Of a DNA stretch of 64,000 nucleotides, positions 1 to 64,000 are shown piece after piece. How positions within the stretch are numbered: the stretch's first letter is position 1; each line of letters starts with the position of its first letter. Under the pieces are notes generated by a model. It was not told the origin of the DNA. It did no database searches and saw only the letters and a list, made by a program, of their open reading frames with translations. The DNA is from Leptolyngbyaceae cyanobacterium SM1_4_3 (GTDB lineage: Bacteria > Cyanobacteriota > Cyanobacteriia > Elainellales > Elainellaceae), in assembly GCA_012031415.1 (NCBI GenBank), contig JAAUTN010000001.1:1-64000 (forward strand), given 5' to 3'. The translations under genes and the position numbers were made by a program.

Positions 1-21
1 ATCCCTCACCCTTTCACTTTT

Positions 22-1620
22 ATGGCTAGAGATGCCTTAACAGGCTGGTTACGTCAAGCCTATAGAATTGCTCAGTTTTCGGTTCAATCCAATATTCCTC
101 CAGCAGAAGTTCAGGGACTTCTAGAAGAGCGGGTGTCGCGGCGGCAGGTGCTACACGGGGGAATAGCGATCGCCACTACCCTCGCAATCAACCCCTCCAA
201 GCAACTTCAATCATCCCGGACTTTCCCCAACAGATCTGCCAGCGGCTCAGACTCAGCCGTACTCATTGTTGGAGCAGGAATTGCAGGGTTAACCGCCGCC
301 TACCATTTGCGGCAGGCTGGCGTTGCGGTTGATGTGGTGGAGGCAACCCATCGAGTTGGCGGACGGATGCGGAGTATCGCCAATGCCTCAGGAATTCCTA
401 CCGCGATTGAATTGGGCGGCGAATTTTTGGACACGGGACATACCCATCTGCGATCGCTAGCAGAAACCCTGGGACTCGAAATCATTGACCTGGAGTCCGC
501 CGATGTTGGACTGAGGCTAGGCACCCTGTTCTTTGAAGGCAACAAGCTAGATCTGAAGGCTGTGACTGAGGATTTTTTGCCCCTAGCAAAGCAAATCGAA
601 CAGGATTTGGAATCTTTGAAAGGCTGGGATTTGACCTACCGATCGCCCACTCCTGAGGCGATGCGACTCGACCAAACTTCGCTAGCAGATTACCTCGACG
701 CTGCGCCCATCAGCCCAACCTTGAATAAGCTATTGCGGATTGCTTATACCGCCGAACATGGACGCAATCCAGAAGATCAGTCCTGTCTCAATCTGCTATT
801 TATGATTGGCACCAAAGCTGGACTGTGGCAAGTTTACGGGGTCAGCGACGAACGCTATCACGTTGCAGGCGGAAACGAGCAGATTCCTCAACGGTTGGCG
901 CAAACAGTCAATAACTCCATCGAAACTGGAACAGTCTTAGAATCTCTCCGCGGTACGTCAGGCGATCGCTATCAGGTTGGGTTGCGTCAGGGACAAAACA
1001 GCTTTGAGCGCATCTACGAGCATATTGTGCTGACCGTGCCCTTTACGGTGCTGCGACACATTGATTTAAGGGTAGACTTGCCGCCTACCAAGCGTTTAGC
1101 CATTGACCAACTGGGCTATGGCACGGGCACCAAGCTGATTGCGCCCTTCCGAGAACGCATCTGGCGCACCCGCTACCACTCTACAGCAGCCGTTTTCACC
1201 GATCTGCCTTTCCAGAGTGCCTGGGAAAGTACCCGCTATGCACCTGGAGAGAAAGCCTGGTTAGCCAGCCTAACCGGGGGCGATCGCGGTCTAGCACTGG
1301 GCAGCGGCTCCCCCGAATCTCACGCCTGGGCCATGACCTCCGAGCTAGAAGCAATCTTCCCTGGCATCAGCCAAGTGAAACAGGGACGCGCCCTTCGCGC
1401 CTTTTGGACAGGGGAACCCTATCAGCGAGGCTCCTATTCTTGCTACCTGGTCGGGCAATGGACCCAGTTTGGCGGAGTCGAATCTGAACGAGTCGGCAAT
1501 CTCTGGTTTGCCGGAGAACATTGCTCACCCGGAGCTAAAGGCTACATGGAAGGCGGTTGTGAAACAGGCCGAGCAGTAGCAGCCAGCATTTTGACTCGCC
1601 GCGAGGACAGCTATAGTTGA
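22..1620 (+). CDS. Flavin amine oxidase family protein, Tat-type signal
   Basis: FAD-dependent oxidoreductase of the flavin monoamine oxidase family, expected to oxidise an amine or amino acid; the substrate cannot be read from sequence. A dinucleotide-binding GAGIAGL motif lies at residues 84-90, followed by an acidic residue and VGGRM typical of the family. The C-terminal FAD contact region (LWFAGEHCSPGAKGYMEGG) lies near residues 500-520. A twin-arginine-like SRRQVL motif before a hydrophobic stretch at about residues 39-57 suggests Tat export, although the 38-residue leader before it is long. The window begins 21 bases upstream, so the true start may lie elsewhere. It stands alone, followed 120 bases later by pgsA. 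Confidence 0.85.
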   Translation: MARDALTGWLRQAYRIAQFSVQSNIPPAEVQGLLEERVSRRQVLHGGIAIATTLAINPSKQLQSSRTFPNRSASGSDSAVLIVGAGIAGLTAAYHLRQAGVAVDVVEATHRVGGRMRSIANASGIPTAIELGGEFLDTGHTHLRSLAETLGLEIIDLESADVGLRLGTLFFEGNKLDLKAVTEDFLPLAKQIEQDLESLKGWDLTYRSPTPEAMRLDQTSLADYLDAAPISPTLNKLLRIAYTAEHGRNPEDQSCLNLLFMIGTKAGLWQVYGVSDERYHVAGGNEQIPQRLAQTVNNSIETGTVLESLRGTSGDRYQVGLRQGQNSFERIYEHIVLTVPFTVLRHIDLRVDLPPTKRLAIDQLGYGTGTKLIAPFRERIWRTRYHSTAAVFTDLPFQSAWESTRYAPGEKAWLASLTGGDRGLALGSGSPESHAWAMTSELEAIFPGISQVKQGRALRAFWTGEPYQRGSYSCYLVGQWTQFGGVESERVGNLWFAGEHCSPGAKGYMEGGCETGRAVAASILTRREDSYS

Positions 1621-1738
1621 AGAACTCCCTGTTTCTCTAAAGAACAGCATCTTTGAAAGAGCAGCGGGTCGCAACGGAAGAATTGCAGTTTCAAAATAGC
1701 AACTCCGTAGACCTGGACGAACTTTATTGAAAATTACG

Positions 1739-2257
1739 ATGAATCTACCCACTGGGATTACTGTCTCTCGTCTACTAGGGGTGCCGCTGTTGCTGTATCT
1801 GCTGTATCAGCCTACCGAGCAGACTCGCTGGATCGGGGTAGCAGTTTTTCTGGTAGCCGCAGGAACAGACTGGCTTGATGGCTATCTGGCGCGTCGGCTC
1901 AATCAGGTGACAGACCTGGGTAAGTTTTTAGACCCGCTGGTAGACAAACTGCTGGTGCTGGCTCCGCTGTTGGCGCTGATTGAGTTGGGTCAGGTACCTG
2001 CTTGGGGTGTCTTTCTAATTTTGGCGAGAGAGCTGACAGTCGCTGGATGGCGAGTTAGCCAAACTACCATTTCTGGAGCAAACATCTGGGGCAAACTGAA
2101 GACGGTCAGCCAAATTGTGGCGATCGCCCTCCTGATTGCTCCTTTGCCTATCAACTGGACGACCCCTTCGCTCATTGCCTTTTGGCTCTCAGTGTTGCTT
2201 ACCTGGATATCTGGCGCAATCTACCTCATCCCCCGACCTGCAACCGCAGAAGGATAA
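1739..2257 (+). CDS. pgsA: CDP-diacylglycerol--glycerol-3-phosphate 3-phosphatidyltransferase
   Basis: Makes phosphatidylglycerol phosphate from CDP-diacylglycerol and glycerol 3-phosphate in the cytoplasmic membrane. This is the committed step to phosphatidylglycerol, the only phospholipid of cyanobacterial thylakoids. The CDP-alcohol phosphotransferase signature D-G-x2-A-R-x8-G-x3-D-x3-D is complete at about residues 47-70 (DGYLARR, then DLGKFLDPLVDK). Several hydrophobic segments and the 172-residue length fit PgsA. I chose the ATG at 1739 (MNLPTGITVSRLL) over an in-frame TTG at 1727, because PgsA proteins normally begin just before the NLPN/ITxxR segment. Confidence 0.9.
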   Translation: MNLPTGITVSRLLGVPLLLYLLYQPTEQTRWIGVAVFLVAAGTDWLDGYLARRLNQVTDLGKFLDPLVDKLLVLAPLLALIELGQVPAWGVFLILARELTVAGWRVSQTTISGANIWGKLKTVSQIVAIALLIAPLPINWTTPSLIAFWLSVLLTWISGAIYLIPRPATAEG

Positions 2258-2275
2258 AGACTAGCTTCATCTTTT

Positions 2276-2346
2276 ATCCTTCATCCCTCACCCTTCACCC
2301 TTCATCCTTCATCCCTCACCCTTCATCCTTCATCCCTCATCCCTCC
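2276..2346. repeat. Heptamer short tandem repeat array (CATCCCT/CACCCTT type)
   Basis: About ten degenerate 7-base units alternate CATCCCT, CACCCTT and CATCCTT just after pgsA. The same family recurs at about 4309, 18247, 28432, 40483 and 52034, and two of those copies lie inside genes. It resembles the STRR heptamer repeats known from filamentous cyanobacteria. No gene is read through it. Confidence 0.85.
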
Positions 2347-2459
2347 TCCTTTCTCCTTTTTCTCTCACCACAAAGGCTTTACAGGTTTGTTAGAAACAGA
2401 ATGGCTTGTTCAAAGAGTAAGTAAAGCTACACGCTGCTCATTGCCATCAAGATCATTGT

Positions 2460-3119
2460 CTATCTAACCTGCACAATTCGCCATGCCTGCTCGATCGCCC
2501 GCTCAGAAAAACCCAACTCTACTAAAAGCTGCTTTGCCTGAGCTAGCGTCATGTTTTGAGTTGCTAAAGGGTGCGATCGCGCTGTCACCCTGGCCCATTC
2601 CTGTAGCTCAGGTGAGAGAATTTGTGTTTGAGAATTGCCAGACAGCACACTAGAAAACTTTTGGCGATCGGGGGTTGCTGCTAGCAAAATGAGCAAACAC
2701 TGAAGCACTTCTCTTTGCGCTGGAGTCAGCTTCAACTCAGAGGAAAGCGGCACCTCTACACCTGTATTTTCTAACGGTGTTCTGTTCAATACATCGGGCT
2801 GCGGAGAATTTATGGTGTCTACAGGATCTCGCTGCGGCTTGCGGGTTGCCAGACCACCCGCAAAGCCACCCAAAACCATGCCCATCCACAGTCCAGTAAA
2901 GCTGCCCTGCCACGCGGCCCCGGGCGTAACCCAGGCTTCACAGATGTTTCGCAAGCCCCAGGGTTGGGTTTGACAGCGCTGGGTTTGGGCACTGACGCTC
3001 AACTGCCCACCCACCAGAAAGCCAAACGCCCCCGAAGCCAGAGCCACAAAAGTACAGATCAAAGTTCGCTGAGTTGGCAGCACCTTTTTGCTCCTGGTTG
3101 GCAATCGGCGATGGGTCAC
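2460..3119 (-). CDS. Hypothetical membrane-anchored protein
   Basis: I do not recognise this 219-residue protein. After a basic N-terminus it has one hydrophobic segment at about residues 21-42 (FVALASGAFGFLVGGQL) and a second, glycine-rich one at about 77-92 (LWMGMVLGGFAGGLA). Between them is a short loop with two cysteines (near RCQTQPWGLRNIC). The rest is soluble, and its last 90 residues look helical, ending in a small helical module (TLAQAKQLLVELGFSERAIE). The start is a GTG at 3119 without a clear ribosome-binding site and could be slightly downstream. It is convergent with pgsA and lies downstream of ppc on the same strand, separated by a repeat. Confidence 0.6.
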   Translation of the reverse strand: MTHRRLPTRSKKVLPTQRTLICTFVALASGAFGFLVGGQLSVSAQTQRCQTQPWGLRNICEAWVTPGAAWQGSFTGLWMGMVLGGFAGGLATRKPQRDPVDTINSPQPDVLNRTPLENTGVEVPLSSELKLTPAQREVLQCLLILLAATPDRQKFSSVLSGNSQTQILSPELQEWARVTARSHPLATQNMTLAQAKQLLVELGFSERAIEQAWRIVQVR

Positions 3120-3163
3120 TCATCACCAATGACCAGTGACCCATTACCCATTACCCCTAACGA
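3111..3163. repeat. Second heptamer-type repeat (CCATTAC / GACCCAT units)
   Basis: Degenerate units built on GACCCAT and CCATTAC lie between the hypothetical membrane gene and the 3' end of ppc. The sequence differs from the CATCCCT family, so the genome carries more than one kind of heptamer repeat. Confidence 0.6.
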
Positions 3164-3173
3164 CTAATTTTCC

Positions 3174-6100
3174 TCAGCCTGTGTTTCTCATGCCAGCGGC
3201 AATGCCGTTGATGGTAAGCAGTGCGCCGCGCAGCAGTTCGCCCCGGCTGTAGCGAGAGCGAATGACTCCCGAAGCGGCATGGGTCTTGTGCTGGCGCAGG
3301 CGCTTGAGCAGGGAGACTTGCAGAAATCCTAGCGGAACAATAGTGCCGTTACGAAGCTGAACCGATCGCTGAAGTTCAGGGTCGCCATCCAGCAGGCGCT
3401 TATGCCCGGTGATCGTTAGGACTAGATCGCGGGTGAGGTGAAACTCGGCGGCGATTTGCTCAAATACTTGTTGGAAGCGATCGCGATCTTCGGGATGAGT
3501 CAACTCACGCACGTAATGGCTAGCAATCTGTAAATCTACTTTAGAGAGGGTCATCTCACACTTGGAGATCACCATTTTGAAGAAAGGCCACTTGTAGTAG
3601 AAGTAGCGCAACAGCTTCAGGTTTTCCTCTGGTTCTTCTTCCAAAAAGGATTGAATGGCAGTGCCTACGCCATACCAGGAGGGCAGCAGGAAACGGGTTT
3701 GCGTCCAGCTAAACACCCAGGGAATTGCCCGCAGACTAGACAAATCCTTTTTGCCGCCGCGTCGGGCCGGGCGAGAACTAATTTGCAGTTGGCTGATTTC
3801 CTCGATCGGCGTGACCTGATGGAAGAAGTCAATGAAATCGGGCTGTTCATAAATCAAATTGCGGTAGTGAGAACGCGATCGCGCCGCAATTTCTTCCATG
3901 ATTTCGTGCCAGGGCTGAATGTCGTCAAACCCATTTCGCAACACGCTAGCCTGAATCACCGCAGTCACAATCGTCTCCAGGTTATACAGCGCTAACTCTG
4001 GCAGGTTGTACTTAGAAGCCAGCACCTCCCCTTGCTCAGTGATTTTGATCCGTCCGTCAATACTGCGTCCGGGCTGGGCCAAGATCGCTTCATAGGCTGG
4101 GCCACCGCCGCGACCGACCGAGCCACCCCGTCCGTGAAAGATCCGAAGGGAGATGTTGTAGCGCTCAGCTACTTGCTGCAATGCCTGCTGTGCTTTGTGA
4201 ATTTCCCAATTGCTGCTGAGAAAGCCGGAATCTTTGTTGCTGTCAGAATAGCCCAGCATCACTTCTTGCAGCGACGGCAAGTGAGCCAGCGGGAATGAAT
4301 TTCCCTCATCCTTCATCCCTCCGTCCTCATCTTTCTCCCTGTAGCCGCCTGATAAGTAAGAACGATACAGCGGCAGTTCAAACAGATGTTGCATCACACC
4401 AGGGGCCCGCTGCAAATCTTCGACAGTCTCAAACAGCGGCACGACCTGAAGACTGCCCACACCCGCAGAAGGATCATAGAGTCCAGCTTCTTTGGCTAGC
4501 AGCAGCACCTCTAGCAGGTCGCTAACGTTGTGGCTCATGCTGATCACGTAGGTCTGGCAAATTTCTGCACCAAACTCTTGATGCAGCTTTCGCACCATGC
4601 GGAAGGTTTTGATCGTTTCGCAGGTTTTTTCAGAGAAGGGCAGTTCGCTAGGGATTAGAGGACGGCGGGTTTGCAGTTCGGTGGAGAGCCAGAGCGATCG
4701 CTCCTCCTCTGACAACTCGTTATAAGCGCGAGGCAAAATTTGCAGATAGTTAACAATTTCGTCAAGTGCATCTGAATGACAGGAGCTTTCCTGGCGAATG
4801 TCCAGGTAAGCCAGGTTAAAGCCATAAATTTCTACCTGACAGATCAAGTTTTCCAAATCTTTGCAGCTTAGCCCTGTCTCCTCCAGGTTGCGCTGGATGA
4901 GCCGTAGCTCTGCCAAAAAGTCTGTGCCAGCCCGGTAGATTGCAGCAGGGTTGATTTCCGGGATTTCATCCTGGAAACAGTCGCCCTTATAAAGCTGAAG
5001 GCTGCGATCGCGGGTATTCTCCAACCGCTTCTGAATGTAAGCCAACTTCAGCCGATAGGGTTCCTGCCGATAGCGAATCGCCAGCGCATCATACACTTCT
5101 GGCATCTGCACCTGGTCTTGCTCCAGTGACTCCAATAAATCTGGCAAAACATCGCTCCAGTGTAGCGACAGGCTCAGCAGATTCGTCAACTGTTTGACCG
5201 AATGAACATACTTCTCTAGCACCAGATTTCGCTGGTAGCAGGCCGTCTTCCAGGTAATTTGCGGCGTAACAGAAGGATTGCCATCCCGGTCAGAGCCAAC
5301 CCAAGAGCCAAATTTGCAGAAGTTGTAGCTGGGTGGTCGCAGACGCGGAAAGGTGGTGTGCAGCGCATGGCGAAACCGTCGATAAAGCTGCGGAATCGCG
5401 TCAAACAGCACTTCCTGGAAATAGTGCAGCGTATAGTCAACCTCGTCCAGCACGGTTGGCTTGAACTGGTGCAACTCATCGGTGCGCCACCAGAGGCGGA
5501 TTTCTTCGGTTAGCTGTTCGCGTAGCGTCAGCGCTTCCCAGGAAGAAGCGACCCCAAATGCCTGTAGTCCTTCTTCTGCCTGGTCAAGCTGACGCAAAAT
5601 CTTGGCAATGCGTCGCTGTTTGTCGCGAATTGTGTGACGCACAATTTCGGTCGGGTGAGCCGTGAAAACCAGCCGAATGTCTAAGTTGTCGATCAGTCGC
5701 TGAATTTGCTGAGGCGGGACGTTCAAATGGCGCAGTTTGGGAAATAGCCCCTGAAGGCTAGCCGATTCTCGCCGTGAGGAGACTTCTTGCAGGCTCTTCT
5801 CCAACAAATCTGCTTGGGGCCCACCGCTTCTGGTGTCATCGGTTTGCGGCAGCAAAGAAGATTCGGCAGCAAAGCCCGGAATCGGCTCTCTGTTATCGCT
5901 GGCGTTTTCGTAGGCGGCTCGATATTGCTGCTGCTGGCCGCGCTGCTCGTAGTGCTGCTCGACAATGTTGATAAGCTGAAAATAGAGGGCAAAGGCGCGA
6001 GCGGCTCGGATTGCCTCGTTTAGGTCGAGCTTTTCGACCACCTTTAGGGCTTCAGATTCAGCGGACTCTGGGGCTTGCCCTTCAGGAGAACACATATCCC

Positions 6101-6299
6101 GCAGTTGGCGCAGCAAATCTACAAGCTGCTGTCCACATTCTTGCAAGAGGACAGACTCCCACAAATCTTCTACGACTTTGAGGCGATGACGAAGAAATAA
6201 ATCTGAAGTAGAAGTCAGCGCAATCGCCTGCTCTGCTTTAGATTCTGTCGCTGTGCCGGAACTAAAAGCGTCATCGGATGAGTGAAGCGTGGAACTCAT
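3174..6299 (-). CDS. ppc: Phosphoenolpyruvate carboxylase
   Basis: Carboxylates phosphoenolpyruvate with bicarbonate to oxaloacetate, the anaplerotic carbon-fixing step in cyanobacteria. All catalytic motifs are present: TAHPTE with the active-site histidine about 215 residues in, the lysine motif [11 protein letters not shown], the glycine-rich loop [14 protein letters not shown] and the invariant C-terminal RNTG. I prefer the ATG at 6299, which has AGGA six bases upstream, over an in-frame TTG at 6314. At about 1041 residues it is of normal length for the cyanobacterial enzyme. One oddity: between the YLSGGY segment and the LQEVMLGY segment, a heptamer repeat array (4309-4345) is read in frame as a charged Lys/Asp/Glu/Gly loop. 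Confidence 0.97.
4309..4345. repeat. Heptamer repeat array inside ppc, in frame
   Basis: The plus strand reads ...CCCTCATCCTTCATCCCTCCGT..., the same units as the intergenic array at 2276. In ppc it encodes a hydrophilic insert ([15 protein letters not shown]) in a surface loop just ahead of the catalytic [11 protein letters not shown] motif. The flanking protein is intact, so the insert has been tolerated. Confidence 0.8.
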
Positions 6300-6524
6300 A
6301 GTCTGTCCTGGCAAGAATATTCGATAATTCTATGGGTTTTAGCGGGATAAATTCTAGCTCTTTGACTTAATCAAAAAATCTAAGCAATTTCTTGAAATAA
6401 GTTAATCCTAAATTTGGGAGATTCAGTTCGCCAGACTGCTGTAGCAGTGATGAATTAAGACCCAATGGCAGATTTTTTCTAACTGAAGCAATACTGGCTA
6501 CAGCAATATTGACTGATTGCAGAT

Positions 6525-6731
6525 TTAGACTTCTGTTACATCTACGTCAGATTTATTTGTGGTCGCGGAAAAATCAAGCACGGGTAGGCGATCGCCCCGA
6601 AACACTTCTTCACTTGCCAGCCCTAAATCCTGCATTAAGTCAGCCAATGCTTTACTGGCTAGTAGACCGACTAGTAAAGGCGCTGTCGCTAAACCAAGTA
6701 GAAGTTCTGAGGAAAATTTAAGGTTCAACAT
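6525..6731 (-). CDS. Small conserved cyanobacterial protein, one hydrophobic segment
   Basis: 68 residues. A short N-terminus leads into a hydrophobic helix (LLLGLATAPLLVGLLASKAL, about residues 10-29), then a soluble part with ASEEVFRGDRLPVLDF. From memory, proteins of this length ending in a similar FRGDRLPVL segment are conserved hypotheticals in cyanobacteria; I know no function. No strong ribosome-binding site precedes the ATG. It lies 225 bases upstream of ppc on the same strand and is probably transcribed separately. The composition, with a clean transmembrane helix and an acidic tail, makes chance unlikely. Confidence 0.6.
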   Translation of the reverse strand: MLNLKFSSELLLGLATAPLLVGLLASKALADLMQDLGLASEEVFRGDRLPVLDFSATTNKSDVDVTEV

Positions 6732-7374
6732 TATGATCTAAGCCGAATGTTTTGTCAGAGAAATGTGTCAGAAAAAGAGTTGCAGGCGATCGCTAAGATT
6801 GGGCTAGATGGCAAAGCAGAAACTTCCATCAAGTGTGTCGAGTGCCTCACAGCAGACTGTAGAAAAGATTGGATTCTCAAATAGCTGAAGCTGAAACACC
6901 ATAACTGAGATGCTATGCCCCAGTTTTGGCTGATTTAACCAGACGTTGACTAGACTGATTTAACCAACTTGACCCCAACTGTGCAATTAAACCTGATGCA
7001 ATTAAACCTATGCTAGAACATTGCTAGAAGTTGAAGGATCATAAAGCGTAGCGCAGCCTATACCAAATAGGGTTTACGCGAATACAAAGAAGAACTAAGC
7101 GATCGCCACGCCAGCAAGGGGCTTAAGCCCCTTGTCTTATGAGGGTTCGTTCTATACAAGCTCAAATTGGATTGGTATTAGGTTGATTCTTTAGTGCGAA
7201 ACTGACGGATTGATCGCCGTAAGAGTATGCTATCCCTGAGAGCAAGATTGTTAGAAGATTTGAATCGGGTAAGACGAGTAAGACTAGAGTTCTGATGGCA
7301 CATCCAGTAGACGTATCTCGTTCAAAAGGGCGATCGCCCTGGCTCAATGGTTTCATCAGACGGTTGAGCTTTCA
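6732..7374. other. Intergenic stretch of 640 bases with a palindrome
   Basis: No convincing gene. It is AT-richer than its neighbours and contains a perfect 20-base palindrome at 7115-7134 (see next entry). Its last bases, just before the DUF1574 gene, resemble the end of the dispersed repeat found at 33461 and 45326 (GAGCTTTCAG...CGAACT). Confidence 0.5.
7115..7134. repeat. Perfect palindrome CAAGGGGCTTAAGCCCCTTG (copy 1)
   Basis: The 20-base palindrome is identical to the core of the one at 19296-19317. Both are followed by TCT(T)AT. It is intergenic with no run of T, so a dispersed palindromic repeat is more likely than a terminator. Confidence 0.8.
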
Positions 7375-10300
7375 GTGCGAACTCAATTTCGGCTGCGGGG
7401 TAACAGTCTCTACATTCTCTGTGAAGGATTGCCCCAGGCTGAACGAACAGATGCCCTGATTCGTCTGGTCGAGTCGCTCAAGCACACCGATTTGAACAAG
7501 CTTGTTCCGGCTGATCAGCCACAAATCTATCAGGTTTCGCTAGATGGTCGAGTTTCAGGACAAAATCGCCCTGAATGGACGTTTAACATCTATCTAAACC
7601 AGCTTGACCACCATTTAGACACACTGCTGGCAGAAAAACACCCCCCTGCTCTAGAAGTAAGCCCCCCAGAAGAGCCTCTGGCTCAAGCGCTCCCACCAGA
7701 GGCACCTTCTACCGCCGCTCCGGAGTTTCCAGCCGTGCCGAGCCAGTTTGCTCAGGTGGCTCCGCGCCCCTCTCCAGTTGCGAAATCTAGTCTGGAATCT
7801 TCCAATGCACCAGGTTTGGAAATAGCGAGGCGGGCTTCGACTGTTCTAAAGCCGACCACTCGTGCGGTAAGGCGATCGGCGATCGCCGTCTCAAATCGCA
7901 GTTTGGCCAAGAAAGGGCAGCCCGATGCGATCGCCCGCTACTTAAGCGAAACCCTCAGCGCTCAGGGCGTTGCGGTCAAAGTTCACGTTAAAGCCAGCCC
8001 TTATTCTAGCCGTGCCGCCAGTCCCGTTCCTGCGGCGGTGACAGCGATTCCGGCTCACCACACTCAGCGGCTCTGGATTACCTGTGAAGCAGCCTACAGC
8101 CCCTCTCCTTCCCTGATTGCTGAACCGATCGCCAAACTGCTGCGAGACTTACAGCTAGAAGGATATCGGGATGCGCTGACAAACATTCAGGTGCAGGGTG
8201 AATCTAAGCCAGATTGGGTCTTGCGCGTAGACCTTACCCCACCCGAAGAAATGCTGCGCGAGTGGGCGCGGTGGGGAGACATTGAGGCAATTACCCGGCT
8301 GATTAACCGGGCACTGGCAGAGTTAAACATTCAGGTCGCGACGGCTTCGCTGAAAGAGGCAACACTGCATTTGTCGTTTAGCTATTCCACGAAGTCTCAA
8401 GCGGCAGTGGGTCAAGCCGCTCCCAGCCAGGAAGCAGTCAATTCAACCGTTGCGCCGCTGCTAGCGACCCTGGCTCCCCAGGGCATTCATGCGGCGACGG
8501 TTTACGGTCAGGTGCCTGAGCAGGAGGCTCCCGCCTGGGTGAATTGGCTGAATCTACCTGCGGCTGAGCATTCGGCCCTGGCTGACTCGACGCTTGATTT
8601 GGCGAAGCAAGGCGATCGCCCTGCCCTTGCTTTCTTGCTCAGCCGCTTGCTCAACCCCAACTTAGACCAGCAGTTGGCGACGGGTGGCACTCGGCTTCAG
8701 GTTTTGCTCAAGCAAGATTTGCTGCACATCATGGCTGATGCCCCCGTTTGCCCCCAGCAGCGCCAAGTTGGCCCGGCGATCGCCCGTTTCCTGCGTCCGT
8801 TAGAAATTCCTGGCGTAACCGGAGTGCGCGTCTACGGGCGGCGATCAGGACAAAAGCGACCCCGCTGGAGCTATGGAGCCGACTTTAATCTGCGCGATCG
8901 CCTCGTACCTGAAGCGGCTCCAGATTTCGCTGCAACTGACGCTTATGTGGGCGACCTGATCACCCGCTCCGGCGACCTGATCATCCGTCCAGACCTGACC
9001 CCGACAGACCTTCAAACCGCCTGGATAAAGCTGCGTCAGGGAGCCATTCACAGCATTCAGCAGACACTTCTGCGCTCTCAGTTTTTCATTCCTCAAGAGG
9101 GGGCAGCGCTGCATGATGCCAGCCCAACTCGCCAAATTGGAATTGCGCTAGTTTGGGGAGCCGTAGGTTTGCTGCTCATGGTGCAGGCTGACTGGATGCT
9201 AGGACGAACCCTGCAATCGACTCCTGCGGCAGTGGTGGAAAGGCCACCAGAATTGCTTGAGCCGCCCGCTTCCCCATCTCCTGCTGCCGCTCCTCCTACA
9301 CCTGATTTGCCAACTGTAGCCGTTGACGCGCAGCCAAACACCGCAGAACCTTTACCAGAAGCGGATCAGGCTGCTCAGGATATTTTTGATAACTCCAGTT
9401 TCGTCAGCGCAGCGACCGAAAATGCCGCCCCTGCTTCAGCCGATGCACCCAGCACCCAACCGACTGACTTGCCCAGCAGCGATCCGGCTCCGTTAATCAG
9501 TCCAGACCTGGCGCTGACTTTCGCGGACGGTTCCCCCTACCCCACTTTCAATAGCCAGCAGTTTGACCAAAAGATTGCGCTCTATCATCAGCGTTTGGTC
9601 GAATCAGGCCCGCCCGATGTACTGATTGTGGGCAGTTCCAGGGCACTGCGGGGAATTGACCCCGAAGAATTGCGGCGATCGCTTGCAGAACTCGGCTATT
9701 CTGACGTAGAAGTGTTCAATTTTGGCGTAAATGGCGCAACCGCCCAAGTCGTTAACCTGATGCTTCAGCAAATGCTGACCCCAGATCAATTGCCCAAACT
9801 GCTGCTGTGGGCAGATGGCGCTCGTGCTTTTAATAGCGGCGGCGATGATGTCACCTACGACGGCATCATCGCCTCAGAAGGCTATCGCCAACTGCTAAAC
9901 GGCGCTCTGCCCAACCCCACCTCCAGCAGCTATCGATTTGCTGGCAGCAGAAGCGGCACCGCACCTCAGGCGGGTGGCATTGCCACAACTCTAACCGCCA
10001 ACTATCAGGAATTTGACCGCTGGCTTAGCCAAAGAGTGGGAGCCGTTTCGACGGTCTATCAAGAGCGCGATCGCCTCAAGTCTCTCTTTCAACAGCAAGT
10101 CAGCGCCCTCTTACCAGAAACCGAATCTGCGCCAGCCATTGGAGTGATGACCGAAACCGAACCCCTGGGCGGAGAGCAGCAAGGCAACCCCCAACCTGCC
10201 ACCGATCCTCAAAGCCTGATGGATTTCGACGGTTTCCTGCCGCTCTCAGTTCGGTTCAACCCAGCCACCTACTATCAGGAATATGCCAGAGTTCCTGGTG

Positions 10301-10662
10301 ACTACGACAGCGATTATGAGTCTTTTAGAATTGCAGGCAATCAGGCAGAAGCCCTGCAATCTCTGCTGCAATTCACCCAATCGCGCAAGATTCCTATCGT
10401 CTTTGTGAACTTACCGCTAACTCAGGAATACCTCGACCCGGTGCGGGCAGGCTATGAGCAAGAATTCAAGCAATATATGCTAGAACTGTCCGTGTCCCAG
10501 CCCGGATTCATCTTCAAGGACCTGGGGCAACTCTGGCTCGACCAGCACGATTACTTCTCCGACCCCAGCCACCTCAACCGCTACGGGGCTTACGAAATCT
10601 CTAATCGGCTTGCCCAAGACCCGCTGATTCCCTGGGCAAATCCTGCCCAAGCACTGGAGTAA
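7375..10662 (+). CDS. Large DUF1574-like protein: repeated cytoplasmic module, one TM, SGNH-type C-terminus
   Basis: 1095 residues. The N-terminal 510 residues contain a module that I see four times (about 8-75, 230-295, 335-400, 440-515): a strand (LYILCEG, LWITCEA, LHLSFS, LHIMADA), a helix with an IAxxLRxL pattern, then a V-x-V-x-G strand and a P-x-W motif. One transmembrane helix follows at about 587-607 (IALVWGAVGLLLMVQADWML), then a Pro/Ala-rich linker of about 110 residues. The C-terminal domain (about 730-1090) has SGNH-hydrolase marks: VGSSRALRG with the candidate serine, FGVNGA, and SDPSHLNRYG as the Asp-x2-His block. This matches the DUF1574 proteins of cyanobacteria as I know them. 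The substrate is unknown; an exported acyl-ester function is only an inference. The start is GTG at 7375, and the frame stays open upstream without a better start. Confidence 0.75.
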   Translation: MRTQFRLRGNSLYILCEGLPQAERTDALIRLVESLKHTDLNKLVPADQPQIYQVSLDGRVSGQNRPEWTFNIYLNQLDHHLDTLLAEKHPPALEVSPPEEPLAQALPPEAPSTAAPEFPAVPSQFAQVAPRPSPVAKSSLESSNAPGLEIARRASTVLKPTTRAVRRSAIAVSNRSLAKKGQPDAIARYLSETLSAQGVAVKVHVKASPYSSRAASPVPAAVTAIPAHHTQRLWITCEAAYSPSPSLIAEPIAKLLRDLQLEGYRDALTNIQVQGESKPDWVLRVDLTPPEEMLREWARWGDIEAITRLINRALAELNIQVATASLKEATLHLSFSYSTKSQAAVGQAAPSQEAVNSTVAPLLATLAPQGIHAATVYGQVPEQEAPAWVNWLNLPAAEHSALADSTLDLAKQGDRPALAFLLSRLLNPNLDQQLATGGTRLQVLLKQDLLHIMADAPVCPQQRQVGPAIARFLRPLEIPGVTGVRVYGRRSGQKRPRWSYGADFNLRDRLVPEAAPDFAATDAYVGDLITRSGDLIIRPDLTPTDLQTAWIKLRQGAIHSIQQTLLRSQFFIPQEGAALHDASPTRQIGIALVWGAVGLLLMVQADWMLGRTLQSTPAAVVERPPELLEPPASPSPAAAPPTPDLPTVAVDAQPNTAEPLPEADQAAQDIFDNSSFVSAATENAAPASADAPSTQPTDLPSSDPAPLISPDLALTFADGSPYPTFNSQQFDQKIALYHQRLVESGPPDVLIVGSSRALRGIDPEELRRSLAELGYSDVEVFNFGVNGATAQVVNLMLQQMLTPDQLPKLLLWADGARAFNSGGDDVTYDGIIASEGYRQLLNGALPNPTSSSYRFAGSRSGTAPQAGGIATTLTANYQEFDRWLSQRVGAVSTVYQERDRLKSLFQQQVSALLPETESAPAIGVMTETEPLGGEQQGNPQPATDPQSLMDFDGFLPLSVRFNPATYYQEYARVPGDYDSDYESFRIAGNQAEALQSLLQFTQSRKIPIVFVNLPLTQEYLDPVRAGYEQEFKQYMLELSVSQPGFIFKDLGQLWLDQHDYFSDPSHLNRYGAYEISNRLAQDPLIPWANPAQALE

Positions 10663-10845
10663 TTTCTTTAATTTGCTGACAGCGGCACTCACACCAAAAC
10701 GTCTCAGTCAAGGCGCGTAGCACCATATCATTGACCCTACAGCGATGCTTTTGGGTCGGTTTGTGGCACCCTAGACGGCAAAGGTGTTCTCGTCGCGTAT
10801 CTTTTGTGACTGGTTCTTCGTCCTTCGTCCTTTGTCATTAGTGGT

Positions 10846-13343
10846 ATGAGTGAAGTTCAGCAGACTGAACCATCCGGGCAGCAGCCAGCAATTGAGCAGT
10901 GGCGCTGCTCAAATCCCCTCCAGGAGGCAGCGATGCATCAGGAGGCTAGGTTTCGATCGCTGATTGCCAATATTCCGGGGGCTGTCTTTCGCTGTGTGCA
11001 AGAGCCAAACTGGAAGACAGAATTTATCAGCGATGTGATTGAGGAAATTTCTGGCTACCCCGCCTCCGACTTTGTAGATGATCGAGTGCGATCGTTTGCC
11101 AGTATTGAACACGCTGAAGACACTCCCCGCATCCATCAACTGGTGCAGCAAAGCTTACAGCAGCGACAGCCCTATTCGGTTGAATACCGGATTATTCGAG
11201 CAGACGGTGAGATTCGCTGGGTCTATGAGAAGGGGCAGGGAGTCTGGGATGGAGCGGGAAATCTGCTGTGGCTAGACGGCATTATTTTTGACGTTTCTGA
11301 ATTAAAACAAGCAGAAGAAGAACTAATTCTGAAGAATGCGGCGCTAGAGCAGGCAAGGTGGGAAGCCGAAACCGCAAATCGAGCAAAAAGTGATTTTCTC
11401 GCCACCATGAGTCATGAAATCCGCACGCCGATGAATGCTGTGATTGGCATGGCTGAACTGTTGCTGCACACGAATCCAACACCGCAGCAGCAAGACTTTA
11501 TTGCCACCATTCGCAATAGTGGCGAAGCGTTGCTGAGTATTATCAATGACATTCTTGATTTTTCTAAAATTGAGTCTGCCAAGCTCGATTTGGAAGAAAA
11601 TCCATTTAATTTACGAACCTGCATTGAGAGTGCGCTGAATCTGCTGGCTCCTAAAGCGATTGAAAAAGGGCTGGAACTAGCCTACCTGATCGATCCTCTG
11701 GTGCCTGAGGTCGTAGTTAGCGATATGACGCGGATACGCCAAATTTTGGTGAATCTATTGAGCAATGCGGTTAAGTTTACGGAACAAGGAGAGGTAACTG
11801 TCTCGGTAGTGGCTCGTCCTCTGCCGGATAGGGCGATCGCAGCCGATGATTCAACCCTATCGTTTTATGCTCTCCGCTTTGCTGTGAAGGACACAGGCAT
11901 TGGCATTCCTTCGGATCGGTTAGCTCGTCTGTTTAAGCCATTTAGCCAGATTGATTCTTCGATTAGTCGCACCCATGGCGGCACGGGATTGGGGTTGACG
12001 ATTAGCCAGCGCTTGAGCGAGCTAATGGGCGGCAGGATTTGGGTAGACAGTACGTTGGGCAGTGGTTCTACGTTCTATTGTGCAGTTCGGGTGAAGGCGA
12101 TCGCCCTACCCCCACGCAGCAAAAACCCCCCCTGCCTTTATCCCAAAAGCGGCTGCTGATTGTCGAAGATCACGCAACAAATCGGCAAAACTTGACCTTC
12201 CAGGCAAAATCTTGGGGGATGACGGTTTGTGCCGTTGCGTCTGAATCAGAGGTTTTAGCTTTGCTGAATCAGGGAAAACAATTTGATGCAGCGATTTTAG
12301 ATGGTCAACTGCCAGGAACAGACAGTTTGACACTTGCCAGCACAATACACCAGCAGTCTCAAAGCCGGATGCCGCTGCTGTTGATGACGGTAGATAAAAC
12401 GCCAGTAGAGGGATGGCAAACAACCGTTATTGCGGCTGTTCTCAGCAAGCCGATTCAGCAAGCTCAGCTTCATCAAGCTCTAATCAAGGTTCTGGCTCAG
12501 CCGACCGATCAGCCTGAGCAAGCTAATGAAACGTCTGCATTAGCGAGTCAGCGATCGCCCCAACACTCACTTCGAGTTTTGGTGGCAGAGGACAATCTGG
12601 TAAACCAAAAAGTAATTTTGCATCTGCTACAGCGGTTGGGATATCAGGCAGACATTGCCAACAATGGACTTGAAGTATTAGAAGCTCTATCTCAACGTCC
12701 CTACGATCTGGTGCTGATGGATATACAAATGCCCGAAATGGACGGGCTGATGACCACAGAGCAGATTCGTCAGCACGGGGCAAACATAGAGCAGCCTTAC
12801 ATCATCGCGATTACGGCCAATGCAATGCAGGGCGATCGCGAAGACTGCCTAGCAGCGGGTATGAATGATTATTTGAGTAAGCCAATTCGCACTGAGCAGC
12901 TAATTCATGCTTTACAGCAGTGCCATCTCTATATCGAGGCGATCGCCCCAACCTCGTCCAGTCAGCCCGCGTTAACCTCACTAAAGCTGTCAGAAGCAAT
13001 TGATGCAGAAGCAATTGATGACATGGCGTTGCAGGCTTTGTGCGATGAGGCAGACACCGATATCCTGATAGAGCTAATAAACTGCTACCTGAAAGAAACG
13101 CCTAAACTGCTAAAAACGATTCAGGGGACGGTCGTCAAACAAGATGCGATCGCCCTCCGCCATGCTAGCCACACCCTCAAGTCCAGCAGCGCGACTCTGG
13201 GCGCAATTCACCTTCCAAAGCTCTGTGCAGAGCTAGAGAAACTCGCGGGTCAGGGTGAAATAGCGAATTTAGAACCTCAAATCGCTCAGCTTACCGCTGA
13301 ATACAAAAGGGTTGCAGCAGCACTCCAGCTTAAGGTGAATTAA
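10846..13343 (+). CDS. Hybrid sensor kinase PAS-HisKA-HATPase-REC-REC-HPt, interrupted by a frameshift
   Basis: Two overlapping reading frames (10846-12159 and 12039-13343) together encode one phosphorelay kinase of about 832 residues. The first gives a PAS domain (about 33-155), HisKA with MSHEIRTP (about 187-194), and an HATPase with [16 protein letters not shown] and GGTGLGL. The second continues with a receiver ([10 protein letters not shown], acceptor in AILDGQLP), a second receiver ([24 protein letters not shown]) and an HPt domain ([10 protein letters not shown]). The break is at the run of seven C at 12126-12132: one more C would join the frames. The joined order is the usual BarA-like layout. 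No partner regulator is adjacent. A sequencing error, a real mutation, or slippage on CCC-CCC are all possible. Confidence 0.85.
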
Positions 13344-13465
13344 GCAACCAGGAATCCATAATGAAGAGACGTACAACCTTTTCTAAGGATTGGAAATTAA
13401 ACAAACTGTACATTTTGTGCGACGGGCATCTTGCTCAGATCGAATTGGTATTACCCACTACCCAA

Positions 13466-14314
13466 TCAATTCTTAATTCCCGTTGCTGCAATGCCGCGAA
13501 TAAACTGACGCTGACCCATCAAGAACAGCACCACAACCGGAACCGTTGCAATCACTACCGCCGCCATCAATAGCGCCCATTCATTGGTAAACTGCTCCTG
13601 AAATTCTGCCAGGGCCAACTGCACCGTCCGCAGTTCAGGGCGAGTCGTAAACACCAGCGGCTTGAATAAATCATTCCACTCACCGATAAAGGTAAACAAA
13701 AATAGTGTCACCAGTGCCGGACGCGCCAGCGGCAAAATTACACGCCAGAGGATTTGCAGCCGATTTGCCCCATCCAGTGCCGCCGCTTCCTCTAGCTCCA
13801 CTGGAATCGTTTGAAAATATTGCCGTAGCAGAAAAATGCCAAACCCGCTTGCCGCAGTCGGCAAAATCAGCGCTCCATAGGTGTTAATCAAATTTCCCCA
13901 GCGCAGCACCAGAAAGATTGGCACCACCAAAATTTGGAACGGCAACACTAGCGTTGCTAGCACAATGAGCAGAACTGCCTGCCGTCCCCAAAACCTGAGC
14001 CTTGCCAGCGCATAGCCTGCCAGAGCAGATGTAAAAATTTGAAAGGCGGTTACTGCCAGTGCCACCAGTGTAGAATTAGCGAAAGCCAACAGAAAATTAC
14101 CGCGTTTCCAAGCTTCCCGGTAATTTGCCCAGGTCCACTCGCTCTGGGTCAGATTTAAGCCTGAAACGCTGCCCGGTGGCGTTAGCGAAGTCAGAAACAC
14201 AACTAACAGCGGAGCCAACACAACTCCCGCCCCGATTAACAAGAGCAGCGGATTGAGCCAGGACAGCCAATCATTCAAGCTGCGATTGGTTTTCTTTGAG
14301 GTTGAATTTAGCAT
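13466..14314 (-). CDS. Carbohydrate ABC transporter permease, MalG type
   Basis: Inner-membrane permease of a CUT1-type sugar importer. Six hydrophobic segments can be drawn, and the loop that binds the ATPase is clear: EAAALDGANRLQILWRVILP at about residues 190-209. The C-terminus (RQFIRGIAATGIKN) is typical of MalG-like subunits. The usual companions (first permease, binding protein, ATPase) are not beside it. A sugar-binding lipoprotein lies 12 kb away at 26556, and whether the two belong together cannot be told. The ATG at 14314 starts a short basic stretch (MLNSTSKKTNRSLNDW) ahead of the first helix, as expected. Confidence 0.88.
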   Translation of the reverse strand: MLNSTSKKTNRSLNDWLSWLNPLLLLIGAGVVLAPLLVVFLTSLTPPGSVSGLNLTQSEWTWANYREAWKRGNFLLAFANSTLVALAVTAFQIFTSALAGYALARLRFWGRQAVLLIVLATLVLPFQILVVPIFLVLRWGNLINTYGALILPTAASGFGIFLLRQYFQTIPVELEEAAALDGANRLQILWRVILPLARPALVTLFLFTFIGEWNDLFKPLVFTTRPELRTVQLALAEFQEQFTNEWALLMAAVVIATVPVVVLFLMGQRQFIRGIAATGIKN

Positions 14315-14537
14315 GGGCGTAGAGTCAGGTCATTGATAACAAGCATCCCCTAAAATTCTGTCCAAAGATGTAATATTTCTATTCTTGTGGGCGATCGCTT
14401 GTAAATTCATGCTTGAAAACAGTAGGGTGTAAATTAGAAACTATCAGGTCGTGTGTACCCCCAAGCCCGACTCACGACACCCTTGAGGTCGATGAAATTG
14501 ATCGACTCACACACCGCAGCGAGGAGATGACCGACTT

Positions 14538-15233
14538 ATGCAGCAGCTTGAAGTCAGCCCAGAACTTGATTTTTACAGTGAAATTTACAAAGACGCATAC
14601 AGCCGAATTAATGCGATCGTGATTGAAGGTGAGGAAGAAGCTCACGCAAACTACCAACGGCTCTCTGAAATGCTGCCTGACCTAAAAGATCAGCTTTTAA
14701 GCTTAGCCAAAATGGAAAGTCGCCACAAGAAAGGCTTTCAAGCTTGCGGTCGCAACCTGGAAGTAACGGCTGACATGGAGTTTGCGCGGCAGTTCTTTGC
14801 TGACCTGCACAGCAACTTCCAGAAAGCAGCAGCAGCAGGGCAAGTAGTCACCTGTCTGTTGATTCAGTCATTGATCATAGAATGCTTTGCAATTTCGGCC
14901 TACAACATCTACATTCCCGTTGCAGACGACTTTGCCCGCAAGATTACTGAAGGTGTGGTAAAGGATGAATATCTGCACCTAAACTTTGGGGAAGAATGGC
15001 TCAAAGCCAACTTTGAAACTTCCAAAGCTGAGCTAGAAGCAGCCAATCGGCAAAATCTACCTCTTGTTTGGCGGATGCTCAGTCAGGTTGAAGCCGATGC
15101 TCACGCCCTCGGCATGGAGAAAGAAGCTTTAGTCGAGGACTTCATGATTAGCTACGGTGAAGCGCTGAGCAATATTGGCTTTACTACTCGTGACATCATG
15201 CGAATGTCAGCTTACGGTTTGGCAGCGGTGTAG
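14538..15233 (+). CDS. ado: Aldehyde-deformylating oxygenase (alkane synthesis)
   Basis: Converts fatty aldehydes to alkanes plus formate at a non-haem di-iron centre. The length (231 residues) is exactly that of the family. The metal ligands are visible: the glutamate in [18 protein letters not shown] (Glu-x2-His), the glutamate in LIIECFAIS and [11 protein letters not shown] (Glu-x2-His). The start [12 protein letters not shown] aligns with known enzymes. An upstream in-frame ATG does not exist, and the GAGGAG 14 bases before it is a distant ribosome site. The usual partner, acyl-ACP reductase (aar), normally sits directly downstream, but here a strong terminator and an opposite-strand porin follow. 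So aar must be elsewhere or absent. Confidence 0.95.
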
Positions 15234-15247
15234 CTATCGCAACCTTT

Positions 15248-15291
15248 CAAAGAATAAGTGGGTGAAGGTTCCTTCACCCACTTATTCTTTG
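15248..15291 (+). terminator. Hairpin terminator after ado
   Basis: Perfect 21-base-pair inverted repeat (15248-15268 with 15271-15291, two-base loop) 14 bases after the ado stop. The right arm ends in TTCTTTG. It can also act on transcripts from the opposite strand. Confidence 0.8.
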
Positions 15292-15349
15292 TTCTAATCT
15301 GTATGGGTACGGCTTCGTGGCACTACGCGCACGCCTCAGCACAAGTTCT

Positions 15350-15385
15350 TAACTGAAAGCCCCGCCGTGTAGAGGCTTTCAGTTA
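15350..15385 (-). terminator. Hairpin terminator after the SLH porin
   Basis: Inverted repeat TAACTGAAAGCC / GGCTTTCAGTTA, 12 pairs around a 12-base loop, overlapping the stop codon of the minus-strand porin. Confidence 0.65.
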
Positions 15386-17166
15386 AAAGGAGAAAACCGT
15401 TCGTACAGTCCCAGTTAGGATTGTGTTGCGATCGCGATTACCCGGATCGGTGATGACCTGAATCACAGGCGCAATCGCGACATTATCACTCAGGGGCAAA
15501 TTATAAAACGCTTCATAATTAGTTTGAGTACGATTAAACAAACCGATAACATCTTCCTGGAAGATTAGCGGTTGCCCAATGCCGATGCCTGCTAAAGCGC
15601 CAGGAACCAATAGGTCTGGAAAGGCCAGTCCGGCAGACCAGGATGCAGGTTCAATGCCGCCAGGAAAGTTGAAAGCGTAGCCAAATCGGCCAAATAATCC
15701 CACTTGCCTGCCTAGAGCAAATTCTAAATTCGCGCCGATCGCATCATAGTCGCTACCGCTCTGCGTTCCGGTGCTGTATTGCAGGCTGATAGTAAAGTCG
15801 CGAGAGGGGGCGATCGCCAGTTCAACTACGCCTAAATTGGGATCATTCAATAGCCCGCCTGCATCATCACCGCCAAAGGTTGCAGAGGTAGTGGCGATCG
15901 CTGCCTGGTCTGCTCTGTACACACCGCGCAGCGTGAATGCTCCCGCTCCTGGATTCCAGCTAAAAGCGGCTCCTGCCCCCGGTGCATTGTTGGCAAGCAA
16001 AAGCTGATTGTTGATCAGTCCGTAAGTTGAAAAATCGCGTGAACTATCGTTAGCGTAGCGGTTAAAGTCAACGTAGTCAGAAGCAAATCCCTGAGCAAAA
16101 AATGACAGATTTAGATCTTTAGATGCTGCAAAGGTATAGTTCAACCGATTCAAAATGAAACGAGTATCGCTGCCAGAATAATCCAGCGCACTATTCGTTC
16201 GTAGAAAGCTCGTTTGCAGAAAACCATCAATGCCCTGAGCCGTTTCAACGGCTTCTGGCACATTATTTAGCAAATCAACCGCCCCCTCCGAAGAATTGCT
16301 ACTGCTGCCTGCTTGAAGCTGAGTTAGCAGCAGGTCTTCACCCGCAAAGCTGGTTTCCAGGTTTAGCCTCACCCGACTGAAGAAGATTACGTTCGGGTCG
16401 ATAACCCCACTTTGAGTTCCGCCATTGATGGCAAAATTGCCTCTCCGGTCAGCCGAGTCGTAGTAGAAAACTGGTTAGCTGCTAGCTCTGCGTTACGAGC
16501 TTCGAGCCGATCTACCCGATCGCGCAGGGCAGACAGTTCTTCGGCAAACTCTTGCTGGAGCCGTTCTAGCGTTGCTAAATCTGCTTGCAAGACGGCATTG
16601 GCTAAACCTACATCAACCAGTTCATCAATGCGATCGAGGGCAGCGTTTAGTCCTGCCGCAAATTCATAGCGAGTCAGTGCCCGATTGCCGCGAAAGGTGC
16701 CGTCTGGATATCCGGCAATCACGCCATAGCGCTCAACTAAAGACTGTAATGCTTGAAAGGCCCAGTCGGTTGGCTGCACATCCGAAAGCTGGGAAACGGA
16801 GGTCAGTTGAGCAAGTGCTTCCCCCTCTAAGGGACTGCCTTCGCCTTCTGCCTGTGGGTTTGCAAGTTGCGAAGGGAAAGGAAGTTGAACACGATGAATC
16901 GGTTCTTCCGCTGGGGCGATCGCTTCTTCTCTCACTCCTTGATTGCTTAATAAAGTCTGGTCTAGTATGGCTTCTGCGTCAGTTTGTGTGGCGACCTGTT
17001 CTACATCAGGAGTTACCTGTAGTGAAGTTGTCCGTGCAACCTCGGCAATTTCAGCAGAGTGTGGATCTTCTGCGTTGAGTGATATCTCAGCTAAGGCGGG
17101 GGCACCAGTTGTTACTAATCCTAAAGCGATCGCACCACTGACAAAGCACAGGCGAACCTTCTCCAC
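15383..17166 (-). CDS. SLH-domain iron-uptake-type porin, interrupted by a frameshift
   Basis: Outer-membrane porin of the cyanobacterial SLH/OprB-like family. The first frame (from 17166 to stop at 16387) holds a signal peptide (VSGAIALGLVTTGAPALAE), an SLH domain (DWAFQALQSLVERYGVIAGYP, then FRGNRALTRYEFAAGL) and a coiled coil (LERLQQEF...LRDRVDRLEARNAEL). The second frame (from 16372) holds the beta-barrel (RLNLETSFAGEDLL...LTGTVRTVFSF). Shifting frame at the AAAA run at 16433-16436 (TTTT on the coding strand) restores the expected junction (EAIF-AINGGTQSG...FSRVRLNL), so one base is missing there. I chose GTG 17166, preceded by GAGGAG, over an unlikely upstream ATG at 17286 that would put 40 residues before the signal peptide. 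Confidence 0.85.
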
Positions 17167-17375
17167 CTTCCACCACTCCTCATACGTTAGAAATAAAAGC
17201 AACTCATCTCGCAAGCAAAACCGCTCTATCACCCCATGCTTGCAGTAATGCCTTGCAACCTTGCTGGGTTGAGAGATACTAGTCAATCCCTGGTCAGCAC
17301 TTTAGCTTGAAAAGTAGCCGCTCTGCCACTATTTCAGCTTCTATGGCGCTACGTGTCTTATTGAGACGTTCTTAT

Positions 17376-17405
17376 GTAAAAGCCCCCGCTGCGCGGGGCT
17401 TTTAC
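17376..17405 (-). terminator. GC-rich hairpin downstream of the helical carotenoid protein gene
   Basis: Inverted repeat GTAAAAGCCCC / GGGGCTTTTAC, 11 pairs. It lies 86 bases past the stop of the minus-strand carotenoid protein gene. Confidence 0.55.
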
Positions 17406-17411
17406 ACAATC

Positions 17412-17452
17412 CTTATAGTTTGCTTTAACAAACTTGAGCTTTCAGCCGTGAA
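17412..17452. repeat. Partial copy of the 33461/45326 dispersed repeat
   Basis: The stretch TTTAACAAACTTGAGCTTTCAGCCGTGAATT matches the terminal arm of the repeat at 33461 (ACTTGAGCTTTTAGCCCGAACTTGAG) with a few changes. Only one arm is visible. Confidence 0.5.
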
Positions 17453-17490
17453 TTAGGTTTTGTTTTGCTGCTGATCCTACGAGTTCAGGG

Positions 17491-18021
17491 CTAGAGGCTA
17501 GAAGTCTTACCCGTTTCGGACTGACTGGGAATCGGCTTTACATCGCTGTAGCCCATGTTGCCTGCCACCTCGCGCAGCATTGAGATTTGCTCCTGAAAAT
17601 CCAAATTCTCGATCTGGCTGAGAACCTGGCTGACGGCTTGCGGAATCTGATAATCATCGGGCATTCCTACAATCGTTGTGCCCATTGCTTGTGCCCAGGC
17701 AAACCAAACCATTAGCTGGTTGTTCTCTTTTAATGCGCCATAAGCGCGAGACAGTTCAGTGTCTTCTCGATTTGCGATCGCCCGCATCACACCAAGCTGC
17801 TCATCTTTTGACATCTCATAAACATCACCTAACAGTTGGGGTGCCAGTTCGGGTTCGGTTGCTGCTGGTGCGGCTGGAGTTACAGAGTCTCCCATTTTTG
17901 TGTAGACGTAGTAGAGAAGTGCCAATTTCGCGTCTGTGCCTAGCTTTGAAAATGCATCTACCGTTTTCTGCGTCTCTTCAGGCAGATAGTTAGATGTCGC
18001 AGCATTGGGGTTCGGGGACAT
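17491..18021 (-). CDS. Helical carotenoid protein (stand-alone OCP N-terminal domain)
   Basis: 176 residues matching only the all-helical N-terminal domain of the orange carotenoid protein; there is no C-terminal NTF2-like domain in or near the gene. Recognisable OCP segments include LALLYYVYTKMG (the OCP equivalent has a Trp where Tyr stands here), TPAAPA, IANREDTELSRAYG and the C-terminal MLREVAGNMGYSDV. Members bind a ketocarotenoid; some quench singlet oxygen or phycobilisomes, others have no known job, and the class cannot be assigned from this alone. The ATG at 18021 has GGAGAG upstream and gives MSPNPN; an in-frame ATG ten codons earlier lacks one. No OCP, FRP or C-terminal homologue gene is adjacent. 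Confidence 0.88.
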   Translation of the reverse strand: MSPNPNAATSNYLPEETQKTVDAFSKLGTDAKLALLYYVYTKMGDSVTPAAPAATEPELAPQLLGDVYEMSKDEQLGVMRAIANREDTELSRAYGALKENNQLMVWFAWAQAMGTTIVGMPDDYQIPQAVSQVLSQIENLDFQEQISMLREVAGNMGYSDVKPIPSQSETGKTSSL

Positions 18022-18172
18022 AAGTACTCTCCAGAGAAAACTTAACTTCATTTAGAAGTATCAGACTTGACTAAATCAAGTCGCCTCTCAAGAGGGAGAG
18101 TTTCGACTAACCTGGAATAGCTGCTTAACTCTTTCCAGAGACAGAGCTATATAGCGGTAGCCATATTGATTA

Positions 18173-18213
18173 GGACATTTGGTGGCGCGGCGGAGCCGCG
18201 CCACCAAATGTCC
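18173..18213. repeat. Perfect 19-base-pair palindrome, GC-rich
   Basis: Arms GGACATTTGGTGGCGCGGC (18173-18191) and its exact complement (18195-18213) flank a GGA loop. The outer bases TTAGGACAT / ATGTCCTAA are also mirrored once more just outside. It lies upstream of both flanking genes, so it is unlikely to be their terminator. Confidence 0.8.
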
Positions 18214-18246
18214 ATGTCCTAACCTAGCTGACTACAGCCATAGCAA

Positions 18247-18269
18247 AAGGATGAGGGATGAGGGATGTT
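18247..18269. repeat. Heptamer repeat array (GATGAGG units)
   Basis: Three units of the CATCCCT family on the opposite strand (GGATGAGGGATGAGGGATG). Confidence 0.7.
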
Positions 18270-18423
18270 CGATTGGGTAAGCTCTCTGATGAGTCTGGTA
18301 TAAAGCTAGTTGAAAAGATTGATTTTCCATAAGTGAAGCGCACTAAAAATCAACCTTTGAAGAAGACTGGAACCTCTTTTAGGTCAAAGCGTCAAAGCAG
18401 TGTTGAAGGATAGGAATGTAATA

Positions 18424-18750
18424 ATGACCAAGTTTAGGGGCGATCGCTCCACCCACTCTATTCGCTCAGTTGAAGTTTCTCTGGTAATGGGCGATCGGCG
18501 ATTGTCGAGTAAAGCTTTAGATTTGTGGCTATTGGCAGTCTGTTCCTGCCTGTTGACGCTGCTATGCCACTCGCTTACTCACCCCTCTTCTCTGCCAAGC
18601 AGTTTGAATAGCGCTACTTCCACACCCGCCTCAACCGCCACCCCAAACAGTTCACCCGCTCCAGTCGGGTCACAAAGGGCACCGCAGTTTTTTGTTCCAG
18701 CTAAAAGCAGCGCCCCCGATCAAGAACTTAAATCGGACGCAGACGAGTAA
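18424..18750 (+). CDS. Hypothetical protein with one hydrophobic segment
   Basis: About 108 residues, not recognised. A basic N-terminus leads to a hydrophobic helix (LWLLAVCSCLLTLLCHSL, about residues 36-53) and then a Ser/Thr/Pro-rich tail with low complexity. The ATG at 18424 has AAGGATAGGA upstream. Its last 23 bases overlap the convergent minus-strand gene. Codon use is less biased than in the neighbours, so this may be spurious. Confidence 0.4.
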   Translation: MTKFRGDRSTHSIRSVEVSLVMGDRRLSSKALDLWLLAVCSCLLTLLCHSLTHPSSLPSSLNSATSTPASTATPNSSPAPVGSQRAPQFFVPAKSSAPDQELKSDADE

Positions 18751-19174
18751 CTTTCAGGTTAAAAGTGCCCAATCCCTGACCTGCATAAGGTCTGACTCGA
18801 ACGATGTAGTTACCCGGTACGGTAATTCGAGCAAACAAAAGAGAATTGGTCGTGCCATCGGGTCCGTCATCGTTTTCGCCAAACGTTGCCCCGTCGGGAC
18901 CAATTAAGGTAATGATCGTGTCAAACTCATCAGAAGTCAGGTCGATCGCCACCTGATCGCCTTCCTCAAACGTCACCAGATAATCTCGCGCAAACCCACC
19001 GAACCCAGTTGGAATATCTTTGTCTGTTAAGGTGTCCGTAATCTCATTGGTCCCTGGCAGCGGAATTGGATTGTACATCGTACTCTGGGCACTGGCAGGC
19101 AACACCCCAACTCCAACCGACAGCATCGCTGGAACCATCAAAGCAAAGCCCAATTTAGACAGTAATTTACTCAT
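18728..19174 (-). CDS. Secreted pre-peptidase C-terminal (PPC) domain protein
   Basis: About 148 residues. A signal peptide (LGFALMVPAMLSVGVGVLPASAQ) is followed by a single PPC-like beta-sandwich: RDYLVTFEEGDQVAIDLTSD, then FDTIITLIGPDG, ENDDG, and the closing GNYIVRVRPYAGQGLGTFNL. Such domains are usually appended to secreted proteases, but here the domain is alone and no protease is adjacent. I prefer the ATG at 19174 (MSKLLSK) to one ten codons upstream, because it places the basic residues directly before the hydrophobic core. It probably acts in the periplasm or outside the cell. Confidence 0.75.
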   Translation of the reverse strand: MSKLLSKLGFALMVPAMLSVGVGVLPASAQSTMYNPIPLPGTNEITDTLTDKDIPTGFGGFARDYLVTFEEGDQVAIDLTSDEFDTIITLIGPDGATFGENDDGPDGTTNSLLFARITVPGNYIVRVRPYAGQGLGTFNLKVTRLRPI

Positions 19175-19295
19175 AGAAACAGAAAATCTCAGCAGCAATA
19201 ACAAATCTCGTCAATTATGCATCATTTTTCTACGTAAGTCCTGTTAAGCACAAATTAAAGTCCAGAACTTATCTGCTCAACTGCTCAACTGCAAA

Positions 19296-19317
19296 ACAAG
19301 GGGCTTAAGCCCCTTGT
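19296..19317. repeat. Perfect palindrome ACAAGGGGCTTAAGCCCCTTGT (copy 2)
   Basis: Shares its 20-base core with 7115-7134. It lies between the PPC protein start and the pilQ stop. Confidence 0.8.
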
Positions 19318-19367
19318 CTATGTAAAATCGAGAATTTGGCGTTCCAAAGGAACTACTTCAGAGTTGC

Positions 19368-21530
19368 CTAATTATCCTCAGTCGGACGAGTGCGGTCTTC
19401 CAAAAACTGCTGCGTCTCTCGCTGTGGTGTGTAGCTATAGCCGAAAGTAGACGTGTCTGAATCATCCAAGATTTGCGGAGTCAAGATTACAATCACTTCT
19501 TGGCGAGAGTTTTCACGATTCGTACTCCTAAACAGGGCACCTAACAGAGGAATATCCCCCAGAATAGGAACCTTACTCACGGTAGTCCGATCTTCGTCTT
19601 GGATGATGCCAGAGAGAATAAGGGTCTGTCCATCCCGTACTCGCACCTGCCCAGAAGTCAATCTCCTCTCTGACAAGAGAGTAATTTCAACAGAGTTGTC
19701 CAGAAGCTCAACCGTCTCCTCAAGCGTAGGCGCTGAAATAGACGGAGCTACCGACAAAGAGATAAAACCGTTGTCATCGATCCGATCTACTTGAACCTGC
19801 AAAATCAGACCCGCAGGCGTTCGTTCGACTGTAACAGTTTGAGTTCTATCATCACCTGTTCCAGTGGTTTCAATCTCAAAGTTTGTAATGACTTCTTCGG
19901 TCAACTGTAACTCAGCCGTTTGTCCTTCTTGAACAACTAAAGTTGGATCAGTGAGGATCTTAGCATTCTGATTCTCCACTTCAAGCTCAAGTGCTGCAAT
20001 GAAGTTGCGATCAAGCCCGCCAGTATCACCCGGATCAAGAAAGTCGATGGCAAGACCCTCAGCACCAGAACTGATGAAAGTATCGTTTATGCCGAAAGAA
20101 AAGCTGGTAGAGGCTCGGTCAAGTGCTAGCAGGTCAACATCCACAATCCGAACGTTGATTGCTACCTGACGACGGCGAACATCAAGCTGAGAGAGTTGGG
20201 CTGTTGCAATTTCAACTTGATTGGGTGCGCCAACCAGGGTGACAGAATTGGTGCGTTCATCACCAATCACCTGTAAGCCTCGCAGTAGGGGAGTGGAATC
20301 CTGAAAATCAACCCGCTGAGTTTCAATTCTCTCTTCTGTAAACGTTTGGGCTGACTGCTCTGTAACCGTTGCGCCTCCCTCGGCTGCGGTTTCAACCGGG
20401 ACAGCGCTGACAAACGTAACCTGACGTTGACGGCTAACGGCAGTTTCAGCGCCCAGACCCACCAGGAAGTTGAGGGCTGTCCCTACGGGAACCTGGTTTA
20501 ACCGCAGGTTGCGCGTGACTAGCTGACGGGCTTCGTTGGGCAATCTGGGGCCAACAAAGATGGTGCGGCCGGTACGGTTTGCATCCAGCCCGCTGATTCG
20601 CAGAACGTAGTTAAAGACATCCTGAACGGGTTCATTTTCAATGTCTAAGGACACTCTAATTTCTGAAGTAGCGCCATCGGGTGCAGCAATGGCAGCATCT
20701 TCTCCCAGAGCCGGATCTTGACCAATGTAGGCAACATTCAGACCAGCGGCGCGGGCTAACAGAGACAGCACATCGCGCACGGGTGCATCGCGCAGCACCA
20801 GCCGAGGGACTAATTCTCCCGTTCCCAGGTCAATCGAGGGGGGTGAAGTGTCAACTAGAGAAACGGCGATGTCGCCGACCGGTGGAGCGACTGCACGAGG
20901 CAACAAGGGTGGAGCAAAGTTTTGCTGAGTCGGGGCTGGAATCGGAACGCCATCAATCTCAATTTGTGGGTCTGGCACCAAAACATCATCGGGTGTTTGA
21001 GCAACGGGCTGACGTTGTGCAACTGTTTCAGAATCAGAATCAGAATCAGAACTGTCGGAATCGGAACTGTCAGTGGCTGCTGGCGCTGGAGCGGGTTGCT
21101 GGGCGATCGCGCTTCCACTAGGGCTAACACTCAACACCACGCCTTCGTTGTCCTGGGAGATTTGACCCGTTGGAGCTTCGGTGTCGCCCGTGACGGTGAC
21201 TCTAACGCTGTTTGCGTCAAGCTGGCTGACAACAACCGAGCTAATTCCCGGAGCAGGGCTATTTTGCAGAAAGCCGTTACCGTCGGCCAGGGCAAGCTGG
21301 GTATTTACGACATCGGCAACCAGGGTGTTGCCTTGACTAACGGTGAAGACTTGGGGGCGATCGCCGTCTCGCGTTTCCAAAATCACGTCAACCCCTTGTC
21401 CACTGGGGTTAAGTCTGACATTTGTAACCTGAGTTGCCTGGGCAAAGGCTGGCTGAGTTGCCAGCAGCATCCAGGCTCCACTCGTCAAAATACTGCCACC
21501 CAGGGCGCTACCCAGTCTAAGATGCTTCAT
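19368..21530 (-). CDS. pilQ: Type IV pilus secretin
   Basis: Outer-membrane secretin through which type IV pili emerge; in cyanobacteria needed for motility and natural transformation. Signal peptide at the start, an AMIN domain (TNVRLNPSGQGVDVILETR, about 35-120), a Pro/Ala/Ser/Asp linker, secretin N-domains (about 245-430, with DAPVRDVLSLLARAAGLNVAY) and the secretin core ending in VPILGDIPLLGALFRS and RQEVIVILTPQIL. The ATG at 21530 has GGAGGAG at the right distance; a GTG two codons earlier is less likely. Last gene of a pilM-N-O-Q series, 150 bases after pilO. No pilP is present, as is usual in cyanobacteria. Confidence 0.95.
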   Translation of the reverse strand: MKHLRLGSALGGSILTSGAWMLLATQPAFAQATQVTNVRLNPSGQGVDVILETRDGDRPQVFTVSQGNTLVADVVNTQLALADGNGFLQNSPAPGISSVVVSQLDANSVRVTVTGDTEAPTGQISQDNEGVVLSVSPSGSAIAQQPAPAPAATDSSDSDSSDSDSDSETVAQRQPVAQTPDDVLVPDPQIEIDGVPIPAPTQQNFAPPLLPRAVAPPVGDIAVSLVDTSPPSIDLGTGELVPRLVLRDAPVRDVLSLLARAAGLNVAYIGQDPALGEDAAIAAPDGATSEIRVSLDIENEPVQDVFNYVLRISGLDANRTGRTIFVGPRLPNEARQLVTRNLRLNQVPVGTALNFLVGLGAETAVSRQRQVTFVSAVPVETAAEGGATVTEQSAQTFTEERIETQRVDFQDSTPLLRGLQVIGDERTNSVTLVGAPNQVEIATAQLSQLDVRRRQVAINVRIVDVDLLALDRASTSFSFGINDTFISSGAEGLAIDFLDPGDTGGLDRNFIAALELEVENQNAKILTDPTLVVQEGQTAELQLTEEVITNFEIETTGTGDDRTQTVTVERTPAGLILQVQVDRIDDNGFISLSVAPSISAPTLEETVELLDNSVEITLLSERRLTSGQVRVRDGQTLILSGIIQDEDRTTVSKVPILGDIPLLGALFRSTNRENSRQEVIVILTPQILDDSDTSTFGYSYTPQRETQQFLEDRTRPTEDN

Positions 21531-21680
21531 CTCCACTCCTCCTTCAGAAACCCATTAACGTTGATTTGAATCGAGCTAATTGTTGAACCCAGTCGTTGGT
21601 TGAGCCAGGTAAGTCTTGATGCGGTTCAACGCATCCGCGAATATGCCCCTGATGGTGCAGTTTGCTGCACAGATATCTCA

Positions 21681-22490
21681 CTAGTTAGCGGCTTCTCCCT
21701 CAACGGCTCCCCCTTCGGTCGTTCCTTCTGCGGGTGGGCTAGCAGTTGGAGCGGGTGTGTTTTCTACGGGCACTAGCGCCTGTAGCTGAAAGGAAGTAGT
21801 GATGCGGGTAACAGGTTGACCGTTTGGCAACAGTCTGCCCTGTCCATCAATCAAAATACTTTGTGCAGAAAAATCTAGTTCAGAGTTAAGATTTTTGACT
21901 ACCAGTAAAGGCTGCAATCGTTCAATATTTCGCATAATGGACTGAGTTTGAGGAAAGTCGCCCTCAAGCTCGACATCGTACACTCGACGCTCGACGCGGT
22001 TGTTGACCTCGGTGCCTAGCGAACTGTCGGTGACTACGCCGGACAATTCCTCGTTTAGCTCAAACCGGGTTAAGCTCGCCCGTCTGTCTTCGTCTTGGAT
22101 TCCAGCATTAACCGCCTGGATTCGCTCATTCAGGTCAAGCAACAGGGTGTCAATGCTCTCCTGGTCGGCAAATAGGGCAACCACATCGGCTCTCAACTGT
22201 CTGGCTTCTACCAGTTCAGCCCTTGCTTCCTGAATTCGCTGCTGGCTTTCCTCTCGGTTAATTAACTGACTTTCCTTCGCAGCAACGTCCTGACGCAATT
22301 CCTGATTAAGCTGCCAGGCTGGCCGCACCAGATTGGCTAGCAAGTAAGCTGATGCGCCAAGCCCCAAGAGGGCGATCAGCACCCCACTGACGGGTGGGGT
22401 GAGCTTGATCCCAAATACTGTGGGATAGTTGCCCCCAGTGTCATATTCTCTTCTGTCCCCTGAGGGAACGAAATCTCCACCGACGGTCAT
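21681..22490 (-). CDS. pilO: Type IV pilus inner-membrane alignment protein PilO
   Basis: 269 residues with one transmembrane helix (about 30-52, SGVLIALLGLGASAYLLANL), a long coiled coil (about 60-120) and a ferredoxin-like periplasmic domain (YDVELEGDFPQTQSIMRNIE, then LLVVKNLNSEL). It pairs with PilN to link the cytoplasmic PilM ring to the secretin. The start ATG overlaps the pilN stop (ATGA), indicating translational coupling. The tail after residue 240 is low-complexity Pro/Ala/Glu/Gly. Confidence 0.92.
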   Translation of the reverse strand: MTVGGDFVPSGDRREYDTGGNYPTVFGIKLTPPVSGVLIALLGLGASAYLLANLVRPAWQLNQELRQDVAAKESQLINREESQQRIQEARAELVEARQLRADVVALFADQESIDTLLLDLNERIQAVNAGIQDEDRRASLTRFELNEELSGVVTDSSLGTEVNNRVERRVYDVELEGDFPQTQSIMRNIERLQPLLVVKNLNSELDFSAQSILIDGQGRLLPNGQPVTRITTSFQLQALVPVENTPAPTASPPAEGTTEGGAVEGEAAN

Positions 22491-23353
22491 GGCTGAATGA
22501 CTCCTCTCTCTCGAAGTGCTTGAATTCTCGCTGTCAAACCGACAGCCAGTGTCCGCTCCAGGTCTTGAAACAATTCTGAAGCCGGAAGGTCAGTCAGTCG
22601 GCTAGAAATCGTATATTCAACCACCTGCGGCAGTTCTACCTCAATGTCGCTTGCCTGAATGCCTTCGCCAAACTCGATCTGAGTTGGGTTGTCGATCAGT
22701 TCAGCGGTCAGCAGACGAGTTGATTCGGCTTCCAGGAAGGGCGATCGCTTCAACGTCAAGACGAAATCATTTACATCATCAAACGAACGCGCCAACCCAG
22801 AGATTTGAACCACTGAAGCTGTGGGAGGGGCCGGAGCCGGGGCTGCGGCCGGGTCGGCTGGAGCATTTGGGTCAGCCGGAGAAGCGGCTGGCGAGGGTTG
22901 AGCCGCTGGGGAAGGTTGAGCCGCTGCGGTTGCTGCGGCACTATCTTCATCGCTCAACTGCTCAATCAGACCAATCCGAACGTTAGCTGGGACGCGATCG
23001 CGGAAATCCTGCAACAGTGCCGACCAGGGCTTGATTTGATTGAAGACCGACCCTAAAGCTTGAACCTCAGTGTTAATCGCCGAAATTTGCTGATTAATTG
23101 TGTCCACCTCAGACAGTTGAGCCTGCAAAGCAGCTAGCTCAGAATCTAGCTCAGCCTGCCGTTCTGCCAGAGCCGCATTGCGACTTTGCAAGAAAACCCA
23201 AAGCCCGACCACAGACCCCAGCAAGAGTGCCGCAACGCCCACCCCCAAGAAAATGGGTCGAGGGCTGTCCTGAACAATTCGAGGGTCGGGTCTGCCTGTT
23301 TCTGCCGGACGTTCAACCCGGTCGTTGAGAAAATTGATGTCTAGACTGTACAT
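22487..23353 (-). CDS. pilN: Type IV pilus assembly protein PilN
   Basis: Begins MYSLDINFLNDR, the conserved PilN segment that docks into PilM, then has one transmembrane helix (about 36-58) and a coiled coil with periplasmic domain. A Pro/Ala-rich insert (AAQPSPAAQPSPAASPADPN, about 160-190) interrupts the periplasmic part. I chose the ATG at 23353, one base after the pilM stop, instead of the longer frame starting at 23389, because the NFLNDR motif should be N-terminal. Confidence 0.92.
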   Translation of the reverse strand: MYSLDINFLNDRVERPAETGRPDPRIVQDSPRPIFLGVGVAALLLGSVVGLWVFLQSRNAALAERQAELDSELAALQAQLSEVDTINQQISAINTEVQALGSVFNQIKPWSALLQDFRDRVPANVRIGLIEQLSDEDSAAATAAAQPSPAAQPSPAASPADPNAPADPAAAPAPAPPTASVVQISGLARSFDDVNDFVLTLKRSPFLEAESTRLLTAELIDNPTQIEFGEGIQASDIEVELPQVVEYTISSRLTDLPASELFQDLERTLAVGLTARIQALRERGVIQP

Positions 23354-23354
23354 A

Positions 23355-24466
23355 TCACCACGCCTCCCGTAGGCCCAAACCCAAAACAACCCCTAGCCCT
23401 GGTCGCTGAACCGAAGGAATTTCCTGGTCTACCTCAAGGGACAGAGCCGCCACCGGATCAACCTGACTGGCAGGCAAGCTTAACCGCTGCGAGAAGAATT
23501 CGTCAAGCTGTCCAATTGCTCCACCTGGTCCTGCCAGCAAAAGCTGTGCCACTTCCAGGTTGTCGCCCTGGTTGAGATAAAAGTCAATTGAGCGACGAAG
23601 CTCATCCGCCAACTCGCCTAACACCCTCAACATTGCCGCCGTTCCGGGATTGGTTCCGCCCATTTGGGCATTCCCACACTGTCCATTGGCATCACGGGCA
23701 CCGTCATACCCTGGAGCAGGTCGGTGTTGCGCGAAGGCGGCAAGTTCATTGCCCGACTCAGCGCACTCTGAATCTGGAAAGTACCAATCGGAACGGTTCG
23801 GGAGAACTGCGGCACTCCATCCACGACGATAGAGATTTCCGTGCTTTCAAACTCAATATCGACGATCGCCGCTGCTTCTTGAGGCGTAAACTGCCGAAGC
23901 TGCTCTCGAATCGTCCGAATCAGAGAAAAGCTGCTGATTTCCAGCACATTAATCGCGATACCTGCCTGCTGAAAGGTGCTGATGTAGGAATTTGTCACCT
24001 CTTTGCGGGTGGCAACCAGCAGCACCTGCACCTTTTCAATCCCATCTTCGTCCACAAAGAAGCCGAGTTTTTGATAGTCTACATCTGCCTCTTCACGGGG
24101 AAACGGCAGGTACAGTCCGGCTTCCTGATTCAGAACCATTTCCCGCAGTTCCCGATCATCTAGCTCGGCAGGCACCGGAATGATCCGGGTTACGGTGTCT
24201 CGTCCGCCAGGGATAGCGGTTGCAGCGTTCTTGATTTTGACCTTGCTTTCAGCAATGACAGACTGAATAATTTCTGCCATTGTTGCAGAGTCTACGATCT
24301 GCCCTTCTTGAAAAACTCCCTCTGGAACTTCGGCAGATGCCAGAGTGACAAGCTGAAAGGCCTGACCCTTTTTCCTCAGCCGCGCAATGTTGACTCGTTC
24401 GGGAGTCAACTCTATCCCGATCCCTTTAGTCTTTTTTGATAGTAAACCCTTAAAGCTGCTAAACAC
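23355..24466 (-). CDS. pilM: Type IV pilus assembly ATPase-fold protein PilM, interrupted by a frameshift
   Basis: Actin-like cytoplasmic protein that binds PilN at the inner membrane. The first frame (24466 to 23627) carries IGIELTPERVNIARL, TAIPGGRDTVTRIIPVPAEL and the second nucleotide-binding half (AAIVDIEFESTEISIVVDG). The second frame (from 23663) continues with MGGTNPGTAAMLRVLGELAD and LLLAGPGGAIGQLDEFF. They join at about 23673-23675 (GGG on the coding strand), where one base is missing: the restored reading is ...MDSVGNAQMGGTNPG. Since PilM is needed for pili, a pilus-bearing strain would require the intact frame. First gene of pilMNOQ. Confidence 0.9.
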
Positions 24467-25051
24467 AGTTTTGTCCGCTCGTTCAGAAGTTAGAAGAAGG
24501 TAGGCAATCGAATTGGAGTTTAGAAACAGTCAGTGCAGCGGGATTAGCGCTAGCGCATGGTACCTAATTTAAGTCAGAATTGCCAGCCTTAGTCAAAGGA
24601 TACAAACCTTGAAAGATGCCACCCTGCTATTAGCCGATGGAAGTTTCACAGCAGAGAAACTTACTGATTTACCAGCGATATTACACACAATTTAGAGAAA
24701 AAAGTACAGTTGAACAAAATTTATCTGAAAAAAATTGAGAAAAACACCGAAAAATTTGGTTTGGCAGCAGTGATAGAGAAGTTTTTACTGGAATAGGCTT
24801 GAATTTTAGCTGATACCGTTTTTATACGAAGCCGAGCTATGACGGCTGACAAAGAATAAAGGACTATTAATTCAGATCGCTACCCTCTAGAACCCGGTTC
24901 CGCAGTAAGGCATGATAATGAAGCGACCTGAGAAGGGCCCTACATCACTCTGTTTTCGATGTGTTCAAGTTTGTGTGGGAGTGCAGGCATTCTGCCTACA
25001 CTCCCACACAAAACTAATTAATCTCTGGTTTCTCCGTCATTTTTTACCGTC
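24467..25051. other. Divergent promoter region between pilM and purT
   Basis: 585 bases without a gene. It must hold the pilMNOQ promoter on the minus strand and the purT promoter on the plus strand. It is AT-rich near 24660-24840 and carries an imperfect inverted repeat at 24971-25011. I cannot place -10 or -35 boxes with confidence. Confidence 0.5.
24971..25011. repeat. Inverted repeat just upstream of purT
   Basis: TTGTGTGGGAGTG (24971-24983) pairs with CACTCCCACACAA (24999-25011). The inner AGGCA/TGCCT also pairs, leaving one C-A mismatch. It lies 40 bases before the purT start, so it is either a dispersed palindrome or a 5' leader structure. Confidence 0.65.
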
Positions 25052-26274
25052 ATGAATGCTCCAGCTTCTCTTTCAACCCATCAAGTTTGGGGGGCACCGC
25101 TGACCACCAATGCTCAAAGGCTGTTGCTGCTTGGCTCAGGAGAACTGGGCAAGGAGGTAGCAATTGAGGCGATACGCCTGGGTTTGGAGGTGATTGCGGT
25201 TGATTCCTATGCCAACGCGCCTGCAATGCAGGTTGCCCACCACGCCCATATAGTAGATATGTTGGATGGGGCAAAGCTGCGCTGGCTGGTGACAAAAGAG
25301 CGTCCCAGCCTGATTGTGCCGGAAGTGGAGGCGATCGCCACTGAAACGCTAATCGAGCTAGAGCAGGAGGGCTGGCGCGTCGTGCCAACGGCCCAGGCAA
25401 CCCACTTAACCATGAATCGAGAAGGCATTCGGCGGCTGGCGGCTGAGCAGTTGGGGCTAAGAACATCGCCCTATCGGTTTGCTGAGACAGAAGCGGAATA
25501 TCGGCAGGCGATTGCCACTCTAGGTTTACCTTGCGTCGTCAAACCCGTGATGAGTTCGTCGGGTAAAGGTCAGAGCCTTGTTCGCACCGAGGCCGAAATT
25601 TTGCCCGCCTGGAACTATGCCCACACGGGCAGTCGGGCTAAAAATGCCAGAGTCATTGTCGAAGGATTTGTTGATTTTCACACCGAGATTACGCTGCTAA
25701 CGGTGCGATCGATCGACGGCACTGCATTCTGCCCACCGATTGGTCATGTTCAGGTGAGCGGTGACTATCGCGAGTCGTGGCAGCCCTGCCCCTTGCCCGA
25801 AAAACGCTGGCTCAATGTCAGGACATTGGGCACCAAATTACCGATGCGCTGGGCGGCTGGGGCATTTTTGGCGTGGAGCTATTCATTCAGGGTAAACCCG
25901 ACGGAGAGCAAACCGTCTACTTCAGCGAAGTCAGCCCGCGCCCGCACGATACGGGCATGGTGACGATGATTAGCCAGAATATGTCAGAGTTTGAGCTTCA
26001 TGTCAGAGCGATCGCCGGACTGCCCATTGGCTCGATTGACCTGACCAAACCCGGTGCTTCTGCGGTGATTTTGGCTCCTGAAGCTGGGGATAGCCCACAA
26101 ACTACTGGGGTCGATCGCGCCCTACAAATTCCTGAGACAAAGCTAAGGCTATTTGGCAAACTCACCTGCTACAAAAACCGTCGCATGGGCGTAGCACTCG
26201 CCACAGGTGAAACGATTGAGCAAGCCAGGGAACGCGCTACCGCTTGTGCGGCTGAGGTAAAAATTTTGGTTTGA
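25052..26274 (+). CDS. purT: Phosphoribosylglycinamide formyltransferase 2, interrupted by a frameshift
   Basis: ATP-grasp enzyme that formylates GAR with formate in purine synthesis. The first frame (25052-25963) contains [41 protein letters not shown] and [13 protein letters not shown]. The second (in frame with 25777-26274) contains [28 protein letters not shown] and the C-terminal [13 protein letters not shown]. The break is at five A (25800-25804): six would join PCPLPEK to TLAQCQDIG. The restored length, about 407 residues, is normal for PurT. Whether the cell also has PurN is unknown from this window. Confidence 0.92.
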
Positions 26275-26555
26275 GTTTCCCAAAAAAGCTAGGTTTTTAG
26301 CTAAGGGAATATAGGGTGCTAAGCCTTTCCCTTGTGGAGCAGGCATCTTGCCTGCTTGATTTGGACGGGCAAGATGCCCACTTCATCAACATTCAAAAAA
26401 GCAAATTGGGAACAGGGGGTAGGAAATTAGGGACATAGAAATGTATCCTATAACCTTTAACCTGTAGCTCTGGGCAAAAAAGGATTAATTGTCGTGTGTG
26501 AAGCACGAAATCAATCCTTACATTAGACTCCAACTTCGTCGCGGTGGGTGGGAAC

Positions 26556-27872
26556 ATGGGAAGAATCAGCAAATGGAAACGGTTGAGCATCTTTGCCCTG
26601 TTGGGGCTGTTGTTAAGCTGGATGGTCAGTTGCAGCGCAGGCACAACCAACTCAGAAGCCGAATCAGGAACTCAAGAAGTTGAATTTTGGACGATGCAGC
26701 TTCAGCCGGAGTTTACCGACTATTTCAACCAGCTTATTGCTAGCTTCGAGTCAGAAAATCCAGGAACGACGGTGCGTTGGGTGGATGTGCCCTGGGCAGA
26801 TATGCAAAGCAAAATTCTGACGGCTGTTTCTGCGGGAACTGCACCTGATGTAGTGAATTTGAACCCTGACTTTGCCGCTCAACTGGCGGGCTTAAACGCC
26901 TGGTTAGACTTGGGAGACAAAATTTCACCAGAACAGCAGCAGCAGTATCTGCCCAAAATTTGGGAAGCGGGTACGTTAGACGGCAAAAATTTTGGCATCC
27001 CCTGGTATCTCACGACGAGCGTTACAATCTACAACCAGCAGCTTTTGGAACAGGCAAATGTTCCGCTTCCAGCGGCGGAAGATACGGAATGGGATCAGGT
27101 TTCGACTTACGAAAACCTGGCTGAAGTCGCCCGTCAGGTGAGGGAAGCAACGGGTAAGTATGCTTTCTTTGTGACGTTTGTACCGGAAGACTCGGCTGAG
27201 GTGTTGCAGTCGTTTACTCAGATGGGCGTTCAGCTTGTGAATGAGCAAGGACAGGCTGCATTCAACACACCTGAAGGTCTGGCTGCTTTCCAATACTGGG
27301 TAGATTTGTACAAAGACGGACTGCTGCCCAGGGAAGTGTTAACCCAGGGACATCGACGGGCGATCGAACTCTACCAGTCGGGAGAAGTGGCGCTGCTGTC
27401 TTCGAGTCCCCATTTCCTGGAAACGGTTGCAACCAATGCGCCTGCGATCGCCGAAGTCTCCGGTGTCGCCCCTCAAATCACTGGCTCAACCGGAGCCAAA
27501 AGCGTCGCCGTAATGAATCTGGTGATTCCACAATCGACTGACCAGCCGGATGCCGCCCTCAAGTTTGCGCTGTTTGTCACCAACAACGAAAACCAGCTTA
27601 CCTTCGCAAAAGCAGCTAACGTGCTGCCTTCCACCGTTGAGGCGCTGAAGGACGGCTATTTCACTGATCTTCCGGCTGAGGTGGCTCCTCCCGACCGGGC
27701 GCGGATGGTCAGCGCTAGCCAGATGGAAGATGCTCAGGTATTGCTGCCGCAGATTGAAGATGTGAAGCAACTGCAAGGCATCATCTACGATAATTTGCAG
27801 GCTGCCATGCTCGATCAAAAAACCGTTGAGCAGGCGATCGCCGATGCCGAGTCGGAATGGAACAATCGCTAG
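26556..27872 (+). CDS. Sugar ABC transporter substrate-binding lipoprotein
   Basis: Extracytoplasmic sugar-binding protein of the ABC importer cluster B type. The signal peptide ends in a lipobox (LLLSWMVSC, cysteine about residue 26), so it is lipid-anchored. The mature protein begins with a conserved strand (EVEFWTMQLQPEFTDYFNQL) and has the usual features W-D-x2, GQAAFNTPEGLAAFQYWVDL and KSVAVMNLVIP. I prefer the ATG at 26556 to a GTG at 26544. There is no permease or ATPase next to it; a MalG-like permease lies at 13466 on the other strand. It ends four bases into the convergent folC. Confidence 0.88.
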   Translation: MGRISKWKRLSIFALLGLLLSWMVSCSAGTTNSEAESGTQEVEFWTMQLQPEFTDYFNQLIASFESENPGTTVRWVDVPWADMQSKILTAVSAGTAPDVVNLNPDFAAQLAGLNAWLDLGDKISPEQQQQYLPKIWEAGTLDGKNFGIPWYLTTSVTIYNQQLLEQANVPLPAAEDTEWDQVSTYENLAEVARQVREATGKYAFFVTFVPEDSAEVLQSFTQMGVQLVNEQGQAAFNTPEGLAAFQYWVDLYKDGLLPREVLTQGHRRAIELYQSGEVALLSSSPHFLETVATNAPAIAEVSGVAPQITGSTGAKSVAVMNLVIPQSTDQPDAALKFALFVTNNENQLTFAKAANVLPSTVEALKDGYFTDLPAEVAPPDRARMVSASQMEDAQVLLPQIEDVKQLQGIIYDNLQAAMLDQKTVEQAIADAESEWNNR

Positions 27873-29233
27873 CAGTCTTCTCTAGCAATATCTCGAAAGA
27901 AATGTCCAATCAAATAGAGTGAACCGCACAAAACCGGGGTAAAGGCTGCTGAATCTGCCCCGGTTTTTATTGCGGTATGCAGAGCGGCGATCGCATCTTC
28001 ACACACTTCACAACTTGCCAAGTCAGGACAAATCTCTAGCGCCAGTTTTGCCAGCGCTTCCGGTTCTGCGGAAAGGTGGTCGGGCACAGGTACTAAGTAG
28101 AGGCGATCGCCCTTCCTCAGCAATGCCTTAAACACATCGGCATGATCTTTGGTGGTCAGCATTCCCATGACCCAATGAATCGGCTGGCGCACTTTTTCGC
28201 TGTGGTCAATGTAGTGGCGCAGAGCGATCGCCGCTGCTGGATTGTGTGCGCCATCGATTAGCACAGGCTGATTTTGCCAGGTAATCCACTGGAGCCGTCC
28301 CGGCCATTGTGTTTTGGCCATGCCGCTGACGATCGCGGCTTCGGGAATTTTCCAGCCCTGCTGCTGAAGGACTTGGACAGTGGCGATCGCCAGAGCAGAG
28401 TTAATCAGTTGGTGGGCACCGGGGAGGGGGAGGGGGAATTGGAGGGAGGAGGGAGGAGGGATGAGGGATGAAGGGGGAGGGGAGTAAACAGCCCAGTTGG
28501 GGGAATGAGGATAGGCGGGTGGGGGGAAGAGAGTGGGGCAGTTGAGTTCGGCGAGGCGCTGTTTGATGACGGGTTCGGCTTCAGGGGGGAGGGGGGCAAT
28601 CACGGCGGGGCAGTTGGGTTTGAGAATTCCTGCTTTTTCGCGGGAGATGTCTGCCAGGGTTGGGCCGAGGCGCTGCCAGTGTTCACGGCTGAGGGAGGTG
28701 ATGACGCTGACGAGGGGGCGATCGCACACATTCGTTGCATCCAGTCGTCCGCCCAGCCCAACTTCCATTACTGCAATATCAACCTGCTGCTGAGCAAAGT
28801 AGAGCCACGCCGCAGCCGTAATCACTTCAAACTGAGTAGGGGTTTCTTCTGACTCGCGGATCGCGGCAATCACCTGTAGCAGCAGTTGATGTAAATCGGC
28901 TGAGGAAATCGGCGTTTCATTCAAACAAATTCGCTCATTCCAACTCACCAAATGGGGAGACGTGTAGCGCCCAACTCGATAGCCTGCCTCCATCAAAACG
29001 GAGGAAAGATAGGCGCAAACCGAGCCTTTGCCATTTGAGCCAGCCACATGAATGATACGAACCTGCTGCTGAGGATTGCCTAAATCTGCTAGCAGGCGCT
29101 GAATTCGCTCTAAGCCAAGCTGCACGCCAAAATGACTGAACTGCTCCAACAAAGCGTCAATATTGGGACTACCTGAAGCAGAATCAAACCCTAAACTCAA
29201 TGGAACAGACTGAAAGATATTAGGAAGTTGCAC
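27869..29233 (-). CDS. folC: Bifunctional folylpolyglutamate / dihydrofolate synthase
   Basis: Adds glutamate to dihydropteroate and folates; Mur-ligase fold. The P-loop IHVAGSNGKGSVCAYLSS is at about residues 59-76, then the conserved YTSPHL, GLGGRLDATNV, EKAGILK and, near the C-terminus, DGAHNPAA and WVMGMLTTKDH. At about residues 245-265 a heptamer-type repeat array (28432-28480) is read in frame as a Pro/Ser loop (PPPSSLIPPPSS) just before LPGAHQLINSALA, where the family normally has a short loop. The protein is otherwise intact at 454 residues. Confidence 0.94.
   Translation of the reverse strand: MQLPNIFQSVPLSLGFDSASGSPNIDALLEQFSHFGVQLGLERIQRLLADLGNPQQQVRIIHVAGSNGKGSVCAYLSSVLMEAGYRVGRYTSPHLVSWNERICLNETPISSADLHQLLLQVIAAIRESEETPTQFEVITAAAWLYFAQQQVDIAVMEVGLGGRLDATNVCDRPLVSVITSLSREHWQRLGPTLADISREKAGILKPNCPAVIAPLPPEAEPVIKQRLAELNCPTLFPPPAYPHSPNWAVYSPPPSSLIPPPSSLQFPLPLPGAHQLINSALAIATVQVLQQQGWKIPEAAIVSGMAKTQWPGRLQWITWQNQPVLIDGAHNPAAAIALRHYIDHSEKVRQPIHWVMGMLTTKDHADVFKALLRKGDRLYLVPVPDHLSAEPEALAKLALEICPDLASCEVCEDAIAALHTAIKTGADSAAFTPVLCGSLYLIGHFFRDIAREDC
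28432..28480. repeat. Purine-rich heptamer repeat array inside folC
   Basis: GGGAGGAGGGATGAGGGATGAAGGG on the plus strand, i.e. the ATCCCTC family in the folC coding direction. It encodes a Pro/Ser-rich loop and keeps the frame. Confidence 0.75.
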
Positions 29234-29361
29234 TTGAAGAAAAAAGAAACCTTTATTCTAAAATCTAACCGCCTCAATCACCAAAAACTTTGTCAGTTAA
29301 TTCAGAGAGCAGCGTATCAGCGCCAGAGACTCAGTAAAAAGGAGAGCCGCGTGTTATCAAG

Positions 29362-29571
29362 CCACGATCGCGATCGCCCAAAGCAGCATCGTCAGGCTAC
29401 TCTGTGTAAGCGGTACATTCTTTAGTAACGTCACAATGTTGCAGAGTAATATCGCCATCGCACAAAGTAACACCACGATCTTATCGAGTAACGTCGCAAT
29501 GTTGTAGAGTGGCGTTGCGATCGCACAAAGTAATATCGCGATCGCACAAAGTAATATCGTCACGGTACTCT
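29362..29571. repeat. Ten-unit imperfect tandem repeat with a 21-base period
   Basis: Counting back from 29571, ten 21-base blocks can be laid out. The last seven are clearest, each beginning GTAAYRTC or GTAATATCG and often ending CGCACAAA or TGTTGYAGA. Two adjacent units at 29509-29550 share 16 contiguous bases (TGCGATCGCACAAAGT type). Because 21 is a multiple of three, all six frames show seven-residue repeats, including open minus-strand frames of 73 and 76 residues. I do not regard those as genes. It lies between folC and the next gene. Confidence 0.7.
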
Positions 29572-29781
29572 GCAACAAAATAATTTTCTTTTGCCTGAAG
29601 ATGTAAATGCTCTGAACAGTCAGGGTTTACTGCTTCAGTAGGGCGATCGAGAAGGGAATATCCACGTAGAAAAATTTCTCCCTGCCAGCTTAGTCTATCT
29701 AAATTCGTCAATTCCCCTCAGGTTAGTTGGTGAACGCAACGGATAAATTGCAGGAGTATTTTTATTCAAGGAGCAACTACT

Positions 29782-30147
29782 GTGGCACGTCCCAAACGTT
29801 CTTCTATCACTTTGAAACACGCCGAACAGCGTGCAGCAGGAATGGAATCGATCGATCCGGCTTTAGATTTGGGGAATGATTTAACCCTGGAAAGCTATTC
29901 CACCCTGATTCAAACCCTCCAGGCTCAGATTAAGACTTACAACAGTGCCCTTTCAGACCTGGACGACCTCTCCCGCCACATCAAAAACACTGAACTCCAA
30001 CTGCGGAATCTGTCTGAACAAATGCTGTTAGGGGTTGCCGCCAAGTATGGCAAGAATAGCTATGAATATGGCAAGGCGGGGGGTGTCCCTAAGAGCGAAC
30101 GCCGTCGTCCAGTCCGCAAGAAGGCGAACGTGAGTTTGGAGAACTGA
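29782..30147 (+). CDS. Conserved hypothetical cyanobacterial protein
   Basis: 121 residues, basic overall. An N-terminal RPKRSS segment leads to a predominantly helical middle with a clear coiled coil (about 45-90: LIQTLQAQIKTYNSALSDLD, then IKNTELQLRNLSEQML) and a basic tail (KSERRRPVRKK). It starts at GTG 29782 with AAGGAG ten bases upstream. I recall uncharacterised cyanobacterial proteins of this kind but no function. The coiled coil with a charged tail suggests a structural or nucleic-acid-associated role, which is inference only. Confidence 0.8.
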   Translation: MARPKRSSITLKHAEQRAAGMESIDPALDLGNDLTLESYSTLIQTLQAQIKTYNSALSDLDDLSRHIKNTELQLRNLSEQMLLGVAAKYGKNSYEYGKAGGVPKSERRRPVRKKANVSLEN

Positions 30148-30331
30148 TGGCTATCGCTACAGGTTTGTTGTGACTTAAAGTTATTGGTGAGGGCGTAGCG
30201 CAAGGTTGCCTGTTGTGGCTTGGGCTTGAAACCTCTGGCATCTCCCTGAGAGGGTGTTTAAAGAGGCAACGAGGGTGCGATAGGTCTATTACAATAGCTG
30301 AGCATTCTATCTAGCGAGAATCATCAGCATT

Positions 30332-31018
30332 GTGTCTAAGTCATTCAAGCATCTAGATACCATCACAGTAATGTTTGTGACGGTGTTACTCATCTCAAAC
30401 ATTACCTCTACCAAAATAGTTGACCTGGGGCCATTTACCTTTGATGGAGGGACGATTTTGTTTCCGCTGAGCTATATCTTTGGCGATGTGTTGACGGAGG
30501 TTTATGGGTATGGGCGATCGCGCAAGGTCATCTGGCTCGGCTTTATCTCAGCGCTGCTGCTGTCAGTCACTTTAATTCTGGTAGGAGCGCTGCCCCCCGC
30601 CACCGAGTGGAGCAATCAGGAAGCATACGAGCAAATTTTGGGACTGACTCCTCGAATCGTGGCAGCTAGTCTAGTGGCTTACTTTGCAGGTGAGTTTTCT
30701 AACTCTTTTATCCTGGCAAAGCTAAAGATTCTTATGAACGGCAGACGGCTCTGGATGCGGACTATCAGTTCTACGCTGGTCGGACAACTTGTAGACACCA
30801 CTATTTTTATCTTGATTGCCTTTACCAATGTGGTTCCAAATAGCCTGCTGCTGACGCTGATTGTCTCAAACTACTTGTTTAAGTGTGGTGTGGAAATTCT
30901 CTTTACCCCTGCTACCTACTGGCTCACAGGCTGGTTAAAGCAACAGGAGCGGGAAGATTATTACGACACAGATACAGACTTTAATCCGTTTCACCTCTCC
31001 AGATCCTTGCACCAGTAA
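30332..31018 (+). CDS. Queuosine precursor transporter, YhhQ/DUF165 family
   Basis: Integral membrane protein of about 228 residues with six predicted helices, of the VUT/YhhQ family that imports queuine-type precursors for tRNA modification. Family signatures are clear: NITSTKIVDLGPFTFDGGTI, FPLSYIFGDVLTEVYGYGRSR, AYFAGEFSNSFILAKLK and RTISSTLVGQLVDTTIFI. GTG start at 30332. Transcribed alone, followed by a hairpin and a convergent kinase gene. Confidence 0.92.
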   Translation: MSKSFKHLDTITVMFVTVLLISNITSTKIVDLGPFTFDGGTILFPLSYIFGDVLTEVYGYGRSRKVIWLGFISALLLSVTLILVGALPPATEWSNQEAYEQILGLTPRIVAASLVAYFAGEFSNSFILAKLKILMNGRRLWMRTISSTLVGQLVDTTIFILIAFTNVVPNSLLLTLIVSNYLFKCGVEILFTPATYWLTGWLKQQEREDYYDTDTDFNPFHLSRSLHQ

Positions 31019-31066
31019 GGGTGATCGGCACAAGGGTCTGAGATCTGCGACTTCTTTGACGGGTTA

Positions 31067-31099
31067 AGATCTGCGACTTCTTTGAGAAGTCGCAGATCT
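31067..31099. repeat. Dispersed hairpin, copy 1 (AGATCTGCGACTTCT stem)
   Basis: Perfect 15-base-pair palindrome with loop TTG, between two convergent genes. A further direct half-copy sits just before it (about 31042-31056). Related palindromes at 36904 and 40334 differ in the stem by paired, compensatory changes. It could serve as a bidirectional terminator. Confidence 0.8.
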
Positions 31100-31107
31100 G
31101 AGCGCTC

Positions 31108-32682
31108 CTAAGTTTCCTGTTTGAGGAGCGGCAAGAGAACAGTGAATGTTGCTCCTTTGCCTTCGCCTGCGCTTTCCGCCTGAACGGTGCCGCCGTGCAG
31201 TTCGGTGAGATGACGAACGATCGCCAAACCTAACCCTAAACCGCTGTAAGATCGGGTGGTGCTGCTGTCTGCCTGACGGAAGCGATCGAACACGTAAGGC
31301 AGAAATTCTGAGTTAATGCCGATGCCGCTATCGACTATCTGAATCTGGGCAAGGCTGCTTTCTTCTTCCTGCTGTTTGGCTAAACGAACTTTGATCTTGC
31401 TTTCCTCTAACGAGAACTTAATGGCGTTAGACAGCAAATTTCGTAAGATTTGCCGCAGTCGTCCGGCATCTCCTACGACAGTTGTGGCGGCTGGGTCAAG
31501 GTCAGTTTCAACTTGAATCAACTTAGACTCCAGGCTAGGTTGCAGAGAATCTAGCATGGTTTCAATCAACTGAATCAGATCGACCGACTGAAGTTGCAGT
31601 CGCAGTTTCCCTTGAATGATCAGGGAAACATCCAGAATGTCTTCAACTAAATCCGCTTGAGATTTGGCGTTCCGTTCGATTGTTTCTAGAGCGCGGTGAA
31701 CCATTTCTGCGTCAAAGTTTTTGGTCAGCAGCAGCCGTGACCAGCCCAGGATTGAGTTTAGGGGAGTGCGAAGTTCATGGGAAAGCACTGCCAGAAATTC
31801 ATCTTTTAGCCGATTGGTAGTTTCCGCTTCTTGACGGGCAGCCTGTTCTTGAATAATTTGGGTGCGGGCAGACTCTGCCTGTTTGCGCTCGGTGATATCT
31901 TCCAGAGTGCCGACGTGCCCAACCAATGTATTCACATTTGAGAGCATAGGAGAGGAGCGAAGATGCACCCAGCAGGTGGTGCCCTGTCGCTGCAACCGAA
32001 ATTCATCTGAATATTCCTGTCCGTTTTGCAGGTGGGTCAGCCAGTTGGCGATCGCCCTTTCCTGATCTTCAGGATGCACAAAGTCGAGCCAGCCCTGACG
32101 GGAACTATCTTGCAGGTTAAAGCCACAAATTTCTTGGCAGCGGGGGTTAGCGTAGGTGCAGCGCCCTGCTACATCGGTGAGAAAGATACCGACTGGGGAG
32201 CAGGCGCTGAGGGTGCGAAAGCGCTCTTCGCTCTGTCGCAATTCGGTGTTAATAGCTGCCAGTTCTAACCCCTGCCGCTGAACTTCTAGTGTCTTTCTGT
32301 AGAGATCGACAAAGACAGACACTTTGGAACTGAGAACAACCGGGTCAATGGGCTTAAACAGATAGTCTACGGCTCCCAAAGAATAACCCTTAAATATAAG
32401 GCTATCGTTGGTGCTGAAGGCGGTGAGAAAAATAATCGGCGTGTGGTGCGATCGCGACCTCTGACGAATCAGCGTCGCCGTTTCAAAGCCGTCGAGTTTG
32501 GGCATCTGCACGTCCAGCAAAATCACCGCAAAATCCTGATAGAGCAAGTGCCGCAAAACGTCCTCGCCGGAACTGGCTTTGACCAGATTTTGCCCCAACC
32601 CTTCTAACACAGCTTCTAGTGCGGTTAAGTTTTCTGGTTCGTCGTCGGCTAGAAGGATGTTGACTTGGGGTTCAGGCTGCAT
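31108..32682 (-). CDS. Hybrid histidine kinase REC-PAS-HisKA-HATPase
   Basis: 524 residues. Receiver domain at 7-125 (LLADDEPENL, acceptor aspartate in VILLDVQMPKLDG, lysine in FKP), PAS with PAC at about 150-275, HisKA at about 290-350 (LAVLSHELRTPLNSILGW) and HATPase at about 390-515 (NLLSNAIKFS, DSGIGI, SGLGLGLAIVRHL). An N-terminal receiver followed by PAS and kinase is a common cyanobacterial layout. No output regulator or sensor is next to it, and the signal is unknown. Confidence 0.93.
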   Translation of the reverse strand: MQPEPQVNILLADDEPENLTALEAVLEGLGQNLVKASSGEDVLRHLLYQDFAVILLDVQMPKLDGFETATLIRQRSRSHHTPIIFLTAFSTNDSLIFKGYSLGAVDYLFKPIDPVVLSSKVSVFVDLYRKTLEVQRQGLELAAINTELRQSEERFRTLSACSPVGIFLTDVAGRCTYANPRCQEICGFNLQDSSRQGWLDFVHPEDQERAIANWLTHLQNGQEYSDEFRLQRQGTTCWVHLRSSPMLSNVNTLVGHVGTLEDITERKQAESARTQIIQEQAARQEAETTNRLKDEFLAVLSHELRTPLNSILGWSRLLLTKNFDAEMVHRALETIERNAKSQADLVEDILDVSLIIQGKLRLQLQSVDLIQLIETMLDSLQPSLESKLIQVETDLDPAATTVVGDAGRLRQILRNLLSNAIKFSLEESKIKVRLAKQQEEESSLAQIQIVDSGIGINSEFLPYVFDRFRQADSSTTRSYSGLGLGLAIVRHLTELHGGTVQAESAGEGKGATFTVLLPLLKQET

Positions 32683-32985
32683 AGACCTAGCTTAAAGGGA
32701 TTATTCGCAAATATTAGAAGACGCATTTACTTACTCAAAGATTCAGCCGCTAAGCCAAAGTTTAATCGATGAGGGTTAAATATTCGTTCACGAAGCTCAA
32801 AGGTTTACTCGCTAGCCAAAGGATCGCGGATTAAATAATATACGTAGGTTGGATTCCACGCTTCAACCAGACATCCTGGAGTGTTGGATCGAGCTTTGCG
32901 AAACCTAACTTACGAATTCTAGGGTTGCGTCTAGAGCAAATCATGGTGCTGCATTTTGAGCCAGTACCCGTATCCATGAAGTAAA

Positions 32986-33064
32986 GATTTTGGGTTTATT
33001 GCAGAGTCTACCTGCCGAATGCTACGCCCTTACAGGAGACATTTGCTACTCCTCAAACATCCTC
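32986..33064. mobile_element. Single arm of a MITE-like element
   Basis: Read on the minus strand it starts GAGGATGTTTGAGGAGTAGC and runs through GTAAGGGCGTAGCATTCGG and CAGGTAGAC to AATAAACCCAAAA. This matches the two arms and loop of the complete 140-base element at 52148-52287. Only one arm is present here. Confidence 0.7.
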
Positions 33065-33169
33065 CTCCGCATCCGATCGCTTGCGAAATCGACCGACTAT
33101 CACTCGCTGCATATCAGGCATAAGGCGCACGACGACCCAGGGAGTAATGTACTCCTGATACGTCATCAT
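33053..33169 (-). pseudogene. Conserved small protein truncated by the MITE-like arm
   Basis: A 38-residue ORF (MMTYQEYITPWVVVRLMPDM...RFRKRSDAEEDV) with GGGAG/AGGA upstream of the ATG. From memory, cyanobacteria have longer small proteins with the same opening pattern (PWxVxRLxPxMQRxxVxRFxxRxDAE), continuing for 20-30 more residues. Here the frame enters the terminal bases of the repeat (GAG GAT GTT TGA), which supply the stop. This suggests the repeat inserted into or replaced the 3' end. Confidence 0.5.
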
Positions 33170-33460
33170 ATTCCTATCTCCCTTGCAATTGGGGTTGAGA
33201 GCCAGTGCCGAAAGGTTGGTCGCTGGACGCAGAGGTATCTTACGTTCTAATGTTCATCGCTGGGTGTATGAGATTGGTGATCTAGCAGGGGATTCAATTA
33301 TTGAAATCGCAATGCATTGCAGCAAATTGACCTAAATGCAGCAGAGACATTTACAAAGCTCTACTGGGGTGATGGAGCGGAAAAGGAATGAGGAGATGAG
33401 GGGCGATCGCTTTATAACATCTTGATTACATAATGCTGGTAGCTGAATGGCACTGACTCA

Positions 33461-33590
33461 GCAGCCTTGAGATAAATCTCAGGCTCAAAGCTAAAACCCG
33501 TTGAAACGGGTTAAGCTCCCGCCCCCTCCAGGATTGCAGTCCGTTTTAACGGACTTGAGCTTTTAGCCCGAACTTGAGTTCAGGGCGAAG
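33461..33590. repeat. Dispersed repeat, copy A (imperfect inverted repeat)
   Basis: About 130 bases containing GGCTCAAAGCTAAAACCCGTT...AACGGGTTAA and, at the far end, TTTTAACGGACTTGAGCTTTTAGC. It aligns over most of its length with 45320-45446. The ends are imperfect inverted repeats and there are internal AACCCGTT/AACGGGTT-type palindromes. MITE-like. Confidence 0.7.
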
Positions 33591-33655
33591 GCAGAAACTT
33601 AAGTCAGTGTCATTGTACGGGTAGCTAGATTGTAATTCTCCATCTAAATGGAACG

Positions 33656-33868
33656 ATGAAACCAATAAAAAAGCAAATTGTCACCGATGAAGCAATGCGT
33701 CCCGTTGCTGTTTTAATTGATTATGAAGATTGGCAGGCAATTGAGGAAATTCTGAAAGCTTACCAGGAACAGGATATAACTCCAGCCTTATCTGACTACG
33801 CAGGCGCAATTCAGCTTACGGTTGACCCTCTAGACTATCAGCAGCAAATCAGAGAAGAATGGTCGTAA
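33656..33868 (+). CDS. VapB/Phd-like antitoxin, probably orphaned
   Basis: 70 residues. The N-terminal pattern (KKQIVTDEAMRPVAVLIDYEDWQAIEEIL) is that of Phd/YefM- or VapB-like antitoxins, which bind DNA with the N-terminus and the toxin with the C-terminus. The stop overlaps the start of a short frame resembling the first 18 residues of a PIN toxin (33859), the usual coupling of such modules. With the toxin truncated, the antitoxin would be an orphan. Family placement is by pattern only. Confidence 0.7.
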   Translation: MKPIKKQIVTDEAMRPVAVLIDYEDWQAIEEILKAYQEQDITPALSDYAGAIQLTVDPLDYQQQIREEWS

Positions 33869-33915
33869 GCCAATCCCTAATCGTACTGGATATAAACTTG
33901 CTCTATATCGCTTGA
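33859..33915 (+). pseudogene. Truncated PIN-domain (VapC-like) toxin remnant
   Basis: The ATG overlaps the antitoxin stop (ATGGTCGTAA). The frame reads MVVSQSLIVLDINLLYIA and stops. SLIVLDxNxLLxxA is how VapC/PIN toxins begin, with the first catalytic aspartate in VLD. Nothing PIN-like follows in any frame over the next 500 bases, so the body of the toxin is gone. Confidence 0.45.
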
Positions 33916-34157
33916 GCGATCGCATTAAATCAGAGTAGAAGATACATTCAGTGGATGGACTTCTATTAACAGAACTACTTCAAGTGCTTTCATTGCGTAT
34001 CTATCGTAGATCTAAGTATCAACATCTTTTGAAGTTCTATGAAAAATGACAATTCTATTCAAGATCTTGAAACTTCATCCTGAATATTTCAGATTCTTTT
34101 ATCTGATGAAGTAATTGACTTATCTTTTTCCTGGCTGAAGCTTCATCTTTTATGTCC

Positions 34158-34307
34158 TTAAAAAGATCTTTTCTTTCGCTGAGCGTCAGCAATAAGTTGT
34201 TTGACTCGCTCAACCTCTCCTGGTGCTTCAAATTCTCTTGAGGCTTGAGAGGACAAAATATCTAAATCGGTATCAAGTTTTCTTGTGACAAGGCTCTGTC
34301 TGGTCAT
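34158..34307 (-). CDS. Small hypothetical ORF
   Basis: 49 residues (starts MTRQSLVTRKLDTDLDILS, ends LIADAQRKKRSF), highly charged and probably helical. No good ribosome-binding site, and I do not recognise it. The composition looks protein-like, and the surrounding region carries toxin-antitoxin genes, so it may be an antitoxin-like fragment. Confidence 0.3.
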   Translation of the reverse strand: MTRQSLVTRKLDTDLDILSSQASREFEAPGEVERVKQLIADAQRKKRSF

Positions 34308-34447
34308 GCAAGGGTCGGAGGCTCTGCCTTGATTAGGTAATTGGAGGCAGAGCCTTCCTATCGGATTCCTAGCCGGAGGCTAGGAGCCAGGGAGCAGCAA
34401 CGACTCAATGAAGCAACTAGAATTATGAAAGATTGAGGAGATACACC

Positions 34448-34774
34448 ATGACTCTACAAGAGCTAGAAACCCAGTTGCTCTCTCTGACCCCTGCTGAAAA
34501 GCTTGAGGCAATTCAAATTTTGTCTCATAGCATCAGTCAAAGCTGGCGTGGAATTACCAAAACGCCGGATGTTTGTGGTGGTGATGCCTGTATCGCTGGA
34601 ACGCGGATTCCTTTATGGGTGCTGGTGCAAGCCCGGAATTTGGGAATTAGTGAAGCGGAACTCCTTTACGATTACCCAACCCTATCTGCCACTGATTTAG
34701 CAAATGCTTGGGTTTACGCACACGCGAATCCAGAGGAAATTGAAACCGCTATTCAAGAAAATGAGGCAGCCTAG
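34448..34774 (+). CDS. DUF433-family antitoxin
   Basis: 108 residues. The C-terminal half is a DUF433 domain: WRGITKTPDVCGGDACIAGT, then RIPLWVLVQARNLGISEAEL and LLYDYPTLSATDLANAWVYA. An N-terminal helical stretch (LQELETQLLSLTPAEKLEAI) precedes it. DUF433 proteins are the antitoxins paired with DUF5615 PIN-like toxins (VapB45/VapC45 type), and the next gene is exactly that. The ATG at 34448 with GAGGAGA upstream is preferred over an in-frame TTG at 34433. Confidence 0.88.
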   Translation: MTLQELETQLLSLTPAEKLEAIQILSHSISQSWRGITKTPDVCGGDACIAGTRIPLWVLVQARNLGISEAELLYDYPTLSATDLANAWVYAHANPEEIETAIQENEAA

Positions 34775-34777
34775 AGC

Positions 34778-35110
34778 ATGGCTCGTTTTTACGCTGATGA
34801 GCAGTTTCCGCGCCGAATCGTTGAAGCACTACAGGCATTGGGACATGACGTTCTCACCGTTCAAGCCGCAGGCAAGCGAGGGCTACCTGATGAAGAGGTG
34901 CTAGCATTTGCAATTCAGGAAAACCGTGTTGTCCTGACTCTGAACCGACGACACTTTATTCGATTGCACCACCAACAGCCCAATCATGCAGGCATCATCG
35001 TTTGCAAAGATGATCCTGATAGGGAAGGCATTGCTATGAGAGTCAATGCTGCGATCGCCGACATTGAAACTTTGAATGGGATGCTAATTCGTGTAAATCG
35101 TCCTGGATGA
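34778..35110 (+). CDS. DUF5615 PIN-like toxin
   Basis: 110 residues; PIN-like ribonuclease fold expected. It begins RFYADEQFPRRIVEALQALG with the conserved D-E pair, then EEVLAFAIQENRVVLTLNRRHF and HAGIIVCKDDPD. Starts three bases after the DUF433 gene, so the pair is co-transcribed. The toxin cleaves RNA in characterised relatives; its target here is unknown. Confidence 0.88.
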   Translation: MARFYADEQFPRRIVEALQALGHDVLTVQAAGKRGLPDEEVLAFAIQENRVVLTLNRRHFIRLHHQQPNHAGIIVCKDDPDREGIAMRVNAAIADIETLNGMLIRVNRPG

Positions 35111-35340
35111 AGAATTAAGAATCGTTGCGGGAAAAGTGGGGCGGTTGGTAGGAGCGATCGCCCCCGTCCTTTCCACTCAACCTATTCAGCGATCGCCCCC
35201 CACATTTCCATATCCTAAGAAATAAATAGCGATCGCTCATGCCTTGAATATCTCTGAGACAATCGTAAGCAACTCTCGAACTTAACAGTATTGTCCAAAA
35301 CTCTTGGGCAAGCGACCCTCAGCGAAACGGAGATCAGTTT

Positions 35341-36867
35341 ATGAAATTGGCCTACTGGATGTATGCTGGCCCGGCGCACATTGGCACGCTTCGCGTCTCC
35401 AGTTCCTTTAAGAATGTCCACGCCATCATGCACGCTCCGATTGGCGACGACTACTTTAATGTGATGCGATCGATGTTAGAGCGCGATCGCAACTTTACCC
35501 CCGTCACCATTAGCTCCGTCGATCGCAATGTGTTGGCGCGGGGTTCTCAAGAAAAAGTGGTGAACAATATCACCCGCAAGGATGCAGAAGAAAGTCCTGA
35601 CCTGATTGTGCTGACTCCGACCTGCACGTCCAGCATTCTGCAAGAAGATTTGCAAAACTTTGTCGATCGCGCCCAAATCGACGCAAAGGGCGACGTGATG
35701 CTGGCGGATGTAAATCACTATCGGGTGAATGAACTGCAAGCCGCCGATCGCACGCTTCAGCAAATTGTCCAGTTCTACATCGCTAAAGCAAAGAAACAGG
35801 GCAGTTTGCCCACTGGTAAAACTGAGAAACCTTCCGTTAATATCATCGGCATTACTTCTCTTGGCTTCCACAATCAGCACGACTGCACCGAACTGAAGCG
35901 GCTGATGGCAGATTTGGGAATTGAGGTGAATCAGGTGATTCCTGAGGGCGCATCGGTGCAAAATCTAAAAGAATTGCCCAAAGCCTGGTTTAACCTGGTG
36001 CCTTACCGCGAAATCGGTTTGATGGCGGCACAATATCTCCAGGAAGACTTTGGGATGCCCTATGTAGAGATCACCCCGATGGGCGTGGTAGAAACGGCTC
36101 GCTGCATTCGCAAAATTCAGCAGGTGTTGAATGAGCAGGGCGCAGCGGTCGATTACGAAGACTTTATCAACGAGCAAACTCTGCACGTTTCGCAAGCCGC
36201 CTGGTTTTCTCGCTCGATTGACTGCCAAAACTTGACAGGCAAGAAAGCAGTGGTGTTTGGTGACAATACTCATGCGGCTGCACTCACTAAAGTTTTGTCC
36301 CGCGAGATGGGAATTCATGTGGTGCTGGCAGGCACCTACTGCAAGTATGACGAAGCCTGGTTCCGGGAGCAGGTGAGTGAATATTGCGATGAGGTGATGA
36401 TTAGTGATGACAACGGTGCCATTGCCGATGCGATCGCCCGTCTAGAACCTTCCGCCATCTTCGGCACCCAAATGGAACGGCACGTCGGCAAACGGCTAGG
36501 CATTCCCTGCGGTGTGATTGCGGCTCCAATTCACATTCAGGATTTCCCGATTGGCTACAAGCCGTTTGTGGGCTATGAAGGCACAAATCAGATTGCCGAT
36601 CTGGTTTACAACTCCTTCACCCTGGGAATGGAAGATCACTTGCTGGAAATCTTTGGCGGTCACGATACCAAAGAAGTGATTACTAAGGGAATCAGCGCTG
36701 ATTCTGATCTTGGCTGGACAAAGGACGCACAGGCGGAACTGAATAAAGTACCGGGCTTTGTGCGCGGCAAGGTGAAGCGCAATACAGAGAAGTTTGCCCG
36801 CGATCGCAACCTCAGCGAAATCACAGTCGAAGTCATGTACGCCGCGAAGGAAGCCGTTGGTGCGTGA
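35341..36867 (+). CDS. chlB: Light-independent protochlorophyllide reductase subunit B
   Basis: Part of the ChlN-ChlB component of the dark-operative, nitrogenase-like enzyme that reduces protochlorophyllide to chlorophyllide using the iron protein ChlL. 508 residues beginning [19 protein letters not shown], as in all ChlB. It has the cluster and substrate region [60 protein letters not shown] and the C-terminal domain [23 protein letters not shown] preceded by GGAGA. chlL and chlN are not adjacent, as is common in cyanobacteria. A hairpin repeat follows. Confidence 0.97.
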
Positions 36868-37274
36868 CATGAATGGCTGAGGAGTGTTCGCGAAGTGAAC
36901 TGAAGCAATCAGATCTCCGACTTCTCAAAGAAGTCGGAGATCTGATTGCTCCTAAGTGAGTTGCTGTAGCTGCCTCTGCGACGACATCTACTCTTCTTGG
37001 GGAAGGACAGCCGAATTTCGTAGCGTGTTGAGCAATGCCGTAATGCTGATGCCGGAGTAACGGGGATCAAGGAATTGGTCACTTCTGCGAATGTAGAGAC
37101 ATGATAAAGAGTTTGAGCGGCTGGTGATTTTACGTGGAAGGGCTAAAACCCTGATCCTGTGAAGGTTTTGTGAGGTTTTGGAGGAACAGGGGCGATCGCC
37201 AGGGGTTGGTATGATTCATGGCCTGAATAACTTAGTACATAAACCATCCATTCCTGCCCTGGTTATCGTAAATA
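36868..37274. other. Intergenic stretch after chlB
   Basis: 400 bases without a supported gene. It begins with the hairpin at 36904-36950. The part before 37275 should carry the promoter of the carotenoid-type gene pair. Confidence 0.5.
36904..36950 (+). terminator. Dispersed hairpin, copy 2 (AGATCTCCGACTTCT stem), after chlB
   Basis: Perfect 22-base-pair stem (36904-36925 with 36929-36950, loop CAA), 37 bases after the chlB stop, followed by CCTAAG. Relative to copy 1 (31067) the stem has a G-C pair exchanged for C-G. Confidence 0.75.
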
Positions 37275-39215
37275 ATGAGTGAAGCGTTAGGTTCTGCCCT
37301 GTTGAAATCCGTCTCTCGACGAACACTACTCAAGCTTTTTGGAATCGGTACGATCGGAGGACTGGTTGGCTATTCCCGCCTCGCCAAACCCCAGCCCTCG
37401 GTTTTTCAGCAAGATAGACTTGATCTGCCTCGCCATCTCAGCCAGCCCAAAAGCGTTGCTGTGGTAGGTGGTGGCTTAGCGGGTTTAGCCTGTGCTTACG
37501 AACTCAGTCAGCGTGGATTTGCTGTCACGCTGCTAGAGCGATCGGCCCAACTGGGCGGCAAGGTCGCCAGTTGGGAAATTCAGGTAGGCGATGAAACCTT
37601 CATGATGGAGCATGGGTTTCACGGCTTTTTCCCGCAGTACTACAACTTAAACGGGCTGGTTGAGGAAATTGGCGCGGCAGATAATTTCAAGTCGCTGGAA
37701 TATTATTCGGTGGTTTATCGCGATCGCCAATATCGCCCAGAAGTCTTTCGCCCCAGCCATTCTGCTTTTCCCTGGAACATTGTTGATCTAGCAGTTTCTT
37801 CCTCCAACCGTCTGCGCTGGGGGCTGAACCTGACCAAATATGAACACTGGCAGGTATTTCGAGAAATTACCGGATTTAATGCTCAGAAGAGTTTTCAGCG
37901 GCTCGACCATCTTTCTGTCGCAGAATGGACAAAAAATGGCTTTCCTCAAGGGCTATATGACCTCTACTTTCTGCCCTTTGCCAAGTCCAGCCTGAATGCA
38001 CCCGATGTCATGAGTGCCGGAGAGCTGATGCAGTTCTTCCACTTCTATTTCTTTGGCAACCCAGAAGGGCTGGCATTTAACGGTACTCGGCAGGACATGG
38101 GCAGAAGCCTGGTGCAGCCGATCGCCCAGTCGATTCAGCAAAACGGCGGCACGATTCTCACCGATGTCACCGTCAGCGGTGTGCGCTGGGATCAGGGACA
38201 GGTCAAGGCACTCAGCTATCAGCGGGGCAATGGCAGCAGTCGCGTCCCGTTTTGGGTCAAGCGTAATCCGCTGCTCAGCACTGACCAGTTGGAATATTTT
38301 GGCGCGGGTGATGCGGTCTATGCGATCGCTGCTGACAGCAGTGAAGCCGTTTCCTTAAGCTGCACCCATCAGGGCTGTACCGTGCATGAGGAAGCCGATG
38401 GAGCTTTTCACTGTCCCTGTCATGGCGCGATGTATGACCAGCAGGGGCGAGTCCAGCGTGGCCCGGCACAGCGCGATTTGCCTCGCTTTCAGGTGCTTCA
38501 GCGACAGGAGGAGGAAGTGCAGTTGGTGGCGATCGCCGCTGAAGCTGCTCCCAGTGAAACCGTAGAGGCAGACTTTTATGTATTTGCGGCAGACGTACCC
38601 GGCGTTCAACACCTGTTCTCTCTAGCGGAAGGCGAAGCCCATCCCCAGGTGGCACAGCAGGTGAAACAGCTAGCGGTCGCTGACCCGTTTGCCGTTGCTC
38701 GCTTTTGGTTTGACCGCGACTTTTCCTGGCAACACAGCAACTTTGCCTCCCTATCGGGCTATAGCCTCACCGACAGCATCACCCTCTATCACCGCATTCA
38801 GGAAGACTACATCGACTGGGCAGAAAGAACTGGTGGTAGCGTGGTTGAGCTTCACGCTTACTGTTATAAGGAAGCGGAGTTTCCGACCCAGCAGGCTTTG
38901 CTGACCACCTTTGAGCGAGAACTCTACGAAATCGTACCGGAACTGCAACAGGCAACCGTGCTGCACCGGGAACTGGTAAATCAGAAAAACTTTGCCGGAT
39001 TTCCCCCCAACAGCTACGCCGATCGCCCTGAAACCAGTACTGCTGCCGCCAACCTGCTGTTTGCGGGAGACTGGGTAAAGATGCCCTTTCCCTGTGGCTT
39101 GATGGAGCGGGCGATTAGCAGCGGCTTACTGGCGGCGAACGAGATCCTGCACCGAGAAGGGCTTCAGCGGCGATCGCTGCTTTCAGTCAATCCTCAAGGA
39201 ATGTTGCAGATATGA
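37275..39215 (+). CDS. FAD-dependent carotene desaturase/methyltransferase-like protein with internal Rieske domain (CrtU/CruE-like)
   Basis: 646 residues. A twin-arginine-like segment (SRRTLLKLFGIGTIGG) precedes a carotenoid-desaturase-type FAD domain (VAVVGGGLAGLACAYEL at about 63-80, ERSAQLGGKVASW, MEHGFHGFFPQYYNL). In the middle, at about 355-390, a complete Rieske motif is inserted (CTHQGC...CPCHG), including the extra disulfide cysteines. The C-terminus (NLLFAGDWVKMPFPCGLMER) closes the FAD fold. From the desaturase fold and its coupled neighbour I infer the CrtU/CruE group that makes aromatic end-rings from beta-carotene. A generic carotenoid oxidoreductase is the alternative. Confidence 0.7.
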   Translation: MSEALGSALLKSVSRRTLLKLFGIGTIGGLVGYSRLAKPQPSVFQQDRLDLPRHLSQPKSVAVVGGGLAGLACAYELSQRGFAVTLLERSAQLGGKVASWEIQVGDETFMMEHGFHGFFPQYYNLNGLVEEIGAADNFKSLEYYSVVYRDRQYRPEVFRPSHSAFPWNIVDLAVSSSNRLRWGLNLTKYEHWQVFREITGFNAQKSFQRLDHLSVAEWTKNGFPQGLYDLYFLPFAKSSLNAPDVMSAGELMQFFHFYFFGNPEGLAFNGTRQDMGRSLVQPIAQSIQQNGGTILTDVTVSGVRWDQGQVKALSYQRGNGSSRVPFWVKRNPLLSTDQLEYFGAGDAVYAIAADSSEAVSLSCTHQGCTVHEEADGAFHCPCHGAMYDQQGRVQRGPAQRDLPRFQVLQRQEEEVQLVAIAAEAAPSETVEADFYVFAADVPGVQHLFSLAEGEAHPQVAQQVKQLAVADPFAVARFWFDRDFSWQHSNFASLSGYSLTDSITLYHRIQEDYIDWAERTGGSVVELHAYCYKEAEFPTQQALLTTFERELYEIVPELQQATVLHRELVNQKNFAGFPPNSYADRPETSTAAANLLFAGDWVKMPFPCGLMERAISSGLLAANEILHREGLQRRSLLSVNPQGMLQI

Positions 39216-40294
39216 TCCCGGACGTTTCTTCGACCTATCGAGATGTGCGGCGGCTGGGCATCAACCCTGATCACTGGTATGTGGTCGCCCGCAGCAGTGA
39301 AGTGCAGGCTCAGCCGCTCGGCGTAACCCTGTGGCACCAGGACATTGTGCTGTATCGCGATCGCACCGGACAGATTCACGCCCTGGAAGACCGCTGCCCC
39401 CACCGCCACGTCAAATTGAGCGAAGGCAAAGTCGTTGGCGGCTGGCTAGAATGCGCCTATCACGGCTGGCAGTTCAACGCAGCGGGGCAGTGCGCCGCCG
39501 TCCCTTATCTAGCAGAGAACCAGAAGCTGCCCACCTGCCAGATTCGCCGCTATCCTGTGCGAGAACTGGACGGTTTCACCTGGCTCTATCCCGGCACCAA
39601 AGGATTGCCGGAATCGGCGAACGGAGAAATGCAGCCCACCGTGCAGCCAATGGGCTTACCGGAATGGGATCACCTCAACTACATTGCCACCGTTTCGATC
39701 ATTGAGTGCAACGCGCACTTCTCCTTCCTGATCGAAAACCTGATGGATATGTATCACGGGCATCTGCACGACGACTATCAGGCGTGGACTGAGGCAAAGC
39801 TAGAAGGGGTGGAAGAGGGGGGCGATCGCGTCGATGCTCACTACCAGGCGCAGAGCTATTACAAAATCGACAAAATCTGGTCGGTTTCCCAACTGATCTT
39901 CCCGGCACTGCGGCGGCTTCACCCCGAACCGCTGGATGTCAGCTACGTTTACCCCCACTGGGCATCGGCGTTGGGCAACGATTTCAAAATCTACTGCCTG
40001 TTTTGCCCGATTCACGAAACTCGCACTAAAGCCTATCTCATCCACTTCACCTCGCTCAACGCCTTCCACCGACTGCACAAACTGCCCGAACGCTTCCGCC
40101 GCTTCGTCAAAAACAAAATGTTTGGGGCGGCTCAAAAGCTGCTAGACGGGCTGGTGCGTCAGGATGTGCTGATGATTGAGCAGGAGCAAGCCGCCTACCT
40201 CAACCACCCCGAACGGCGCAGCTACGAACTCAATCCCACCCTCGCCAGTGTGCAGCGTTTAATCAAACGTCAGGTAGAGCAAGGGAAAATGTAG
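39212..40294 (+). CDS. Rieske non-haem iron oxygenase (CruH-like)
   Basis: 360 residues. N-terminal Rieske [2Fe-2S] site: C62-P-H64 and C81-x2-H84 (RCPHRH, ECAYHGWQF). The mononuclear iron site follows at about 176-186 (ENLMDMYHGHLH, Asp and two His). These are oxygenases acting on hydrophobic rings. The ATG overlaps the previous gene's stop (ATGA), so the two are translationally coupled. In Synechococcus PCC 7002, CruE and CruH together turn beta-carotene into synechoxanthin, and this pair has the same two activities; I infer equivalence from layout, not from alignment. A hairpin follows 40 bases after the stop. Confidence 0.75.
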   Translation: MIPDVSSTYRDVRRLGINPDHWYVVARSSEVQAQPLGVTLWHQDIVLYRDRTGQIHALEDRCPHRHVKLSEGKVVGGWLECAYHGWQFNAAGQCAAVPYLAENQKLPTCQIRRYPVRELDGFTWLYPGTKGLPESANGEMQPTVQPMGLPEWDHLNYIATVSIIECNAHFSFLIENLMDMYHGHLHDDYQAWTEAKLEGVEEGGDRVDAHYQAQSYYKIDKIWSVSQLIFPALRRLHPEPLDVSYVYPHWASALGNDFKIYCLFCPIHETRTKAYLIHFTSLNAFHRLHKLPERFRRFVKNKMFGAAQKLLDGLVRQDVLMIEQEQAAYLNHPERRSYELNPTLASVQRLIKRQVEQGKM

Positions 40295-40333
40295 TTAAGA
40301 TCCATATCATTTCAATACTGGAGATGAGCGGAC

Positions 40334-40366
40334 AGATCTCCAACTTCTTAAAGAAGTTGGAGATCT
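40334..40366 (+). terminator. Dispersed hairpin, copy 3 (AGATCTCCAACTTCT stem)
   Basis: Perfect 15-base-pair stem with loop TAA after the oxygenase gene. Compared with copy 2 a G-C pair is replaced by A-T on both arms. Confidence 0.75.
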
Positions 40367-40482
40367 TAAGCCTCTTGTTCCACCGTTAGATCGCAGATTG
40401 TAGACCCAGAGTTACTATGGCAGTCGAAGGGATAGTCAAGACAAAGCTGGCTGACCAACGCTTCTTCTAGCAAAGCTTTCAA

Positions 40483-40508
40483 CCTCATCCCTCATCCCTC
40501 ATCCCTCC
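40483..40508. repeat. Heptamer repeat array (CATCCCT)
   Basis: Three consecutive CATCCCT units just upstream of a truncated Uma2-like ORF. Confidence 0.8.
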
Positions 40509-40516
40509 GCTAAATC

Positions 40517-40627
40517 ATGTCCATCAAAATCGAACCCTCTCGACGGCGCGAACTGGAATATTACGGAGTCACCATTCCACCGACTCAAGACGAACTTTCC
40601 TGCGACGATGGCATCCCGATGGAGTAG
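40517..40627 (+). pseudogene. N-terminal remnant of a Uma2-family endonuclease-like gene
   Basis: A 36-residue frame ending TQDELSCDDGIPME then stop. The segment PPTQDELPCDDGIPME is, to my knowledge, typical of the first 40 residues of many cyanobacterial Uma2 (DUF820) proteins, which normally continue for about 150 more residues. No continuation is visible; coiled-coil mini-genes follow. Evidence is this one short motif. Confidence 0.45.
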
Positions 40628-40706
40628 GCTCAGGTTGGGGCGATCGCCCCTCAAACCAACCTCCTATCCACTAAATTGCAAAGAAGACAAACCTGTAAAA
40701 GCTACT

Positions 40707-41051
40707 ATGACGACTGGACCTACTCGCATTGACCAACTAGAAGCCTTAGCGCAAACCATCTTACTGGCGATCGATCATCTCAGACAGCGTCAGGAGTCCT
40801 CTCACCAAATCTTTCAACAGGAATTGCAGACTAGCCGAGCCGAGTTTGACCAGAGACTCAACGCGAATGCTGAGCAGATTAATGCCCTTACTGAGCGAAT
40901 TAATGCCAACGCTGAGCAGATTGCGGCTACCACCGAACGGAGCAATGTGAACGCCGAGCAGATTGCAGCAAACACGGCTGGTTTAGTGGAACTCAGAAGC
41001 ATCCTGGCAGACTATTTGCGAAGCCGCATCGATACTGAAAGACGCAGCTAG
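40707..41051 (+). CDS. Small coiled-coil protein, tandem copy 1
   Basis: 114 residues. [20 protein letters not shown] is followed by a long coiled coil with repeated NAEQI units at seven-residue spacing (four clear units with Asn and Glu at fixed positions), then a conserved end ([19 protein letters not shown]). The whole gene, including 30 bases upstream, is repeated at 41113 with changes in repeat number. The real start is the ATG at 40707, as the upstream part is not shared by the second copy. I do not know a function. Confidence 0.75.
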   Translation: MTTGPTRIDQLEALAQTILLAIDHLRQRQESSHQIFQQELQTSRAEFDQRLNANAEQINALTERINANAEQIAATTERSNVNAEQIAANTAGLVELRSILADYLRSRIDTERRS

Positions 41052-41112
41052 GAGCGATCGCCCTCCCACGCTCAAGTAAGCTGCTAAAGAAGACAAAACT
41101 GTAAAAGCTATC

Positions 41113-41394
41113 ATGACGACTGGATCTACCCGGATTGATCAATTAGAAGCTCTAGCGCAAACCATCCTGCTGGCGATCGATGAGCTTAGGCAGCGCCAGG
41201 AAGCTTCTCATCAAACCTTTCAACAGGAACTACAAGCGAGCCGTGCCGAGTTTGACCAGCGAATTAGCGCAAATGCTGAGCAGATTGCGGCAAATGCCGA
41301 GCAGATTGCGGCAAACACGGCTGGCTTAGTCGAACTCAGAAGTATTCTGGCAGACTATTTGCGAAGCCGCACTGATGCTGAAAGACGAAGCTAG
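41113..41394 (+). CDS. Small coiled-coil protein, tandem copy 2
   Basis: 93 residues, nearly the same protein as 40707-41051 but with fewer heptads (two NAEQIAA units in direct succession). The upstream sequence AAGAAGACAAAACTGTAAAAGCTA is also shared, so the duplication includes the leader. The copies differ at scattered third positions, so the duplication is not recent. Function unknown. Confidence 0.75.
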
Positions 41395-41513
41395 GGAACG
41401 AAATTGGCGAAGCGCGATCGCCTGAGTCCTGGAAGTTTTACAACCTGTCTTTTGACGGAAGACGGGAGGTTGGTGAGGATAGTAAGTGTCCGATCCAGTT
41501 AGAGGAGTCTGCG

Positions 41514-41855
41514 TTGAAAAAGCTATTGTTGGCGATCGGGTTGGCGATCGCTCTCACCCTCTTTTCCTCAGTGTTTCCGCATTCCATCACATTAGCCGCG
41601 GATTTGGCGAATGGCGCTAAGGTCTTCAGCGCTAACTGCGCCGCCTGTCATGCAGGAGGTGGCAATGTCGTTAATCGAGCTAAAACCTTAAAGCAAGAGG
41701 CACTCGAACAATACGAAATGGCTTCCCTGGAGGCGATTCAGCAGCAAGTGACGAATGGCAAAAACGCAATGCCTGCATTTAAGGGGCGTTTGACCGATCC
41801 GCAAATTGAGGATGTAGCGGCTTATGTTCTGGATCAAGCTGAAAAGGGCTGGTAA
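41514..41855 (+). CDS. petJ: Cytochrome c6 (cytochrome c553)
   Basis: Soluble lumenal electron carrier from cytochrome b6f to photosystem I, replacing plastocyanin when copper is short. Signal peptide at residues 1-27 ([20 protein letters not shown]), haem motif CAACH ([13 protein letters not shown]), methionine ligand in [10 protein letters not shown] and the typical C-terminus [13 protein letters not shown]. Starts at TTG 41514 with AGAGGAG at good distance; no ATG fits. Its 3' end overlaps the frame of the next (TPR) gene. No petR/petP-type regulator lies nearby. Confidence 0.95.
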
Positions 41856-42764
41856 GTTCGTTTGCCTGCGCTACTTGAGCCAAATTGCAGGAATTACGGC
41901 TGGATTACTTGTAATGCTAACCCCCTTCCCGGTGCTAGCAAGCCCGATCGCCAGTCGTTCAGCTCAGCCGCATTCCTTTGAAATGGGAGTGAAAGCACTG
42001 GAGCAGGCAGATTACGGAGAGGCGATCGCCCAATTCACCCAAACGCTTCAAACAGACGCTCAATCCACAGCCGCGTTGAGCAATCGCTGTCTGGCTTACC
42101 TCCAGCAAGGCGACTATGAAAAGGCTGTGCAGGACTGCACTCAAGCATTGCGCCTGGATGCTAACAATCCAGAAGCCTATCTAAATCGAGGGCTAGCCCT
42201 CGATCGCATGGGTCAGTTTGAACAGGCGATCGCGGACTACAACCAGCTTTTGCAACGTCTCCGGACGATTTTCGGGCTTACTACAACCGAGGATTGGCTC
42301 AGTTTGAGCAGGGCGCTTACCTGGACGCAATTGCCGACTACGAACAATCCTTGCAACAGCCTGGTTTAGATCAAATCGCTTTGGCAGAAATCTATCGCGA
42401 TCGCGGTCTAGCCAAACTGATGCTGACCGATCAGGTGGGGGCGATCGCTGATTTTTCTGAGTCCATTCAGTTTAACCCTGCGGATGCTGAAGCCTACTAC
42501 AACCGTGCCTGTGCCTACCATCGCCAAAGAGATCTGCGACTTGCAATCGATGATTTTACTCAGGTGCTAGCGCAGGTGCCCAACCATGCAGAGGCATACC
42601 GGAGTCGGGGGTTGATTCGCTATCAGTTGGGTGAAAAGCGGCAGGCGATCGCTGACCTTCAGCAGGCTGCCCAACATTTCTCTAATCAGGGAGCGGCGAT
42701 CGCTTATCAGCAAACGTTGAATCTAATTCACCAAATTGAGGCGGTGGCTTTTGCAATAGGGTAA
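41824..42764 (+). CDS. Secreted TPR-repeat protein, interrupted by a frameshift
   Basis: The first frame (41824-42369) gives a hydrophobic signal ([19 protein letters not shown]) and TPR units ([36 protein letters not shown]). The second (42294-42764) continues with more TPR units ([39 protein letters not shown]). Adding one base near 42257-42262 (T to TT) restores ...[25 protein letters not shown] proteins scaffold protein complexes; here a lumenal or periplasmic partner is likely. The start overlaps petJ by about 30 bases, and a later start is possible. Partner unknown. Confidence 0.8.
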
Positions 42765-42788
42765 CTTTTTAAACCACAGATTTTAGAT

Positions 42789-43325
42789 ATGAACTACAGA
42801 TTGCGACATTGGTTATTGCTAACTTCATCTGCTCTGCTCTCTCTGGCTATGGCAAACGGCAGCGCCAGCATAGGCAGCGATCTGATAGAAACAGTGAATT
42901 TGCAAGCCCATACCCCAGATGCTAATCATCCGCATAGTGAGACGCAACACGGGACACAGCATGACCCCTCCCATTCTCACGAAATGCTGGAAATTCCTGC
43001 TGGACAACCTGTTCCATCAGTGGATCTGATCGTGCATCAAGACTCAATGCAGGGATGGAACCTGGAAATACAGACCACTAACTTTAGATTTGCGCCCGAA
43101 AATCTAGAGCAGCCCAGTAGCCCAACCGAAGGGCACGCCCATCTTTATATCAATGGTGAAAAAATTACACGGCTTTATGGTAATTGGTACTATCTCGGCA
43201 GTCTTGAACCTGGCAGCCACGAAGTTACTGTTAGTTTAAGTACGAATGGGCATGAAGAACTTGCCCACAATGGTCAACCAATTGGAGATACTGAAGTAAT
43301 TGCGGTTTCCGCAGAGCGCTTTTGA
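42789..43325 (+). CDS. Histidine-rich secreted protein, possible metal binder
   Basis: 178 residues. Signal peptide (LRHWLLLTSSALLSLAMANG), then a His-rich stretch (HTPDANHPHSETQHGTQHDP, HSHEM) at about 41-66, then a compact domain: DSMQGWNLEIQTTNFRFAPE, GHAHLYINGEKITRLYGNWY, and GSHEVTVSLSTNGHEELAHN. The many histidines suggest copper, nickel or zinc binding, which is inference. I know no named family. It sits between a TPR protein and a metal-transport-like membrane protein downstream of petJ. Confidence 0.8.
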   Translation: MNYRLRHWLLLTSSALLSLAMANGSASIGSDLIETVNLQAHTPDANHPHSETQHGTQHDPSHSHEMLEIPAGQPVPSVDLIVHQDSMQGWNLEIQTTNFRFAPENLEQPSSPTEGHAHLYINGEKITRLYGNWYYLGSLEPGSHEVTVSLSTNGHEELAHNGQPIGDTEVIAVSAERF

Positions 43326-43354
43326 AGGGCGATCGCTATCTTCATTGAAACGAA

Positions 43355-44572
43355 ATGCTCGACTTACTACTTATTGCTACCCTGGGATTTTTAGGAAGCT
43401 TTGGCCACTGTGCGGGTATGTGTGGCCCCATCACAGTCGCCTTCTCCCTTGCACAGCAGCGAGAGAAACCGTCCTGGCAGCAGCAAATTTGGTTTCACGG
43501 ACTGCTCAACTTTGGCCGAATTCTCAGCTACGCCCTAGTTGGTGCAAGTATCGGTGCATTAAGTTCAGTGCTAATTGCAGGCGGACAGCTTGCCGGAGTC
43601 GATAGCGCCCTGCGGCAAGGCATGGCGATGCTAACAGGAATATTGCTGATCTGGTTTGGGCTATCGCAAATTAGCCCCGACTCCGTGCCCCATCTACCGC
43701 TCTTGCATCCACTCACCCAGAAAAACTGGCACAATCGCCTTAGCAGCGGCATGGTGAAGCTCTCACTTTCTTCTCACTGGTGGACTCCAGCACTGTTGGG
43801 AATGGTCTGGGGATTAATTCCCTGTGGTTTTCTCTACGCCGCTCAGATCAAGGCGGCGGAGACGGGTAGCCCCTGGATTGGCAGTGTCACGATGCTGTCG
43901 TTTGGTCTGGGAACATTGCCGCTGATGTTAGGGGTAGGCATGGTGGGGTCAATGGTGAGTGGCGATCGCCGCAGTCAGCTTTTTCGCATGGGCGGCTGGC
44001 TCACTCTCACCATCGGCATTCTCACCCTGCTGCGAACAGGCGACATGGTTGATTTGACGGGATACGCTTCTTTAATTTGCCTGAGTCTAGCGTTAATTGC
44101 CCGCCCCATTAGTCGCCTCTGGAAACAGCCTCTCCACTACCGTCGTGCCCTGGGCGTAGGAGCATTTATTCTGGCACTGGTACACATGAGTCATATGTTA
44201 ACGATGGGCTGGAATGTCCGGGCAATTCCTTTTTTGCTGCCCACTCATCAAATTGGCAGTTGGGCAGGACTAATATCACTCGTGTTACTCACACCGCTTG
44301 CATTCACCAGTTCTGATTGGATGGTGAAATGGCTGGGAAAACACTGGCGATCGCTGCATCTGCTCAGTATTCCGGCATTTATCTTAGCTGCTGCCCATGC
44401 AATTCTGCTGGGTTCTCACTATTTAGGTGGCTTTGAGCAAACACTCACTCATCAAGTCGCAACAGTGATACTAGGGGCGATCGCTCTCTTAGTGGTGATG
44501 GTGCGATCGCACCATTTCTGGTCTTTACTCGCATTAGAAAAGTTCTATGTTTTTCCTCACAAAAATCACTAA
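43355..44572 (+). CDS. DsbD_2/UreH-like membrane protein fused to a ferric-reductase-like domain
   Basis: 405 residues, about ten helices. The first 225 residues are a TauE/SafE-annotated (DsbD_2) domain with GHCAGMCGPI at the first helix and WGLIPCGFLYAAQ. These are associated with heavy-metal handling or thiol transfer across membranes. From about residue 260 a second set of helices carries spaced histidines (YRRALGVGAFILALVHMSHM, LPTHQIGSW, LHLLSIPAFILAAAHAILL) as in ferric-reductase-like b-type haem domains. The fusion suggests coupling of electron transfer to metal or thiol transport. The next gene overlaps it by 26 bases. Confidence 0.8.
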   Translation: MLDLLLIATLGFLGSFGHCAGMCGPITVAFSLAQQREKPSWQQQIWFHGLLNFGRILSYALVGASIGALSSVLIAGGQLAGVDSALRQGMAMLTGILLIWFGLSQISPDSVPHLPLLHPLTQKNWHNRLSSGMVKLSLSSHWWTPALLGMVWGLIPCGFLYAAQIKAAETGSPWIGSVTMLSFGLGTLPLMLGVGMVGSMVSGDRRSQLFRMGGWLTLTIGILTLLRTGDMVDLTGYASLICLSLALIARPISRLWKQPLHYRRALGVGAFILALVHMSHMLTMGWNVRAIPFLLPTHQIGSWAGLISLVLLTPLAFTSSDWMVKWLGKHWRSLHLLSIPAFILAAAHAILLGSHYLGGFEQTLTHQVATVILGAIALLVVMVRSHHFWSLLALEKFYVFPHKNH

Positions 44573-45215
44573 ATTTACGCCTGTTTTACTCACTACTTCA
44601 CTTCTTCTAGGGACAGAAGCCCCTGTCATCGCTCACAAAGTTGAAGTTTCAGGTGACATTGCCGGACTTTGGCATATTGAACCCAACCATAGCCCCAAAG
44701 CTGGAGAGCCTGCTCAAGTCTGGATTGCGCTAACTCAAGCAGGAGGGGCGATCGTACCTTTGGAGCAATGTGACTGCAAGCTAACAGTCTATTCCGCTCC
44801 CTATACTGGAGGGGAAATCCCGGTGCTAGAGCCAACCCTTGAAGCGATCTCTGCTGAACAATATCAGGGCATTCCCGGCGCTGAAGTGGTCTTTCCAGAG
44901 GCAGGTGAATATCAGCTACGGCTCAATGGTGCGCCCCAAGCCGGAGCAGACTTTCAGCCCTTTGAATTAAGCTACACGGCGATCGTGGGTAGGGGAACTG
45001 CACCAGTAGCTAATCCTGCGGCTCAATCAAACAACTCTCCAATAGAGGAGACTCAAACTACAGTCAGCCAGTCTAGCGAAGACACCGACAATGAGAGTCA
45101 GACGATTCCTGCAAATCAAACTAACCCATCCAGACTGCCCCTAATTATTTTGGTAGTAGCTCTGATATTCGGAGGACTTGGGCTAATGGTGCGGCAGTCC
45201 AAGATGTTTCGGTGA
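44547..45215 (+). CDS. Hypothetical membrane-anchored periplasmic protein
   Basis: 222 residues. Signal peptide at 1-28 (FTPVLLTTSLLLGTEAPVIA), a beta-rich domain (KVEVSGDIAGLWHIEPNHSP, EPAQVWIALTQAGG, EQCDCKLTVYS with a close cysteine pair, EVVFPEAGEYQLRLNG), a Ser/Asn/Glu-rich linker and a C-terminal transmembrane helix (LPLIILVVALIFGGLGLMV). The fold pattern recalls YtkA/FixH-like copper-associated domains, but I cannot assign it. Overlap with the upstream gene indicates one operon. Confidence 0.75.
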   Translation: MFFLTKITKFTPVLLTTSLLLGTEAPVIAHKVEVSGDIAGLWHIEPNHSPKAGEPAQVWIALTQAGGAIVPLEQCDCKLTVYSAPYTGGEIPVLEPTLEAISAEQYQGIPGAEVVFPEAGEYQLRLNGAPQAGADFQPFELSYTAIVGRGTAPVANPAAQSNNSPIEETQTTVSQSSEDTDNESQTIPANQTNPSRLPLIILVVALIFGGLGLMVRQSKMFR

Positions 45216-45319
45216 CGAGGCGATCGCATTATGAAAGTCATTACCCCGTGAAGGCATTACAATGACACGATGTTTGATAACATCTGTAGATAGGATCTGT
45301 CCAAAGTTTTGTGTCAAGT

Positions 45320-45446
45320 CAGCCTTGAATTAAAATTCAGGCTCAAAGCTCAAACTCGTTAAAACGGGTTAAAGTCCCGTTTTACATATGTTGGTCAGTT
45401 AAAACGGACTTTAGCTCTTAGCTCGAACTTTAAATTAGGGCAAGAG
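45320..45446. repeat. Dispersed repeat, copy B
   Basis: Matches copy A (33461): GGCTCAAAGCTCAAACTCGTTAAAACGGGTTAAAG, and at the far end AAAACGGACTTTAGCTCTTAGCTCGAACTTTAAATTAGGGC. The two ends are imperfect inverted repeats of about 35 bases. It lies just past the end of the petJ operon. Confidence 0.75.
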
Positions 45447-45488
45447 TTTACGCTATTGCAAACTTATCCTAAAGTAGCTACTTAAGAT

Positions 45489-45860
45489 CTAATTTAGAAC
45501 TTCGGCGATGTAGCTGGCGATCGTTAGCGGATCATAGGGCTTCGTAATCACGGCTGTGACGGCCAACTGTGTGAATTGACGCTGCTCTGCGGGCTGTGCT
45601 TTTGCCGTCAATAAAATGACCGGAATATTTTGAGTCTTGGGGTTAGCTTGAAGTTTCTCAAAGGTCGTGAGTCCATCCATATCAGGCATCATCACATCGA
45701 GCAGAATAGCATCTAGTGGTTCTGAAGCAGCGGTTTGTAGCCCCTCAATACCTGAACTGGCAGTTAAGATTTCCCACCCTGCTGCTACTTCAAGGCAGAG
45801 CTTTGTCGCTTCACGGATGTCGGCTTCGTCGTCAATAATTAGAATCCGTTTGTTTGTCAT
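45489..45860 (-). CDS. CheY-like single-receiver response regulator
   Basis: 123 residues, one receiver domain with no output. IDDEAD near the start, acceptor aspartate in AILLDVMMPDMDG, threonine in ILLTAK and lysine in ITKPYDP. Lies 98 bases after the phytochrome kinase on the same strand, so probably in the same operon as a phosphate shuttle. Confidence 0.92.
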   Translation of the reverse strand: MTNKRILIIDDEADIREATKLCLEVAAGWEILTASSGIEGLQTAASEPLDAILLDVMMPDMDGLTTFEKLQANPKTQNIPVILLTAKAQPAEQRQFTQLAVTAVITKPYDPLTIASYIAEVLN

Positions 45861-45958
45861 GTCATGTTCTGATTCAATTAGAAGTTGAAGGAAATGTTGA
45901 ATTCACAGCAAATCTTAGTAGGGGCGAACGGCCGTTCGCCCCTACTACGGTGGGTTAC

Positions 45959-48556
45959 TTATGCTTCATTTTGGTTTGATTCGCTTTGATGGCTGAGCGG
46001 CAGCGAAACATAAAATGAACTGCCCTTACCTAACTTGCTCTCCGCCCAGATTTTGCCTCCGTGCTGCTGAACGATACTTCGGCAAATCGCTAATCCTAAG
46101 CCCGTACCGCCCTGACTGCGGGAATTAGACGTATCAATCTGCTGAAACCGATCAAAAATGGTTTCAAGCTTATCCTCTGGAATTCCTCGTCCCTGATCTT
46201 TGACTTCAAAGATAATGTGTTGTGTTTGCAGTTCAGCCATTAAAGAAACTGTGGCCGCTGTCGGTGAAAATTTGATTGCATTACTCAAAAGATTGGTGAG
46301 TGCTTGAATGATGCGATCGGGGTCAACCCAAAGCTGCGCCTCAGTGGTCATCACAGCAAGGTAAACTTCTGCTTTGTCGGCCATTGCCCGCACTACGTCT
46401 GTTGCCTGGGACATTAGATCAGCCGCATTGCAGGCTTGTTTTTCCATCGTCACCTTGCCAAACTTGATCCGCTCAATGTCCAGGATGTCATTAATCAACC
46501 GCACCAATCGGTTTGTATTAGAGAAGGCAATTTCTAACATCCGCTGGCTCTTTTCTGGCTGAGCGTTGAGCCAACCGCTTGAAAGTAACCCCAGCGTGGT
46601 GCGAATGGAAGTCAGGGGTGTTCGTAACTCATGACTGACGACTGAGATAAACTCATCTTTCATCTGTTCAACAATCTGCCGTTCCGTAATGTCTTTAAAG
46701 ATAACAACGGCTCCAACAATTTCATCGGCTTCACGAATCGGCGTGCTGACATATTCAACCGGAAAGCTTGACTGGTCGTGCCGCCGAAATAGATCTTCAG
46801 CCACATGATTGACTGTGCCTTCTTGCAGCGTGGCATAGATCGGGTTGTCAGGGTTAGGCGTTTCACCGGGTTGAGATGGAGCCAGGATTTCATGCATGGA
46901 TTTGCCAGTTAGCTCTTCTACTTCATACCCCAACATTCTGGCAGCGGCGGGGTTGACAAAGGTTGTTTTACCCTGAGCATCTAGTCCGTAAATGCCCTCT
47001 CCGGCTGAGTTTAAGATCAGTTCGTTTTGATGGCTGAGACGTTCCAGAGAGGCTCTGGCCTGCTTGCGTTCCTGCCAGGCGCGATCGCGCTCACTGATTT
47101 GGCGCACCAGTTCTTCGTTCGAGCGCTGTAGCTCTACGGTTCGCTCCAAAACCCGCTGCTCTAGTTCTGCATTCAGGGCACAAATTTTGATCTCAGCCTG
47201 CTTGCGTTCTTGGATATCTTTCTCTAAATCCGCATTCAGGGCCCGAACCTGTCGATAAAGTTCATATTGGTGAATTGCCATTGCCAGGTGACTTCCCAGA
47301 GCTTGTGCTAGCTCGATTTCTGAGGTAGACCACTCATCAGCCTGTTCTTGTTTTAACTCTCGCCAGGTTTCAAAAGACTTGCGCGGACGGAGGTGGCGCG
47401 GATCATCCTGGTCATAGCGTCCTGCCCACAGGGTTTCTACCTCAACCGCCTGACGAAACACACTGAGGTAGCCTAACTGCTGCTGCCGATATCGTAACGG
47501 AACCACCAATACTCCACGAATCTGGTTATCCAAGAATGCTTGAACCAGGTCGGAAGGTACTGTGGACTGATATAAATCGGCGATCGCCCAAACTCCATTT
47601 TCTCCTGATTGCATTTCCTCACTAAAGCAGGATTGCCAACTAGGGTATTGCTCAACGGGTGCAGCGACATGAGTAGATGAGTTTTGAGTTTTGAATTTTG
47701 AGTTTTGAGTTCGCTTTTGTCGTGATGACTGGTTTTTCCTCTTCTCGCTCAAAACGGGTTGCATACCACAGGTCAATAACTGTGCTTGCCCTGAATCCTG
47801 AGCGCTGATGTAAACCCTACCCCCTATTCCCTTTAAAGCTGAAACAATTTGCTCTAGCGCTTGCTGCAACTTCATTTCAGTCATAGAGTGCAGCAGTGTG
47901 GCAACACGATTAATCGTTGCTTCTTGCTGCGCCTGGGCGCGGGTTTGGCTGAGCAGTGTTGATTGGGCGATCGCGATGGAAACCTGATCAGCAACCAACT
48001 GCACCACCTGCAATTCTCGCTCTGTCACCTGGCGCGGGTCAGCATGGTGAGAAACGAGCAGCCCCCAAAGCTGATCTCGATGTAAGATTGGCACAACGAG
48101 AGAAGACTGGACTCCCATTGCCGTCAAGTATTCGGCGTGACAAGGATCTACTGGGCGAAAGCGGATGTCATCAACGTCCAATACTTCTCCTGTTTCTAAA
48201 CAGTCCAGCGGACTGACTCCAATTTGCTGTAGCGAAACATTCACAATGGATCGCTGACGCGCTCTGAGGAATAGCTCACGCGCCGCAGGGGGAATATCCT
48301 CGGCTGGGAAGTTTTGCCCCAACAGGGAAGGTAAACGCTGGCTCTGAACTGATTCAGCTACCACTTTGCCGTTGCCATCGGGGTGAAACTGATAGACCTT
48401 AACGCGATCGGTGCCCAGAAACGCTCGAACTTCTGCAACTGTTCCATTTAAGATCGTCGGCAACTCTAATGACTGCCGAATCCGGTTCATCATGCGATGC
48501 AGCAATATTTCAAGAGAGTCAATGGAACTACTGTTGATCGTTTGCCTATCCATCAT
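45959..48556 (-). CDS. Knotless (Cph2-type) phytochrome histidine kinase GAF-PHY-PAS-HisKA-HATPase
   Basis: 865 residues. The N-terminal GAF (about 20-205) has the phytochrome marks FPAEDIPPAARE (DIP at 87-89) and DPCHAEYLTAMGV, where Cys139-His140 matches the bilin-attachment cysteine. A second GAF-like domain (about 215-435) carries the PHY-tongue motif PRKSF at 391-395. No N-terminal PAS/knot precedes the GAF. Then a coiled coil, PAS with PAC (about 525-640), HisKA (FISVVSHELRTPLTSIR) and HATPase (NLLSNAIKFS, KDQGRGIPEDKLE, GGTGLGLAICRSI). A heptamer repeat is read in frame at about 280-295. The start overlaps the end of the upstream response regulator by 11 bases, and psbA is divergent from that operon. 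Confidence 0.88.
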   Translation of the reverse strand: MMDRQTINSSSIDSLEILLHRMMNRIRQSLELPTILNGTVAEVRAFLGTDRVKVYQFHPDGNGKVVAESVQSQRLPSLLGQNFPAEDIPPAARELFLRARQRSIVNVSLQQIGVSPLDCLETGEVLDVDDIRFRPVDPCHAEYLTAMGVQSSLVVPILHRDQLWGLLVSHHADPRQVTERELQVVQLVADQVSIAIAQSTLLSQTRAQAQQEATINRVATLLHSMTEMKLQQALEQIVSALKGIGGRVYISAQDSGQAQLLTCGMQPVLSEKRKNQSSRQKRTQNSKFKTQNSSTHVAAPVEQYPSWQSCFSEEMQSGENGVWAIADLYQSTVPSDLVQAFLDNQIRGVLVVPLRYRQQQLGYLSVFRQAVEVETLWAGRYDQDDPRHLRPRKSFETWRELKQEQADEWSTSEIELAQALGSHLAMAIHQYELYRQVRALNADLEKDIQERKQAEIKICALNAELEQRVLERTVELQRSNEELVRQISERDRAWQERKQARASLERLSHQNELILNSAGEGIYGLDAQGKTTFVNPAAARMLGYEVEELTGKSMHEILAPSQPGETPNPDNPIYATLQEGTVNHVAEDLFRRHDQSSFPVEYVSTPIREADEIVGAVVIFKDITERQIVEQMKDEFISVVSHELRTPLTSIRTTLGLLSSGWLNAQPEKSQRMLEIAFSNTNRLVRLINDILDIERIKFGKVTMEKQACNAADLMSQATDVVRAMADKAEVYLAVMTTEAQLWVDPDRIIQALTNLLSNAIKFSPTAATVSLMAELQTQHIIFEVKDQGRGIPEDKLETIFDRFQQIDTSNSRSQGGTGLGLAICRSIVQQHGGKIWAESKLGKGSSFYVSLPLSHQSESNQNEA
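47673..47714. repeat. TTTTGAG heptamer repeat inside the phytochrome gene
   Basis: Five units of GTTTTGA/ATTTTGA on the plus strand. On the coding strand these give a Gln/Asn/Ser/Lys-rich loop (TQNSKFKTQNSS) inside the PHY-like domain. It is a different heptamer from the CATCCCT family. Confidence 0.8.
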
Positions 48557-50468
48557 GAGACATACTCCGCAGCAGTTGCGATCGCTCCAGCCGATTTAAC
48601 ATCTGAGTCACTAACTCTGGACCTACAATGGATTTACTGAAATAAGCATTTGCTCCGGCTTCAAACGCCTGGTGTTCAATTTTAGTATCTGTATGAACAG
48701 AGAGAAAAAGGATGGGTAAATCACTCCAACGAGGAGCATTGCGAACAATTTGACAGAGTTCAATGCCGCTGAAACGAGGCATTTCAACGTCTAGCAGCAG
48801 CAGATCAGGGGAAAAAGTTTCTAAGGTATTCCAGAACTGAAGGGGTTCTTCTACGGTCGCCAGTTGTATTCCCCACGGAGACATCAAGTTTTGAATGACT
48901 GCTAGCAGTTGCGGATCATCATCAACTACCATCACCTTGAAGTTAGAGATACAAACTTGCGATCGCACCCGCGCAATGGTTTCTAAAACCTGACTGGGCA
49001 CAAGCGGCTTCTGAAAAAAAGCGTGAGTTCCTAAACGGGTCGCCTTGACTCGTTCTGCAACCCCATCGTGAGTTGTGCAAAACAGCACAGGCAGAGGTGG
49101 AGTTTGGTTAATCAAGGTTGCTAACTGATCTAGACTGCCTTCATCCAGGTCAAAAAATGAAAGATTAAGTAATACTCCATCTAACGAGTGAGTTGTTGAG
49201 TGAGTTTGATTGCCCAACTTATCGTGAGTGTTTTCGACACTGATAGCGCCATCAATAGCAGCTTTGGCCGCTGCCAGGTCTGGCGCTAACTCGACCTGCA
49301 ATCCTTGCTCTGCGGCTTTAACGATAATCTGTTTTGCCAGTTTTAAGTCATTCTCAATCACCAACAGCAATGGAAGGCTCTGGTTGGGTGAACCCTTTGT
49401 TCCAATCTGATTCAGTCGCTTGTTAAAAGCAGTCTCTAACTCCAGGCGAAGAGCAGCAACTTGCTTGATCACATGACGAATCTGGCTTTCGTCCAGGTTT
49501 CGCTCAGGGTGCAGCATTTGCTCAACTTCTCGCGCCAATCGTGAACCCTCCGTTAACCCAAAAATACCCAGTGAACCTGCCAGCTTATGTGCAGTCTGAT
49601 GCGCTTTTTGGCGCAGTTCCCTATCAATTTTTCCGGTGCGTAAAGCCTGACTCGCTTGTTCTAGAGTGGAGAGGCGATCGCCATTTTGCCCCTTGAACTT
49701 TTCCCACACCTCATCTAACCCTGCCTTAGTCTTTTGGTGAATTGAGTTTTGAGAGGTTGACTGACCTGAGAAAGTTGGGGGTACTGATTCAGCTTGGGAT
49801 AGCTTCAAACGGTAGCCTAAACCATATACCGTTTCGATCGTGTTGGTGGGTGCCCCTGCCTGCTTTAATTTGTGGCGCAGTCCTTTAATATGAGCCGTCA
49901 CCGTATCCTCATTAGGCACTTCTTCCGATGACCAGAGATGCTCCAAAACCGCGCTACGGCTAAAAACCTGGTTCTGATTTCGCAGAAAAAGTTCTAACAG
50001 ACGATATTCTTTTGGAGTTAAGTTCAAAACCTGGTTCTGATAAGTGGCTCGACAAAGACCTGAATCAAGCTGTAAGTTTTCCCAGTGTAAAACCGGGAAA
50101 AGAGGAGCATTTCCCCGACGTAAAAGCACTCGAATGCGAGCCAACAGTTCAGGAAAGTCAAACGGCTTCACCACATAGTCATCTGCCCCAGCATTTAACC
50201 CCATCACTTTATCCGCCCCAGAATCCTGAGCAGTCAGAAGTAGCACAGGCATCTGGTAGTTACAAGAGCGCAGCCGCTGGCAAAACTGAATTCCGTCTAG
50301 TTTAGGGAGAAGTACGTCCAGCAAAATTAAGTCATAACTAAACGTTTCCACCAAATCCCAGCCAAGCTGCCCATCAACGGCGACATCAACAGCATAATGT
50401 TCATTTCTTAAAACATTCTCTAATGTTTGAGCAATACACTCATCATCTTCAATCAGGAGAATTCTCAT
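48546..50468 (-). CDS. Response regulator REC-wHTH-HPt-REC-REC
   Basis: About 640 residues. First receiver (RILLIEDDECIA, LILLDVLLPKLDG) and an OmpR-type winged helix (LTPKEYRLLELFLRN, DTVTAHIKGLRHKLKQAG, ETVYGLGYRL), then an HPt domain (AHKLAGSLGIFGL). A second receiver follows with Asn in place of the acceptor aspartate (GVLLNLSFFD), so it is probably not phosphorylated. The third receiver is complete (VVDDDPQLL, LLLLDVEMPRFSG). I prefer the ATG at 50468 (MRILLIEDD). It should bind DNA and relay phosphate within one protein. It overlaps the downstream phytochrome gene and is divergent from psbA 450 bases away. Confidence 0.9.
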   Translation of the reverse strand: MRILLIEDDECIAQTLENVLRNEHYAVDVAVDGQLGWDLVETFSYDLILLDVLLPKLDGIQFCQRLRSCNYQMPVLLLTAQDSGADKVMGLNAGADDYVVKPFDFPELLARIRVLLRRGNAPLFPVLHWENLQLDSGLCRATYQNQVLNLTPKEYRLLELFLRNQNQVFSRSAVLEHLWSSEEVPNEDTVTAHIKGLRHKLKQAGAPTNTIETVYGLGYRLKLSQAESVPPTFSGQSTSQNSIHQKTKAGLDEVWEKFKGQNGDRLSTLEQASQALRTGKIDRELRQKAHQTAHKLAGSLGIFGLTEGSRLAREVEQMLHPERNLDESQIRHVIKQVAALRLELETAFNKRLNQIGTKGSPNQSLPLLLVIENDLKLAKQIIVKAAEQGLQVELAPDLAAAKAAIDGAISVENTHDKLGNQTHSTTHSLDGVLLNLSFFDLDEGSLDQLATLINQTPPLPVLFCTTHDGVAERVKATRLGTHAFFQKPLVPSQVLETIARVRSQVCISNFKVMVVDDDPQLLAVIQNLMSPWGIQLATVEEPLQFWNTLETFSPDLLLLDVEMPRFSGIELCQIVRNAPRWSDLPILFLSVHTDTKIEHQAFEAGANAYFSKSIVGPELVTQMLNRLERSQLLRSMSHDG

Positions 50469-50919
50469 AACCAGTCTTTCGCCTCTTAAAAAACTGAGGT
50501 ACAGCACAAACTCTTGTTATGGCGATCGCTTCATCACCAGAGCAATGAGTAGAGAGATAAATGCGTAGACGGGCGGAAAGTAGATAGCGGAAAAAGGAAA
50601 TTCAGGTTGAAACGTATTATGAGCAAATTTTTACGGCTAAGGTTATCTAAATTTATAAAACTTCAAACATTTATACTTTTATTAATTTATGCCGAGTGTT
50701 CACTGACTTTTGGATTAACTGACTTTTGCGGGCTGACTGCCTCCCCAATAGTTTATCCATCAGAGATTTACTGTATTCTCGCTCAACTTGATTTGTAAAC
50801 TTTTGCGGCTTATCTGATTCAATTCATCGGTTCTTCACGTTCTTTTCTTAATCTTCCAAACAAGCTTGATTCTTCTTTCAGAATCAACATCTCTAGCTGG
50901 ATAAATTTGGTCAAGACCT
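50469..50919. promoter_or_regulatory. Divergent regulatory region between the response regulator and psbA
   Basis: 450 bases that must carry both promoters. It is AT-rich, with no convincing gene (a 63-residue frame at 50607 lacks features). A small hairpin precedes psbA (next entry). Direct or inverted repeats bound by the winged-helix regulator would be expected here, but I could not define a site by eye. Confidence 0.5.
50866..50887 (+). promoter_or_regulatory. 5' leader hairpin upstream of psbA
   Basis: TTGATTCT / AGAATCAA, eight pairs around a six-base loop, ending 32 bases before the psbA ATG. It is probably within the untranslated leader and could affect mRNA stability or translation. 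Confidence 0.4.
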
Positions 50920-51996
50920 ATGACGACAATTCTCCAACGCAAAAGTTTTAACTCATGGGAGAGATTTTGTGATTGGGTCACTAGCACCGACAATCGGCTG
51001 TACATTGGCTGGTTTGGTGTGTTGATGATTCCACTCCTATCCGTCTCTCTCATTGTCTTTGTGATCGCTTTCATTGCGGCTCCGCCCGTAGATATTGACG
51101 GCATCCGAGAGCCGATCGCTGGCTCACTACTCTATGGCAACAATATTATTACCGCAGCCGTTGTCCCCTCTTCTAATGCCATTGGACTGCACTTTTATCC
51201 GATTTGGGATGCTGCCAGCATTGATGAATGGCTCTACAACGGCGGTCCGTACCAAATGATTGCCTTCCACTATGTTCCTGCCCTATGTTGCTACATGGGG
51301 CGACAGTGGGAGCTAAGCTATCGTTTGGGAATGCGTCCCTGGATCTGTGTAGCCTACAGCGCTCCTCTTGCCTCAACGGTATCTGTATTTTTGATCTATC
51401 CAATTGGGCAGGGTAGCTTCTCAGATGGCTTGCCAATGGGGATTAGCGGCACCTTTAACTTTATGTTTGTCTTCCAGGCAGAACATAATATCTTAATGCA
51501 TCCCTTTCATATGTTAGGGGTTGCGGGAGTGTTTGGAGGCTCTCTCTTCTGCGCTATGCACGGTTCACTGGTGACTTCTTCACTGGTGCGGGCTACCACT
51601 GAGTCAGAGTCACAAAACTATGGCTACAAGTTTGGACAGGAAGAAGAAACCTACAACATTGTTGCGGCTCACGGCTATTTCGGCCGTCTCATTTTCCAGT
51701 ACGCTAGCTTTAACAACAGTCGTTCGCTGCACTTCTTTTTAGGTGCTTGGCCAGTCATTTGTATCTGGGCGACTGCTCTAGGTATCAGCACGATGGCGTT
51801 TAACCTGAACGGCTTCAATTTCAATCAGTCCGTGCTTGATACGCAGGGTAACGTGGTCAATACTTGGGCAGACGTGCTGAACCGAGCAAACCTCGGCTTT
51901 GAGGTGATGCACGAGCGGAATGCTCATAACTTTCCGCTTGACCTGGCAGGCGGTGAAGCAGTCCCCGTTGCATTTAAAGCGCCAGCTCTAGTGTAG
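50920..51996 (+). CDS. psbA: Photosystem II D1 protein, divergent isoform
   Basis: 358 residues, one shorter at the N-terminus than standard D1 (standard number = position + 1). All water-oxidising cluster ligands are kept: D170, E189, H190, H332, E333, H337, D342 and A344. So are Y161 (YZ), H198, H215, S264 and H272. Residue 130 is Gln. It departs from typical D1 at [13 protein letters not shown] (helix A), NNIITAAVV (Ala at 80, as in D1'), [14 protein letters not shown] (Tyr119), [24 protein letters not shown] and [13 protein letters not shown]158 and T286 are as in ordinary D1, so it is not a full D1'. It should be a functional D1 for special conditions. Isolated from other photosystem genes. 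Confidence 0.97.
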
Positions 51997-52033
51997 GTTC
52001 AGCGGCACCAGACAGTACCGTATGTATAGCGGT

Positions 52034-52071
52034 AAGGATGAGGGATGAGGGATGAGGGATGAGGGATGAAG
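52034..52071. repeat. Heptamer repeat array (GGATGAG units)
   Basis: Four to five GATGAGG units 40 bases after psbA, the reverse complement of the CATCCCT family. Confidence 0.85.
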
Positions 52072-52147
52072 TCGAACCTTGTTGGTCAAAGCTTTGTCGC
52101 TTTCCACCTGTCCTAACCAAGCTTCGTACTGCTATAAAACTGATTAA

Positions 52148-52287
52148 GAGGGTGTTTGAAAAGTAGCAAATATCCCTGTAAGGGCGTAGCATTCGGGCAA
52201 GCATTTTTGGTCTATTCCAGCGTCTACCTGCCGATGCTAAGCCCCTACGAGCTTTTGGGTTACAGATTAGACGTTTCAAACATCCTC
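52148..52287. mobile_element. Complete MITE-like element with long inverted arms
   Basis: 140 bases bounded by GAGGGTGTTTGAAA and its near-perfect complement TTTCAAACATCCTC. The arms continue inwards as imperfect complements (GTAAGGGCGTAGCATTCGG against the complement of CCGATGCTAAGCCCCTAC), so the whole element can fold into one hairpin. TAA flanks both ends as a possible target duplication. No ORF. One arm recurs at 32986-33064. Confidence 0.7.
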
Positions 52288-52419
52288 TAAAGCTCGTTGC
52301 CAAGCTCCGGCTTGGCAATGTTTTTTGTTTGTTAATAAGTAAGTAAAGTGGGTCAAGCAGAAGTTGATTTACCAGCATAAACGCAGCGGTAAGTGAGGAC
52401 TAAAATCAACAGTTTGTTT

Positions 52420-52563
52420 TTGCACTCCGCGATCGCAATTTGTGGTTCCCTGCCCTGGATGGGAGTTTGACGTTTCTTCGGTAAAGCCATCGGCAAGAAT
52501 GTGATCGACTTCCGATGCGTTTTTAGCGGTGCAGATAAAAAGATGATCGAATGCGATCGCCAC
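52420..52563 (-). pseudogene. N-terminal remnant of a VOC (glyoxalase-fold) protein
   Basis: A minus-strand frame reads MAIAFDHLFICTAKNASEVD, then LADGFTEETSNSHPGQGTTN. This is very like the opening of a VOC-superfamily family (FDHLFICT...EGTPNxHPGQGTxNRRF, from memory), but after GTTN the expected sequence is absent. It is degenerate and probably non-functional. Confidence 0.45.
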
Positions 52564-52572
52564 AAACTTTTC

Positions 52573-53037
52573 TCAGACTTGATATCGTTCTACTAAATAG
52601 CGCTTGAACTGTACGCCTTGTCGCTCTACCACCTCAGTATCATACAGATGAAAGCCAAACTTTTTGAACAATCCTAAACTAAACTCGCTGGCCTCTGTAT
52701 AGAGGCGCTGAATTCTGTTGTGGCTGGCATGAGCAAGAATCACCTGCATTAGCTTAGAACCCAGACCTTGATGGATGCGATCGCCCCGCACATAAGTTGA
52801 TGCGACATAACCATCAGCCGCAATGCCAGCAAAACCTAGAATGCCCGTGTCATCCGTTAAAACATAAGTTGTTGGCTGCAAAATGAGTTGACGAAAGCGA
52901 GCAATGTCTGTTGCCATAGAGGCCCATGCCTGAGTTTGTTCCAGCGTATAGCGCTGAGGTGCTGTGGATAGGACAGATTGACGAAAAAGTTCTGCTAGCT
53001 CTACCAAATCTGATTCTTGAGCAACTCGAATGTTCAT
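52573..53037 (-). CDS. GNAT-family N-acetyltransferase
   Basis: 154 residues. GNAT fold with the N-terminal IRVAQESDLVELAELFRQSV, the beta4-beta5 strands (ILGFAGIAADGYVASTYVRG) and an acetyl-CoA-binding segment HQGLGSKLMQVILAHA. The end (EASEFSLGLFKKFGFHLYD...RYLVER) matches small acetyltransferases with a typical YTEAS element. Substrate unknown. Apparently monocistronic. Confidence 0.88.
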   Translation of the reverse strand: MNIRVAQESDLVELAELFRQSVLSTAPQRYTLEQTQAWASMATDIARFRQLILQPTTYVLTDDTGILGFAGIAADGYVASTYVRGDRIHQGLGSKLMQVILAHASHNRIQRLYTEASEFSLGLFKKFGFHLYDTEVVERQGVQFKRYLVERYQV

Positions 53038-53304
53038 GATATGGCTCTACGCGCATCCCTGTAGCAGATACCTAGAAGCTAATTCTCCCGATCATTTGCA
53101 AAATTTTACCTCATAAAGAGCAGTTATCTAGATGCTCCGGAGGAAGGTTGTGGGTTGTGAATTATTAATCGGGGGCGATCGCCCACAGATCCGTTTAACT
53201 ATTCGTCAATCGTACAGATGCTCTGCTGAAATCGCAAGAAATATCCACATAGAAGCCTAGTGCAGCGTAGAGCAAACTTATACCGTCAGAACTGGCGTAC
53301 TCAA

Positions 53305-54519
53305 ATGAATATATTAAAACGTATCCTATCGCTAAAGTTCTCAGTGCTGTTTTGTTTGGGGCTATTTGCCGTCTATCTGGCTGTATTTCTGTTCTATGAT
53401 CAGTTCCGTTTTCCGCTCGTGTGGGATGAGAAACACTTTTGGGAAGCCAGCCTGCTCTTTAGCGACAGCTTTATTCCTAATCTAAATCAGCTTAGAAATT
53501 ACGGAGCGCTCAACACACCGCTGCCATTTATCATTTTCGGCATACTTGAGAATTTGACTGGTAACGGTATCCTTGCTGGTCGCTTGCTAAACTTGTTACT
53601 CTCGTTCGTGATGATCTGCCTGATCGCATTTCCCTTTGCTCAAAAGGGCAAGAACGGTGCGTTAGCCGCTTGTGGGCTTCTAATATTTCCCTACTATCTT
53701 TGGTTAAGTAGTCATCTCTATACAGATATCATTGCTACTTTTTTTGTCTTTTTGGGCTTTTGGCTCTATCTTCGCAATCAGCACGTGTGGAGCAGTTTGG
53801 CTTTTATACTAGCGATCGCCTCTCGTCAATATATGTTGGCTTTCCCCGTTGCACTAGCTGCTTACGAACTGGTTTCCTCGCTCAAATCTGGGTTTCAGTT
53901 ACGCTTACGACATTTAGCGCCCCTTGTTGCTGCGGCAACAATTTTTGGCTGGTTTTGGCTGTTTAAAGGACTTGCACCAGAGACGGCGATCGCCACTCAA
54001 AACACGCCTTCTGTGCAGCAGTCAACCTGGTCATTTTCACTCAGCCCCAGTTTATACTTCTTGAGTTGTATAGGGCTATATTTTGTCATTCCAGAATGGA
54101 TTCTATTTAATAGAAACTTCAGCCTAAAAAAAATTCTTATCTTCAGAAATGCTAGTTTGGCGCTTATCTTACTTCCTATCTTTGTGTTTTTCCCACCCCT
54201 GGAAACACATGGAGTGTTAACTAAGATAATCAACTTTCTGCCTAATACAACCATTACACTAGCTGTACTTTACGTTTTGGCTTTGCTAGTCTGTATGCGC
54301 TTTACACGAACTAACCTTACCTTCTGGTTATTGTTTGTCAATTGCGGACTCATGCTTAAAGCTTACCCCTGGGATAAGTACGCACTCCCACTGCTTGTAA
54401 TTTTTTGGTACTTTAAAGCAGCCGATGTTTTAGATAGCGGGTTTCCAAATAGAGTAGACGCTCCTAAAGCTCAGATTGCTAATCCGGAAAATAATGGTCT
54501 GTTTGACCAACCTCTATAG
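53305..54519 (+). CDS. Polytopic membrane protein, glycosyltransferase-39/ArnT-like
   Basis: About 404 residues with ten or more hydrophobic helices. After the first helix comes a periplasmic acidic motif (FPLVWDEKHFWEASLLF), as in GT-C glycosyltransferases where Asp-Glu is catalytic. Then NYGALNTPLPFIIFGI and LAGRLLNLLLSF. Lipid-linked sugar donors are expected substrates; that is family knowledge, not shown here. The longer frame begins at GTG 53260, and I prefer the ATG at 53305. Convergent with another membrane glycosyltransferase-like gene. Confidence 0.65.
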   Translation: MNILKRILSLKFSVLFCLGLFAVYLAVFLFYDQFRFPLVWDEKHFWEASLLFSDSFIPNLNQLRNYGALNTPLPFIIFGILENLTGNGILAGRLLNLLLSFVMICLIAFPFAQKGKNGALAACGLLIFPYYLWLSSHLYTDIIATFFVFLGFWLYLRNQHVWSSLAFILAIASRQYMLAFPVALAAYELVSSLKSGFQLRLRHLAPLVAAATIFGWFWLFKGLAPETAIATQNTPSVQQSTWSFSLSPSLYFLSCIGLYFVIPEWILFNRNFSLKKILIFRNASLALILLPIFVFFPPLETHGVLTKIINFLPNTTITLAVLYVLALLVCMRFTRTNLTFWLLFVNCGLMLKAYPWDKYALPLLVIFWYFKAADVLDSGFPNRVDAPKAQIANPENNGLFDQPL

Positions 54520-54531
54520 TTCTACAGTAAC

Positions 54532-56264
54532 TTAAAGGGAATTAGGTCTACGCGAAAACCCAGCTTCGATACCTTGATTGGGATTTCGCAAATGGATGTC
54601 CTCATCGGGTTTACCCGTACAGGGCAGTTCTGTATCCCAGCACACTCCCCTCGAATTTCGTGGGGAGAAGTATGTTACATCATTAGTTTGGTTTTCCAGT
54701 ACTTCTACATCAGCAAATGGAGGAGGGAGAAGGAAGCGCGATCGCACTTCTAGACTTGTCAAACTAACTGCTATCAGGGTAGTCAAGAATAATAGAACAA
54801 AAAGGTTTTGACGCTGTAGTTTTTGAAATTGCAGCGAAGGCATCAATTGGTTAGCAGCTTTGGATAAATTCAACTGGAACTTTGACTGGATTAGAATAGC
54901 AGCCAACAGAATAGGTGAAAGGACAAAGTATCCCAACCCAAACCTTAGCAGGGGAGCTTGTGATATGGCGAAGGTACTCCCAACAAATGCTAGAGCTAAA
55001 ACCCAGAGGTAGCTAAAATTTTGTTTGGCTCGATATTCTTTAAATATGGGAACAGATGCCAAAACAGATAGCCCAACCAGCAGCACAATCAGCTTACTTG
55101 AGTTGATTGAGTTGAGCCACTTCCAAAACAACCACACACCAGAGTTCACTTCAGGTGGGGGAGAACCAAACCAAGTGCCCCAGCCACGAGTCACTTCCGC
55201 AGTTGCTTTAGCTTCCTCGGCGGTCACTGCCAGGGTACATCAAGACATAAAACAGAAGAAGGGTAGAGCGGACAGCCGGAGGTGATTACCCCAAAGGAAA
55301 GTATGGGTAGCAAAAGCAAGATAATTACCACACTGCCTATCCACAATCGCTGTAGGCTAAACCCTCTGCAAAAGAAATAGAACAAACTAGCGACAAATAG
55401 AAGAGGTAAAGCAGTTAACTTAATCGATGTTGCTCCAATCGCCAGGATTAGGGGAACCACATCAGTGTGGAAACCTGCATACTTGACTTGATCATCAGCA
55501 GGTGAAGCAAAGTTTAATAGTATTGTCCAGGCTACTATACCTGTCAGAAAAATAACTGGAATGTCAGGAGAAGGAGAAATTAAAACAGTTGATAAAAGAC
55601 GGGTCGAAAAAATTCCTAAAACTGCTACGGGCTGGAAAAATAGGATAAACCAGTCACTAGTGGTCGATCTTTTGCTGAAGACTCGAATCAAGCAAATTAA
55701 ACAGTGTAATGATGACAGAAACAGAACAAATCCATTGGTTACGGCACTAGCTCGACCTTCTAAGAAAACATCATTTAACGGGGCGGCAAGAGCAAACCAT
55801 GTAGAGGAAAAGCCAAACTGCCTTAAGAGAAGCGCGATTCCGGGTACTGCACCAAATTCTGATAGCCAGCGAATTGCTCCGTAGTGGTAAAGACCTGTAT
55901 CGAGCCAGGTTACTCTTTGCGTAGTCAAGATGGCGACCCCAAACGCCAGAGTCAAGCCAACCGTGAGTAAAACTGGTGTCAGGTGCGATCGCAACATCGA
56001 GATCTCACGCCGCACCCGTTGAGATCGTAGCGATAGAGAAACGGGTATGGCAGCAACCAGTCCCCCTATCAGTGGCGACAGAGGCACGATAAAGGATGCG
56101 GTCAGAAGTGCAGTAGCCAGGAGAACGACCCCTAGCCAGAGCGCAACCATCAGCCGATCGCCCAATCTTGTGAAAACACTTGTTCTCAAACTACTCAGCA
56201 AGGCTGCGCCAGTTAACCCGCAAACCATGCTTAAAAGAGTCCAAACAGCAATAAAGTAGAGCAT
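54532..56264 (-). CDS. Polytopic membrane protein (LIC_10190-like), interrupted by a frameshift
   Basis: The first frame (56264-55224) and second (55227-54532) together give about 577 residues with about twelve helices. WLDTGLYHYGAIRWLSEFG and FGFSSTWFALAAPLND are typical of this GT-C-like family. They meet at CPLYPSSVLCLDVPW: adding one G to the GG at 55230-55231 (minus strand TGGCAG to TGGGCAG) gives PW-AVTAEEAKATAEVTRGWG without a stop. Function probably in glycan or polysaccharide assembly. Ends 13 bases from the convergent gene. Confidence 0.75.
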
Positions 56265-56799
56265 AACTGAATCTTCAATCGCTAAAGTTTGCTGGGCGAC
56301 AAGCTCAAAATTTTCATTTTAGTCAGATTTACGGTGAGAGCAAGTGACTCCTCCAATTTAAGAGAAGCTAAATAGCGAAATATTTACGTTGTCTTAATAA
56401 ACTCAGTATCAGACGACATGATTTTAAAGAACACGTGAAGGTGGAACCGTTTCAACTAATTGTGACTCAGTTTTTATATATAGTGATCAAAAAGTGATCG
56501 CAAAAATGAGGAGGTGTTCAGTGGATTTTACTTAAGCTTTGCAGGTCATTTTAGTTCAACACCATCTTCTCTTCATGTTGTTTACTGATTGCATAGCAAC
56601 ACTTAATAGTGCAGTTGGATGTAGTTCAGCGTAAGCGGCGGCGGTATCCCTCCAAAAGATGAAAGGTGTAAGTCTTGCTCCGGACAAGAGAGCAGTTCGT
56701 TGGTAGTAATTCTTGTCAAGGTCTGTTAAAAAATCGTAAGGAGTTCAAAATTTAAAGTTGCATTTTTAGGCACTATCTGGAGACAAGTGAGTATTTGTA
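56265..56799. promoter_or_regulatory. Upstream region of the polysaccharide cluster
   Basis: 535 bases without a gene, likely the promoter and leader of the 56800-64000 glycan operon. It contains GGCGGCGGTATC at about 56636-56647, which superficially recalls an ops site, but not convincingly. AT-rich around 56450-56480. Confidence 0.5.
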
Positions 56800-57843
56800 A
56801 TGACTTTAATCAGTTCAGATGTACGACCTCCCGTAGAGCCAACGATTTCGATCGTGATTCCGGTTTACAATGGAGGAGAGAGTTTCCGTGAGTGCTTGGC
56901 GAATCTGGCTAAGTTTGTTCCTCCATCAACAGAAATCATTGTTGTCGTAGATGGCGGAACAGATGACTCTTGGCGCTTAGCCGAGGAGTCTGGAGCAAAG
57001 GTCATCAAGTTTCCAACCGCGGGTGGCCCGGCACGAGCTAGAAATGCAGGAGCGCAGGTGGCTCAAAGTGACATTCTGTTTTTTATCGATGCCGATGTCA
57101 CAATTGGATCTGATACCCTGAAGCAGGTGGCGATCGCCTTCCAAACTCATCCTAATCTTACAGCGCTAATTGGTTCCTATGATGATGCCCCTGGCGCTCC
57201 TAATTTTCTGTCCCAATATAAGAATTTGTTTCACCATTACACTCACCAAACGGGATGTGAAGAAGCATCTACGTTCTGGGGTGCCTGTGGCGCAATCAAA
57301 CGGGAAGTGTTCCTGGAAATTGGCGGATTTGATGAGGCGTATCGCTATCCCTCAATTGAGGACATTGAACTAGGATATCGCCTTAAGCGCTCAGGGCATC
57401 AAATTCGGCTGTGCAAAGAGGTTCAGGTCAAACATTTGAAATGCTGGAAACCTGTTTCCTTATTGAAGGCTGAATTCTTTTATCGCGCTCTCCCCTGGAC
57501 AGAACTGCTGTGGCGCGATCGCCAGTTCGTCAATGACTTAAACCTGAAAACTTCGAGTCGTGTCAGTCTGGCGCTAACCTACGGGCTGCTAGCTGCACTG
57601 GTGTCAAGCTGGTGGTGGACACTAGCCCTAGTTTTTGCAGGAATCTTGAGCCTGTCCTTATTGCTGCTTAACTTTCCGGTCTACCAATTTTTCCAACGCA
57701 AGCGAGGATTATGGTTTGCGGTGCAGACCATTCCCTGGCACTGGCTTTATTTTCTCTATAGCGGACTTGCTTTTGCGACTGGAACCATTCGCTACCACGT
57801 TCGTCAATATAGGATTGCCAAAACTAGGTTTTCTCAAGTCTAA
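56800..57843 (+). CDS. Family 2 glycosyltransferase, membrane-associated
   Basis: 347 residues. GT-A catalytic domain at 1-240 with IVIPVYNGGESFRECLANL, VVDGGTDDSW, NAGAQVAQSDILFFIDADV (DxD-like) and WGACGAIKREVFLEIGGFDE. The C-terminal 100 residues hold two hydrophobic helices (LTYGLLAALVSSWWWTLALV, LFAVQTIPWHWLYF type). First gene of the glycan cluster. Confidence 0.88.
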   Translation: MTLISSDVRPPVEPTISIVIPVYNGGESFRECLANLAKFVPPSTEIIVVVDGGTDDSWRLAEESGAKVIKFPTAGGPARARNAGAQVAQSDILFFIDADVTIGSDTLKQVAIAFQTHPNLTALIGSYDDAPGAPNFLSQYKNLFHHYTHQTGCEEASTFWGACGAIKREVFLEIGGFDEAYRYPSIEDIELGYRLKRSGHQIRLCKEVQVKHLKCWKPVSLLKAEFFYRALPWTELLWRDRQFVNDLNLKTSSRVSLALTYGLLAALVSSWWWTLALVFAGILSLSLLLLNFPVYQFFQRKRGLWFAVQTIPWHWLYFLYSGLAFATGTIRYHVRQYRIAKTRFSQV

Positions 57844-57952
57844 AGATATCCATTTTAGTAAGAGTCCATTTCTACTCATGAAGAATGGACACTTGTTAAA
57901 AGTTTTACAGTCGAGAATAGTCACACTTTGAAGGATACCTGGAGAAGAGTTA

Positions 57953-59443
57953 ATGAGACGTTATCCCGTTGCAATTGTGGGTGCTGGCCCGGCTGGGCTG
58001 ACTGCTGCCTATCAATTGGTCAAGCAAGGCATCCAATCCATCGTTCTAGAGAAGTCTGACAAAGTTGGGGGAATTTCCAGAACCGAAACCTACAAGGGCT
58101 ACCGCTTTGACATTGGTGGACATCGGTTTTTTACCAAAGTGACTGAGGTTGAACAGTTTTGGCACGAAATTCTGACAAACGATTTCATCAAAGTTCCCCG
58201 TCTGTCACGAATCTACTACCAGAGTAAGTTTTATAACTACCCGCTCTCTCTATTTAACGCACTTAGCAATCTGGGCGTTGTCACCAGTTTCATGATTTTG
58301 GTGAGTTACCTCAAGGCAAAGCTGAAGGCAAAGTTGCTGCCTAAAAAAGAACTAGAAACTTTTGAAGAGTGGGTAACTGACTGCTTTGGCTATCGGCTTT
58401 ACCGCATCTTTTTCAAAACTTATACCGAGAAGGTGTGGGGCATTCCGTGCAACAAAATTCGGGCAGACTGGGCGGCTCAGCGAATTCAGGGGATGTCTCT
58501 GAAAAGAGCGGTAATCAATGCCATCTTTGGCAGCCAAAATGCAAAGAGTTTGATTAAAGAGTTTGACTATCCACGTCTTGGACCAGGAATGATGTGGGAG
58601 CGCTGTCAAGAGATTCTAGACAGCAAAGATTCTCCGGTTGAACTTCATACTTCAGTCGTTCGGGTAGAGCGAGAGGGAACTCGGATTAAGAGCATTACAG
58701 CGCAGAAAGGCGATCAGACTTTTCAAATTGAGGCAGATCATTTCATCTCCAGTATGCCCGTCACTGCGTTGCTGCATCGGCTTGACCCAGCACCGCCTGA
58801 GTATGTCTTGGAAGCCGCAAGAGGGCTAAAATATCGGGACTTCTTGATTGTGTCTCTGGTCATCAATCAGCCAAGTCTGTTTCCAGATAACTGGATTTAC
58901 ATCCATAGTCCAGAATTTAGAGTAGGTAGAATTCAAAATTTCAAGAATTGGAGTCCGGAGATGGTGCCTGATGCTAGCAAAACCTGCCTGGGCATGGAGT
59001 ATTTTTGCAGCGAAGGAGATGACATTTGGGAGATGGCAGATGCCGATCTGATCAAGCTAGCAAGCCGTGAAGCGGTCAGTTTAGGGCTGGGAGTCAATGA
59101 GGGCGATGTGGAAGATGGAACGGTGATTCGTCAATACAAAGCCTATCCGGTTTATGACGGTGAATATCGTCAGCACTTACAGGTGATTCAAGACTATATG
59201 CAAACCTTTGAAAACCTGCAAACAGTGGGCCGCAACGGAATGCATCGCTATAACAATCAAGATCACTCAATGTTGACGGCAATGCTAGCAGCTAGAAACA
59301 TCATGGGCGAAAAGCACGATTTGTGGAATGTTAACACAGAGCGGTCTTACCATGAGGAGTTTACAAAACAGCAGTGGCCAAGCGTTAAGGAGCAGAGCCA
59401 GGGAGGGCGATCGCCCATCGAAGCAACGGTTGGCAACTCCTAA
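57953..59443 (+). CDS. NAD(P)/FAD-dependent oxidoreductase of the glycan cluster (UDP-galactopyranose-mutase-like)
   Basis: 496 residues. FAD site YPVAIVGAGPAGLTAAYQLV at about residues 3-22, GGISRTETYKGYRFDIGGHR, then an FAD-contacting C-terminus (GRNGMHRYNNQDHSMLTAML). The family is related to UDP-galactopyranose mutase and protoporphyrinogen oxidase and is often found next to glycosyltransferases. The reaction is not known; it may modify a lipid-linked sugar. The gene starts 109 bases after the GT2 gene in the same direction. Confidence 0.85.
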   Translation: MRRYPVAIVGAGPAGLTAAYQLVKQGIQSIVLEKSDKVGGISRTETYKGYRFDIGGHRFFTKVTEVEQFWHEILTNDFIKVPRLSRIYYQSKFYNYPLSLFNALSNLGVVTSFMILVSYLKAKLKAKLLPKKELETFEEWVTDCFGYRLYRIFFKTYTEKVWGIPCNKIRADWAAQRIQGMSLKRAVINAIFGSQNAKSLIKEFDYPRLGPGMMWERCQEILDSKDSPVELHTSVVRVEREGTRIKSITAQKGDQTFQIEADHFISSMPVTALLHRLDPAPPEYVLEAARGLKYRDFLIVSLVINQPSLFPDNWIYIHSPEFRVGRIQNFKNWSPEMVPDASKTCLGMEYFCSEGDDIWEMADADLIKLASREAVSLGLGVNEGDVEDGTVIRQYKAYPVYDGEYRQHLQVIQDYMQTFENLQTVGRNGMHRYNNQDHSMLTAMLAARNIMGEKHDLWNVNTERSYHEEFTKQQWPSVKEQSQGGRSPIEATVGNS

Positions 59444-59477
59444 TTCAACCCAAGTGTAGACCTATCGGAGTGAGAAA

Positions 59478-60428
59478 ATGAATCAGCCACTTTCTCAGGA
59501 ACCTCAACCTGCTTCATCCTATCCGTTTGTATCTGTAATCATTCCGGTTTACAACGATGCGGGGCGGCTGAAGATTTGTTTGGAAGCGCTAGCAAATCAG
59601 ACTTATCCTCAGTCGCAGTACGAAATTATTGTGATCGACAATGGCTCTGATGCAGTTGAACAGGTTGAGGCAGTGGTGGCTCAATATCCTAATGCGATCG
59701 CCACTCAAGAACTCAAACCTGGTTCCTACGCCGCCCGCAATCATGGACTAACCCTGACAAAGGGAGAAGTGATTGCTTTCACCGATGCAGACTGTGTTCC
59801 AGCAGTCGATTGGTTAGAGAAAGGGGTGCATCATTTGCTCACTACTCTAAACTGTGGGCAAGTTGTAGGAAAGGTTGAAATCTTCTTTGAAAATCCTGAT
59901 CGCCCCACTCCGGTAGAGCTATATGAAAGTGTCACCGCTTTTCCTCAAGAACGCCTGCTGCAACAGTTTCGAGGGGGCGCAACTGCTAATGTGTTGACCT
60001 GGCGTAAGGTGATTGATCAAGTCGGAAGCTTCAACGATCGCCTCAAGTCTAACGGAGATTTGGAGTGGGGTAAGCGGGTATTTTTGGCAGGATATCAGCA
60101 GGTTTATGCGGCTGATGTGCAGGTAGGGCACCCAGCACGGCGATCGCTAAACGAACTGCACAAACGCACGGTTCGTCTATCTGGTGGCGTATATGACCTG
60201 TACATTCAGCAAGATGCTTCTTTTTGGGAGCGTAACAAAACCTTTGCCAGACTGCTGCTCAATGACTTGGTGCCACCCGTTAACTTTATTGTCAACACCT
60301 TCAAAAACCCCAAGCTCAATCGCTTGGGTTACAAGGTAAAGGTTTCACTGGTGTTCTTTTTCGTGCGATACATTAGCGCCTGGGAAAAAACACGGCTCAA
60401 GTTTGGTGGGGTGTCCGATCGCGGCTAA
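59478..60428 (+). CDS. Family 2 glycosyltransferase
   Basis: 316 residues. SVIIPVYNDAGRLKICLEAL, EIIVIDNGSD, GSYAARNHGLTLTKGEVIAF, then TDADCVPAVDWLEKG (DxD) and GSFNDRLKSNGDLEWGKRVF. No clear membrane helix apart from a C-terminal hydrophobic stretch. Starts 34 bases after the oxidoreductase with GGAG upstream (CGGAGTG). Confidence 0.9.
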   Translation: MNQPLSQEPQPASSYPFVSVIIPVYNDAGRLKICLEALANQTYPQSQYEIIVIDNGSDAVEQVEAVVAQYPNAIATQELKPGSYAARNHGLTLTKGEVIAFTDADCVPAVDWLEKGVHHLLTTLNCGQVVGKVEIFFENPDRPTPVELYESVTAFPQERLLQQFRGGATANVLTWRKVIDQVGSFNDRLKSNGDLEWGKRVFLAGYQQVYAADVQVGHPARRSLNELHKRTVRLSGGVYDLYIQQDASFWERNKTFARLLLNDLVPPVNFIVNTFKNPKLNRLGYKVKVSLVFFFVRYISAWEKTRLKFGGVSDRG

Positions 60429-60526
60429 CGTTTTGTTTGTTGAAATGATTCTGCAATCGCCAGATTCTATTTTGCAAGGCTTATGCTAACGATTCCACAA
60501 ATACTGCATATGAATTGCTGCATACT

Positions 60527-61822
60527 ATGAGAATTGCTGTTATCGTATGTCGATTTCCGGTTTTATCTGAAACCTTTATCCTCAATCAGATTACGGGATT
60601 GATTGAGCGGGGACACGAGGTTGATATTTACGCTGAAGGCTGGGGCGATCGCTCCAAAGTTCACCCTGATGTGGAAAAATATCGCCTTCTGGATCGAACC
60701 TATCTGCTAACCGAAGTTCCTACTAATTTAGTTTGGCGATTACTTAAGGGGCTTGGATTGTTTCTAGAAAACTTTTACAAGGCACCCCGATTTTTGCTGA
60801 AATCCCTAAACGTAGCTGACTATGGGTTACAGGCAGCAGGATTATGGTTGATGTATTCCGCTATTTCCCTAATCAATAAGCAGCCTTATGACCTGATTCA
60901 CTGTCAGTTTGGCACTCAAGGCTATCGGGGAATGTTCTTTCGCAATGTTTTGCATCCCCAGCCTAAGCTGATTGTGACGTTTCGGGGACACGACATTAGC
61001 CGCTATGTGTTTGAGCATGGCGATCGCATTTACGATGAGTTGTTCAAAACGGCAGACTTTTTCCTGGCAAACTGTGAGTTCTTTCGGCAGCGGGCAATTC
61101 AGTTAGGCTGTGACCCAGATCGCATTGCGGTTCATCTCTCTGGCTTGGATTGCAGCAAGTTCACATTTACACCCCGTCGGCTGGAACCAGATAGCCCTGT
61201 GCAAATTGCGACGACAGGACGACTGGTTGAGAAGAAGGGAGTTGAGTACGCAATTCGGGCAGTAGCTCAGCAGGCTAAAACTCATCCCAACATCGAATAT
61301 CAAATCATTGGCGATGGACCGCTCAAAGATTCCCTGCAAGCGCTCATTCAGGAACTCAATGCAGTTCCTTATATTAAGCTAGTAGGCTGGAAAAACGAGC
61401 AAGAAATTATTCAAATTCTCGAAAAAACTCATTTATTTATTGCGCCCAGCATCACGGCTCAAGATGGTAATCAGGATGCTCCGATCAATGTTTTGAAGGA
61501 AGCAATGGCGATGGGTTTACCCGTGATCAGCACCTTGCATGGGGGCATTCCAGAACTGGTCGAAGATAATATTTCTGGCTTTTTAGTCCCAGAACGCGAT
61601 GTAGATGCATTATCTGAAAAACTTGGCTATTTGATTGAGCATCCCGATCGCTGGACGGAAATGGGACACGCCGGACGTGCTTTTGTCGAGCAACACTATG
61701 ATATTCACGGGTTAAATGACCGATTGGTGCAACGCTATGAGCAACTATTGGGGAGGTGTGAGCTAGAGGGGCGATCGCCCCTTTCTTCAAGGATTCCAGC
61801 ACCAGCGACCTTACACAAATAG
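60527..61822 (+). CDS. Family 4 glycosyltransferase (WcaL-like)
   Basis: About 431 residues, GT-B fold. N-terminal domain RIAVIVCRFPVLSETFILNQ, then HCQFGTQGYRG and IVTFRGHDISR. C-terminal domain ATTGRLVEKKGVEYAIRAVA, IIGDGPLKDSLQALI, and the donor motif EAMAMGLPVISTLHGGIPEL. The opening FPVLSETF is common in colanic-acid-type WcaL enzymes. I prefer the ATG at 60527 to an in-frame TTG at 60515. Confidence 0.9.
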   Translation: MRIAVIVCRFPVLSETFILNQITGLIERGHEVDIYAEGWGDRSKVHPDVEKYRLLDRTYLLTEVPTNLVWRLLKGLGLFLENFYKAPRFLLKSLNVADYGLQAAGLWLMYSAISLINKQPYDLIHCQFGTQGYRGMFFRNVLHPQPKLIVTFRGHDISRYVFEHGDRIYDELFKTADFFLANCEFFRQRAIQLGCDPDRIAVHLSGLDCSKFTFTPRRLEPDSPVQIATTGRLVEKKGVEYAIRAVAQQAKTHPNIEYQIIGDGPLKDSLQALIQELNAVPYIKLVGWKNEQEIIQILEKTHLFIAPSITAQDGNQDAPINVLKEAMAMGLPVISTLHGGIPELVEDNISGFLVPERDVDALSEKLGYLIEHPDRWTEMGHAGRAFVEQHYDIHGLNDRLVQRYEQLLGRCELEGRSPLSSRIPAPATLHK

Positions 61823-61867
61823 CTCAACATCAGGATAATTCAATACCAGTAAAAAGGATCAACTTCC

Positions 61868-62943
61868 ATGACTGAGCCAATGCTAACTGAACCAACGTCC
61901 ACTAAAGCACCTTTAGATGAGCCGCTCGTTACTATAGTAGTCGTTCCTCGTGAACGCTTTAGCTATACGCAGGAGTCTTTAGAAAGTATCTATGAACACA
62001 CGCAGTTACCCTTAAGTTAGTGTACGTAGATGGCAATTCACCGTCCAAAGTTAGTCAATATTTGCAGGCTCAGGCGCAAGCTAAAAATTTTCAAATCATT
62101 CGCACAGATTATTATCTCTACCCCAATCAGGCTAGAAATTTAGGACTAGCAAAGGTTGACACTCGCTATACCGTTTTTGTGGATAACGATGTAGTTGTCT
62201 CACCGGGTTGGCTCAACCACTTAGTGAACTGTGCCGAGGAAACTGGAGCAGGGGTGGTTGGGCCGCTAATGTGTCAAGACCTACCGCTGCATCACACGGT
62301 ACACTTTGCGGGTGGCGAATCCCACGTTTGGGTTGACAAACGAGAGCGGCGGCGATTGCGGGAAAAAATGTATAAGCAAGGGCACCAGGTTGCTGATTTG
62401 CAGAGTCAGCTTCAGCGCCAGCAAACTGAGCTAGCCGAGTTTCACTGTGTTTTAGTCCGCACTTCGGTATTTGAGCAGTTAGGCAGTCTAGATGAGCAGA
62501 TGTATAACACCAAAGAACATCTGGACTTTTGTATGAATGTCCGAGAAGCAGGGCTATCTGTTTACTTTGAACCTGCTTCAATCGTCACCTATGTGCCTGG
62601 TCCGCCGCTGGAGTGGAGTGATTTGCATTATTATATGCTGCGCTGGAGTGATGCCTGGACGCTGAATAGTTTGCATCGTCTGCGCGATAAGTGGAATTTG
62701 GTAGAGGATGGTTATTTCCAAACCAAATACAAAAAACTCGGCTGGCGACGCAAAATGACAATCGTTGCGCCTATTGTGTTACGAATGACATTAGGTTTGT
62801 ACAGTCCCAAACTAGCTGCGGTTTTGATGTGGTTTGACCGAAGGCTGAATCGACTATTGACCGATCGCCATGCTCAGCGATCGCCCCAGTCTCAGCCCGA
62901 ATCTCAATCTTCATCTGCTCCGGCTACACTGTTGAGAAGCTAA
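61868..62943 (+). CDS. Family 2 glycosyltransferase, interrupted by a frameshift
   Basis: The frame from ATG 61868 (MTEPMLTEPTSTKAPLDEPL, then VTIVVVPRERFSYTQESLES) stops at 62018. The remainder, from about 62016, gives KLVYVDGNSPSKV, RNLGLAKVDTRYTVFVDNDV (DxD), GVVGPLMCQD and FHCVLVRTSVFEQLGSLDE. Adding one T at 62012-62013 (CCCTTAAG to CCCTTTAAG) joins LP to FKLVYVDG, as expected for this GT2 group. The restored protein has about 358 residues. Between the WcaL-like gene and the exporter. Confidence 0.85.
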
Positions 62944-62969
62944 TAGGAGAACGCTAATATTTCTGAGAA

Positions 62970-63842
62970 TTGACGCAACCTATCTTGCAAAACTCCATGC
63001 CGCCTGAGATTGTTTACACTCCCGAAAGTTTGCTCAAACGTCCGCATCTGTTAGCCCACCTGATGTGGCGAGATCTGCTTGCCTCGCGTGAGTTGGCCTG
63101 GCGGCTGATGGTGCGCGACATTAACGCCCAATATCGTCAGGCTTTTTTTGGAATCATTTGGGCATTTCTTCCTCCCATCGTCATGGCGGCAGGGTTCACA
63201 CTGGCTAAAGATGCAAATGTGATTACCGTGAGTGAAACCGATATTCCCTATCCTGCCTACGTCATGTTTAGCACAGCTTTGTGGCAAACCTTTGTAGAAG
63301 CGCTGAATGGACCAATTCAAGCGGTGACGATCGCCAAACCGATGCTGGCACGAGTCAACTTTCCTAGAGAAGCACTGATTTTAGCTAAATTAGGCGAAGT
63401 TGGCTTTAACTTTGGAGTTAAGCTAATCTTGATCGTCGCTCTGTTTCTCTGGTTTCAGGTACCTGTCAGTTGGATGGTGATTTTAACTCCGGTAGCTCTG
63501 ATTCACCTGATCTTACTGGGAACGCTACTCGGAATTTTACTGGCTCCTCTGGGCGTGTTGTACCAGGACGTTTCCAAAGGACTCACTATGTTAACCGGAT
63601 TTTGGTTGTTTATTACACCAGTGGTTTATCCTATTCCCAAAGAAGGGATATTTGGGCTGCTGGTCAGGCTTAATCCAGTGACCCCCCTACTGGTGACGAC
63701 GCGAGAACTTGCGACTACAGGGGTTATTTCAGATGCCGGGAGTTTTTGGCTGGTCAGCGCTCTCACTCTGTTGGGGGTGATATTTACCTGGGTGATGTTT
63801 CGTCTGGCAATGCCGTATGTGATTGAGAGGGTGAGTTCATAA
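62970..63842 (+). CDS. ABC-2 type polysaccharide export permease (Wzm-like)
   Basis: 290 residues with about six helices: RDINAQYRQAFFGIIWAFLP, PPIVMAAGFTLAKD, and a terminal GVIFTWVMFRLAMPYVIERV. The DINAQYRQAFFGIIWAFL motif is typical of O-antigen and capsule exporters. Starts at TTG 62970 or, perhaps better, ATG 62997. Its stop overlaps the start of the ATPase gene (TAATG), the usual coupling. Confidence 0.9.
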   Translation: MTQPILQNSMPPEIVYTPESLLKRPHLLAHLMWRDLLASRELAWRLMVRDINAQYRQAFFGIIWAFLPPIVMAAGFTLAKDANVITVSETDIPYPAYVMFSTALWQTFVEALNGPIQAVTIAKPMLARVNFPREALILAKLGEVGFNFGVKLILIVALFLWFQVPVSWMVILTPVALIHLILLGTLLGILLAPLGVLYQDVSKGLTMLTGFWLFITPVVYPIPKEGIFGLLVRLNPVTPLLVTTRELATTGVISDAGSFWLVSALTLLGVIFTWVMFRLAMPYVIERVSS

Positions 63843-64000
63843 TGGCGGTTGGAATTACTCAGCAAACCGTGCCCACCTCTTCTCAGCAGGATGATGCGGT
63901 GATCGTGGTAGATCAGGTTTCCAAAAAGTTTTGTCGAGATTTGAGGCGATCGCTCTTCTACGGCATTCAAGACATTGCGGCTGACCTAAGCGGCTGGCGA
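63842..64000 (+). CDS. ABC transporter ATP-binding protein (Wzt-like), partial
   Basis: Begins at ATG 63842, overlapping the permease stop by one base. The first 53 residues (MAVGITQQTVPTS, then VIVVDQVSKKFCRDLRRSLF and YGIQDIAADLSGWR) match polysaccharide-export ATPases. The frame is open to the end of the window; Walker A lies beyond it. Confidence 0.85.
   Translation, partial: MAVGITQQTVPTSSQQDDAVIVVDQVSKKFCRDLRRSLFYGIQDIAADLSGWR

Follow-up and report, generated by a model that had tools for sequence, protein, structure and literature searches.

On balance, the protein encoded at positions 7375–10662 of the window, the 64,000-nucleotide stretch of DNA analysed here, appears to be the SGNH half of a cyanobacterial MBOAT-SGNH envelope-acylation pair to which a probably cytoplasmic array of four modules has been added. 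The open reading frame (forward strand, 1095 amino acids) is present as listed, and all features below lie on the same strand. The four-fold repeat is real. The array is amino-terminal and consists of four copies of a widespread unnamed domain; MBOAT-SGNH pairs as such are a known type.

The four modules contain the motifs SGQNRPEWTF (Trp68), GESKPDWVLR (Trp281), EQEAPAWVNW (Trp388) and SGQKRPRWSY (Trp498), and each of these tryptophans is invariant in all 50 aligned homologues. The initial annotation had described a four-fold repeat with such G-x-P-x-W-like motifs and had suggested self-alignment as a check. All four motifs are present and, when segment profiles are compared with hhalign, all six module pairs match significantly (probability 90.8–98.4%, E 1.2e-6 to 8.9e-15), while the 12 pairs of modules with control segments (MID, SGNHa and SGNHb of the same protein family) all stay below 1% probability. 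An external profile, made from 39 modules of other proteins only, detects the window protein with an E-value of 1.2e-38 for an assumed set size of 4500, and none of 2000 shuffles, nor the reversed sequence, scores at E ≤ 10. The hhalign pairs, the external-profile match and the shuffles rule out a chance repeat.

Module 1 (Trp68, 7333–7596) matches positions 11–91 of the 91-position family profile at E 7.6e-15, a value obtained with a profile that includes relatives of the window protein, and is linked by hhalign to modules 2 to 4. Module 2 (Trp281, 7897–8235; profile E 7.4e-24, and hhalign) carries a long loop between its strands 1 and 2. It is followed by module 3 (Trp388, 8254–8556; profile E 2.2e-26, and hhalign) and module 4 (Trp498, 8593–8883; profile E 2.3e-27). 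Taken singly, the modules score with the external profile at E 8e-14 (module 4), 1.8e-10 (module 3), 0.0017 and 0.18 (the two halves of module 2) and 1.2 (module 1); as module 1 is not significant alone with this profile, its assignment rests on the family profiles. All four modules are kept in 28 of 30 loci and in 8 of 10 further loci, and modules group by their place in the array, with a separate clade for every position that takes in 12 of 12 rows.

The first helix of module 1 precedes the listed GTG at 7375, which hides it because one base has been lost near 7337. The likely true start is the ATG at 7295–7297, as judged from the alignment with a 98%-identical relative (L005/L034) and from the protein starts of relatives; it lies in another frame than the rest of the gene. 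At the deletion site (7337) the window reads GCGATCG-CCC and the relative GCGATCGCCCC, the missing base falling in the C run after GCGATCG. A genome-wide error at GCGATCGCCCC as the cause of missing bases is unsupported by the site counts, which are 840+827 in the window genome versus 576+597 and 687+669 in two relatives. The next gene in the window was named by eye as a histidine kinase.

When folded alone with AlphaFold2, module 4 is confidently predicted (pLDDT 93.2) as an alpha-beta domain of about 90 residues, in which helices are followed by a strand-strand-helix-strand-strand arrangement. The strand-helix-strand order previously read from the sequence is contained in this unit, but the unit is longer. 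Fold comparison, likewise proposed earlier, reveals a weak resemblance to alpha-beta ring-building, BON and KH-like domains, none of it significant: the best Foldseek match of the module model has E 0.077, with 0 of 753 matches under E 0.001, and the best VIA matches, among them phage baseplate proteins and KhpB, reach Z 6.9. The latter are not taken as a sign of relation; the tool itself states that scores in this range may come from a chance arrangement. Compared with Pfam, 42 modules give a best E of 0.0031, with no family matching more than five of them and none at E ≤ 0.001, and the scattered weak names (TAFH, ARMC9_ARM, GGDEF_2, DUF2067; E 0.003 or worse) were rejected. An NCBIfam scan of the window protein and of the L004 open reading frame gives no match on the module, and a PDB sequence search with it gives nothing reliable. 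The earlier statement that no published repeat unit is known is in keeping with these Pfam and NCBIfam results and with literature searches, in which none of the titles listed is a study of the module; one may exist under another name.

The module is not peculiar to the window protein: it occurs widely in other proteins, and of 292 genomes from the phylum Cyanobacteriota, 78 have it. In a set of 30 genomes, 26 have 5–14 module matches each, two have 1 and 3, and two have none. Among mobile elements, one module sequence matches 0 of 50,697 phage records and 2 of 72,556 plasmids, which come from Pseudanabaena and Nostoc. The module mostly stands at the amino terminus of membrane proteins, some of which also carry PGA_cap (capsule), PrsW, kinase, TrkA, AAA or STAND domains. 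Module genes lie within about 3.5 kb of each other in three of 20 fully listed genomes (G053, G047 and G058), which is too few to prove pairing; G053 and G047 each have a run of three consecutive module genes. A PrsW-module gene adjoins another module gene in the window genome (G000) and, judged by place and length, in G001–G003.

Behind the array, the full-length model contains, at low confidence, a helix at 9001–9075 (residues 543–567) leading to the membrane helix. As the initial annotation had it, there is one membrane helix (9136–9198, about residues 588–608), the only segment found by hydropathy, followed by a Pro/Ala-rich linker (9217–9519) evident in the sequence. The full-length model is of low confidence generally (mean pLDDT 61.6), with a helix at residues 584–614 that is mostly below pLDDT 50 and with residues 603–713 below this value. 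At the hydropathy threshold used, three of the seven four-module proteins of the inventory (G010, G151 and G218) have no membrane segment. The modules are probably cytoplasmic, as had been proposed; we place them there because in other module proteins (L186, L110, L104 and L157) the module shares a chain with a cytoplasmic partner domain (kinase, AAA, STAND or TrkA), and no hydrophobic segment separates the two. The charges flanking the membrane helix do not support this: K+R on its amino-terminal side is higher in 14, lower in 24 and equal in 12 of 50 sequences, and the net charge is higher on that side in six of 50, so that the positive-inside rule gives no support for an inside amino-terminus.

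The DUF1574-related SGNH domain (9520–10641, residues 716–1089) contains a block I serine, a block V DxxH and, in the model, an SGNH fold, in line with the earlier assignment. The probable nucleophile is Ser755 (9637–9639) of GSSRALRG; Ser754 is invariant too, so Ser755 is presumed to be the nucleophile by analogy with GDS and GSS motifs. Block V is Asp1063-Pro-Ser-His1066 (10561–10572). Ser755, Asp1063 and His1066, whose conservation the initial annotation had proposed to check, are each invariant in 50 of 50 homologues; a serine that varies, which would have counted against that annotation, is not what is seen. The strand expected for block III has WADGARAFN instead of a canonical GxND, and Asn820 is invariant among homologues. 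Of the Pfam families, DUF1574 (PF07611) alone is matched by a majority of the homologues, namely 23 of 24 at E ≤ 0.01; the window protein itself reaches 19.9 bits, over residues 749–822 only, versus a gathering cut-off of 29.1, and is for this reason called DUF1574-related rather than a member. The DltD model (PF04914) is matched by two of the 24 homologues (best 6.6e-4) and, at E 0.01, not by the window protein. When residues 705–1091 of the model, which has weak parts, are compared with VIA, DltD is the best match (Z 13.2, r.m.s.d. 3.8, 244 residues; identity 9–14% in the DltD rows listed), with PatB at 11.2, OatA at 10.3 and many SGNH structures at Z 10–13. Foldseek with the full model also gives DltD as best match, at E 1.8e-3, none of its matches reaching E 0.001.

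Directly downstream of the four-module gene, an MBOAT acyltransferase gene is located in 19 of 31 neighbourhoods, many of them from close Nodosilinea relatives. Four of these neighbours were identified by Pfam (L038, L039, L040 and L050; E 6.6e-26 to 9.3e-32) and the others through their BLAST cluster. The two genes overlap by four bases in 12 of the 19 cases. Seven of the 26 neighbourhoods readable downstream are without an MBOAT gene, and the two genes adjoin in three further genomes (G047, G055 and G059). The window genome carries its MBOAT gene on a different contig from the four-module gene. A reading by eye of 60 genomes, with thresholds of E < 1e-30 for the SGNH match and E < 1e-130 for MBOAT and without regard to kinship, gives 45 that have both genes and eight that have neither; five have the four-module SGNH protein without MBOAT (G012, G017, G029, G045 and G052), one (G030) lacks MBOAT and has an SGNH match that carries no modules, and one has MBOAT alone (G034). 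Every one of the 18 neighbouring MBOATs that are complete ends in YIYFDF, as does the copy in the window genome, with tyrosine at position 3 and phenylalanine at position 6 throughout. This is close to FXYXXF, the first letter being Y instead of F; in PatA, the tyrosine of FXYXXF is acetylated and serves as donor to PatB (PMC12148441).

The external enzyme domain probably acylates a surface polymer, a task the initial annotation had offered and which the MBOAT neighbour, the shuttle-like motif and the DltD-like fold make the likeliest. Ser755 would take over the acyl group from the MBOAT tyrosine and transfer it to a hydroxyl group on a sugar, in a polymer of the envelope or outside the cell; we infer the transfer, its donor, its direction and the polymer. 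Instead, the domain might act as an esterase, taking acyl groups off or hydrolysing lipids, in which case the MBOAT would work with a different SGNH protein, for example the paralogue without modules in the same genome (G000:C252, L002). That paralogue passes the DUF1574 cut-off (31.8 versus 29.1 bits) and weakly matches lipase models, most matched SGNH structures are esterases or thioesterases, and the MBOAT gene is not adjacent to the four-module gene in most related genomes (the pair is adjacent in only three of the 45 having both). Against this, where the MBOAT genes do adjoin they follow the four-module gene, often with the overlap described, and the top structural matches are DltD; we consider an esterase unlikely.

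The array may serve as a docking or regulatory platform tying the transferase to other components, a role suggested by the module's terminal position in a kinase, in membrane proteases, in STAND and AAA ATPases and in capsule proteins. A more far-reaching proposal, to which we give a small probability, is that the module is an undescribed homotypic adaptor, whose carriers bind each other and for which the four-module SGNH acyltransferase would be a network hub controlling envelope acylation. The neighbouring module genes in G053, G047, G000 and, by place and length, G001–G003 would fit this. The carriers concerned are a Ser/Thr kinase, STAND and AAA ATPases, membrane proteases of the PrsW and M50-like kinds, TrkA proteins, PGA_cap capsule proteins and small proteins with one module. 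Passages of PMC8195603 have a heading on the 'EAD principle' for adaptor domains and do not describe the module. The sensor originally suggested, in which a cytoplasmic ligand would change the array and, through the membrane helix, switch the SGNH domain, is consistent with the array being conserved and attached to one membrane helix, with the predicted helix leading into that helix and with each module position having diverged and been kept. However, neither a ligand site nor a sensor fold was found (best Foldseek E 0.077), and the long stretch predicted to be disordered between membrane helix and SGNH domain (residues 603–713) makes mechanical signalling less likely; a sensor is doubtful. 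That the main task of the modules is to assemble membrane proteins into oligomers or rings, in the manner of the ring-building domains known from GerM and from secretion systems, is improbable: the weak fold resemblance to GerM, PrgK, FliF and BON domains is offset by the lack of any Foldseek match at E 0.001 and by VIA scores compatible with a chance arrangement.

Read as the SGNH half of an acylation pair, the protein gives a testable function to a relative of DUF1574, which a 2022 review counts among the SGNH families of unknown function (PMC9487903). It also suggests that envelope polymers of cyanobacteria are acylated by MBOAT-SGNH pairs, a subject to which none of the titles listed by the literature searches is dedicated. 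Finally, it brings out a module, for which no Pfam model was found, at the end of signalling, proteolysis and capsule proteins; naming it would link many unnamed membrane proteins.

When known systems are compared, GerM, PrgK, FliF, DolP and KhpB share the general helix-strand-strand-helix-strand layout with the module, but without significant structural or sequence match. DUF1574 is matched by most homologues, yet the window protein falls below its cut-off. DltD, the SGNH partner of DltB, is the best structural match of the carboxy-terminal domain, despite low identity and no Pfam DltD match. DltD has a GSS block I; teichoic acids are, to our knowledge, not known from cyanobacteria. In PatA-PatB, AlgI-AlgJ/AlgX, WssH-WssI and DltB-DltX-DltD, as in many homologues here, the MBOAT and SGNH genes are adjacent; the family shares with these pairs a conserved serine and DxxH beside one membrane helix, and an MBOAT that ends in a tyrosine-bearing hexapeptide. 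It differs in having YIYFDF rather than FXYXXF and in the separation of the two genes in the window genome. PatB is described as periplasmic, perhaps with one amino-terminal membrane helix (PMC12148441), whereas the window protein has about 580 residues with repeated modules before its membrane helix.

The open reading frame at 7375–10662 on the forward strand encodes 1095 residues, with four modules of about 90 residues (M1 to M4, counted from the amino-terminus) followed by one hydrophobic segment (about 588–608), a proline- and alanine-rich linker and a carboxy-terminal SGNH-type domain. DUF1574 is its only Pfam match with E < 0.01, at 19.9 bits versus a cut-off of 29.1. Relatives of the protein have an upstream ATG and the first helix of module 1, and near position 7337 the window contains one base fewer than a 98%-identical relative (L034). 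A second one-base gap, near 12104 and at the same type of site (GCGATCG-CCC), coincides with a break of the adjacent histidine kinase gene into two open reading frames. Since genome-wide depletion of GCGATCGCCCC was not found, the two gaps are local events, either assembly errors or real. The kinase, named by eye as a hybrid histidine kinase, occupies 10846–13343 in its two frames and is a single frame of 832–840 amino acids in the relatives L034 and L035.

The initial annotation described a four-fold repeat, and this is borne out by comparison of the family profiles of the segments: all six pairs among M1 to M4 match with probabilities of 90.8–98.4%, versus less than 1% for each of the 12 module–control pairs, formed with three control segments of the same family (MID, SGNHa and SGNHb). 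A profile built from 39 modules, all of them from other proteins, matches the window protein with E=1.2e-38, and matches none of 2000 shuffles nor the reversed sequence at E<=10. By single module, this external profile gives 8e-14 for M4, 1.8e-10 for M3, 0.0017 and 0.18 for two parts of M2, and 1.2 for M1; with family members included, all four modules are found (7.6e-15 to 2.3e-27).

Homologues came from two overlapping sources: 60 genomes, of which 55 contain some match at E<=0.001 (paralogues counted) and from which the best 30 matches were taken as loci, and a search of genome contigs, which yielded 30 loci. Four modules are present in 28 of 30 loci, the exceptions being one split by a frame break (L055) and one that is cut (L061). 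Ten further loci, chosen for odd length or MBOAT adjacency, contain four modules in eight cases; the other two are L192 (genome G058), where a single module is clear, and L195, which is cut. A tree was built over 90 columns from 102 modules (those of 12 of the 30 loci, with 54 taken from other proteins). Every position of the array forms a single clade of 12 rows with bootstrap values of 98–100, in an analysis in which bootstrapping had not settled and the deep order was unresolved. The array is therefore old, with positions that are not interchangeable.

The module was modelled with AlphaFold2 from 61 module sequences (pLDDT 93.2). Helices are formed by residues 2–10, 14–25, 29–35 and 61–75 and strands by residues 39–45, 48–55, 82–89 and 97–102, so that three amino-terminal helices precede a strand-strand-helix-strand-strand core. 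Foldseek gave no match to this model below E 0.001; its top rows, all above that value, include BON domains, ring-building domains and further alpha-beta folds. A search with a 91-residue module, taken from a different gene in this genome, gave matches in 28 of 30 genomes, and the module profile is positive in 78 of 292 genomes sampled from the phylum, all 78 in one class. Among the titles listed from an open-access library, none was of a study of the module.

Module proteins were inventoried in eight genomes (G000, the window genome, and G004, G010, G040, G053, G057, G151 and G218). After removal of one spurious 98-residue row (E 0.01) from the 61 read, 60 proteins remained, a set outside which the SGNH protein of G057 falls. 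Seven are the four-module SGNH protein; in the other 53 the module is near the amino-terminus in 49, and at least one hydrophobic segment is present in 41. Above the same threshold no such segment is found in three of the seven SGNH proteins (G010, G151 and G218), which weakens the case for a firm membrane helix throughout the family. Thirty hosts were scanned with Pfam in three batches (E limits 0.1, 0.001 and 0.001), revealing PGA_cap in five, NB-ARC with Ig-like repeats in two, and PrsW, Pkinase, TrkA, AAA with lid, a borderline HTH and a below-cut-off M50B in one each; 15 had no match at the limit used. No above-cut-off match covers the module in these 30 hosts, the weak overlapping one being Sarcoglycan_1 (E 0.028, L097). 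Because other module proteins carry kinase, AAA, STAND or TrkA domains on the same chain with no hydrophobic segment between, the array would by analogy be cytoplasmic, a placement that the charge distribution does not support; its role, too, we infer.

Several further arrangements were seen. A module protein of about 300 residues, with a hydrophobic segment near 160–190, occurs once per genome in seven of the eight inventory genomes (L155, L159, L163, L170, L176, L184 and L188); its modules form one clade, and L155, the copy scanned, has no Pfam name. A PrsW-protease module gene adjoins another module gene at L095 (G000:C256, Pfam-scanned), an arrangement also present, by place and length, in G001 (L100, G001:C81), G002 and G003; the two may be a protease-substrate pair. 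Three consecutive module genes are located at L168 (G053) and at G047:C2:507974-511469. The module gene with NB-ARC STAND and Ig-like repeats is an open frame of 1497 amino acids in G001 (L099, G001:C73) and of only 254 in G000, near a contig end (L094, G000:C399).

In the SGNH domain, the candidate serine, aspartate and histidine proved to be conserved: Ser755, Asp1063 and His1066 stand in 50 of 50 aligned sequences, and Gly753, Gly784 and Gly787 are equally invariant. This set includes the window's own sequence and some close relatives, with partial, split, paralogous and identical frames removed. From a partly confident model, the best structural match is DltD (Foldseek E 1.8e-3; VIA Z 13.2), and PatB (Z 11.2) and OatA (Z 10.3) also match in VIA. 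A second SGNH protein of the genome (L002:856-2055), with 399 residues and no modules, is above the DUF1574 cut-off; by eye, its amino-terminus resembles a signal peptide.

Among 31 neighbourhoods (the window and 30 loci), an MBOAT (membrane acyltransferase) gene lies directly downstream in 19, identified by Pfam in the four scanned, and overlaps the SGNH gene by 4 bases in 12 of the 19; seven are readable without it (the window, L034–L037, L058 and L059) and five are cut (L054, L055, L056, L061 and L062). A PEP carboxylase gene, named by eye (3174–6314 in the window), is upstream and divergent in 27 of the 31. Of 60 genomes assessed by eye, 45 contain both proteins, five the four-module SGNH protein without MBOAT, eight neither, one (G034) MBOAT alone and one (G030) an SGNH match that lacks modules, with no MBOAT; G029, G030 and G034, each missing at least one partner, are less than 85% complete. 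The two genes are adjacent in only three of the 45 genomes with both (G047, G055 and G059), so their linkage is lineage-dependent.

All 18 complete MBOAT neighbours, the window genome's own copy and the neighbours in G047, G055 and G059 end in YIYFDF. For PatA, PMC12148441 describes acetylation of the tyrosine of a carboxy-terminal FXYXXF motif, with the acetylated peptide FIYANF as donor to PatB. By analogy with such systems, the chemistry half of the window protein is placed in an MBOAT-SGNH pair; the novelty lies in the four modules arrayed on the SGNH side and in the widespread, unnamed domain of which they consist.
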